DNA from: a virus
Reading direction: 5' to 3' (one strand)
Length of the DNA stretch: 31,890 bases
IMG/VR virus record: IMGVR_UViG_3300032308_000660
Coordinates: 1 to 31,890 of that record
Positions 1-31,890 of the stretch are shown in pieces; within the stretch, counting starts at the first letter, position 1, and each line of letters opens with the position of its first letter. A program made the translations under genes and the position numbers. A model generated the notes under the pieces. That model did no database searches and was not told the origin of the DNA. It worked only from the letters and a program-made list of their open reading frames with translations.

Positions 1-1369
1 CTGAGTCGCATAGCTGCGATACAGTACCAGAAGGTTTAACGCAAGTAATAGCAGCAGCGGGATTGATTCCAAGAGTAGTTGCGAGTCCATTGTTCACCTC
101 AATTGCAAAGTCACGTAGAGAAGCAAGGCGTGCCTTGATCTCTTTATCATGTGGGTTGTTAAACAATTTTGAGTCATAGATGCCTGTAAGAGAAACACCA
201 AGTAGTCTTTCTTCCTCGGCATTCTTCTTCCAAATCTTTCTTAGGTAGGGAAAATCCGTAAGAGTAGATTGAAAAGTACCAAGAATAGTCGCAACCTCAA
301 TTTTATCACGAATAGTTTCCATGGTGTCATCGGCTCGGATAACAACTTCTGTAAGATTGCAGAATCCATATGGGCGAAGGATGATTTCGCTACATGGGTT
401 GGTGCCAAATAATTGATCAGCATTTCTTCTTCCGTTTCTTGCTGCGATTGTTTGACATGCTTCACGACTGAATAGTCCTCTCTCACCTGACTTGGATTCA
501 TATAATGATAACCACTCGGACATAAAAGAACCAATCTCTGGTTTCTCATTATATACTGCCGAGTTATTAGACAATGCCCGTTGTGAGTTTGCTTCCCACC
601 ACGCACCTGCCTTGGCATGACGCATACGGTCATCGGATAGATTAGATAGGGAAATCATTGCCGAACGACGAACTCCTCCTACTACCACTACCTCACCGAT
701 TTTGCACATTATATCATGGCACTCTAAGGAAGTCAACTTACGACCATGTGCATTACGGAATACTTTAACAACAAACTTAAATAGTTCATTTAAAGGACCT
801 GGACCAGAAGAACGGCCACCAAAGGTCTTTAACGGAGCACCAGCAGGACGAACCTTGGTTAGGTCCCACTTAGGAATCTCACCTGTATAGAGTAGAGCAA
901 TAAGCATACGGAGAGCCTTGGCCCAACCTTCTTTGCTATCACGGACGGAAATGATAGTGTCAGAATCAAATAGTTTTTCTGGAATTTCTGACAATTGATT
1001 GATGAATTGCCTCTCAACGGAGAAACCTACACCTGTACCACATAGTAGGATAAACATCGCCTCATCAAATGCCTTGGCATCATCAATAGGAAGAAACGAA
1101 CAATTATATCCACATGTATGGTCTCTTTCTAATGCCTTGCCTGCGGTCATGAGTGCCCGCATGGATGGCATAACTTTAAGGTCAATGATTGCTTTCTTTA
1201 TCTTTTCACGATAAGGTGCCATATCAAAGTTATAAGTATCGGCGAGGTGATTAGACATAAAGGAAATGTAGCGTTCAATGGTCTCCTCCCAATTTTCTCT
1301 GCGATTTTTTTCTGGTACGTAACGAGCATAACGGCTCTTGTAGATAAACTCTTGATATAAACTATCCAT
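1..1369 (-). CDS. nrdJ: Class II (adenosylcobalamin-dependent) ribonucleotide reductase, partial
   Basis: Reduces ribonucleotides to deoxyribonucleotides with a B12-generated thiyl radical, supplying dNTPs for phage replication. About 456 N-terminal residues are present; the 3' part lies beyond the left edge. Visible motifs fit the monomeric Lactobacillus-type triphosphate reductase: NCSF (Cys90, like Cys119 of that enzyme), RPAGAPLKTFGG (174-185), GGVRRSAM (231-238), and FGTNPCSEI with Cys326 and Glu328 as the radical cysteine and glutamate, then Cys337 as the partner of the active-site disulfide. The C-terminal reducing cysteines cannot be seen. The start ATG at 1369 has a GAGGAAG Shine-Dalgarno and follows thyX by 11 bases, making a dNTP-synthesis pair. 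No second subunit is needed in this class. Confidence in the family is high. Confidence 0.93.
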   Translation of the reverse strand, partial: MDSLYQEFIYKSRYARYVPEKNRRENWEETIERYISFMSNHLADTYNFDMAPYREKIKKAIIDLKVMPSMRALMTAGKALERDHTCGYNCSFLPIDDAKAFDEAMFILLCGTGVGFSVERQFINQLSEIPEKLFDSDTIISVRDSKEGWAKALRMLIALLYTGEIPKWDLTKVRPAGAPLKTFGGRSSGPGPLNELFKFVVKVFRNAHGRKLTSLECHDIMCKIGEVVVVGGVRRSAMISLSNLSDDRMRHAKAGAWWEANSQRALSNNSAVYNEKPEIGSFMSEWLSLYESKSGERGLFSREACQTIAARNGRRNADQLFGTNPCSEIILRPYGFCNLTEVVIRADDTMETIRDKIEVATILGTFQSTLTDFPYLRKIWKKNAEEERLLGVSLTGIYDSKLFNNPHDKEIKARLASLRDFAIEVNNGLATTLGINPAAAITCVKPSGTVSQLCDS

Positions 1370-1380
1370 TATTCTTCCTC

Positions 1381-2112
1381 TTAAATTGACAAATTTGGAA
1401 ACCAGTTATCCCACCATGCAGTAGGTTTCTCTTCTTTCCAATATTCTTCTAATGATGGAAAATACTTTAGTATTTCTTCACGGGCACCAATAGCAATCTC
1501 TCTGTGTTCTTTCTGTGTGCCTTCTTCGGCACGGACATCTATGTAATGAATCCACGAACGAAGTGTACCTGACATATATAGACGGGTTTTGGTTAGACCT
1601 TCTGGTAGAACTGCTCTGGCCTGTTCCTTTGCAATGCCATGATTAATTGCCCACTTATAAGCATTTAATGATTGCTTTTTAACTTCTTCCTGTCTTTCTT
1701 CCCAATAACCTTGTAATGTAATATCTTCATTGACAATACTATTCTGACGGTTCTTGGCATCTTGTAGTCGTGCTTCTCTGTCAACGAAACCCATATCTTT
1801 TGTCGGATCGGCATAACGCTGGCTAAACTCTTGGAATGAGAATGAACGATGACGAATAATCTGGTGTGCTATGTCTCTGGTAGTTTCAATATCCATTGTT
1901 ACCGAGACCATCTCAAATGGAGACCAGTGCTTGTTCTTGATTAGGTATTTGAGAAGTTTGGGTGCTGTTAGGACATTGTGTTGATTAGATGGGTTAGAAA
2001 CTCTTGCCGTATAAGCAATGAACTCTTCGGCAGTCAAATTTGCCGCTAAATCTCCATGACAATCTTGATGATTGATTAGAGGTTGTGTAATAGCAATAAT
2101 CTTCACAGCCAT
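1381..2112 (-). CDS. thyX: Flavin-dependent thymidylate synthase ThyX
   Basis: Makes dTMP from dUMP using methylene-tetrahydrofolate and FAD/NADPH, replacing classical ThyA. The 243-residue protein carries the ThyX signature RHR-x5-QE-x2-QRY at residues 87-100 (a slightly variant RHRxxSxQExSxRY) and the upstream HWSPFE substrate-site segment at 62-67. Length fits phage ThyX proteins. The ATG at 2112 is preceded by GGGAG at good spacing and overlaps the end of the upstream 70-residue gene by 10 bases. Its position between primase/endolysin and nrdJ places it in a nucleotide-supply operon transcribed from the promoter at 4062-4090. Confidence 0.96.
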   Translation of the reverse strand: MAVKIIAITQPLINHQDCHGDLAANLTAEEFIAYTARVSNPSNQHNVLTAPKLLKYLIKNKHWSPFEMVSVTMDIETTRDIAHQIIRHRSFSFQEFSQRYADPTKDMGFVDREARLQDAKNRQNSIVNEDITLQGYWEERQEEVKKQSLNAYKWAINHGIAKEQARAVLPEGLTKTRLYMSGTLRSWIHYIDVRAEEGTQKEHREIAIGAREEILKYFPSLEEYWKEEKPTAWWDNWFPNLSI

Positions 2113-2315
2113 TTTTTGCTCCCCAACATCTTCTCAATTTGCCTAATGGTTTCTTTCACATGGAACTGTTGATTGTTTACCATAGCAATCTCTGTATAGT
2201 TTCCTGATGTATAATGCCTTTCACGCATTGATACAATGTATTCTGAATTGATTATAACTTCTTTTCCTGAAGATGTATTTTCATGGACATTCAACGATAA
2301 TCTCAATAGTTTCAT
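2103..2315 (-). CDS. Small hypothetical protein (70 aa)
   Basis: Not recognised with certainty. The pattern (hydrophobic beta strand, IINSEYIVSM, a beta hairpin, then NNQQFHVKETIRQIEKML) resembles the small FlbD-like fold often seen as short phage ORFs, but this is only a pattern match. It overlaps the endolysin stop (ATGA) and the thyX start, so it is translationally coupled within the primase-nrdJ operon. Confidence 0.7.
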   Translation of the reverse strand: MKLLRLSLNVHENTSSGKEVIINSEYIVSMRERHYTSGNYTEIAMVNNQQFHVKETIRQIEKMLGSKKWL

Positions 2316-3022
2316 AGCAGACTCTTTCCATATTTACGACGATTAGCAAATCCATCACCATTCTCTGGATGATCTTTTGTATATCCTCTTGGACGTTCAT
2401 AACCTATAGCAATCAATAATGCTTCATCAATGTCCTTTGTTGCTTTTAGTTTCTTACCAAGAGCCTTCTCTGAACCTTCGGTGAGTTCCCAATGAACAAA
2501 TCGTGCCTGTGTATCAAGATCAGTCATTGACTTATTAAGTTTAGCAGCAAAGTTGGCAAGATCGGTGAGACGACCAGGCGAATGTGCGCCAGTCTTTCTA
2601 TCATAGTTATCTCGCCACTGTGCTATACCAAGTGCCGTCTTGTTATCACCCCATACATTTGTGCGAAGATCAGTATATGACTCCTGCATAAAGTTGCCAA
2701 CCATAGCGGCTGCTTGATAATCTTTCCACCCTAAATCTTCAAGAACTTTCTTAACATATAAAGGACGGTCACGACCTTTTAATAAGTTAGCATCAATTTG
2801 AGAAATTGGAGGTGCTGGATTGATAGTTGTCTTTACTGCTACAACCGCCTTCTCTACCACCGGTGCTGCTACAGTTTTGGCCTTTTCAACCACAGGTGTC
2901 ATGTTAGCAGAAAGATAACTTTTCATGGCACCAAGAGTTTTTGGTCCTAGATCACCATCAACAGGACCTGGATCATATCCTTTAGATTTAAGTTTTTGCT
3001 GGATTTCTTTAACGATATTCAT
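2312..3022 (-). CDS. Endolysin: peptidoglycan-binding domain plus tail-lysozyme-like catalytic domain
   Basis: Likely degrades host peptidoglycan at lysis. Residues 1-38 form a PG_binding_1-type repeat (IQQKLKSKGYDPGPVDGDLG, then a helix), residues 39-76 are an Ala/Val/Lys/Pro-rich linker, and residues 85-236 match the phage tail lysozyme family (Phage_lysozyme2). In that domain the MVGNFMQES segment holds the probable catalytic Glu114, followed by ALGIAQW at 130-136. There is no signal peptide or membrane segment, so export would need a holin. The gene overlaps the primase stop by 4 bases and therefore sits in an operon with a sigma70-type promoter rather than beside the holin/spanin genes near 29 kb. 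It could alternatively be a virion-associated lysin. Confidence 0.85.
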   Translation of the reverse strand: MNIVKEIQQKLKSKGYDPGPVDGDLGPKTLGAMKSYLSANMTPVVEKAKTVAAPVVEKAVVAVKTTINPAPPISQIDANLLKGRDRPLYVKKVLEDLGWKDYQAAAMVGNFMQESYTDLRTNVWGDNKTALGIAQWRDNYDRKTGAHSPGRLTDLANFAAKLNKSMTDLDTQARFVHWELTEGSEKALGKKLKATKDIDEALLIAIGYERPRGYTKDHPENGDGFANRRKYGKSLL

Positions 3023-4032
3023 ACTCTACTCCATTGATTTAGTTTCATTGTGGCCATTAGGCCATCGTATGTGTTATTATCTATAATGTGCTGGATGGCA
3101 GCAGAAGAAGTTCCTGCTAAAACCATTTCATTAATATCTTTTTCTTTGATAGTATCAGGCCAAATGCAAAGTTTATATCCTAACTCAATCGTTTTTCTCA
3201 TGTTGGAAACAATTTGTTTGTTTCTTGGTTCATTATCATAAACGAATATGTATTGTTTGTCAAGACCTACAATGTTAGGAGCATTAAACAGTGCTGCATC
3301 CATAGTAGCCAAAGAATTGTTAAGGAAAAGACTGTCGATGGGTCCCTCAACAACATATACAGGCATATTAGGGTTAAGTTTATCCCAACCAAAAATCTTT
3401 GGGTTTTCTTCTTCACTTTTGATTGTGATATACTTGATCTTGGAATGTCTGTCAATGGATCGCCCCTGTATTCCTAGTAAATGACCGTCCTTGTGGTAGA
3501 ACGGAATAATTATGCGAGGTTCCTTATATAGTGTTTTCGTGTGTGCAGGAAATGTGACAGAAACGAATTTTGCGAAGTCTTCCACAAACCATAAATCATC
3601 TGATGGAACTTTTCGTTCATCAAGATACTTACGGGCCGGATGGTAAGGATTCAATTCATTTATACGAATGGCATCGCTAGTGAGTATGGTAGGTTGTTTC
3701 TTAAAGACTGGTCTGGTGACGAAATCCGTGGCGTCCACAGTGGTATTGGTCGTGTTAGACTGAACGAACGAGTCCAATACAAAATCACGATATAACATCG
3801 GATCTTCATCTTTTAGGAATTTTTGGAATGTGGTAGAGGTATGGCAATTATGACACATAAAGAAGAGGTGTTCTTTCTTCTTATAAATGTAACCACGGGC
3901 CTTTAATTTGTCCTTTCTGGAATCTCCACATACGGGGCAAGAAAAATTCCATAAAAATTCCCCCCTTTGCTTGAAGTTTTTCAACTTGGGCGAAAGGAGG
4001 GAAACATACTTTTTATCTATGTATAAGGACAT
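3019..4032 (-). CDS. DNA primase, T4 gp61-like
   Basis: Synthesises RNA primers for lagging-strand replication together with the gp41-type helicase. An N-terminal zinc ribbon is visible (Cys32-x2-Cys35 and Cys60-x2-Cys63), followed by a Toprim-type catalytic core with VYVVEGPIDSLFL at 225-237 (Glu229 in the conserved EGxxDxL) and FVYDNEPR near 263-270 as the acidic metal site. At 337 residues it is close to T4 gp61 in size. It is the first gene of the operon reading into endolysin, thyX and nrdJ, and a consensus promoter lies 30-58 bases upstream. The ATG at 4032 follows a GGTGG-like ribosome site. Confidence 0.9.
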   Translation of the reverse strand: MSLYIDKKYVSLLSPKLKNFKQRGEFLWNFSCPVCGDSRKDKLKARGYIYKKKEHLFFMCHNCHTSTTFQKFLKDEDPMLYRDFVLDSFVQSNTTNTTVDATDFVTRPVFKKQPTILTSDAIRINELNPYHPARKYLDERKVPSDDLWFVEDFAKFVSVTFPAHTKTLYKEPRIIIPFYHKDGHLLGIQGRSIDRHSKIKYITIKSEEENPKIFGWDKLNPNMPVYVVEGPIDSLFLNNSLATMDAALFNAPNIVGLDKQYIFVYDNEPRNKQIVSNMRKTIELGYKLCIWPDTIKEKDINEMVLAGTSSAAIQHIIDNNTYDGLMATMKLNQWSRV

Positions 4033-4061
4033 ATTCCACCATAATCATAACGAAGTTTTTT

Positions 4062-4090
4062 ATTATACTTGGTAGTTGGCTCTATGTCAA
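4062..4090 (-). promoter_or_regulatory. Consensus sigma70 promoter for the primase-nrdJ operon
   Basis: On the minus strand TTGACA (4090-4085) and TATAAT (4067-4062) are separated by exactly 17 bases, a perfect housekeeping-sigma consensus. Transcription would begin near 4055, giving a leader of about 23 bases before the primase ATG. Such strength fits an early promoter used by unmodified host RNA polymerase. Confidence 0.88.
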
Positions 4091-4435
4091 CTACTTTCTT
4101 GTCGGTAGTTTACCGTTATGTTGTTGTTCAATATTTTCTAATGATCTTTTAATATCAGTTACCTCATCCCAAAGACTTTTACGGTCATTGTCTGTCAATT
4201 CTTTTCTTTGACCAAGGTAATTTTCAATATGTTGGACTCTTGACTCAAGGTATACGATTTTTGTTGTATTTTCCATATCCTTTACCTTGAGGTCACTAAT
4301 AGTCCATAGTAAGGACACTCCAATACCACACACGGCAATTATTGCTGTAATAGCGTGTGGTAAGAAATTTAGAACATTGAATCCACCTCCATCATCGCCA
4401 ATCTCGTCGTTATGGTTGTGGTCGTGTTTTAACAT
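4091..4435 (-). CDS. Single-span membrane protein with coiled coil (114 aa)
   Basis: Function unknown. The N-terminus is rich in His, Asp and Gly (residues 1-20), followed by one hydrophobic span at about 27-46 and a charged, heptad-like helix at about 50-105. This is the layout of inner-membrane spanins or membrane-anchored phage accessory proteins, but a better spanin pair exists at 29010-29611. It follows the M15 peptidase gene and a hairpin at 4477-4503. The nearest AGGAG lies about 13 bases upstream of the ATG, which is far. A lysis role is possible but unproven. Confidence 0.65.
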   Translation of the reverse strand: MLKHDHNHNDEIGDDGGGFNVLNFLPHAITAIIAVCGIGVSLLWTISDLKVKDMENTTKIVYLESRVQHIENYLGQRKELTDNDRKSLWDEVTDIKRSLENIEQQHNGKLPTRK

Positions 4436-4476
4436 TTTAGGTTTCTTTCTCCTGTTTAAACCTCCATCTTATAAAT

Positions 4477-4503
4477 TGTCGCCCTCACAGGACCGGGGCG
4501 ACA
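4477..4503 (-). other. Intergenic hairpin
   Basis: A perfect 8-bp inverted repeat (TGTCGCCC at 4477-4484 against GGGCGACA at 4496-4503) with an 11-base loop lies between the M15 peptidase stop and the next gene. It has no U-run on the minus strand, so it is not a standard intrinsic terminator. It may be an mRNA processing or stability element. Confidence 0.6.
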
Positions 4504-4511
4504 AATGTGAA

Positions 4512-5027
4512 TTAGTATCTCCATGCACATTGAAAATGCATAGCATCGGTATCACCATTGATACCTCTCCACCAGATACCGTGCTTCATTAGGATATTAC
4601 AAAACTCTCTATTGATCATACCTTCTGCCCATTTCTTAGGAAATGGATTACGAGCAGGATCCATATCAATAGCAATACCATATGCGTGAACTGATAATCT
4701 TGAACCACCACGCATTAGACGGTAGTTAAATGTACCTCCAGAGATATCAAGATGTATCTCTTTGATCTCTTGTGGTGTAAAGTGTTCTTTAACCTCTGTA
4801 TATGCCGCAGTATAAACATCTACAACTTTCTTATGTAATTGTAATGTTCTTAGTGGTGTTCTCTTACCATCCGAATAAAAGATTGGATAAGGCGGCGTCC
4901 ATTTAACAATGTTTGCTGCATACCACTTACGGCTTACCTGACCGTTACTACCACGAGGATCACCGAAGAACTTATTTAGGTTCACCGTATCTTCGTGTGG
5001 AAATAGTTCTTTACATTTCTCAGACAT
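4512..5027 (-). CDS. M15-family peptidoglycan peptidase
   Basis: Predicted zinc D,D-carboxypeptidase or L-alanyl-D-glutamate endopeptidase (M15C-like) acting on peptidoglycan crosslinks. The metal site is readable: His114 and Asp121 in HAYGIAIDMD (H-x6-D) and His164 in DAMHFQ near the C-terminus, with the Trp pair IWWRG at 151-155 lining the cleft as in the family. There is no signal peptide or membrane span. It is the last gene but one of the late virion block, three bases after the 144-residue gene, so it could be a virion lysin used at entry as well as a lysis enzyme. Confidence 0.85.
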   Translation of the reverse strand: MSEKCKELFPHEDTVNLNKFFGDPRGSNGQVSRKWYAANIVKWTPPYPIFYSDGKRTPLRTLQLHKKVVDVYTAAYTEVKEHFTPQEIKEIHLDISGGTFNYRLMRGGSRLSVHAYGIAIDMDPARNPFPKKWAEGMINREFCNILMKHGIWWRGINGDTDAMHFQCAWRY

Positions 5028-5029
5028 AA

Positions 5030-5464
5030 TTATCTCCTTTTGCCATATCTGGCATATGTCATTTCTCCTGTATTCTGGTTTCTCAATACTATTGGTTTGC
5101 CTGGATTCTTATTGGCATATTCTCTAATCTCTGCCAAGCAATCATCTTCTTCAAGGTATTTGCGCCATGTCTTATGCTTACGCTTTTCCATCTTTGCAGT
5201 ATGGAAAACATGTGATGAAACTTCAAAGACTACTGCGCCGGCGAATGTTTCTTCATTCATCATATTAGGTTTCTTTCTACGAAGAATGTCCATCATAATA
5301 GGATTTGGTTTAGATTTAACTTTACCATATCTCTTTTTTTGGACTTGCGGTGATACACCTGGTTCACCGTTTGGCCCTACTCCAATACCAGCAATGCCAC
5401 CTCTACCGGCAGCATTTGTTGGCCCTGCTGCTACTGCTGGAGTTCCACCATCTTCTTTTATCAT
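5030..5464 (-). CDS. Hypothetical protein with Gly/Pro/Ala-rich N-terminus (144 aa)
   Basis: Function unknown. Residues 1-40 are a low-complexity Gly/Ala/Pro tail (AGRGGIAGIGVGPNGEPGV); such N-termini occur on small proteins near T4-like virion genes. Residues 41-144 are basic and end in a beta-rich segment (KPIVLRNQNTGEMTYARYG). Its start overlaps the stop of the 128-residue gene in a TAATG junction, so it is co-translated with the late block. Confidence 0.75.
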   Translation of the reverse strand: MIKEDGGTPAVAAGPTNAAGRGGIAGIGVGPNGEPGVSPQVQKKRYGKVKSKPNPIMMDILRRKKPNMMNEETFAGAVVFEVSSHVFHTAKMEKRKHKTWRKYLEEDDCLAEIREYANKNPGKPIVLRNQNTGEMTYARYGKRR

Positions 5465-5850
5465 TATAGGTTCCTTAGTATATTAGCTATTTCCAAATCA
5501 ACCATTATCTCTTGTTGTCTTACATAGTATTTATTAAACGAGACTGATAATTTTTCAGGCATGTAGTTAAGAAATATAAGAATTGTTTTTAAAAGAGGGT
5601 AGTCATCAGGATCAACTTTGAAGAATAGCATGTTGACGGTTGCTTCAACACCAAATACATTAGCAAGGATGATTACATGGTTTAGAACCAATCTCTCCTT
5701 AAACTCACCAGTCTGCTTATACTTACGCAATAATCTTTTACAATATTTAATGCGTTTTAGATCGTCCTCAAACTCACTTGTTAGAATATGAGGACGATCA
5801 TAATTTTTAGCAGCATATATCAAAAAGTTATCATCATTTAAATCAAACAT
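5464..5850 (-). CDS. DUF7207-like conserved T4-superfamily protein (128 aa)
   Basis: The pattern (DDNFLIYAAKNYDRPHILTS, then a helix with DDLKRIKYCKRLLRKY, then GEFKERLVLNHVIILANVFG and MLFFK) matches a small all-helical protein conserved in cyanophages and other marine T4-like phages, where it is annotated as DUF7207 with unknown role. There is no signal peptide, and the hydrophobic stretches are amphipathic helices. It lies between the 544-residue virion protein and the 144-residue gene in the late block. Confidence 0.8.
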   Translation of the reverse strand: MFDLNDDNFLIYAAKNYDRPHILTSEFEDDLKRIKYCKRLLRKYKQTGEFKERLVLNHVIILANVFGVEATVNMLFFKVDPDDYPLLKTILIFLNYMPEKLSVSFNKYYVRQQEIMVDLEIANILRNL

Positions 5851-5857
5851 TTACATA

Positions 5858-7492
5858 TTATTCTGATGCCATATTATGCTTTGATGGATCATACTTACTC
5901 TTTGGAATACGATGAACTCCTCCACCTGTGGCAGCAGAAGGATCACCTTTATTCGTTACAAGAATGGTCTGTGTTTCTCTTTCTTTACCAAGGCCGCGGC
6001 GAACAACAGTTTTTGCCTTAGTTTTGAACCTTTTCAATGGAGAGGCCTTTTTAACAGAACCCATTGCCTCTTCCATATTTCTTGGAGTTTCGGTAGAAGG
6101 ATCAAACTCAACCTTTTCTTTTAACTTTTCACGGTTCTTGGCCTTCCAAGCAGTAGCAAAGGCAATGCCTTTTTCTTTCTTAGTTAGACCATCAGCACCT
6201 AATCTATCTTTGATATGACGAACCATACGCTCATACTTAGCACCTGGAGGGGCCTTCTCATCAAGTTTCTTATCGCTATGGGTCATATAATCATCAACAG
6301 AAGTAATACTATCTTTAGCAACAGATAGTTTACTCTGAACCCATGCTGGAAGATTTTTTGGATTTTTCATCATTGAAACTAGATTTGACGACTTTGCTCC
6401 TATGGCCTTTAGTTGTGATTTGGCCATATTTGTTTCATCGGCAGCATCGGTTTCTTCCATGTAAGGATGCCTAGGCATAGAAGCATTTACTTTTGCTTTA
6501 CCTTTCATCTTCTTATCAGCAAGTGAAATACCTGCTTTCATTTTATCTTGCTTACCTCTTAGCCACTTTGCTTCATCTGACCATTCTTTGTGTTTTTTCT
6601 TATCACCAGTTGCTTTATGGCCGGCTGCTTCACGTTCTGAATGAGATGCTGAGATGTTAGTTGCCTTTACATCTCCTTCTCGTTCATTTTTATAACGAAC
6701 AAGTTTACCAAGAGAAACCTCATCGAGTTTCTTTTCTGAACCATGCTTAGAATATACATCGCTGTCTGGGCCATAACCATGACGACGAGCCATTGACTTT
6801 AGTTCTTGCTCTGACTTACCAGCAAACTTCTTTTTTAGTTCGTCTGGTGTCATGTTATCAAGTTTCTGTTTATGCTTAATAACAGAAGCAGGCATACGAC
6901 CTTCATCCAAAGAATCAGCAGATAGTTTCTTGTCCTTACGGCGCATCATAACATCAACGGCCTGTTTGGTGCTTGGCGAATCACCCTGACTACAATCGCA
7001 ATCACCTAATGCGGTGTGTGGATCTTCTTTTGGTGCCATTGCTTTAGCAACCATCTGACGAGCAGCAGCATCTTCCTGTAATGAAACAAGACGATCCAAT
7101 TCATCCTCACCAACAACTTTGGCAGTAACCAAAAAACGACCCATTACTTGAGAATAACTCATATAAAGGTAATGTTTTGGCGGAACACCTGAAATAAACT
7201 CACCCTGATCGGTCATACCCATTTTATGGCCGAACTGTTGTAGTTCATAAACCTCAAGACCTCTTTCACCTTCCATATATGTTTTCTTAGGTAGAATAAT
7301 ATGAAAGTAGGCAAGGGCCTTAGAAATCTTGCGTAACGCATGATATGGAGTGACGCAAGAATGTGATGAGATACCAGCAAGGATAATGTTAATCTGTGCC
7401 CTTACAGCAGGATTTTCTAAGTCAAAGCTGCCATCCGCCACAAGGGCGGTTGGCATTACTTCTTCTGATAGATAGTCACGGAAAGTTTTCAT
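5858..7492 (-). CDS. Modular lysine-rich virion protein with capsid-targeting-like N-terminus (544 aa)
   Basis: Probably a packaged or head-associated protein. It begins MKTFRDYLSE, closely resembling the T4 internal-protein capsid-targeting sequence, with an L-x-E prohead-protease-like site at residue 10. Residues 30-135 look like a folded domain. From about 190 the protein is highly charged and made of short modules, three of them entered through LDE (195-197, 256-258, 410-412): one around ARRHGYGPDS, one starting VSLGKLVRY, and one starting APPGAKYERMVRHIKDRLG with KKEKGIAFATAWKAKN. A further module reads LPAWVQSKLSVAKDSITSVD (381-400). These small modules recur in virion proteins of marine T4-like phages. 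It has a good ribosome site (AAGGAG) and follows the decoration protein by 10 bases. The catalytic role, if any, is unknown. Confidence 0.8.
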   Translation of the reverse strand: MKTFRDYLSEEVMPTALVADGSFDLENPAVRAQINIILAGISSHSCVTPYHALRKISKALAYFHIILPKKTYMEGERGLEVYELQQFGHKMGMTDQGEFISGVPPKHYLYMSYSQVMGRFLVTAKVVGEDELDRLVSLQEDAAARQMVAKAMAPKEDPHTALGDCDCSQGDSPSTKQAVDVMMRRKDKKLSADSLDEGRMPASVIKHKQKLDNMTPDELKKKFAGKSEQELKSMARRHGYGPDSDVYSKHGSEKKLDEVSLGKLVRYKNEREGDVKATNISASHSEREAAGHKATGDKKKHKEWSDEAKWLRGKQDKMKAGISLADKKMKGKAKVNASMPRHPYMEETDAADETNMAKSQLKAIGAKSSNLVSMMKNPKNLPAWVQSKLSVAKDSITSVDDYMTHSDKKLDEKAPPGAKYERMVRHIKDRLGADGLTKKEKGIAFATAWKAKNREKLKEKVEFDPSTETPRNMEEAMGSVKKASPLKRFKTKAKTVVRRGLGKERETQTILVTNKGDPSAATGGGVHRIPKSKYDPSKHNMASE

Positions 7493-7502
7493 ATAACTCT
7501 CC

Positions 7503-8132
7503 TTATGGTGTTGTTACGGCAGCATTGGCTGATGTAACGGTGTTGGCACCTGTAGTGGAAACGAGAACACGGAAGGTATTGCCTGTGGCCACTGTAGCGT
7601 TTGCCTTAAGTGTAGCAGATGTTGCATTAAAGTAAATGCCAGCGGTGTTAGCAACTGATACCCAACCTGAACCTGGGTTACGCTGCCAAGCATAGGCGAG
7701 TGTAGCACCAGATGGTGTTGATGTAGCAACAACGGTTAGGTTGACATTGCCGACGCCATTTGCTGATGTTGGCTGTGTAGTGATGGTGATTGCATAATCT
7801 GGGAACTGTGTATCATCGGATCCATCGGTTGAAATTGAACCCATAGCAACCAAGGTTTCATATGTAACACGGCCTGCACGGAGACCGGTTCCTTCACGAC
7901 GAATAACCCAACCTGCATGTTGAGGGTGTGAACCACCTGGAGCCTGATTGGCAGCACGAATTTCGTTTGTATCAACGGCGAACTGGCCGATTGATGTATT
8001 GGTGATGAACTGACCGATACGGGTGTTACCATATAGTGCTGTTTGGTTAGCAGCGGTCAATGTTCTGTTAATGTATGCAACGCCGGCAATATCTGAATTG
8101 GCAGCGTTATCTTTATTACCCCATAATGGCAT
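7503..8132 (-). CDS. Virion decoration protein with C-terminal Ig-like domain
   Basis: Likely capsid or tail surface protein. Residues 1-110 match the conserved T4-like small virion protein that begins M-x-LWGNKDNAANSD and contains HAGWVIRREGTGLRAGR followed by VTYETLVAMGSI; it is often found near head genes. Residues about 118-209 form an Ig-like beta sandwich (ITTQPTSANGVGNVNLTVVA, then LAYAWQRNPGSGW), a fold widely used by phages for weak binding to carbohydrate or cell surface. There is no cysteine or signal peptide. The start ATG at 8132 has GAAGGA upstream. Assignment to head or tail is not settled by sequence. Confidence 0.82.
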   Translation of the reverse strand: MPLWGNKDNAANSDIAGVAYINRTLTAANQTALYGNTRIGQFITNTSIGQFAVDTNEIRAANQAPGGSHPQHAGWVIRREGTGLRAGRVTYETLVAMGSISTDGSDDTQFPDYAITITTQPTSANGVGNVNLTVVATSTPSGATLAYAWQRNPGSGWVSVANTAGIYFNATSATLKANATVATGNTFRVLVSTTGANTVTSANAAVTTP

Positions 8133-8162
8133 TTTAGTTTTCCTTCTCTGTAAAGTTTTTAA

Positions 8163-8423
8163 TTATCTTGGTTGACCTTGAATACCGGTCTTTTCCGGGT
8201 CTAATTCAATCGGATCTGCCCGTTGACCCGTGGCAGTTTTTCCATTTTTAATCAATTGTGCTTTAGTAAGCGCCTCTTTGGTGCCTTCTTTAGCAATTTC
8301 ATTAATATCATAACGACCACCACCAGCCTGACTTTGATTACCGGCGGCCTTTCTATCTCCAAGATCACCTGTTTTACGGTTACCCATTACTGGTGATCTC
8401 CTTGGAATATGTGCTTCGTTCAT
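8163..8423 (-). CDS. Small hydrophilic hypothetical protein (86 aa)
   Basis: Not recognised. It is a polar, probably disordered 86-residue protein rich in Gly, Lys, Arg and Gln, with one helix-like stretch (INEIAKEGTKEALTKAQLI). It follows the 397-residue gene directly and lacks a clear Shine-Dalgarno. A TATAAATA box lies 14-21 bases upstream. The context is virion genes on both sides. Confidence 0.65.
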   Translation of the reverse strand: MNEAHIPRRSPVMGNRKTGDLGDRKAAGNQSQAGGGRYDINEIAKEGTKEALTKAQLIKNGKTATGQRADPIELDPEKTGIQGQPR

Positions 8424-9617
8424 TTATACTATCCTATATTTATAATCACCGACTTGAACGCTTTCATTAGCCTGTTGTTGTGTTGTTGTGCCTGTTTCTT
8501 TTGGCTTCTTTTCTGGTTCCGTTGTTACAGAACCTTTGGCCTCTGGTTCAGGTGTCTTGGCAACAGGTGCCGCAGGTGTTGAGGTTGCCGCAGAAGCATT
8601 AGTAGCAGCGGCCGCAGGAGAAGCGGTTGCTGGTTCTGGTTTAGGTGCTGGAGTTGTTGGCATTGGAGTAGATGAAACATTTTTACCGGCACCAAACTCT
8701 GTACCTGATGTTGTTGGTGTCTGTGAAATACCAGACTTTTCAGCAGCAGAACTCATACCTGCCGTTGAAGCGGTAGAAGGTGCTGGTTTAGAAGAAACAC
8801 TGGTAGAACCTGGTGTTGAAGGTTTTTCAGCAGCAGTTGTTGAAGAAGGTGCTGTTTTACCAACTGATGTTACCTTCTGGGCACTTGAAGCAATATACTT
8901 TTCAGCACCCTTGGCAGGGTTTAGATTTGTCTGATATTGCTTATCTTTATAAGTGAACTGACCTTGGCCGCTTCCTGCTTCCTTGCGGGCCTGTGCGAAG
9001 GCTTGTTTGAAAGAAGAAGCAGCGGATGTTTTTGCCGATGTAGAAGTAGAAGTAGGAGCAGAAAGTGTACCTGGTTCTTTTGTTTGAACGGGAGCAATCT
9101 GTTTAGGTATTTCCTGATTTTTAACAGAAGGTGCTAATCCACCTCTTCTTGCCATAGAACCAACCATACCCTTCTGAGTATTACTATCGGTTGCCCTTGG
9201 TGTTGTGGAACTACGATATCCGGCAACAGATGTTTTACCTGCGTCTGTTTTACGGAACACAGGATTACCTGGTTCTGTTTTTGTACCTTGATCAGGAGTA
9301 ACAAGTGCAGCAGCAGTACCAACTGGACCTAATGCTTTTGTAACAAGTCCTAATGATTTTGAAGCAACAGGTGCTAATTTGGTTGTAGCAGAGGCAACCT
9401 TAGGAGATATAGGTACACTCTTACCCAAGTTCATAGTTGGGCCTTTCATAGCAGACATATCTACAGGCGCCTTTGGCATCATATTAACAGGATTTACTGT
9501 TGTTTTTGCTGCCACTTTATTGAGCGGTGCAAATCTTGCACCAGGAGCAGGTCTTGAGGCGGCCGCCTTCTGGACACCTGCTCTCGAAGGACCATGAATA
9601 GCAGGAGGATTTATCAT
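8424..9617 (-). CDS. Low-complexity Ala/Pro/Thr/Ser-rich virion-block protein (397 aa), start uncertain
   Basis: Function unknown. Almost the whole protein is low complexity, rich in Ala, Pro, Thr, Ser and Lys (for example SAPTSTSTSAKTSAASS), apart from one ordered-looking patch FKQAFAQARKEAGSGQGQFT near the middle and a short KYRIV end. Composition suggests an extended linker or fibrous virion component. The first ATG (9617) has no Shine-Dalgarno, and the frame is open upstream to about 9695, encoding a sensible helix (LDALETGKSVFEAAAAVD) without ATG, GTG or TTG. Either an unusual CTG start (9662) or a frameshift from the preceding gene could extend it. Confidence 0.75.
   Translation of the reverse strand: MINPPAIHGPSRAGVQKAAASRPAPGARFAPLNKVAAKTTVNPVNMMPKAPVDMSAMKGPTMNLGKSVPISPKVASATTKLAPVASKSLGLVTKALGPVGTAAALVTPDQGTKTEPGNPVFRKTDAGKTSVAGYRSSTTPRATDSNTQKGMVGSMARRGGLAPSVKNQEIPKQIAPVQTKEPGTLSAPTSTSTSAKTSAASSFKQAFAQARKEAGSGQGQFTYKDKQYQTNLNPAKGAEKYIASSAQKVTSVGKTAPSSTTAAEKPSTPGSTSVSSKPAPSTASTAGMSSAAEKSGISQTPTTSGTEFGAGKNVSSTPMPTTPAPKPEPATASPAAAATNASAATSTPAAPVAKTPEPEAKGSVTTEPEKKPKETGTTTQQQANESVQVGDYKYRIV
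8437..8444 (-). promoter_or_regulatory. Possible late promoter box TATAAATA
   Basis: TATAAATA on the minus strand lies in the last codons of the 397-residue gene, 14 bases before the next ATG. It matches the T4 late consensus, but the resulting leader would be only a few bases, so it may be a coding coincidence. Confidence 0.35.
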
Positions 9618-9667
9618 ATCTACTGCCGCAGCAGCTTCAAAGACCGACTTACCTGTTTCCAGTGCGT

Positions 9668-10849
9668 CTAAAAAGACTGATCTTCTTTTATATACTTAGC
9701 ACGAACAGCAGCAAGAACGGACTCTTTAACAGTCTTTGTCTCATGTGCGGTTGAACCAGCAGCCTTATGGAAACGTCCATGGTCAAAGCGAGGGTTCTGT
9801 TTTGCGAAAATGCCAGCATGGTGTGAAGCAAGTTCATTTCTCTTTTCCTGAGACTCATGACCTTTGATTAGGTCTGCGACCTGCTGGAAATGCTTGCGTG
9901 AAACTGCTTCTTCAATTGTTTCTTCTTTACGCATTGCTCTTTTAGCACGGATTGAAGATGCTTCCATACTACGAAGGTCAGCAATAGCACCTTCCTTGCT
10001 ACGAGAACCTACAGTATCATCACCAGATTTATGGGTTGCGGCCCACTTGGTCTTGCCGGTCATTTTTCCGGATGAATCCATATGTGGATATGACGAAACT
10101 TTACCTAATTCTCTACCACGATAACTGACCTTTTTACCTTTTGTAGTAATACCGGTCATTGTTGCTTCTTTCATAGCACCGATTTTAGCAGCAAGACCTG
10201 CTTTATCAGCAGCAGATGGACCTGATGTGTCTGCTTTTGGTGCGGTTGATGAAACAACTGGTTTGTTATCTTTGGTTACGGCGCCACCACCGACAACATC
10301 GGAATCCATAGCACCTTCTTCGTAGCAACCTTTCTTCTCATTAACCTTTTTCTTACCACCCATCTGATCTTTACCAAGACGGCCGGCAATAACATCACCA
10401 CGGGTTACTTTGTCATATGGAGGATAGTTGTTAGCAAGGTTACCATCATTGCCCTCTTCGTAGCAACCTTTCTTCTCATCCATCTTTTCTTTCTTGTCAT
10501 CTTTATCATCTTCATCATCTTTTTCTTTAGCATCGTGCTTCTTATCAGCTTCTGACTTTTCCCACTGAGCCAAGGTCATACCATGCTTCTTAGCAAGTTT
10601 CTTGTCCTCGTCGGTATCTTCTTTAGAACCTTCCCACTTCTCGCCTTCCTTCATACACTTATATGCTTCCTCTATGGCAGCATCATAAGCAGCAAGGTTC
10701 TCACGGACAACAGCATTACGGCTATACACACCAAATGCCTCGTTAACCTGATTAACGGCCTGACGGCGCATTTCACCATCCTGCTGGGCTTTCTTAACCG
10801 CCTCTACGAGCGGGTCTGTTCTGCGGGTATTAAACTTGTTCTCAAACAT
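9668..10849 (-). CDS. Charged modular virion-block protein with NPRFD module (393 aa)
   Basis: Probably virion associated; exact role unknown. Residues 1-60 form an ordered helical segment, residues 75-130 are a Lys/Asp/Glu-rich spacer, and the motif EKKGCYEEG occurs twice, encoded by a 24-bp direct repeat. Residues about 228-298 form a beta-rich module (YRGRELGKVSSYPHMDSSGK, then SGDDTVGSRSKEGAIADLR). Residues 316-365 are the widespread short phage module SRKHFQQVADLIK ... AKQNPRFDHGRFHKAAG. An IEE sequence precedes this last module, compatible with prohead-protease processing. A CTAAATA box lies 56 bases upstream of the ATG. It is followed by the low-complexity 397-residue gene. Confidence 0.8.
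   Translation of the reverse strand: MFENKFNTRRTDPLVEAVKKAQQDGEMRRQAVNQVNEAFGVYSRNAVVRENLAAYDAAIEEAYKCMKEGEKWEGSKEDTDEDKKLAKKHGMTLAQWEKSEADKKHDAKEKDDEDDKDDKKEKMDEKKGCYEEGNDGNLANNYPPYDKVTRGDVIAGRLGKDQMGGKKKVNEKKGCYEEGAMDSDVVGGGAVTKDNKPVVSSTAPKADTSGPSAADKAGLAAKIGAMKEATMTGITTKGKKVSYRGRELGKVSSYPHMDSSGKMTGKTKWAATHKSGDDTVGSRSKEGAIADLRSMEASSIRAKRAMRKEETIEEAVSRKHFQQVADLIKGHESQEKRNELASHHAGIFAKQNPRFDHGRFHKAAGSTAHETKTVKESVLAAVRAKYIKEDQSF
10318..10479. repeat. 24-bp direct repeat inside the 393-aa gene
   Basis: Identical 24-bp copies lie at 10318-10341 and 10456-10479 and encode the repeated EKKGCYEE segment. Each copy carries the only cysteines of the protein's acidic region. This points to a recent internal duplication. 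Confidence 0.8.
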
Positions 10850-10890
10850 TTTTGGTTCCTTTGAAAGTTAATCTATTTAAAGACAATAAT

Positions 10891-13212
10891 CTATTTTCTC
10901 TTACTATTTAGTTGTTTTCTTTTTTTGAATAAACTAGTTTTTTCATATTCCGCATTTATATCTGGTCTAACATTATCGGGTGGGCTTCCTGTCACAGCAA
11001 CATCGGACATTCCACCTGTATATGGATCAGTAAGACTTTCTGCTTTCATCAGTCTTTCAGCAGTTTCTTTAATCTTCTGTTCTGCTAGTTTACCATATTT
11101 TGCTTTAAAACGGCGCTTGGTTTCTTCTTTAACCATCCATCGAGCAATAGGTTCATTCAACATATATGGGTTGGAATCACCAGTTATATCACCAACAAAT
11201 GATGGATTCTTGGCAGATCCAGCAGTAGCACCTAATCTATCTCCAAAGTCTGGTAACTTACCATAGACTTTTACATTATCCTCTTTTTTCATTTTATCCT
11301 TCAATCTTAATACTTTCATTTTCTTAAACCCACCAGGTTCTTGACCTGGTGTGTCTGACTTGTATTTGTCTGTTAGTTGTGATGTGCCCCAATTGCCAGC
11401 ACCACCTACTTCGTTTAACATATTTTCAAACTTACGGTCTGCTTCATTAAGGGTAAATTTCTCAATCTCCTTAGAGACAGCATCAATAAGTTTTCTATAT
11501 GTTTCTTGAATAACCTGTGCTGATAGATTTAGATCAAGGTCATTCTTGACCTCAATAACCTTCTCAAATAGATTATCAAACTTATCAAGGTTTATCTGAG
11601 CATCTTGCCATTTAGCAAAACGGACTGTTTCGGTAATTACACGACCGCCTTTAGAACCTCTGGCCTCGTTTCTTTGTTTTGAAACAGTATCGGAGGTATT
11701 AACAAAGACCATAGTGGTTTTATAACCGTGTAACTCTAAGGCCTCTTTGATAACAGCGACCTTATCATAATTGCTGGTTCCATTAACGACAACATTTTCT
11801 TTCATATCAAACTTATGGAACTCATCAGCATTAACCTCTTTGAAACCAAATGGTAAAATGGCCTCTTTAAGTATCTTATCTTTACCACTACCTGGTGTAC
11901 CGGCAAGAATGATAGCCTTTTCTTCATTTATTTTAGATACATATTTTCCATGACCACTAATATGTGTATTTCTTCTTTCAACAGGATCTTTGATTTTTCT
12001 TTTTTCTGCCCATATTGCCGATCTTTTTTGGCCTGGTGTAAGTGGTGCAGGTTTTTGTGCCTCTTTCCATTTCTCTATACGATCATCTGCTCTATCTAAA
12101 CCTATACCACGATTTTTAAACTTTCTATCATCTTGTTTTTTTTCTTTATCAGTATCATAAAAACGATACTTATTCAATTCTCCGCGTTGATATTTTGCCG
12201 CTCTTTTATAACTTGTGAGAGTTTTAATATCAAGTTCACTCAATTCTTGTTCTGTTACATATTCCATATCAAAGTAGAATGGATTTTCTTTACCAAAGTA
12301 ACGCATAACTTTGCCGGCCTCTGAATTAGCCTCGTTCTCAATCTTAGAACCAGTCGCACCTTCTTTGGCAATGTTCTTACCAAGACGACCATCAAGGTTC
12401 TGTTTATGATGTACCAATTCATGTGCTACTGATCTAAACACATCCATTGGATGACGGTTCTTTGTTAGAATAGAAACAACTTTATCACCTGGTGAATATG
12501 AAGCAAATGATGGTTGATGACCTTCTTTACCATCTTCTTTATATTGAATGGTTGGTTTCTCATCAATGCCGAGGTGATTACAAGTAAAGTCAATAAACGA
12601 CATTAGTTTATCATGAAAGTCTTTACGAGAGATACCTTTTTCTTCTAATAAACTTTCGGCCAAGTTCTTTTTGGTAGCAGTAAATATCTTTCTTGCCAAT
12701 GTTCTATCTTTAGCGGCAGAGGCGTTAGCAAATGTAGCAAAGTCTCCCTTGCGAACCGCAGCACGAAGGTCTGTACCAGAAATACCTTGTTTGCGAGTAC
12801 CAGATGATACAACCTGAAACTTTTTAAATGGATAATGTCTCTTAGGATCAAAACCTTTGGCAGTCTTAGGCATAACATACTTGCCAAGTTGTGTTCTAAA
12901 CTCTGCTACACGATCATCACCAACCACAAATGTAACATCTTCATAACCATCATCCGCTAGTTTTCTACATATAGCAAATGCGGTTTTCATAGATGGATCA
13001 TCCACAAAGTTTACACCAGGGAAAATCTGACGAAGAAATACCATCTTTTGTTTTGGTGATAGTGGATTTTTAGATGAGTCGTGTGATTGTGAAGTATAGA
13101 TACGGTGTTCGGCACCGGTTTTGTGTGCTAGTTTTACTGCGTATGTGATTAGTTCTGCGTGGCCTGTTGTTGGTGGATTATACCTGCCAAATGTAAAAAC
13201 TAACTTTTTCAT
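10891..13212 (-). CDS. Multidomain virion-block protein: nucleotidyltransferase, zinc metallopeptidase, P-loop kinase
   Basis: Three enzyme-like domains lie in one 773-residue chain. Residues 1-185 form a cytidylyltransferase/NMNAT-fold domain with GRYNPPTTGH (9-18) and ISGTDLR (144-150), expected to transfer a nucleotidyl group to a small phosphorylated substrate. Residues about 195-320 carry HELVHH (His264, Glu265, His268) and a downstream ENEAN that could supply the third zinc ligand, as in gluzincin peptidases. Residues 430-600 hold a P-loop (GTPGSGK, 438-444) in a polynucleotide-kinase or zeta-like kinase layout. The C-terminal 150 residues are basic and contain MLNEVGGAGNWGTSQLTDKY. A TATAAATA box lies 27 bases upstream. 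No capsid-targeting N-terminus is seen. The substrates are unknown. Confidence 0.85.
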   Translation of the reverse strand: MKKLVFTFGRYNPPTTGHAELITYAVKLAHKTGAEHRIYTSQSHDSSKNPLSPKQKMVFLRQIFPGVNFVDDPSMKTAFAICRKLADDGYEDVTFVVGDDRVAEFRTQLGKYVMPKTAKGFDPKRHYPFKKFQVVSSGTRKQGISGTDLRAAVRKGDFATFANASAAKDRTLARKIFTATKKNLAESLLEEKGISRKDFHDKLMSFIDFTCNHLGIDEKPTIQYKEDGKEGHQPSFASYSPGDKVVSILTKNRHPMDVFRSVAHELVHHKQNLDGRLGKNIAKEGATGSKIENEANSEAGKVMRYFGKENPFYFDMEYVTEQELSELDIKTLTSYKRAAKYQRGELNKYRFYDTDKEKKQDDRKFKNRGIGLDRADDRIEKWKEAQKPAPLTPGQKRSAIWAEKRKIKDPVERRNTHISGHGKYVSKINEEKAIILAGTPGSGKDKILKEAILPFGFKEVNADEFHKFDMKENVVVNGTSNYDKVAVIKEALELHGYKTTMVFVNTSDTVSKQRNEARGSKGGRVITETVRFAKWQDAQINLDKFDNLFEKVIEVKNDLDLNLSAQVIQETYRKLIDAVSKEIEKFTLNEADRKFENMLNEVGGAGNWGTSQLTDKYKSDTPGQEPGGFKKMKVLRLKDKMKKEDNVKVYGKLPDFGDRLGATAGSAKNPSFVGDITGDSNPYMLNEPIARWMVKEETKRRFKAKYGKLAEQKIKETAERLMKAESLTDPYTGGMSDVAVTGSPPDNVRPDINAEYEKTSLFKKRKQLNSKRK
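10905..10911 (-). promoter_or_regulatory. Late promoter-like box CTAAATA
   Basis: CTAAATA on the minus strand lies at the end of the 773-residue gene and 56 bases upstream of the 393-residue gene start. It shares the TAAATA core with boxes upstream of other virion and lysis genes in this window. Confidence 0.5.
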
Positions 13213-13237
13213 ATATCTCCCTCTGCGGGTTTATGGT

Positions 13238-13363
13238 TTATTTATATATCTTATTTTTTCTTGCTTTACGCACTATTTTCTTAATCGTTGCCAAGACAGG
13301 CACCGGTTTAGTCTCTGGGTGGCCTTTATCATAGCCACAATGTTGTTTTATTTTATTTGTCAT
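13238..13363 (-). CDS. Small basic protein (41 aa)
   Basis: A 41-residue ORF starting MTNKIKQHCGYDKGHPETKP and ending in a very basic helix (IKKIVRKARKNKIYK). It starts three bases after the HAD-phosphatase stop and fills the gap before the 773-residue gene. The ribosome site is weak (TAGAAG). The composition would suit a nucleic-acid-binding or packaged peptide, but no family is recognised and the evidence is mainly positional. Confidence 0.45.
   Translation of the reverse strand: MTNKIKQHCGYDKGHPETKPVPVLATIKKIVRKARKNKIYK
13239..13246 (-). promoter_or_regulatory. Late promoter box TATAAATA
   Basis: An exact T4-type late -10 box on the minus strand, 27 bases upstream of the 773-residue gene ATG at 13212. 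No -35 element is visible, as expected for sigma-gp55-type late promoters. It overlaps the last codons of a 41-residue ORF. Confidence 0.65.
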
Positions 13364-13366
13364 CTT

Positions 13367-13996
13367 CTATTTATTAAACTTTGTAGGTACACCAGTTTTT
13401 GGATTTACCAGATAAGCCTCAAACTCTATTTCTGGATGTAATTTAGCCAATTGTAACAGCATGGACAAGTTACCTTCATGGTCATCCCACATTCGGATCT
13501 TATTGAACTTACCACTATCAATATACTTACGAATAACTACTGCCTTTGATAATGGAGCAGCATTACCACCACCAAAGATATTACCAGACCTTTCTACATG
13601 AACCTGATCAATAGGGAATCCGTGATCACGAAACTTTTTTAAGAATAGGTCTTTGTCGGAGAGGTCCGCTCTTGCGGTTACAATGATGGTTCTTGAGTGT
13701 GGACCTTGATGACCGACCACCAACTTTGCCCGTCTAATCATCTTCTCAATAGGTTCAGCGGCATCATGGAAATGCTTACCTGACCTGAAATCACCAAAGT
13801 CTAATCTCTCACCAGGTTTTGATCTATAATGTTTTAGTTCTTCCGAGGAAAGACGGCCTATAATCTTACCGTCTTTTACAACTTTCGTTTTAGCATTTGG
13901 CATGAACAAGGTATCATCTATATCAAAGATATTTAATGTACCTTGACCTACTTTAATCTTCTTTGCTTCTATTAAATATTCAGTAAACTTTTTCAT
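13367..13996 (-). CDS. HAD-superfamily phosphatase with capsid-targeting-like N-terminus
   Basis: A predicted Mg-dependent phosphohydrolase of 209 residues. HAD motif I is FDIDDTLF (24-31; nucleophile Asp25, acid Asp27), motif II lies in IIVTARA (104-110), a lysine near 151 can serve as motif III, and motif IV is MWDDHEGN (169-176). It resembles the phosphatase half of polynucleotide kinase-phosphatases and other phage HAD enzymes. The N-terminus MKKFTEYLIE matches the capsid-targeting pattern with an L-x-E site at residue 10, implying packaging in the head with removal of the tag. It overlaps the ligase-fold gene by 4 bases (ATGA), so the two are co-translated. Confidence 0.82.
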   Translation of the reverse strand: MKKFTEYLIEAKKIKVGQGTLNIFDIDDTLFMPNAKTKVVKDGKIIGRLSSEELKHYRSKPGERLDFGDFRSGKHFHDAAEPIEKMIRRAKLVVGHQGPHSRTIIVTARADLSDKDLFLKKFRDHGFPIDQVHVERSGNIFGGGNAAPLSKAVVIRKYIDSGKFNKIRMWDDHEGNLSMLLQLAKLHPEIEFEAYLVNPKTGVPTKFNK

Positions 13997-15234
13997 TTCG
14001 TCCAGTTCTTTGTTGCTAGAAAGTTAGAGCGAGAAAATTCCATACGGTCGATAAGTTTTACAGCATCACCACCTGTGGACCATGCTGCGACATATCCTTC
14101 TGGTGATGTTACTTTATATCCACCGTCTGGTGTATGTAAGAATGTACCAATATCATTTACTTGGTTAAACTTACGAATGAGCATTGTCTTAGCATCAATA
14201 AAGAGGTTTTGTAGTTGAAATATGGTTTTAAGGCTGCCGGCATTTCTACGATACCAACCAACAACCTTATTCTTTTCCATAGTTCTCTTTTGTTTTGTAG
14301 CAGGCATCTTGGCGTCGGCAATCAATTTATCATACTTGTCTGAAACAAACTTGATCACCTCATTAACATGGCCTGCGCCCATGTGTTCGCCTGCGCGGAC
14401 CTTCTGGTTGTAATATGTCATAATTGGAATACGGTATGTGTCGTTAGAGGCAATCTCGTTTAGTAGTGCCGCAGGTATTTGTCTGAATAGATTGCCTGCC
14501 TGTGAAAGAATACCAGACAATCTTTCATTCTCTGCTTTGGTTAGTGTGGCCTTACCTGTGACATCCATGAAACGATTTGTCCTATACCAGACATTGCGTG
14601 ATGAATGTAACCGCCCAATATCAACATCGAAGTGAGTTTGAAGATTGGCCATACTATTACCGACGTAAGAAGTATGGAAAACAATTCCCATCTTAGCTGC
14701 CATAACTTGTCTGGCAAGTGTAGTACCTTCTGGTACAGCATATGTAATCGTATTAGGCCTAAACGTAATATACTTTTTACCATCAATGGTCTCCGATTTC
14801 AGTTCATTATGCGAAAACATAAAATCACCGTGGATGATACCTGTAATGCCGAGTTCTGGTAGATACTTTAATGCCAAAGATAGTTTATCAGCCAAACCAC
14901 CCGAGTGATTACTCCGAATATCCGCTTGAGTGTAGTTGAGTTTGGCACCTTTGTTAAAGATACTTTTAGAACCGACAAAGAACTTACCGTTATCTGGGTT
15001 GATACCGGCATAGAGTGCGGGCGCGCCATCGAACTTAGTCCGAAGAATGAGACCACCACGGGACTCACTCAGAGTTTTGCCATCATCGGCAAACATATCT
15101 CTTAACGAGATTAAAAACTGTATAGCATTTCTTGTACCAGTAACACCACCTTCAAGCACGGCATCCTCAATATGTGTGAGGTGACGGTCTTTCTCGGCAG
15201 CGGATTCGGTAATGAACTGTGATAGTTTTAACAT
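13993..15234 (-). CDS. Ligase-fold nucleotidyltransferase with capsid-targeting-like N-terminus
   Basis: Probable member of the covalent nucleotidyltransferase (DNA/RNA ligase, capping enzyme) superfamily; T4-like phages carry a similar family annotated DUF6267. Motif I is TKFDGAPAL with Lys67 as the candidate AMP-accepting lysine (KxDG), followed by FFVGSKSIF (85-93) as an Ia-like segment and GIIHGDFMF (132-140) as motif III. The C-terminal half (240-413) is helical and has no assigned fold. The first ten residues, MLKLSQFITE, fit the capsid-targeting pattern ending in I-x-E. It is joined by overlaps to the 405-residue gene upstream (TAATG) and the HAD phosphatase downstream. Ligase activity is inferred, not shown. 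Confidence 0.78.
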   Translation of the reverse strand: MLKLSQFITESAAEKDRHLTHIEDAVLEGGVTGTRNAIQFLISLRDMFADDGKTLSESRGGLILRTKFDGAPALYAGINPDNGKFFVGSKSIFNKGAKLNYTQADIRSNHSGGLADKLSLALKYLPELGITGIIHGDFMFSHNELKSETIDGKKYITFRPNTITYAVPEGTTLARQVMAAKMGIVFHTSYVGNSMANLQTHFDVDIGRLHSSRNVWYRTNRFMDVTGKATLTKAENERLSGILSQAGNLFRQIPAALLNEIASNDTYRIPIMTYYNQKVRAGEHMGAGHVNEVIKFVSDKYDKLIADAKMPATKQKRTMEKNKVVGWYRRNAGSLKTIFQLQNLFIDAKTMLIRKFNQVNDIGTFLHTPDGGYKVTSPEGYVAAWSTGGDAVKLIDRMEFSRSNFLATKNWTK

Positions 15235-16451
15235 TAGTAAATCTTTCCAAACGGACCAAACTGGGATCCTTTCTTTTGTGCCAGGAAGATCATGTCTGTC
15301 ATAATATCGTCTCTCTCTTCATCTTTAAGACAACATATTTCATATAGAAAGGTCATTTGCATCAATTTGGAATTGGCCGTAAAAGGTTCTGCTTCAAAAA
15401 CTTTTGCAAAATTTTCTGCCGCTTGTTTAACAGTAGTAACACCTATTTCAACATTTTTTCCACGCAATGTATTAAACATCTCTTTGAATTTCTTTTGATA
15501 TTCTTTGTTATTGAAACTTGTTACATCGGTAGGATAAGTAGAACTACTATTACTGAATTTGATACCATAATCGTTTAGTAATGTTAGAACCATAGCAATA
15601 GGTGCTTTACCAATTCTCGCCTTTGATGCACCAGTCATTGATGGTTCCCATTTTAGATTGCTGAATCCTGAAGGAGTGTTTGCTTTGATTTGAAACTTAT
15701 ATTTGGTATTACCTTTTTCTTCCTGTGCATCAACTACAACCTTAGAATCTTGTGTTGAAAATGTTTGAGGAGTTTCTTTCTGTCCTCTTTTTTTAGCCAC
15801 TTTCACAGAAGGTTTAATGCCGAGCAAACAAGTCATTGATGAAACAGAAAAATTATCATTCACAGTGTCAGTAAATGATAGTTCATCAACATTCACCTCT
15901 TCAAATTTTGCTTCTGTTCCTGAAACAAGTTTTAGAGAAATGCCGACAACCTGTCGTTTCTTATACATAGTTCTTAGCACGGCATTTAATTCACCCAAAC
16001 TAGTTGCTTTTGAGTTTTCTACTTTTTTCTTTATAGTGTTGATAACGGAAGTTTCATTTTGAACACACCATATATCAGCAGGATCCCATGTATCTTTTTT
16101 AGCAATACCAAACTTTGTTCTAACTAAATCTGTAACATAATCCATAAATCCACCGGATCTAGTAAATTCTGTAAAGTTAGCTCCGGAAAATTGTTCTAAC
16201 ATAACTTTATTTTGGGCATAGTAGTTTTTCAGCCATGTGGTACCAACAGGATCTTTTTTAGATGGATCAACGGCAGGATATATTGCAACAAGTTCTTTGA
16301 ATTTAGGATCTTTTATGATATCATTAACAGAAGAATATCTTTTATTATCTTTAAGAGCCCTACGAAATATCCAGGCTGAACCTTCTTCTTGCATACGAGT
16401 GGATTCACCAGATGGAAGATTAGTTGTTTTAGGTTTTGCTTTTATTGCCAT
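15234..16451 (-). CDS. Hypothetical protein with PD-(D/E)XK-like motif (405 aa)
   Basis: Function not established. Residues 110-175 show a nuclease-like arrangement: TWDPADIWCV (121-130) followed about 40 residues later by VVGISLKLV (168-176), which could be the acidic and lysine halves of a PD-(D/E)XK fold with Ser in place of Glu. The rest is mixed alpha/beta with a Lys/Ser-rich middle. It starts MAIKAKPKTT and so lacks the capsid-targeting pattern of its downstream neighbours. It heads the unit with the ligase-fold and HAD genes behind a CTAAATA box, which links it to the late or packaged-enzyme group. Confidence 0.7.
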   Translation of the reverse strand: MAIKAKPKTTNLPSGESTRMQEEGSAWIFRRALKDNKRYSSVNDIIKDPKFKELVAIYPAVDPSKKDPVGTTWLKNYYAQNKVMLEQFSGANFTEFTRSGGFMDYVTDLVRTKFGIAKKDTWDPADIWCVQNETSVINTIKKKVENSKATSLGELNAVLRTMYKKRQVVGISLKLVSGTEAKFEEVNVDELSFTDTVNDNFSVSSMTCLLGIKPSVKVAKKRGQKETPQTFSTQDSKVVVDAQEEKGNTKYKFQIKANTPSGFSNLKWEPSMTGASKARIGKAPIAMVLTLLNDYGIKFSNSSSTYPTDVTSFNNKEYQKKFKEMFNTLRGKNVEIGVTTVKQAAENFAKVFEAEPFTANSKLMQMTFLYEICCLKDEERDDIMTDMIFLAQKKGSQFGPFGKIY

Positions 16452-16474
16452 TAATAACTCCTAAAATTCTCCTT

Positions 16475-16481
16475 TATTTAG
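16475..16481 (-). promoter_or_regulatory. Late promoter-like box CTAAATA
   Basis: CTAAATA on the minus strand overlaps the Dam stop codon and lies 24 bases upstream of the 405-residue gene ATG, with AAAGGAG between them. It would start the unit containing the ligase-fold and HAD genes. Confidence 0.55.
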
Positions 16482-17314
16482 TTATAGTTGGTCAGCAACA
16501 ACTCATTCCTCTTTGGTTGGTTTTTACGGTAATTGGCAGAGTTAGACCGCATTGTATATGTTAGTGGAAACTCATGCTGCTCCCAATCTGGAAACCTATC
16601 TTTCACTGACTGGTCGGCATTGTAAGATATGGCCATATTGACCATAACAGAAGCATCCCGGCAATGTTGAGCAAACAAATCGTGGTCAAAACCTTTATGC
16701 ATAGCACCTTTTCGGCCGTATAGGTTGGAACTGATTTCATAGGGAGGGTCGAGATAGATGAAGGTGTCGTCTGATTGTCGTTCGAGGAGTTTTTCATAGG
16801 ATACATTTGTAATTTTCCAGTTTTTTATGAGTTTAGAATATTCTTTAAGGTCCTCAATACCTTTAAGAGTAAAGTTTCCTTGTGATGCCGCAGCCGAGAA
16901 TGAAGAGGACTCGGTCAGACCAGAGAAGGAACACTTATTGACGATCCAAAAGTTTATTGCCTTTTCTATATTGGTGGCATCTTTATCGTTTATTTCTTTC
17001 TTAGAAATCTCAAATAGTTCTCTACATTTGTCCACTGTATCATAGTTCTTTTTGGTCTCGTATAGAGCATTTGAGAGAGTTTCACCATGGTCTCTTAGAT
17101 GAATCCAAAAGTTATAAAGAGGCCAGTATAGGTCATTCACCCATACCGACTCCAGATCATAGTTCTGGACCATCCATAACGCAACAGAACCGCCGCCAAT
17201 AAATGGCTCTATATAATGCTTCACTCTATACTTTGGTGGAAAGTAAGGTGCCATTTTAGTGGTCGCTTTACTTTTACCACCAGGATATCTCAAAGGTGTT
17301 TTTAATCTGCTCAT
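16478..17314 (-). CDS. dam: DNA adenine methyltransferase (D12 class)
   Basis: N6-adenine methyltransferase using S-adenosylmethionine, probably methylating phage DNA at a GATC-type site to evade restriction or mark the genome. Residues 6-14 (TPLRYPGGK) are the substrate and AdoMet-binding start typical of Dam/DpnM, EPFIGGGS (36-43) is the AdoMet motif, and YLDPPYE (187-193) is the catalytic DPPY. The length of 278 residues is normal for the family. It overlaps the upstream DUF7352-like gene in a TAATG junction and ends the deaminase operon. Specificity cannot be read from sequence alone. Confidence 0.94.
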   Translation of the reverse strand: MSRLKTPLRYPGGKSKATTKMAPYFPPKYRVKHYIEPFIGGGSVALWMVQNYDLESVWVNDLYWPLYNFWIHLRDHGETLSNALYETKKNYDTVDKCRELFEISKKEINDKDATNIEKAINFWIVNKCSFSGLTESSSFSAAASQGNFTLKGIEDLKEYSKLIKNWKITNVSYEKLLERQSDDTFIYLDPPYEISSNLYGRKGAMHKGFDHDLFAQHCRDASVMVNMAISYNADQSVKDRFPDWEQHEFPLTYTMRSNSANYRKNQPKRNELLLTNYN

Positions 17315-17592
17315 TATTCATGTACCTCAAAGATATGATAAACTTCGTCTTTGTCAGGAACGGTATCAATATATTCATAACACTTCTTATCATATCCGGA
17401 TATTTCACCTTCATCGGTAAATACACCGAACCATCTACTCTTTTTTTCATTCTTAGGATTTATGACTACCCATACAGCAATGTCATCTTCTTCCAGAGTG
17501 CAAGCAAAAACCTTACCGCCTTTTGGAATATCCAATTTAGTAAAGGAGTCATGGCAAGGTTCCTCTATGATATACCTTTCAATTCGTTTCAT
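17314..17592 (-). CDS. DUF7352-like small protein (92 aa)
   Basis: Matches the pattern of a small phage family of unknown function annotated DUF7352: a beta strand, LDIPKGGKVFACTLEEDDIAVWVVINP, an Arg-containing strand, then a Gly segment, YIDTV and a C-terminal VYHIFEV. There is no membrane or signal segment. It is coupled by TAATG overlaps to both the deaminase gene before it and dam after it. Confidence 0.75.
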   Translation of the reverse strand: MKRIERYIIEEPCHDSFTKLDIPKGGKVFACTLEEDDIAVWVVINPKNEKKSRWFGVFTDEGEISGYDKKCYEYIDTVPDKDEVYHIFEVHE

Positions 17593-18005
17593 TACAACAC
17601 CTCATAGTTTCCAACTTCATCACAAGTATATATTGTCTTTCTTATACCAAACTCTGCTATAGCCCTCTCACAACCACAACACGGTTTGGCAAGACCCCAT
17701 ATGAAACCATCAGCATGGGATTTTGGTCTCTTTACTCTTGTAACATACAAATCACATTTAGTCAAATCCTCAATAGGAATCTCACGCAAGGCATTTTTGA
17801 TAGCATGGACTTCCGCATGAAGGAATACAGCATGTTCATTCTTGGCAAACTTGGCCTGAAAAGGATGGGATTTTTTACGATTGAATCCAACGGAAATAAT
17901 TTTGTTACGGTAAATGACACCAGCAGCAAAACGGATATTGCTAGTGTCATTTGCCTCGGCAATCTTTGCCAATGTATGTAGTATTCCTTCATTCACTTTT
18001 TTCAT
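17592..18005 (-). CDS. Zinc deaminase of the dCMP/cytidine deaminase superfamily
   Basis: A likely deoxycytidylate-type deaminase feeding dUMP to ThyX. The zinc site is HAEVHAI (His63, Glu65) and KPCCGCERAI (Cys109, Cys112), the H-A-E plus P-C-x-x-C signature. At 137 residues it is shorter than T4 Cd (dCMP deaminase) and has no visible extra zinc or allosteric insertion, so a cytidine or other nucleoside substrate is also possible. It is the first gene after the promoter at 18011-18039; the -10 box ends only six bases before the ATG, so the mRNA may be nearly leaderless. It is co-transcribed with the DUF7352-like gene and dam. Confidence 0.85.
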   Translation of the reverse strand: MKKVNEGILHTLAKIAEANDTSNIRFAAGVIYRNKIISVGFNRKKSHPFQAKFAKNEHAVFLHAEVHAIKNALREIPIEDLTKCDLYVTRVKRPKSHADGFIWGLAKPCCGCERAIAEFGIRKTIYTCDEVGNYEVL

Positions 18006-18010
18006 AATAC

Positions 18011-18039
18011 ATTATATCAAAGAATGATTAGGAAATCAA
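18011..18039 (-). promoter_or_regulatory. Sigma70-type promoter for the deaminase-dam operon
   Basis: TTGATT (18039-18034) and TATAAT (18016-18011) with a 17-base spacer on the minus strand. The predicted transcription start coincides with the deaminase ATG at 18005, so the transcript would be leaderless or nearly so. Confidence 0.7.
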
Positions 18040-18236
18040 GTCTTTTCTTCTTCAAAGGAACTCCATTTATCTAAAGGACATTTAGATGACGGCCACATTG
18101 TTTTGGCCTTCATAAAACAACCACATTCTTTACATCTACTCGTATCACTATCATAATGATCACAAGACTTACAGATTTCCAACCTCTCATTGGATTTGTC
18201 CTGTAATTTTGTCCATTTTGTCACAAGTTTAATCAT
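18036..18236 (-). CDS. Small zinc-ribbon protein (DUF6171-like, 66 aa)
   Basis: A 66-residue cysteine-rich protein with six cysteines (22, 25, 35, 38, 40, 53) in the order CKSC, CKECGC and a later CPLDKW. This matches the small phage family annotated DUF6171, predicted to bind zinc; its role is unknown. It begins 14 bases downstream of the intrinsic terminator at 18250-18280, so it must depend on readthrough or a weak local promoter. Its end overlaps the -35 of the deaminase promoter. Confidence 0.78.
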   Translation of the reverse strand: MIKLVTKWTKLQDKSNERLEICKSCDHYDSDTSRCKECGCFMKAKTMWPSSKCPLDKWSSFEEEKT

Positions 18237-18249
18237 ACTAATATATAGT

Positions 18250-18280
18250 CAAAAAAAGAGGAGCATTTCTGCTCCTCTCT
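18250..18280 (-). terminator. Rho-independent terminator after the LAS peptidase gene
   Basis: On the minus strand AGAGGAGC pairs perfectly with GCTCCTCT (arms 18257-18264 and 18271-18278), with a six-base loop followed by a run of seven T. It begins seven bases after the stop codon of the 174-residue gene. Confidence 0.93.
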
Positions 18281-18284
18281 AACT

Positions 18285-18809
18285 TTATCGCTGAATATGT
18301 ATGTGGTTGTAATGACCTGGTACTCGCCACAAGACGGTATACCCTGCTGCTCTTGCGTCGGCAGCCAGTTGGTCAAAACGATGTGCATATCCAGAACGTG
18401 CTTCTACAACGCCGCGCCCCACATTAACGTCAATGGCTCGGCCAGCGTAATGGGCCCAACCGTGGTGAACACGATGGACTCCACCAAATGACGGATGTTC
18501 CGAAACACGAAACCCCTGTCGCTGTAATTGGTGCCCGTAAGCAACCAGAGAAGTAGAAGCAGAGGCGAAACCCCAATTTTCTTCTTGCTCCTCATGGAAC
18601 TGGCGGGCCTGTCTCTTGTTCTTATAACGTGGTTGAGGTGAGACACTCCAATTTTCTCCACCAAAGATGCTGGTGAGCGGGTCGGATTCCTCAGACACGG
18701 ATTGGTCTGAATATTGACTATGTTTACCGTAGTGGACTCTGGCTTCTGCCATGCCGCATAACGCAAACATAACAGATGCCGCCACGGCGGCTAGAAGAAG
18801 CTTCTTCAT
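18285..18809 (-). CDS. Secreted LAS-type (M15) peptidoglycan peptidase-like protein
   Basis: A predicted zinc D-Ala peptidase of the lysostaphin/D-Ala-D-Ala/sonic-hedgehog (LAS) fold, exported to the periplasm. Residues 1-23 form a Sec signal peptide (KKLLLAAVAASVMFALCGMA, cut near AEA). The catalytic core shows His120 and Asp127 in AHYAGRAIDVN (H-x6-D) and His169/His171 in HYNHIHI (HxH), both family hallmarks. Residues 25-85 are a polar linker. It is the last gene before an intrinsic terminator and is preceded by a long 5' leader with a CTAAATA box. Secretion suggests remodelling of the host wall from the periplasm rather than holin-dependent lysis. Confidence 0.85.
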   Translation of the reverse strand: MKKLLLAAVAASVMFALCGMAEARVHYGKHSQYSDQSVSEESDPLTSIFGGENWSVSPQPRYKNKRQARQFHEEQEENWGFASASTSLVAYGHQLQRQGFRVSEHPSFGGVHRVHHGWAHYAGRAIDVNVGRGVVEARSGYAHRFDQLAADARAAGYTVLWRVPGHYNHIHIQR

Positions 18810-18988
18810 AATAGTACCTTTCTGTTATGCATAACCACGCACAAGTCTCCACACAGGGTCAATATAAATTAGATTGTGAGGAGATTGTTGCCAGAGATGG
18901 CTGCGAGATTATGGGTTAAGTGCCACCGGCCAGTACCTTCGTGGTCAGGTGGCTACCACACATCAATATGACTAATGTATGGAATTAC
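18810..18988 (-). other. Long structured 5' leader of the LAS peptidase gene
   Basis: This is the longest non-coding stretch of the window. On the minus strand it holds a two-tier hairpin (GCCACC against GGTGGC, 18922-18927 with 18948-18953, plus an inner ACC/GGT) and a possible 15-codon reading frame beginning ATGTGTGGT across that hairpin. Downstream are four ATCT-containing repeats at 11-13-base spacing (about 18870-18912). No strong sigma70 promoter is seen. Confidence 0.4.
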
Positions 18989-18995
18989 TATTTAG
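18989..18995 (-). promoter_or_regulatory. Late promoter-like box CTAAATA
   Basis: CTAAATA on the minus strand just after the stop of the preceding secreted-protein gene. It would start a leader of about 170 bases for the LAS peptidase gene. Confidence 0.45.
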
Positions 18996-18999
18996 GCAC

Positions 19000-19341
19000 C
19001 TAGATACCTTTTTCTTTATTTAATTGTGCCTCAAATACTTTATAGAGTCCAGCAACGGTGTCAGAGTTATAGATAACATCATGCATCATAGCGATAAGGC
19101 ATGTCATTTCACTCTTAGGTGGGTTTGTGGTGACAGCAATTGATTGACCTGTAATCCAAATGGTTTCAACCACACCCTCCTTGTTTGTCATGTTAAGCAA
19201 AGGAAAAAACTTGGCCTCATTCATATACTTAATTACATTCTCTTTTGATTCACAGATAGGAAGTTCTTCCTTTTTAGGTTGAGACTTAGCCTGTGCTGAA
19301 AATGAGGCAAGGATAGCAGCGAGTATAATTAACTTTTTCAT
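19000..19341 (-). CDS. Small secreted protein (113 aa)
   Basis: Function unknown. A clear Sec signal peptide (MKKLIILAAILASFSAQA) is followed by a mature part with two cysteines about 50 residues apart (ICESKENVIKYMNEA and MTCLIAMMHDV), probably a disulfide in the periplasm. The start is taken at 19341 because GAGG lies at good spacing before it; an in-frame ATG 15 bases upstream (19356) has none. It overlaps the end of the 94-residue gene. Confidence 0.75.
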   Translation of the reverse strand: MKKLIILAAILASFSAQAKSQPKKEELPICESKENVIKYMNEAKFFPLLNMTNKEGVVETIWITGQSIAVTTNPPKSEMTCLIAMMHDVIYNSDTVAGLYKVFEAQLNKEKGI

Positions 19342-19342
19342 T

Positions 19343-19627
19343 TTAATCCTCATCATATTTCATATGAACACAATTACTATATCTTACCAATGATAAATTG
19401 GCGCGCCCAGTAGCGTGTTTATATAAGGTTTTTTTAATAGGTTCAGTTAGCAGACCTACAAATCCATCGGGTATTCGGATACCTTCCGAAATCTTACAAT
19501 CCGGAAGGTTAAATGTTTTAATGTATTCTTGTTTGGCTGAGTTCTCGTCTTTAGCATCTATAATCATAAGGGCCTGTAAATGTCCCTCTCTATTTTCTAC
19601 GCTAGTGGTGATTGTATAGTAGCACAT
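19343..19627 (-). CDS. Hypothetical protein (94 aa)
   Basis: Not recognised. A cytoplasmic-looking 94-residue protein, with a beta-rich start (MCYYTITTSVENREGHLQAL), a helix (ENSAKQEYIKTF) and a basic C-terminal part. It has a strong ribosome site (AAGAGG) 10 bases after the glycine-rich secreted gene and belongs to the unit transcribed from the promoter at 20023-20051. Confidence 0.7.
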   Translation of the reverse strand: MCYYTITTSVENREGHLQALMIIDAKDENSAKQEYIKTFNLPDCKISEGIRIPDGFVGLLTEPIKKTLYKHATGRANLSLVRYSNCVHMKYDED

Positions 19628-19637
19628 TGTTTACCTC

Positions 19638-19994
19638 TTACCATCCAAAAATATCATCTTCCTCAATAACTGTAGCACCAGGACTATTCTTGATAATAAT
19701 ATTCTTCTTAACTCTTGGTGCAGAATAAGCAGGAGCAGCGTAAACAGGAGCACCATAACCATAACCATAAGGACCGTATGATTGCGATGCTATAGCACCG
19801 CCGATGATACCAGCAGCAAGACCAGCGCCTAGCATAGCAGCACCATAACCTCCTCCATAACCCCAACCGCCGCCGTATCCGTATCCGCCCCAACCGCCAT
19901 ATCCGCCCCAACCGCCATACCAAGCATTAGCAGGAGCGGCGGATGATAAACTAATTCCTAGAGCAGCAACGATAGCAATAATTGTCTTTTTCAT
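19638..19994 (-). CDS. Glycine/tyrosine-rich secreted protein (118 aa)
   Basis: Function unknown. A Sec signal peptide (residues 1-24, cut after ANA) precedes a repetitive region of GGYGG, GGWGG and GYGGG units (25-52), a glycine/alanine hydrophobic stretch resembling a glycine-zipper span (AAMLGAGLAAGIIGGAIAS), a Tyr/Pro/Ala-rich region and a charged end. Similar small secreted proteins are common in alphaproteobacterial genomes, so host origin is plausible. It has its own upstream promoter and a GAAAGG ribosome site, suggesting early or constitutive expression. Confidence 0.78.
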   Translation of the reverse strand: MKKTIIAIVAALGISLSSAAPANAWYGGWGGYGGWGGYGYGGGWGYGGGYGAAMLGAGLAAGIIGGAIASQSYGPYGYGYGAPVYAAPAYSAPRVKKNIIIKNSPGATVIEEDDIFGW

Positions 19995-20022
19995 TTCCGT
20001 AACCTTTCATAAGTTATATTGT

Positions 20023-20051
20023 ATCCTAACACAAGGAAAAGACCTTGTCAA
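20023..20051 (-). promoter_or_regulatory. Sigma70-type promoter for the glycine-rich gene
   Basis: TTGACA (20051-20046) and TAGGAT (20028-20023) are spaced by 17 bases on the minus strand. The -35 is consensus and the -10 matches four of six positions. The leader would be about 22 bases. Confidence 0.65.
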
Positions 20052-20054
20052 CTA

Positions 20055-20534
20055 TTAATTTAATCTTTCCACGGTAACTGAAGAAGTGGAACCCATTCCT
20101 ATGGCTCTAGCAGCACCATAGGAAAGATCAAGATGCCTACCACGAACAAAAGGTCCACGGTCATTTACAACTACGGTAACGCATCCACGATGGCATACTC
20201 TGAGGTGTGTCCCAAACGGCAACGTCCTGTGGGCTGCTGTGTGTCCGTGAGGGTTGAACATAGCACCGGAAGCTGTATGCTTGGCCAGTCTTTCACCATG
20301 CCCGTAGTAAGAAGCAACCATTTTGCTCCCAGAGGAATGCCTGCTGCCATCATCATTGCCCCAATCATTATTAGTGTTACTTTGAGTTGATCTCGCATGT
20401 TTACCTCTTTTCACTCTGGTCGTTTCTATAGGTTGACCGCCAGAGATACCATCAAAAAAATCTGATAACGGATCGGCAGCGGCCGAAGTTGTTAGTGTAA
20501 TGAAAATGGCCGCGGCCGATAGATACTTATTCAT
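20055..20534 (-). CDS. Secreted RlpA-like double-psi beta-barrel protein
   Basis: Related to RlpA, a septal lytic transglycosylase that cuts peptidoglycan strands lacking peptide stems. Residues 1-20 are a Sec signal peptide without a lipobox cysteine. A polar linker follows, then the double-psi barrel begins at VASYYGHGERLAKHTASGA, continues with HRTLPFGTHLRV and VVVNDRGPF, and ends RGRHLDLSYGAARAIGM, all diagnostic of RlpA. The C-terminal SPOR domain of cellular RlpA is absent, so it would not localise to denuded septal glycan by that route. The start at 20534 has AAAGG; the gene lies 19 bases after tRNA-Pro. Phage copies are unusual, and host acquisition is likely. Confidence 0.88.
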   Translation of the reverse strand: MNKYLSAAAIFITLTTSAAADPLSDFFDGISGGQPIETTRVKRGKHARSTQSNTNNDWGNDDGSRHSSGSKMVASYYGHGERLAKHTASGAMFNPHGHTAAHRTLPFGTHLRVCHRGCVTVVVNDRGPFVRGRHLDLSYGAARAIGMGSTSSVTVERLN

Positions 20535-20553
20535 AATATAACCTTTCAATTAT

Positions 20554-20629
20554 TGGTCTGGGCGACTGGTCTCGCACCAACAACCTTCCGCTCCCAAAGC
20601 GGATGCTCTACTTATTGAGCTACGCCCAG
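20554..20629 (-). tRNA. tRNA-Pro (anticodon UGG)
   Basis: A full cloverleaf of 76 bases on the minus strand: a 7-bp acceptor stem (CTGGGCG with CGCCCAG), a GCTC/GAGC D stem, an anticodon stem TCCGC/GCGGA with loop TTTGGGA giving anticodon TGG, and an encoded 3' CCA. It reads CCA codons, which are frequent in this AT-rich phage. It begins seven bases after a small gene stop and is probably processed from the helicase-region transcript. Confidence 0.95.
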
Positions 20630-20636
20630 ATATTAC

Positions 20637-20798
20637 TTACATACCAAATTGTGCTTTAACAGCAGCAACGGCGGCATCAAATGCCTCACCAAGAACCTCA
20701 TCTGTTAGGTGATTATCACTTACACCATCTTTTGTCAATACTTCTTTAATGGCGGCAATAGCATTGGTCTTTGTCTCTTCGGAAATCTGAAACATCAT
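20637..20798 (-). CDS. Small acidic protein (53 aa)
   Basis: A 53-residue protein starting MMFQISEETKTNAIAAIKEV and ending AAVAAVKAQFGM, predicted as helices only. Function unknown. A strong GGAGG ribosome site precedes the double ATG (20798 or 20795), and the start overlaps the stop of the upstream small membrane protein (ATGA). It sits between the two tRNA genes. Confidence 0.72.
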   Translation of the reverse strand: MMFQISEETKTNAIAAIKEVLTKDGVSDNHLTDEVLGEAFDAAVAAVKAQFGM

Positions 20799-20908
20799 TG
20801 TCCTCCTAGCATGTTAATATCACTGGCAACAAAACCAATGATAATAGTGATAGCAAAGAATATTGCCATACGGAAATATGCCTGCCTTTTTAATTGTTCT
20901 GGTGTCAT
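20795..20908 (-). CDS. Small single-span membrane protein (37 aa)
   Basis: A 37-residue ORF: a charged start (MTPEQLKRQAYFR) and one transmembrane helix (MAIFFAITIIIGFVA), with a short tail. GGAG lies upstream of the ATG, and the stop is coupled to the 53-residue gene. It lies 15 bases after the 3' end of tRNA-Arg. Function unknown. Confidence 0.65.
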   Translation of the reverse strand: MTPEQLKRQAYFRMAIFFAITIIIGFVASDINMLGGQ

Positions 20909-20923
20909 ACTATACTCCAATTC

Positions 20924-21000
20924 TGGTGATTCCATGTGGATTTGAACCACAAACCTACTGCTTAGAAGGCAGTTGCTCTATCCTGTTGAGCTATGGAACC
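20924..21000 (-). tRNA. tRNA-Arg (anticodon UCU)
   Basis: A 77-base cloverleaf on the minus strand: acceptor GGTTCCA with TGGAATC (one G-U pair), D stem AGCTC/GAGC, anticodon stem ACTGC/GCAGT with loop CTTCTAA (anticodon TCT), T arm TGTGG-TTCAAAT-CCACA, and an encoded CCA. It decodes AGA, common in AT-rich phage genes but rare in GC-rich hosts. It starts two bases after the stop of the upstream 77-residue gene. Confidence 0.95.
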
Positions 21001-21002
21001 AA

Positions 21003-21236
21003 TTATGCAAACTCTGCGGCAAAGGCAGAATTAATATCTGTTGGTACTTTAACTAACATAAAAGAAGGTGTATGACCGGCAAAGGCATTACCTGATTCCA
21101 AAAACCTACACAATGCTATGGCATCATCCTCAAAGAAAAACTCGGCAACAATTTGGTCTGTTGATAACTCATGGACATACCATAATAGGTTATCATCTTC
21201 ATCAAAATCTGGATAATATTTGTATAGTTGCTTCAT
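21003..21236 (-). CDS. Small hypothetical protein (77 aa)
   Basis: Not recognised. An acidic 77-residue protein starting MKQLYKYYPDFDEDDNLLWY, with an alpha/beta pattern (VAEFFFEDDAIALCRFLES) and ending in FAAEFA. It overlaps the helicase stop by four bases (ATGA) and is followed two bases later by tRNA-Arg. Its position suggests co-expression with replication genes. Confidence 0.72.
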   Translation of the reverse strand: MKQLYKYYPDFDEDDNLLWYVHELSTDQIVAEFFFEDDAIALCRFLESGNAFAGHTPSFMLVKVPTDINSAFAAEFA

Positions 21237-22636
21237 ACTTTCAATCCTTTAAACTTATTCTTACCACCATCAAATTGTCTTGGAATAGGTTTAACTTCTT
21301 CCTGTCCTGAATCGGCCAAATCTTGTGCTGATTGTTCTACATCATACAGCTTCATTTTACTTTTGTCAATACCAATTACAAACCTTTTATTTATGGAAGG
21401 ATCATTATAACGGTTCTTCAACTGCTTAACCTGAACCTGTTTCAATTGTTCCATAGTTTCATTTGTAATCATCGCAACAAAGAAGTCTGCCGTCGCAGGA
21501 AGACCAAACGACTCGGAAGTATCGGTCATATCAGGATCAGAACTACCATAACCGCTTCTGGTTAATTGAGTTGCTGACCACACTGGAACGTTATATTCAA
21601 CGGCAAGACCACGCAGTTCTTCGGCAATGGCTTTAATGTAAGTATAACTATTGACGCCATTACCAGGTTTAATCCTACTGCTCGCACTAATATTGAGGTA
21701 GTCAACCATGATGGCATCCGGGACGAAGTTTTTCTTGAGATTAAGTTCATTGAGCAAACTCCTAAAGTGGACACAAGAGGCACTCGCCGTTGGATACTCT
21801 TTAACGATTAGTTTTCCATTGGTCTTGGCCTTCAGGTTATCAATCTTCTTTTGATATAAGTCCTTAGGTAGATTCATCAAGTCATCAAAGGTAATATTCA
21901 TCAGGTTGGCATCAATTCTTTTTGATACCTCTTCTTCAGCTAACTCCAAGGTAATATAGAGAACATTTTTTCCTTGATTAAGGTAGCTGCTAGTAAGATG
22001 GCAAAGGAACAAAGATTTACCAACGCCCACACCGGCCATAACAACATTAAGAGTTTTTCTAGGGACCCCGTTTTTAGTGATTTTGTTAAAGAAGTCCAAG
22101 TCAAATGCCAACTTTTCTTGAACACGGTGGTAATATTCATAACGATCCTCATATTGCTCTAGATAATCATGCCCAACATTCGGATCAAAAGAGATGGATA
22201 GAGCATCGGATAATAGAGAAGGTATGGCACCTTTCTCCAACTTACCTTTGCCATTCATTATTTCTAGTGATGATGTTATGGCATTGTATATAGCCTTTTC
22301 TTGGCAAAACTTTTCAGTGGAATCTAAAAGCCAGTCCGCGTTTGTTGTAATTGTGTCATCATTAAGTTCTTTTAGTGTCTCTTTGATATTCTTAACCGTA
22401 TCATCGGTTGTACCACGCAAGTTATCAACCTCGATGTTTAGAGCATCAAAGGTTGGTTGTTGGTTATACTTCAACACGAAGCCGGCCACTTCTTTAAAAA
22501 GTAGCCGGTCTTCGGTATTAGAAAAATATTCCTCTTTTATGAATGGAAGAACCTTGCGTGTATAGGATTCATTCTTGATTAAGTTCTTGAGTATTGTCTG
22601 TTCTAGTCTCACTCGCACCTTCCGCTTCTGACGCAT
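21233..22636 (-). CDS. Replicative DNA helicase, T4 gp41/DnaB-like
   Basis: A hexameric 5'-3' helicase that unwinds the fork and recruits primase. The N-terminal domain (about 1-180) is helical. The RecA-like core has Walker A GVGVGKS (202-208), the helical segment NVLYITLELAEEEVSKR (224-240), Walker B IMVDYLN (309-315), and a later WSATQLTRSG sensor region. The length of 467 residues fits gp41. The listed ATG (22636) lies inside the upstream gene; a GTG at 22612 with AAGG five bases ahead gives MRLEQTILKNLI and may be the true start. It follows the uvsX unit, the usual T4-like order. Confidence 0.93.
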   Translation of the reverse strand: MRQKRKVRVRLEQTILKNLIKNESYTRKVLPFIKEEYFSNTEDRLLFKEVAGFVLKYNQQPTFDALNIEVDNLRGTTDDTVKNIKETLKELNDDTITTNADWLLDSTEKFCQEKAIYNAITSSLEIMNGKGKLEKGAIPSLLSDALSISFDPNVGHDYLEQYEDRYEYYHRVQEKLAFDLDFFNKITKNGVPRKTLNVVMAGVGVGKSLFLCHLTSSYLNQGKNVLYITLELAEEEVSKRIDANLMNITFDDLMNLPKDLYQKKIDNLKAKTNGKLIVKEYPTASASCVHFRSLLNELNLKKNFVPDAIMVDYLNISASSRIKPGNGVNSYTYIKAIAEELRGLAVEYNVPVWSATQLTRSGYGSSDPDMTDTSESFGLPATADFFVAMITNETMEQLKQVQVKQLKNRYNDPSINKRFVIGIDKSKMKLYDVEQSAQDLADSGQEEVKPIPRQFDGGKNKFKGLKV

Positions 22637-22907
22637 CTAGCAATAAAGCATTTAATATCAATCCAAGGACCGTATTAAACTTTTGATTCTTTCTTAATGT
22701 GACCATAGACAAATCATTTGTCTTAATAATCTCATAATCATATCCTATGCGTGGAATATCATTTTCATCCACACGGAATCTAACTGTGGTATAATTATAC
22801 ACCACTCCTATAAACGGGTCAACCATTAATTCAATAGGAACCGTTGTTCCTTCTTTATTAGAATCCCAGAGGTCATCACGAAATTTCCAATCAATCCCCA
22901 GTTCCAT
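22569..22907 (-). CDS. Conserved hypothetical protein between uvsX and helicase (112 aa)
   Basis: Occupies the place of T4 gene 40 between uvsX and 41 but shows no visible relation to gp40. Similar short proteins sit here in cyanophages: a beta-rich domain (TTVPIELMVDPFIGVVYNYT, then RFRVDEND and GYDYEIIKT) followed by a helix (TVLGLILNALLLD) and a polar tail. It overlaps the uvsX end by 17 bases and the helicase start by up to 68, with a GGAGG ribosome site. Role unknown. Confidence 0.78.
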   Translation of the reverse strand: MELGIDWKFRDDLWDSNKEGTTVPIELMVDPFIGVVYNYTTVRFRVDENDIPRIGYDYEIIKTNDLSMVTLRKNQKFNTVLGLILNALLLDASEAEGASETRTDNTQELNQE

Positions 22908-23949
22908 CTTCCACCTCCGTCACATTTGTTTTACCATACATAAACTCACCTTGGCAGGCCTCATCAATCTTTTGTAGGAGGTCTGTGGTAAAATACTTTT
23001 CTGGGTTCTTCTTTACCTGACTTTCAAATGCCTTTGTTCCATCTGGGAACTCATACTTGTTTGATACCTTCTTAACAAGGCCAAACTTATCAGCAAGGTC
23101 AAGGAGACCATAGTAAGGGTCAAGACCTGAGGAATAGTTCAACCAGGTCTCCACTCTCTTATCTTCCACGGTCATACGAGATTTCTTGAGGTGTGCGGTG
23201 ATAACAGCACCGGTGCGACCTCCGTCGTCATCCAATGCTTTATCTTTCTTCTTAGATAGAAAGATGATGGTTGATGCCGCATACTCAAGGCCTGAACCAC
23301 CACCCATCTTCTTCACAGGAACATAGGAACCGACCACATCATAGACATGGTTAGTAACAATCAATGGCACCTTCGCTTTACCTAATTTGAGAGTAAGCAC
23401 ACGGAAGGCGCCACGTACCAACTGGGCTCGGGTCATATCACGGGTATCTTTACCGTCGGCAATATCTGCCATTTCTTTATCAGTTGAGAGATTACCAAGA
23501 CTATCAAGGACGAACAGCATTGGTGGTCGTTCACCCTTTTGTTCTAGGTACCGATCTAGGATCTTGACCGCTTGGGTGCGGAACTCTTGAACCGTAGCCA
23601 CTGGTACAATTGCCATACGCTTAGTATCAATTCCTCGGCTAGCAAGAAAATCTTTGGATACGGCAGACTCGGACTCAAAATAAAAGACGAATCCATTTGA
23701 ATGATCTTCTAAAAACTGGTAACATACATTTAGTGCATAGAATGTTTTACCCACCGATGGTTCACCGGCAAATGCTGTGACCTTGTTTTGTGGAAGTCCA
23801 CCGAAGATAGAACCCGATAACAAGGCATTCATAGCATATGAACCAGTGCCTATAAATCCCGAAACATCTCCTGCCTCAATGCCATTTTCGGCAATAGAGG
23901 CGTATTCGTTGTTGGTTTCTTCCAACAACTTCTGAAAAATATCTGACAT
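22891..23949 (-). CDS. uvsX: UvsX/RecA-like recombinase
   Basis: A strand-exchange protein for recombination-dependent replication and repair. Residues 62-69 (GEPSVGKT) are Walker A, FVFYFESESAVSK is the Glu-containing switch region, MLFVLDSLGNLS is Walker B with the following Ser/Asn, and IVTNHVYDVVGSYVPVKKMGGG is the DNA-binding loop 2 region. The length of 352 residues is typical of T4-like UvsX. It has a strong AAGGAG start and precedes the 112-residue gene and the helicase, as in other T4-like genomes. Confidence 0.95.
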   Translation of the reverse strand: MSDIFQKLLEETNNEYASIAENGIEAGDVSGFIGTGSYAMNALLSGSIFGGLPQNKVTAFAGEPSVGKTFYALNVCYQFLEDHSNGFVFYFESESAVSKDFLASRGIDTKRMAIVPVATVQEFRTQAVKILDRYLEQKGERPPMLFVLDSLGNLSTDKEMADIADGKDTRDMTRAQLVRGAFRVLTLKLGKAKVPLIVTNHVYDVVGSYVPVKKMGGGSGLEYAASTIIFLSKKKDKALDDDGGRTGAVITAHLKKSRMTVEDKRVETWLNYSSGLDPYYGLLDLADKFGLVKKVSNKYEFPDGTKAFESQVKKNPEKYFTTDLLQKIDEACQGEFMYGKTNVTEVEDGTGD

Positions 23950-23970
23950 AAGTTTCTCCTTATTTTAGTC

Positions 23971-23988
23971 CCTAACAATCTCGTTAGG
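23971..23988 (-). other. Hairpin upstream of uvsX
   Basis: A 6-bp perfect inverted repeat (CCTAAC/GTTAGG with a six-base loop) overlaps the stop codon of the 62-residue gene, 20 bases before the uvsX start. No U-run follows, so it is more likely an mRNA structure than a terminator. Confidence 0.45.
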
Positions 23989-24172
23989 CAACTTTCTTAA
24001 AATGTTTTTGTAGTTCTGGAGATAGTTTCTCCAATACATGTCCACCAATACCAACTCTAACTAGATTAGCAAGTTCCACAATGTTGTTTGGTGTGATACT
24101 TGTTTCGTCCGGCACAAACTCATATAAACGGGCGGGTGAATGTTTAAGTTCGTCGTCCTTCTTTTTTGCCAT
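23984..24172 (-). CDS. Small hypothetical protein (62 aa)
   Basis: Not recognised. A 62-residue protein with a charged start (MAKKKDDELKHSPARLYEFV), an ordered middle (NNIVELANLVRVGIGGHVLEKL) and a helical end. Small proteins of this type are found beside uvsX in other T4-like phages, but no function is known. It overlaps the 80-residue gene in a TAATG junction. Confidence 0.72.
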   Translation of the reverse strand: MAKKKDDELKHSPARLYEFVPDETSITPNNIVELANLVRVGIGGHVLEKLSPELQKHFKKVA

Positions 24173-24414
24173 TAGACAATCCTTGTATGGTCTGTTAAGT
24201 TATGAATGACTTTTAGGTCAGGCTTCTTCTTTTCTTCCTTTAGAACGATTGTTCCAAGTTCTACATTAGTTTTGATATTGTAAGGTTGATCATTCATTGT
24301 TGTAAAGGAAGCACCTGATGTGATATTATATACTCCAGGAAGTTCACTCTTTGCGGCCTTCCAACCAGCAGCAAATCCTGCTTCATAACCATTTTTCCAT
24401 TCTGTATTACTCAT
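24172..24414 (-). CDS. Small hypothetical protein (80 aa)
   Basis: Function unknown. It begins with a Gly/Ala/Trp helix motif (GYEAGFAAGWKAA) that occurs at the start of several small T4-like phage proteins; the remainder is polar beta-rich sequence. It is the first gene downstream of the homing endonuclease insertion on the minus strand, divergent from it, and leads into the uvsX unit. No clear promoter is seen in the 54-base gap. Confidence 0.7.
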   Translation of the reverse strand: MSNTEWKNGYEAGFAAGWKAAKSELPGVYNITSGASFTTMNDQPYNIKTNVELGTIVLKEEKKKPDLKVIHNLTDHTRIV

Positions 24415-24442
24415 GAGAAAAAGTCCTAAAAGTTAGAGTTTA

Positions 24443-24449
24443 CTAAATA
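24443..24449 (+). promoter_or_regulatory. Late promoter-like box CTAAATA for the homing endonuclease
   Basis: CTAAATA on the plus strand, 19 bases before the endonuclease ATG, with an AAGGAG ribosome site between. Late control of free-standing homing endonucleases is known in T4. Confidence 0.5.
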
Positions 24450-24468
24450 ATGGTAAGGAGAACTCACC

Positions 24469-25044
24469 ATGTATTGTGTATATTTAACCGTATATTCTGG
24501 CAATCTATTACCTCCATTTTATATTGGTTCTTCATCTGTAAAGAAAGTTACAAATGGATATCACGGAACTGTAAAGTCCAAAAAATATAAAAACCTTTAC
24601 CATAAAGAACTTAAAGACTATCCACATCTATTTAAGACACATATTATATCAGTTTTTAATAAACGTCAAGAGGCTTTAGAAAAAGAAAACATCTTACAAA
24701 GAAAACTTAAAGTTATAGAATCTCCTTTATACTTTAACGAGGCGTATGCCAGAAACTTCGGAATGTCCACAAAAGGAAACAAAAACGGTTTTTTCGGTAA
24801 ACATCACAGCGAAGAGACTTTGATTAAGATGCGCAAACCAAAATCAACTACAATAAATATGAAAAAACCAAAATCTTATTCCCATCGGATGAGCATATCA
24901 AAAGCTGTAAGAAAAAGAAAGTTCTTCAATGATGGAATCAAAGATTATATGATAGAACCTGATGATCCAAAAGTTAAAGAACTAAAACTTGTTCCCGGTC
25001 GCCTTTACATACAAAATCAAAACAAGATTAGATGGTCTAAGTAA
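24469..25044 (+). CDS. GIY-YIG-type homing endonuclease with NUMOD3
   Basis: A probable free-standing mobile endonuclease that cuts a related phage genome and spreads by repair. The first 50 residues fit a diverged GIY-YIG nuclease domain (MYCVYLTVYSGN, then PFYIGSSSV and a Gly-Tyr segment). Residues about 104-123 carry NUMOD3 (NGFFGKHHSEETLIKMRKPK), the DNA-contact repeat of such enzymes, repeated weakly as KKPKSYSHRMSIS. It is basic, AT-rich and the only plus-strand gene between 16 and 28 kb. Its 3' end overlaps the DNA polymerase stop by eight bases (convergent), marking it as an insertion between uvsX and gene 43. Confidence 0.85.
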   Translation: MYCVYLTVYSGNLLPPFYIGSSSVKKVTNGYHGTVKSKKYKNLYHKELKDYPHLFKTHIISVFNKRQEALEKENILQRKLKVIESPLYFNEAYARNFGMSTKGNKNGFFGKHHSEETLIKMRKPKSTTINMKKPKSYSHRMSISKAVRKRKFFNDGIKDYMIEPDDPKVKELKLVPGRLYIQNQNKIRWSK

Positions 25045-27640
25045 AAAAGTCCTCCAATGATGATGTTTTCTCGGATTTCCAACCGATGGAGTCCAAGATG
25101 ATTTTGAGAGGGTCAAGAAATGCCTTCTCGAATTGTGTATTATAGTCTATATATTTGTCCATGGCAAACTCTTCCGGAATACCACCTTGAGGAAAAGATA
25201 TCACATTAGATTGAATGGTGTTCGGTTCTTTAAGGAAGATAAACTTCAATTTTTCTCCATTTTGTATCAATGGATACTTATTATCAAGTTTATGATTGCG
25301 TAAAAAATGGTTGTAAATGAGAGCACCACGAACATGGATAGGACAACCGGATGAAAATATACTATTTCGGTCAGCATACTTAACCAAGCCATTAAGACCT
25401 CTAGGAAATGAAATGTCTGATAGAGGTAATGTTTGAAATTCTTGTTTAAAATCCTGAATGAACTTTTGAATGGAACTTTCCTCCTTATCAAAGATAACAT
25501 CAACCGCCTCTCTAAGTTTGTCTCTACATGATGATGGTGTAGAGGATTTAATCATTTCAAGTCCCATAACCTTCTTCTTTGGTTGGGCATACTGCACACC
25601 CTCGGAGTTATGGACATTTAGAATGTATCGTTTCTTGGCGGTCCAGATTGCCTTATCTGCCAAGACTTCTCTCTTCATTACTATTTTTTGTTGAAAAACA
25701 TTAGTATATTCACCAAGTTCTCTACAAGCGGAATCAATAACAGGTTGAATTTTATTCTCGCAAACCTTATCAAGGAAGGAGATAACTCTTGCTGGGTCAT
25801 CAGTTCCTCCGTCTGCGCCAATAGTTTTGCCCACAAGCGGGCCGAGGCGAAGGTAAACCGAATCTGTATCAACCGCAATGACATAATCATCCTCTTGTTT
25901 TAAAATCTTGGTGAGATAGCCATTAAGGGCAGTTTCGATCCAACGGATTGAGAGTTGACCTGTGGTAGTGACAGCGATAGCATTGCGAAGGTCAAAAAAC
26001 CTAAAATACTTAGACCCAAGAGCACCGTATAAAGAGTTAAGTGAGACTTTTTTACTGAGCTGGAGGTTTCTGTATTTGGCAATTCGCCTTCTAAGATCGG
26101 ATTGTCTATCTTTACTTGCGGACTTCTCTTCTTCGGTTCTACAGATTTTGTAGTTGTCTTTCTCTTTTTCGTAGGCGGTTTCGGCATCTAACATCTCCTT
26201 TTTGTAAATTTTACGGTCGGCAAACATTTTCTCGACCATTTCAGGCATAAATCCTTGTTTATCACGGCGATAAAACTGACCGTTAGCAGTTAGGCATAAG
26301 TTCTCATCCAAGAGAGAACTTATGTCAATCTTTCTGGCAAGTAAGGCATCCACACTAACGCCATTAGCAACAATAGAACGCATCCTGTCGGTATAGGCAT
26401 CAGGTTCCACAATAGTCTCTGGAGAGATATTGCTGCCCATAATGACTGATGGATACTCAGAGTTAACATCAAAAGAAGCAACCCAATTATGAAAACCGAT
26501 AATAGGATCCTTAACATAAGCACCTACATATCTAGACTCTTTATCATGTCTTTCAATAGGTGGAACAACCACATTTTTAGACTTCAAATGATGAAAGCAT
26601 ATAACATCCCACATACGGACTTGTGCAAACACATCTTCATAGTTACACTTATTATCATAAGATAAAGTTAAAGCAAGTTCAATCAACTTATTCTTGTCGT
26701 CAATTCTGTCAACAAGGTCAACATCTTTAATGTTATAGTCGATGAACTTTTGATAGTCCTCCTTATATAGATTATGAAGGGAACCATATTCTTCATACGA
26801 TAGTTTTCGTTCACCAAGTTCCTCATGACCGATATTGTCCAACTTATAGGACTCCTGTGACTTACCATCAGGAGCATATCGTTGGTATAGGTCAAGCAAA
26901 TCAAGTGTAGCAATACCAAGGATTGAATATGACTTAATCTTTCTATTCATACCAAGGTCAACCATCTTATCGTTGATTACACCCCACGGAGATAATTTCT
27001 TAGCCTCATTCTCACCCATTAGTTTGCGAATACGATTGACCATATAGGGTATATCAAAGTTCTGGACGTTCCAACCTGTGATTACATCTGGATATTCTGA
27101 TTGCCACCAACCAAGAAACTTACGAATAAGGTCAAACTCATCCGCACATTTGATATAGGTAACCTTAGATCCAATCTTGGGTGAATAAACTCCGCAACCA
27201 AAGGTGGTGAACTGGCCATCCATTTTGGTGGTGATTGCAGTCAATTGACCATCAGCTTTATCAGGTTCTGGAAATCCACCACCATCAGGTTCACCAACCT
27301 CGATATCAATATTGGCCACTTTGATAAGAGAAATATCCCAATCAACCGATCCTTTAAACTCATCGGCGATAAAGCAATACTGATAACGAGTATTACCATA
27401 TACCTTAAAGTTTTCCACATTATCATATTGCGAAACAAAATCACGGGCATCACGGATTGTACCTGGTTTCACTTTACCCAAGTATTCACCATAGATTGTG
27501 GTATATTTTGTGGGTTTGTTGGAAGGTACAAAAAGAGAAGGATGATACTCGACTTTGTGTCGCACCCTTCTCCCATGTTCAATACCTCGGTATAGGATCT
27601 TTCCACCCCATACCTCAACATTGGTATAAAATTTATTCAT
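25037..27640 (-). CDS. Family B replicative DNA polymerase, T4 gp43-like
   Basis: The main phage replicase, with 3'-5' proofreading. The exonuclease motifs are complete: Exo I IDIEVGEP (Asp112, Glu114), Exo II WNVQNFDIPY (190-199), Exo III YNIKDVDLV (302-310). The polymerase motifs are DVNSEYPSVI (391-400, motif A), KKVSLNSLYGALGSKY (530-545, motif B) and AVDTDSVYL (589-597, motif C), with a later KKRY. The 867 residues are close to the 898 of T4 gp43. In motif A the normally conserved Leu of SLYPS is Glu (SEYPS). It starts in a TAATG overlap with the preceding gene and is uninterrupted, with no intron or intein. Confidence 0.96.
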   Translation of the reverse strand: MNKFYTNVEVWGGKILYRGIEHGRRVRHKVEYHPSLFVPSNKPTKYTTIYGEYLGKVKPGTIRDARDFVSQYDNVENFKVYGNTRYQYCFIADEFKGSVDWDISLIKVANIDIEVGEPDGGGFPEPDKADGQLTAITTKMDGQFTTFGCGVYSPKIGSKVTYIKCADEFDLIRKFLGWWQSEYPDVITGWNVQNFDIPYMVNRIRKLMGENEAKKLSPWGVINDKMVDLGMNRKIKSYSILGIATLDLLDLYQRYAPDGKSQESYKLDNIGHEELGERKLSYEEYGSLHNLYKEDYQKFIDYNIKDVDLVDRIDDKNKLIELALTLSYDNKCNYEDVFAQVRMWDVICFHHLKSKNVVVPPIERHDKESRYVGAYVKDPIIGFHNWVASFDVNSEYPSVIMGSNISPETIVEPDAYTDRMRSIVANGVSVDALLARKIDISSLLDENLCLTANGQFYRRDKQGFMPEMVEKMFADRKIYKKEMLDAETAYEKEKDNYKICRTEEEKSASKDRQSDLRRRIAKYRNLQLSKKVSLNSLYGALGSKYFRFFDLRNAIAVTTTGQLSIRWIETALNGYLTKILKQEDDYVIAVDTDSVYLRLGPLVGKTIGADGGTDDPARVISFLDKVCENKIQPVIDSACRELGEYTNVFQQKIVMKREVLADKAIWTAKKRYILNVHNSEGVQYAQPKKKVMGLEMIKSSTPSSCRDKLREAVDVIFDKEESSIQKFIQDFKQEFQTLPLSDISFPRGLNGLVKYADRNSIFSSGCPIHVRGALIYNHFLRNHKLDNKYPLIQNGEKLKFIFLKEPNTIQSNVISFPQGGIPEEFAMDKYIDYNTQFEKAFLDPLKIILDSIGWKSEKTSSLEDFFT

Positions 27641-27957
27641 TATGGTGTGATCAATCCTGATTTTGGAGGAACTACAAGACCACCAAACATTCCGTTATAC
27701 TGATTAATAAACTCTGTGATTGGTGTAGAGGTTAACATAACATGATTTGCATTTAATGTCAAGGTCTTATCATCACTCCATTGTAAAAAGGGTGCGAATC
27801 CAACAGAAGGATTTTTTGGATCTGTCTTACTTGGAACAACAACAATACGGACAGGATTCTTAACTTTTACTACAGAAATATTTTCTTCCAAAATCTCTGT
27901 TAGTATCTCTTCACCTGTAGAAAGGTGAACTATTTTCAAATTTTTAATATCAGCCAT
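27640..27957 (-). CDS. Conserved hypothetical, Sm-like beta-barrel pattern (105 aa)
   Basis: A pattern shared with a small T4-like phage family of unknown function: a strand-rich start (LKIVHLSTGEEILTEILEE), then VKNPVRIVVVPS, a PFLQW segment and a C-terminal helix (PITEFINQYNGMFGG). The fold may be Sm-like, judging from the strand order alone. It lies directly upstream of the polymerase with a TAATG junction on each side, so translation is coupled to it. Confidence 0.75.
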   Translation of the reverse strand: MADIKNLKIVHLSTGEEILTEILEENISVVKVKNPVRIVVVPSKTDPKNPSVGFAPFLQWSDDKTLTLNANHVMLTSTPITEFINQYNGMFGGLVVPPKSGLITP

Positions 27958-28163
27958 TAGTCTACAATCTCCATTAAGTAGTCATATACACCAACCGTCA
28001 CCCACTTCTCAGGAATATGGGTCATACGGCTACCACTCTCACCCACGAATGAATAAGAATTATCTAGGTCCATGATCTTTACGATCCGTTCCCATTTTCC
28101 ATCAAAGGCACGCTGCTTGAACTCTTCAGCGGTAATCTTCATATCTTTTTCATGGAATTGCAT
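27957..28163 (-). CDS. Small hypothetical protein (68 aa)
   Basis: Function unknown. The start is taken at 28163 because AGGAG lies six bases ahead; a longer TTG-started form reaching 28205 would run into the upstream gene and has no ribosome site. The 68 residues are acidic (MQFHEKDMKITAEEFKQRAF), with a strand-rich second half ending in a helix (VYDYLMEIV). Confidence 0.72.
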   Translation of the reverse strand: MQFHEKDMKITAEEFKQRAFDGKWERIVKIMDLDNSYSFVGESGSRMTHIPEKWVTVGVYDYLMEIVD

Positions 28164-28173
28164 ATCAATCTCC

Positions 28174-28797
28174 TCAGTCCCATAGGCCACGGTAATACTT
28201 ACCAAACAATCTTAGTCCGTTATCTATTCTGTTATTATACTCTGTTCGGCCATCAATGTCAACCCAAAAATCTGGATTTGTTTGTATCATTTCTGAGAAA
28301 TCACCATCAAGTGGTTTAAACTCATACTTTGGTTCACCATGACGGAACTTATCTTCCCAATCCTCATCAAGCAGGTTCTCAAAGGCAAAGATCATTTCTT
28401 TCAGAACCCATTCCCACTTGTAATGAACCCACCGGTCATCCGTCTCCCAATCATCTTCATCTTTTTTAAGAGTATGACGCATATGTGGTGGAACATCTTC
28501 ATCATCAACCATAGCAGAACCTTGTTTGGTTGCTTGTAGTTGTTTTAACATAGGAAGAGTAATGAGTGCGAGTGTATTATCCATACTCCAAGTATCATAA
28601 TCATCAATACGGATTTTGATTTTGCGTTCACCGGTAATCTTGTTTATTATCTGAAAGAAATCCTCGGCAGGTGTATGTTCACATATCCAATCAGAAATCT
28701 TATCACAGGTACCTTCACTAATACCAACCTTTTGTAGTAGGTCAACGGTCTGATATACGCCCCACCAGGTTTTATACGGACCTATGTAAACTTTCAT
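28174..28797 (-). CDS. Conserved phage protein of unknown function (207 aa)
   Basis: Begins MKVYIGPYKTWWGVYQ, an N-terminus shared by a family of small phage proteins (IGPYKxWxGxYQ) whose role is unknown. The middle is acidic with many Trp residues (DDWETDDRWVHYKWEWVLKE), followed by helices and an aromatic C-terminus (FGKYYRGLWD). It overlaps the Bfd-like gene by 26 bases and has a GAGGG ribosome site. It is transcribed with the polymerase operon. Confidence 0.78.
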   Translation of the reverse strand: MKVYIGPYKTWWGVYQTVDLLQKVGISEGTCDKISDWICEHTPAEDFFQIINKITGERKIKIRIDDYDTWSMDNTLALITLPMLKQLQATKQGSAMVDDEDVPPHMRHTLKKDEDDWETDDRWVHYKWEWVLKEMIFAFENLLDEDWEDKFRHGEPKYEFKPLDGDFSEMIQTNPDFWVDIDGRTEYNNRIDNGLRLFGKYYRGLWD

Positions 28798-28960
28798 AAT
28801 GTTCCCTCACAATGTTTATAATATTATTGGAGCAGGATCCGCACACTTGCGAACACCCAAGTTCTTTTAGAATAGTACCAACAGATGGTTGGCGTTCCTT
28901 ACCGTTTAAACATTCTTTAATGTTATCTTCGGTAATGATATTACAGGAGCAGATAATCAT
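28772..28960 (-). CDS. Bacterioferritin-associated ferredoxin-like [2Fe-2S] protein
   Basis: In bacteria Bfd donates electrons to release iron from bacterioferritin. This 62-residue protein has the same spacing of cluster ligands: Cys4 and Cys6 (MIICSCN) and Cys40 and Cys43 (QVCGSCS), followed by a C-terminal helix (NIINIVREHY), against C4, C6, C38 and C41 in the E. coli protein. It is the first gene of the replication operon, 14 bases after a strong promoter start, so early expression is likely. A role in iron supply for ribonucleotide reduction is less direct here because the reductase is B12-dependent. It could also be a redox partner for another enzyme. Confidence 0.85.
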   Translation of the reverse strand: MIICSCNIITEDNIKECLNGKERQPSVGTILKELGCSQVCGSCSNNIINIVREHYESLHRSV

Positions 28961-28980
28961 TTCCCACCTTCTACCTATAT

Positions 28981-29008
28981 ATTATACCAGAACTGGTGGA
29001 GAAGTCAA
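28981..29008 (-). promoter_or_regulatory. Sigma70-type promoter for the bfd-polymerase operon
   Basis: TTGACT (29008-29003), a 16-base spacer and TATAAT (28986-28981) with a TGG extended -10 on the minus strand. It reads into the Bfd-like gene and the replication genes beyond. It overlaps the start region of the divergent spanin gene. Confidence 0.8.
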
Positions 29009-29009
29009 C

Positions 29010-29351
29010 ATGCCTTTTAATTCTACAACCATTAATCTTATCCTTTCGGCTCTCATAACAGCCGTATTGAGTGGTGGTTATTTTTTCTGGAAGAACTCTG
29101 TAGAACAAGAATCCCTCAATAGATTAAAAGTTTTACAATTAGAGCAGCAGTTAAAAGATCAAGAAAAAACCATTACGGATCTAAATGCTCTGAACAAAGA
29201 AAGTAATGAATTGATTTCTGATCTAAAGAATAAAGAGATTAATCTTAATCAGAAACTAGGTGACTTGGAAGCATATCTTAACAATCAACCAAAAGACCAA
29301 AAAGAATCCTCAGAGGTTCTCAAAAGAACATTTAAGGAATTATCACAATGA
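29010..29351 (+). CDS. Inner-membrane spanin-like protein
   Basis: A 113-residue type II membrane protein: a short N-terminus, one membrane span at about 7-26 (INLILSALITAVLSGGYFFW) and a long heptad-rich helix (30-95) in the periplasm. This is the Rz (i-spanin) layout. The ATG at 29010 follows GGAG. Its stop overlaps the next ATG (ATGA), and the next gene encodes a lipoprotein, the expected outer-membrane spanin. Together they would fuse the two membranes at the last step of lysis. It is transcribed opposite to nearly all other genes. Confidence 0.85.
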   Translation: MPFNSTTINLILSALITAVLSGGYFFWKNSVEQESLNRLKVLQLEQQLKDQEKTITDLNALNKESNELISDLKNKEINLNQKLGDLEAYLNNQPKDQKESSEVLKRTFKELSQ

Positions 29352-29611
29352 AAAAGACATTAGTTCTCTTTCTATTATTAGCAGGTTGCCAATCCACCTC
29401 ATTACCAACAACCAAACTTCAAGTTGTAACCCCACCAGAACAAATGTATGACTGCCCAATAAAAACTAAATGGCCAAATTGGCAAAAACTAAATGACACC
29501 GACGTAGCTAAAACGATTGTTGAACTTTATAAGAACAATGTTCGTTGTAAAAACTCCGTCGATGCCATCAAAAAATATCTAACGGACGCTAAGGCCCAAA
29601 TAGAAGATTAG
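29348..29611 (+). CDS. Outer-membrane lipoprotein spanin-like protein
   Basis: An 87-residue lipoprotein with signal peptidase II lipobox LLAGC (Cys14), giving a mature 74-residue periplasmic protein anchored in the outer membrane. The mature part is polar with Pro near the start (SLPTTKLQVVTPPEQ) and a C-terminal helix, typical of Rz1-type o-spanins, although longer than lambda Rz1. It overlaps the i-spanin gene by four bases. Two further cysteines could form a disulfide. The gene converges with the holin-like gene, overlapping its 3' end by four bases. Confidence 0.85.
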   Translation: MKKTLVLFLLLAGCQSTSLPTTKLQVVTPPEQMYDCPIKTKWPNWQKLNDTDVAKTIVELYKNNVRCKNSVDAIKKYLTDAKAQIED

Positions 29612-29832
29612 AAGTTTGACGGATCTGTTGGATGGGAAGCGTTTGTGACGTTACCATCTTTGGCAGCAACGCCAAGACCAACGATTGAAAGTAGGAAAGG
29701 CCATACTTCGTCCAATGGTGGAAGAGGCATTGACTCCGGCCATACACCAGCATATTTTAGTCCATATGCTATTAGTGGAATAAGACCAACAACTGTAGTC
29801 TTCCAGTTAGCTGAAAAATTCTTTAATGACAT
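29608..29832 (-). CDS. Holin-like small membrane protein (74 aa)
   Basis: The sequence starts MSLKNFSANWKTTVVGLI with two hydrophobic stretches (VVGLIPLIAYGLKYAG and FLLSIVGLGVAA) and ends KDGNVTNASHPTDPSNF. The closing KDxNVT motif is typical of a widespread small phage membrane family often annotated as holin. The start is put at 29832 (or 29835, an adjacent ATG) because AAAGGAG is at suitable spacing; a GTG-started extension upstream would include the hairpin region. A CTAAATA box lies 34-43 bases upstream. Convergent position next to the spanins supports a lysis role. Confidence 0.72.
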   Translation of the reverse strand: MSLKNFSANWKTTVVGLIPLIAYGLKYAGVWPESMPLPPLDEVWPFLLSIVGLGVAAKDGNVTNASHPTDPSNF

Positions 29833-29849
29833 CATATTCTCCTTTATAA

Positions 29850-29868
29850 AGAAGCCCGAAGGCACTTC
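29850..29868 (-). terminator. UUCG-capped hairpin, possible terminator of the upstream RNA
   Basis: On the minus strand GCC-TTCG-GGC with outer GAA/TTC pairs (two-base bulge) is followed by TTCTTTAT. The tetraloop is very stable and the U-run short, so termination would be partial. The CTAAATA box overlaps its start. Confidence 0.5.
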
Positions 29869-29945
29869 TATTTAGGATAATTGAATAAGCGCCGGGGATT
29901 TTAACGTCTCCCGGCTTGACGGTGCACTTGTCTGGGAGACAAGAT
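29866..29945 (-). ncRNA. Candidate structured RNA with mutually exclusive hairpins
   Basis: No ORF is present. Read on the minus strand, hairpin A is CTTGTCT-CCC-AGACAAG (29927-29943), and hairpin C is GCCGGG with CCCGGC (29891-29896 with 29910-29915). Hairpin B, GTCTCCC with GGGAGAC (29906-29912 with 29934-29940), uses bases from both A and C, so A+C and B cannot form together. A TATAAATA box at 29946-29953 would start transcription at its left end, and a UUCG hairpin lies at its 3' end, giving an RNA of about 80-90 bases. It does not match any riboswitch class I recognise. Confidence 0.5.
29869..29875 (-). promoter_or_regulatory. Late promoter-like box CTAAATA before the holin-like gene
   Basis: CTAAATA on the minus strand, 34 bases upstream of the first ATG of the holin-like gene. 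Late expression would suit a lysis gene. Confidence 0.5.
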
Positions 29946-29953
29946 TATTTATA
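29946..29953 (-). promoter_or_regulatory. Late promoter box TATAAATA
   Basis: An exact T4-type late box on the minus strand, overlapping the stop codon of the 96-residue secreted-protein gene and located just before the hairpin region at 29866-29945. Confidence 0.6.
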
Positions 29954-30239
29954 GGCCTAGAAAACCGACACCTAGAAGGCCACGAGAACTACCACGAGGA
30001 ACGATATCAATCTGAATATCACCACCATCGTTATCAACATCAACATCAGCACCCGGAGGAGCAGTTACAACCATACCATGCGGTGTAACCTGTGCAGCAG
30101 GAGCGAAAACACCACGACTTTTCTGGGCACCAGGAACGGCAACTGTTTTACCATTGTGTGTCTCGTCCTGTGTTGTAAGGGCCATTGCTGAACCTGTTAG
30201 ACCGAGAACAATTGCCGTTGTAATCAAAAACTTATTCAT
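29949..30239 (-). CDS. Small secreted protein (96 aa)
   Basis: Function unknown. A Sec signal peptide (MNKFLITTAIVLGLTGSAMA, cut after AMA) precedes a polar mature protein with an acidic patch (GADVDVDNDGGDIQIDI) and a glycine-rich end (SSRGLLGVGFLGL). The acidic repeat could bind calcium, but no named motif is complete. It starts in a TAATG overlap with the DUF4214-like gene and so is co-translated with it. Confidence 0.75.
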   Translation of the reverse strand: MNKFLITTAIVLGLTGSAMALTTQDETHNGKTVAVPGAQKSRGVFAPAAQVTPHGMVVTAPPGADVDVDNDGGDIQIDIVPRGSSRGLLGVGFLGL

Positions 30240-30436
30240 TATAACTTACCTCCAAAGTTTGTCTTATATTCTTCCGAATCCAAAAAATACTCTTTTAGTT
30301 TTGCTACGGCACCTGTTTCACCAAAGTCCTTAACAAAATTCTCATAACTTTCCATCCAAAATGCTAGACCCTGTGGATCAGGTTCACGCTTTAGATAGGT
30401 GCGATATGCATCAACAACTGTATCAACTGTAGCCAT
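30239..30436 (-). CDS. DUF4214-like protein (65 aa)
   Basis: Matches the DUF4214 pattern: VVDAYRTYLKREPDPQGLAFWMESY (Y-x3-L-x-R-x-PD-x2-G-x2-W) followed by a helix and a C-terminal FLDSEEYKTNF. The domain is common in alphaproteobacterial surface and S-layer-type proteins, usually attached to larger chains; here it stands alone. A strong AGGAG ribosome site precedes it. Role in the phage unknown. Confidence 0.82.
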   Translation of the reverse strand: MATVDTVVDAYRTYLKREPDPQGLAFWMESYENFVKDFGETGAVAKLKEYFLDSEEYKTNFGGKL

Positions 30437-30448
30437 ATTATTTCTCCT

Positions 30449-30706
30449 TCATGCTAAACCTGTACCGTCATGTTCTTCAACGTCAGGCAATTTCAAGGAA
30501 CCATCAGCATGACGTTCCTTCTTTTTGCGGTCAACACCGACAAAATTATCTGGATGCTTTAGTATAAGAGCAAGAAATTTTACAAACTCTGCTAAATCTT
30601 CCTTATTATACTTTGCACCAAGTTTTCCATCTTCCCTTATATATGCCGTAAGTAGGCAGTAGGCCTCATTCACAGCAGGGTATGATATTTTATCATTTAC
30701 TTCCAT
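30449..30706 (-). CDS. Hypothetical protein (85 aa)
   Basis: Not recognised. A soluble 85-residue protein with two helices (AVNEAYCLLTAYIREDG and KEDLAEFVKFLALILKHPD) and a charged C-terminal tail rich in Lys, His and Asp. It lies between small secreted-protein genes, all on the minus strand with short gaps. Confidence 0.7.
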   Translation of the reverse strand: MEVNDKISYPAVNEAYCLLTAYIREDGKLGAKYNKEDLAEFVKFLALILKHPDNFVGVDRKKKERHADGSLKLPDVEEHDGTGLA

Positions 30707-30715
30707 TTGTTCATC

Positions 30716-30880
30716 CTAACATTTAAAATTAATTACCGCATCTTTCCATTCACCGTCCATAGGCACCTTAGCAGCAACCTGACGTAAGTGGCAAACCTTA
30801 GGGTCTACTTTTAATTGATGTTTCTGACACTCACCTGAAGATAGACAAATACTGATAACTGCGAAAACTAACTCTTTCAT
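30716..30880 (-). CDS. Small Cys-containing, probably secreted protein (54 aa)
   Basis: A 54-residue protein starting MKELVFAVISICLSSGECQ, probably a short signal peptide, then CQKHQLKVDPKVCHLRQVAA and a C-terminal INFKC. Similar small phage proteins with paired cysteines and a GEW segment exist, without known function. AAGGAG lies upstream of the ATG. Confidence 0.68.
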   Translation of the reverse strand: MKELVFAVISICLSSGECQKHQLKVDPKVCHLRQVAAKVPMDGEWKDAVINFKC

Positions 30881-30890
30881 ATATTACTCC

Positions 30891-31094
30891 TTATCTTGCG
30901 ATTGCAAGGCCGGCAGACCAAAACAATCCTATCATTAATGCCGCACCAAAACAACCTCCAAGAAGGCTGTAAATATAATTATTCTCCTTGAGACTGGGAG
31001 ACTGCTCGGTGGTAATACCGTTCGAAGATGCCGAGTCGATCTTCTTCTGAGTAGCAGTCGGGAATTGGATAACCTTTGACTTTTTGCCAGACAT
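30891..31094 (-). CDS. Small C-terminal-anchored membrane protein (67 aa), overlaps the next gene
   Basis: From the ATG at 31094 this reads a polar N-terminus (MSGKKSKVIQFPTATQKKID) and one strong C-terminal membrane span (SLLGGCFGAALMIGLFWSAGLA). It overlaps more than half of the 60-residue ORF at 30979-31161 in another frame. The start is uncertain: GGAG is 10 bases upstream, and an in-frame ATG further out (31121) also exists. The membrane span argues that at least the part after 30979 is real. Confidence 0.55.
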   Translation of the reverse strand: MSGKKSKVIQFPTATQKKIDSASSNGITTEQSPSLKENNYIYSLLGGCFGAALMIGLFWSAGLAIAR

Positions 31095-31161
31095 GTTCTG
31101 CCATCTCCAATGTAAATTCACGATCTTTCTTTTGTTCTTCAGAGGATTGCGTAGAGTCCAA
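30979..31161 (-). CDS. Hypothetical protein with TTG start (60 aa)
   Basis: A soluble 60-residue protein (DREFTLEMAEHVWQKVKGYP, then an acidic helix and FERYYHRAVSQSQGE). The TTG start at 31161 has a very good AGGAG at six-base spacing inside the preceding gene's end, which supports translation. Function unknown. Its 3' half overlaps the membrane-protein ORF in another frame. Confidence 0.6.
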   Translation of the reverse strand: MDSTQSSEEQKKDREFTLEMAEHVWQKVKGYPIPDCYSEEDRLGIFERYYHRAVSQSQGE

Positions 31162-31354
31162 TGATTGCTCCTAATGTAAAAGGTATCATATTGCTAACTA
31201 GGACAATACCAATAGCCGTCAATAATAATCCAATGCTTGTTTCTTCATCGGTATCTTCCTGATCAACTACATTACTATATACAAAACCTCTAATGAAGGT
31301 ATTGATAAACATACTCAATATTAGAGAGCCTGTTATTAGAAAGGCAAGCAGCAT
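31139..31354 (-). CDS. Small membrane protein with two to three spans (71 aa)
   Basis: Hydrophobic 71-residue protein: a first span (LLAFLITGSLILSMFINTF), an acidic loop (VVDQEDTDEETS) and a second hydrophobic region (IGLLLTAIGIVLVSNMIPFTLGAIIGLYAIL) that may hold two spans. The topology recalls small phage holin-like or membrane accessory proteins, but there is no specific match. AAAGGA precedes the ATG. Confidence 0.68.
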   Translation of the reverse strand: MLLAFLITGSLILSMFINTFIRGFVYSNVVDQEDTDEETSIGLLLTAIGIVLVSNMIPFTLGAIIGLYAIL

Positions 31355-31355
31355 C

Positions 31356-31553
31356 TTATAAATCCTTTCCTTCTTTCACTCGTCCATAATAATAGCACAA
31401 AAGATTACAAAGTTCAACCGTTTTTTCTACTTCTCTAATACTTTTTATCTGGTTTTCCGCCATAAGTCTCCAACGATCTGAACCATTCGCTTTTTCCATC
31501 TGTCGTAGGAACTCTATACATTCCTCCAGGTCGTCGTTCATTAACTCGAACAT
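31356..31553 (-). CDS. Hypothetical protein (65 aa)
   Basis: An acidic helical protein (MNDDLEECIEFLRQMEKANG, then IREVEKTVELCNLLCYYYG). Function unknown. AAAGGA lies eight bases before the ATG at 31553. Its 5' part overlaps the C-terminal coding part of the 103-residue gene by 119 bases in another frame. Confidence 0.65.
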   Translation of the reverse strand: MFELMNDDLEECIEFLRQMEKANGSDRWRLMAENQIKSIREVEKTVELCNLLCYYYGRVKEGKDL

Positions 31554-31746
31554 TGTTCTGTTCCTTTTTGATTGATCGGATCCAATTGGAACATACTCTA
31601 ACCTGCTGATCCGTTAATTCTCCATTACATACTGGTCTAATGTGTGGTATGAACAATCTGCTATCTGTTATATCTAAGACACCATATAAAAATATAAAGA
31701 TAGTTCCAAATAGAAATGGGTTGGTATCATGCCACTTGCGTAACAT
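31435..31746 (-). CDS. Hypothetical protein with one hydrophobic span (103 aa)
   Basis: Start taken at the ATG at 31746, coupled to the stop of the 33-residue ORF (TGATG). A basic N-terminus and one hydrophobic stretch (PFLFGTIFIFLYGVL) precede a polar domain with two cysteines (VCNGELTDQQVRVCSNW) and a Gly/Arg-rich tail. Not recognised. The last third overlaps the 65-residue gene. Confidence 0.5.
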   Translation of the reverse strand: MLRKWHDTNPFLFGTIFIFLYGVLDITDSRLFIPHIRPVCNGELTDQQVRVCSNWIRSIKKEQNNVRVNERRPGGMYRVPTTDGKSEWFRSLETYGGKPDKKY

Positions 31747-31847
31747 CAATACCAACGCATATAGATGACAACATGTTTCAGTATTACAACCGTAAGGCCC
31801 CAACAAAGAAACAAAGTGACAGCGAGTTTTATTCTTTCGTCTAACAT
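31746..31847 (-). CDS. Small membrane peptide (33 aa)
   Basis: A 33-residue ORF (MLDERIKLAVTLFLCWGLTV, then a short basic tail) with one membrane span, coupled by TGATG to the next gene. No ribosome site is visible close to the ATG, but a CTAAATA box ends eight bases upstream and the transcript may be leaderless. Confidence 0.5.
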   Translation of the reverse strand: MLDERIKLAVTLFLCWGLTVVILKHVVIYMRWY

Positions 31848-31854
31848 GGTTTGT

Positions 31855-31861
31855 TATTTAG
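31855..31861 (-). promoter_or_regulatory. Late promoter-like box CTAAATA near the right edge
   Basis: CTAAATA on the minus strand, partly overlapping a TATACT sequence, eight bases before the 33-residue ORF. Upstream context is cut by the window edge. Confidence 0.4.
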
Positions 31862-31890
31862 TATAGCGTTCCTGCTTGATGGTCGTTTCC

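Follow-up and report, generated by a model that had tools for sequence, protein, structure and literature searches.

Frameshift pseudoknots of the luteoviral BWYV type join their stems through a single-nucleotide junction and carry a short L1 that starts with C and an A-rich L3; the self-cleaving Pistol ribozyme is likewise a small pseudoknot, in which the first stem is followed by a linker similar to UUAAA. In phages, the pseudoknot of the T4 gene 32 mRNA is the operator of gp32 (PMC3014915), and the manA and wcaG motifs occur in cyanophages (PMC2864571). A folded viral pseudoknot, an xrRNA of a flavivirus, stops the bacterial RNase J1 in vitro (PMC5760640). Here we describe an H-type pseudoknot in a 31,890-nt stretch of viral DNA (IMG/VR record IMGVR_UViG_3300032308_000660, positions 1 to 31,890; hereafter the window) and the wider family of viral pseudoknots to which it led.

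Matches to DNA polymerase and to a UvsX-like recombinase mark the window as a piece of a T4-like phage genome; DNA and protein searches of the INPHARED phage collection with the window returned no relevant match. The DNA polymerase gene has an HNH/homing endonuclease gene (24469-25044, plus strand) as a neighbour in the opposite orientation. The locus studied here runs along the minus strand from a 96-aa gene through a putative late promoter box, the paired stems, a second box and a UUCG hairpin to the Shine-Dalgarno sequence of a 75-aa gene. The 96-aa gene (29949-30239, minus strand), the product of which ends in RGLLGVGFLGL, was found at 23 viral loci, at some of which the element lies 3′ of it, and its TAA stop codon (29951-29949) falls within the late box. 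The 75-aa gene (29608-29835, minus strand) encodes a small membrane-type protein that was originally described as holin-like; because a PHROG search returned no match for this protein, we treat its identity as a holin as putative only. An Rz-like spanin gene (29348-29611, plus strand) converges with the holin-like gene, and is one of several small plus-strand genes (28812-29611) that do so. Read in the plus direction, the first hairpin of the element (hairpin A, below) followed by ATTATTTATA receives a weak terminator score.

The late box, TATAAATA (29953-29946, minus strand), is a candidate late promoter of T4 type, with a conserved G at the expected distance from it. In related phages TAAATA is invariant, the next 4-5 nt vary and an invariant G follows, at the head of a nearly invariant stretch, GUC(U/G)CCCAGACA(A/G)GUGC. 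Because a variable spacer of this length followed by a constant G fits a promoter and its +1, we predict that transcription starts at this G, which would place +1 at 29940. The hairpin of the conserved 5′ module GUCUCCCAGACAAGUGC (29940-29924, minus strand) begins 4-5 nt past the late box, at the expected +1, and the module forms the core of hairpin A, which pairs 29943-29937 with 29933-29927. A nine-sequence alignment (A2) shows no variation at G17-C19, C21-A28 and G30-C33 of the window row; three pairs of hairpin A never vary, and the alignment holds no compensatory changes in it. The 53 nt from 29943 to 29891 fold at -18.9 kcal/mol (z = -3.66), a value reached by 0 of 200 dinucleotide shuffles, and a 100-nt region gives z = -2.74, in support of the proposal that a structured RNA leader follows the late-type box. 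We also considered tRNA mimicry, as the loop CUCCCAG resembles the anticodon loop of a Gly(CCC) tRNA and complements the arm of a tRNA-Pro(GGG) in another contig (L042). This idea was dropped: that contig is unrelated and the match lies on the opposite strand of the tRNA gene, and in a collection of this size chance could plausibly produce a few 17-mer matches of this sort.

The original prediction placed three mutually exclusive hairpins between two late-type boxes, and read the region as either a small RNA of 80-90 nt or a switching leader that times lysis. Both boxes are present (TATAAATA and, at 29875-29869 on the minus strand, CTAAATA), as are all three stems on that strand: hairpin A, stem B (29940-29934 with 29912-29906, a span of 29906-29940) and hairpin C (29915-29910 with 29896-29891). 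A fourth stem had been missed. S1 pairs CGUC (29921-29918) with GACG (29908-29905), was found both by inspection of the sequence and by a structural descriptor, and is interleaved with hairpin C, the loop of S1 containing the 5′ arm of that hairpin. On this pairing pattern, hairpin C is one half (S2) of an H-type pseudoknot, with GCCGGG (29915-29910) opposite CCCGGC (29896-29891). The remaining parts, also on the minus strand, are L1 (AA), L2 (A) and an A-rich L3, UUAAAAUC (29904-29897), which crosses S1; its UUAAA is common to the seeds of the wider family, and the relative L280 has UAAAA instead. The knot lies about 20 nt from the predicted RNA 5′ end. Stem B does share bases with both A and C, as proposed, yet it is no competitive alternative to them. 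Alone it reaches -11.4 kcal/mol against -18.4 for A and C together, 7 kcal/mol weaker, and its base-pair probability is about 1e-5 in a calculation that does not even credit the knot. Two of its seven pairs are broken in seven of nine sequences with no compensatory change, and 66.7% of its alignment cells are paired, with no covariation. B would disrupt both the pseudoknot and hairpin A. Because it is neither conserved nor competitive, we judge it incidental and find the switch unsupported.

Relatives were sought in viral contigs with the holin-like protein (40 homologues), the hairpin sequence and the 96-aa gene. The element recurs in related phages, a check that the original prediction had proposed: it is present in the T4-like contigs L037, L043, L044, L045, L047 and L280, always just after TAAATA. 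A tRNA-Gly-like sequence lies 3′ of it in all of these except L280, which has a peptidase-like gene there, as the window has its holin-like gene; an oxygenase-like gene is also among the genes downstream of the element in relatives. ARAGORN calls the tRNA-Gly of L047 only, perhaps because the other four have an unusual anticodon loop. S2 is GCCGGG/CCCGGC in the window and L280 and UGGGG/CCCCA, with the register shifted by one, in the other relatives, the pairing of both strands being kept while the letters change; S1 is invariant among the T4-like relatives that have the pseudoknot. One contig (L046) carries the hairpin module alone and three (L282-L284) carry the hairpin followed by a different inverted repeat and no pseudoknot, from which we conclude that the element consists of two separable modules. 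In these three contigs (L282 at 4503-4700), the long inverted repeat (TTGAGTGATACTG...CAGTATCACTCAA) precedes a tRNA-like sequence. The pseudoknot also occurs without the hairpin, adjoining or inside tRNA clusters, in three further phage contigs, and near-complete relatives hold each module once or not at all.

The element is absent from most of the 40 holin homologues, and in relatives it precedes other genes; because it is thus not tied to the holin, we find the role in timing lysis unsupported. The terminated small RNA fails on the hairpin that was to end it. The UUCG hairpin (29868-29851, minus strand) lies at the predicted start of the holin transcript, and homologues have a short hairpin in the same place, directly after a second TAAATA box (present in most of those examined) and before the Shine-Dalgarno sequence. 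Their stems differ, they have no consistent U-run, and many, that of the window included, fall individually within the shuffle range; a minus-strand terminator scan of the window found none at this hairpin. Since the hairpin recurs in homologues without the upstream element, it looks like a leader hairpin of the holin transcript rather than a small RNA terminator. The holin homologues L002-L041 and the window (29875-29851) mostly share the order of TAAATA box, hairpin of differing stem sequence and then Shine-Dalgarno sequence, which suggests that late transcripts of this group begin with hairpins. A switching leader or small RNA that times lysis, for which the overlapping stems and the putative holin gene downstream had spoken, now appears highly improbable, given that B is neither conserved nor populated and that the element occurs apart from the holin.

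To look beyond T4-like phages, a seed scan with CGTC..GGG..GACGTTAAA fixed S1 and UUAAA and left the downstream strand of S2 free; of 110 sites, 20 could form an S2 of at least 6 Watson-Crick bp, where shuffles predict 2.7. Because one group of these sites was highly uniform, a further scan kept S2 and L3 constant and allowed any S1. It gave at least 120 matches in viral contigs, whereas 257 Gb of bacterial and archaeal genomes yielded 18 stretches. The resulting consensus, NNNC-C-UGRGYA-U-GNNN-UUAAAC-UGCYCA, is a 28-nt H-type knot. Although S1 was unconstrained, 122 of the 127 distinct sites among the matches listed keep at least three of its four pairs (92 form four and 30 form three) with dozens of S1 sequences; the chance of all four pairing is about 2%. 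A set of 75 distinct sequences scores 0.411 for covariation, where shuffling gives 0.148 and slid controls do not exceed 0.074; each of the four S1 pairs varies on both of its sides. When S2 and L3 were relaxed, the S2 pairs switched between G-C, A-U and U-A, L3 took the form NWAAAC, and the unpaired positions U12, U17 and U18, which the search had left free, proved to be constrained. For the free descriptor scan we used the counts of other geometries as the null, since pairing survives reversal and reversed sequence is therefore invalid as a control. Taken together, these patterns of sequence indicate that the family is a real RNA pseudoknot family, and the frequent U-G at one S2 pair among the 75 sequences favours RNA over single-stranded DNA as the folded form. 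No Rfam family covers it, and no description was found in the open-licence literature; the family is apparently undescribed so far.

Family members sit mainly between genes. Of 96 viral sites, 83 fall outside long ORFs, compared with 33% of random positions. In 43 of the 96 a same-strand stop codon lies 4-6 nt ahead of the knot, and in 50 a same-strand ATG follows its end by 16-32 nt. Contigs hold up to seven copies, nearly all on one strand (61 pattern matches against 7 for the reversed pattern). The knot lies upstream of head scaffolding and major capsid genes in Staphylococcus, Lactobacillus, Streptococcus, Anoxybacillus and D6E phages, with scaffold start codons 30-160 nt away; it follows the ribonucleotide reductase gene in roseophages and precedes ssb (one copy) in Synechococcus phage S-EIV1, primase in a crAss-like phage, a PhoH-like gene and, by 3 nt, tRNA-Gly in Arthrobacter phage Molivia. 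The range takes in phages of Firmicutes, Actinobacteria, Cyanobacteria, Alphaproteobacteria and Bacteroidota, a Vibrio phage group and a single-stranded DNA microvirus. A strict link to hosts that bear RNase J was considered and dropped, because the Vibrio phage group also carries the pseudoknot. Four core-type pseudoknots lie within 3 kb of one contig from a Bacteroidetes metagenome-assembled genome (L462, 4712-7693), which is probably a phage or prophage. In Cellulosimicrobium phage DS1 (L306, 792-861), a strong match to the Pistol ribozyme (66 bits, E 6.9e-10) precedes a family pseudoknot on the same strand by about 340 nt.

Does the window knot belong to this family? It has the H-type topology of two interleaved stems, by sequence and by descriptor, and lies on the coding strand between two genes, the 96-aa gene and the holin-like gene, all on the minus strand. 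It shares S1 (CGUC/GACG) and the UUAAA after S1 with family members, and lacks the core letters (C in L1, U in L2, a 6-nt L3 ending in AAAC and UNNNCA in S2): L1 is AA rather than C, L2 is A, S2 is GCCGGG and L3 has 8 nt rather than 6. Knots of a second type occur elsewhere (L164, L174, L188 and L195), with a long GC-rich S2, an L1 of 2-3 nt and UUAAA in L3, several of them directly before start codons, and it is this second group that the window resembles. Four other second-type knots (L154, L170, L184 and L202) are near-identical, with an S2 of GGCGGGC/GCCCGCC and then a T-rich stretch, and possibly combine a knot with a terminator. On sequence comparison we consider the window knot a likely divergent member of the family, and no more than likely, because the core letters fail and the seed pattern had itself fixed S1 and UUAAA. 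The T4-like relatives might instead share the element by descent, with a knot unrelated to the wider family. The differences in L1, S2 and L3 length and the bias of the seed search argue for that reading; the four knots elsewhere that have the layout of the window, with its long GC-rich S2 and 2-3-nt L1, argue against it, and we regard it as rather unlikely, though with appreciable weight.

What the knot does has to be judged from its company. Our preferred model, which we hold tentatively and at somewhat less than even confidence, is that the window element is a late leader with a 5′ hairpin and a knot, the latter a probable family member that serves as a barrier in mRNA decay or processing. 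The late promoter TATAAATA would start the RNA, the first nucleotides of which would fold as the hairpin GUCU-CCC-AGAC plus AAGUGC and shield the new 5′ end. The H-type knot that follows (S1 CGUC/GACG, S2 GCCGGG/CCCGGC, A-rich L3) would be a mechanical barrier to exonucleases, restricting decay and letting adjacent cistrons have different fates. A late mRNA, a scaffold/capsid mRNA or a tRNA precursor on one side of it would then last longer. Where a tRNA follows, cleavage by RNase P would make the knot the 3′ terminus of the mRNA upstream. The arrest of RNase J1 by a folded viral pseudoknot (PMC5760640) speaks for such a barrier. By position alone, the knot is compatible with service to either the upstream or the downstream gene. 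The conservation, pairing pattern and placement relative to genes are observed, and transcription, its +1 and the barrier function are what we infer; we judge a barrier the most likely role because the knot sits at the junction between a cistron and the next RNA unit, tRNAs included, before genes that may need high expression.

The main rival to such a barrier is insulation or standby in translation. A knot at the upstream edge of the footprint of the initiating ribosome could insulate the start codon from ribosomes that leave the upstream gene, or could itself be a standby/enhancer site, a possibility that gains from the clustering of knot-to-ATG distances at 19-32 nt, from the 43 of 96 sites beginning 4-6 nt after a stop and from the presence of Shine-Dalgarno-like sequences in only 47 of 75 downstream leaders. 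That geometry fails directly before tRNA genes, and where scaffold start codons lie 30-160 nt away; the tRNA contexts lead us to favour processing, and translational control is in our estimate unlikely, if a serious contender. The conserved core (C-G pair, C in L1, junction U, AAAC in L3) could otherwise be an operator or riboswitch, through which a protein or small-molecule ligand controls the gene that follows. Constraint at the unpaired U12, U17 and U18, which the relaxed search had left free, the copy before ssb in S-EIV1 and the gp32 precedent in T4 with its UUAA(A) repeats (PMC3014915) all speak for recognition of this kind. The downstream genes are diverse, however (scaffold, the RNR/glutaredoxin region, PhoH-like, primase, tRNA), as are the hosts, which span several phyla, and a single phage regulator is therefore unlikely; moreover, there is no Rfam match and the core letters are not kept in the window type. 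A gp32-like operator is thus possible for individual genes and not for the whole family, and as a general account we find this quite doubtful. Finally, a knot placed 5-6 nt after a stop codon might act in recoding, stimulating readthrough or frameshifting in the manner of retroviral and luteoviral knots. The spacing resembles that of recoding pseudoknots, and the single-nucleotide junction and A-rich L3 of luteoviral knots add to the likeness; yet 57 sites hold no slippery heptamers, many sites lie far from a stop, and the readthrough extension has a median of 17 codons against 11 at control stops, so recoding has very little chance of being right.

The window leader is ordinary in position, yet an RNA element within it pointed the way to a family of viral pseudoknots that is widespread and apparently undescribed. 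A 28-nt knot with strong covariation in many phage groups suggests a common RNA-level device that annotation has missed because it is short and knotted. If the knot stabilises or partitions mRNA, it would help to explain how unequal amounts of proteins such as scaffold and capsid arise from one long transcript, and would offer a ready-made expression part. The most far-reaching form of this proposal, which on present sequence evidence we think improbable though worth stating, is that the family is a new class of cis-acting phage pseudoknot, functionally convergent with the xrRNAs of eukaryotic viruses, that is placed repeatedly in phage genomes, blocks RNA decay and sets cistron-specific mRNA levels, and that would here form part of a T4-like late promoter cassette together with a protective 5′ hairpin.

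Known classes resemble the family only in part. In agreement with the original view that no known riboswitch class is involved, no Rfam family reached threshold at the element: searches of the window at gathering and permissive thresholds gave nothing there (best chance matches E 1.2-9.6), and the same held at both thresholds for the relatives and 17 annotated phage loci. A Pistol-like ribozyme was considered and rejected, as there is no P2/P3 or cleavage region and the Rfam Pistol model does not match at the window. The STAXI motif is likewise a pseudoknot near genes of DNA-handling proteins; the STAXI, manA and wcaG models have no match at the window or the family sites. Unlike luteoviral frameshift knots, the family has no slippery site and does not lie inside overlapping frames. 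The gene 32 knot of T4, T2 and RB69 is, like the family, a phage H-type knot in a 5′ untranslated region with UUAA(A) nearby, and one family copy, in S-EIV1, also precedes ssb; in the window the gene that follows is the holin-like gene and not ssb. The gene 32 knot is single, 67 nt from its start codon and specific to gp32, whereas the family is multi-copy and precedes varied genes and tRNAs. The xrRNAs of flaviviruses and plant viruses share with the family a compact viral pseudoknot proposed to block an exonuclease; they adopt a ring-like fold, whereas the family, in which resistance is hypothetical, is a simple 28-nt H-type knot placed between the genes of DNA phages.
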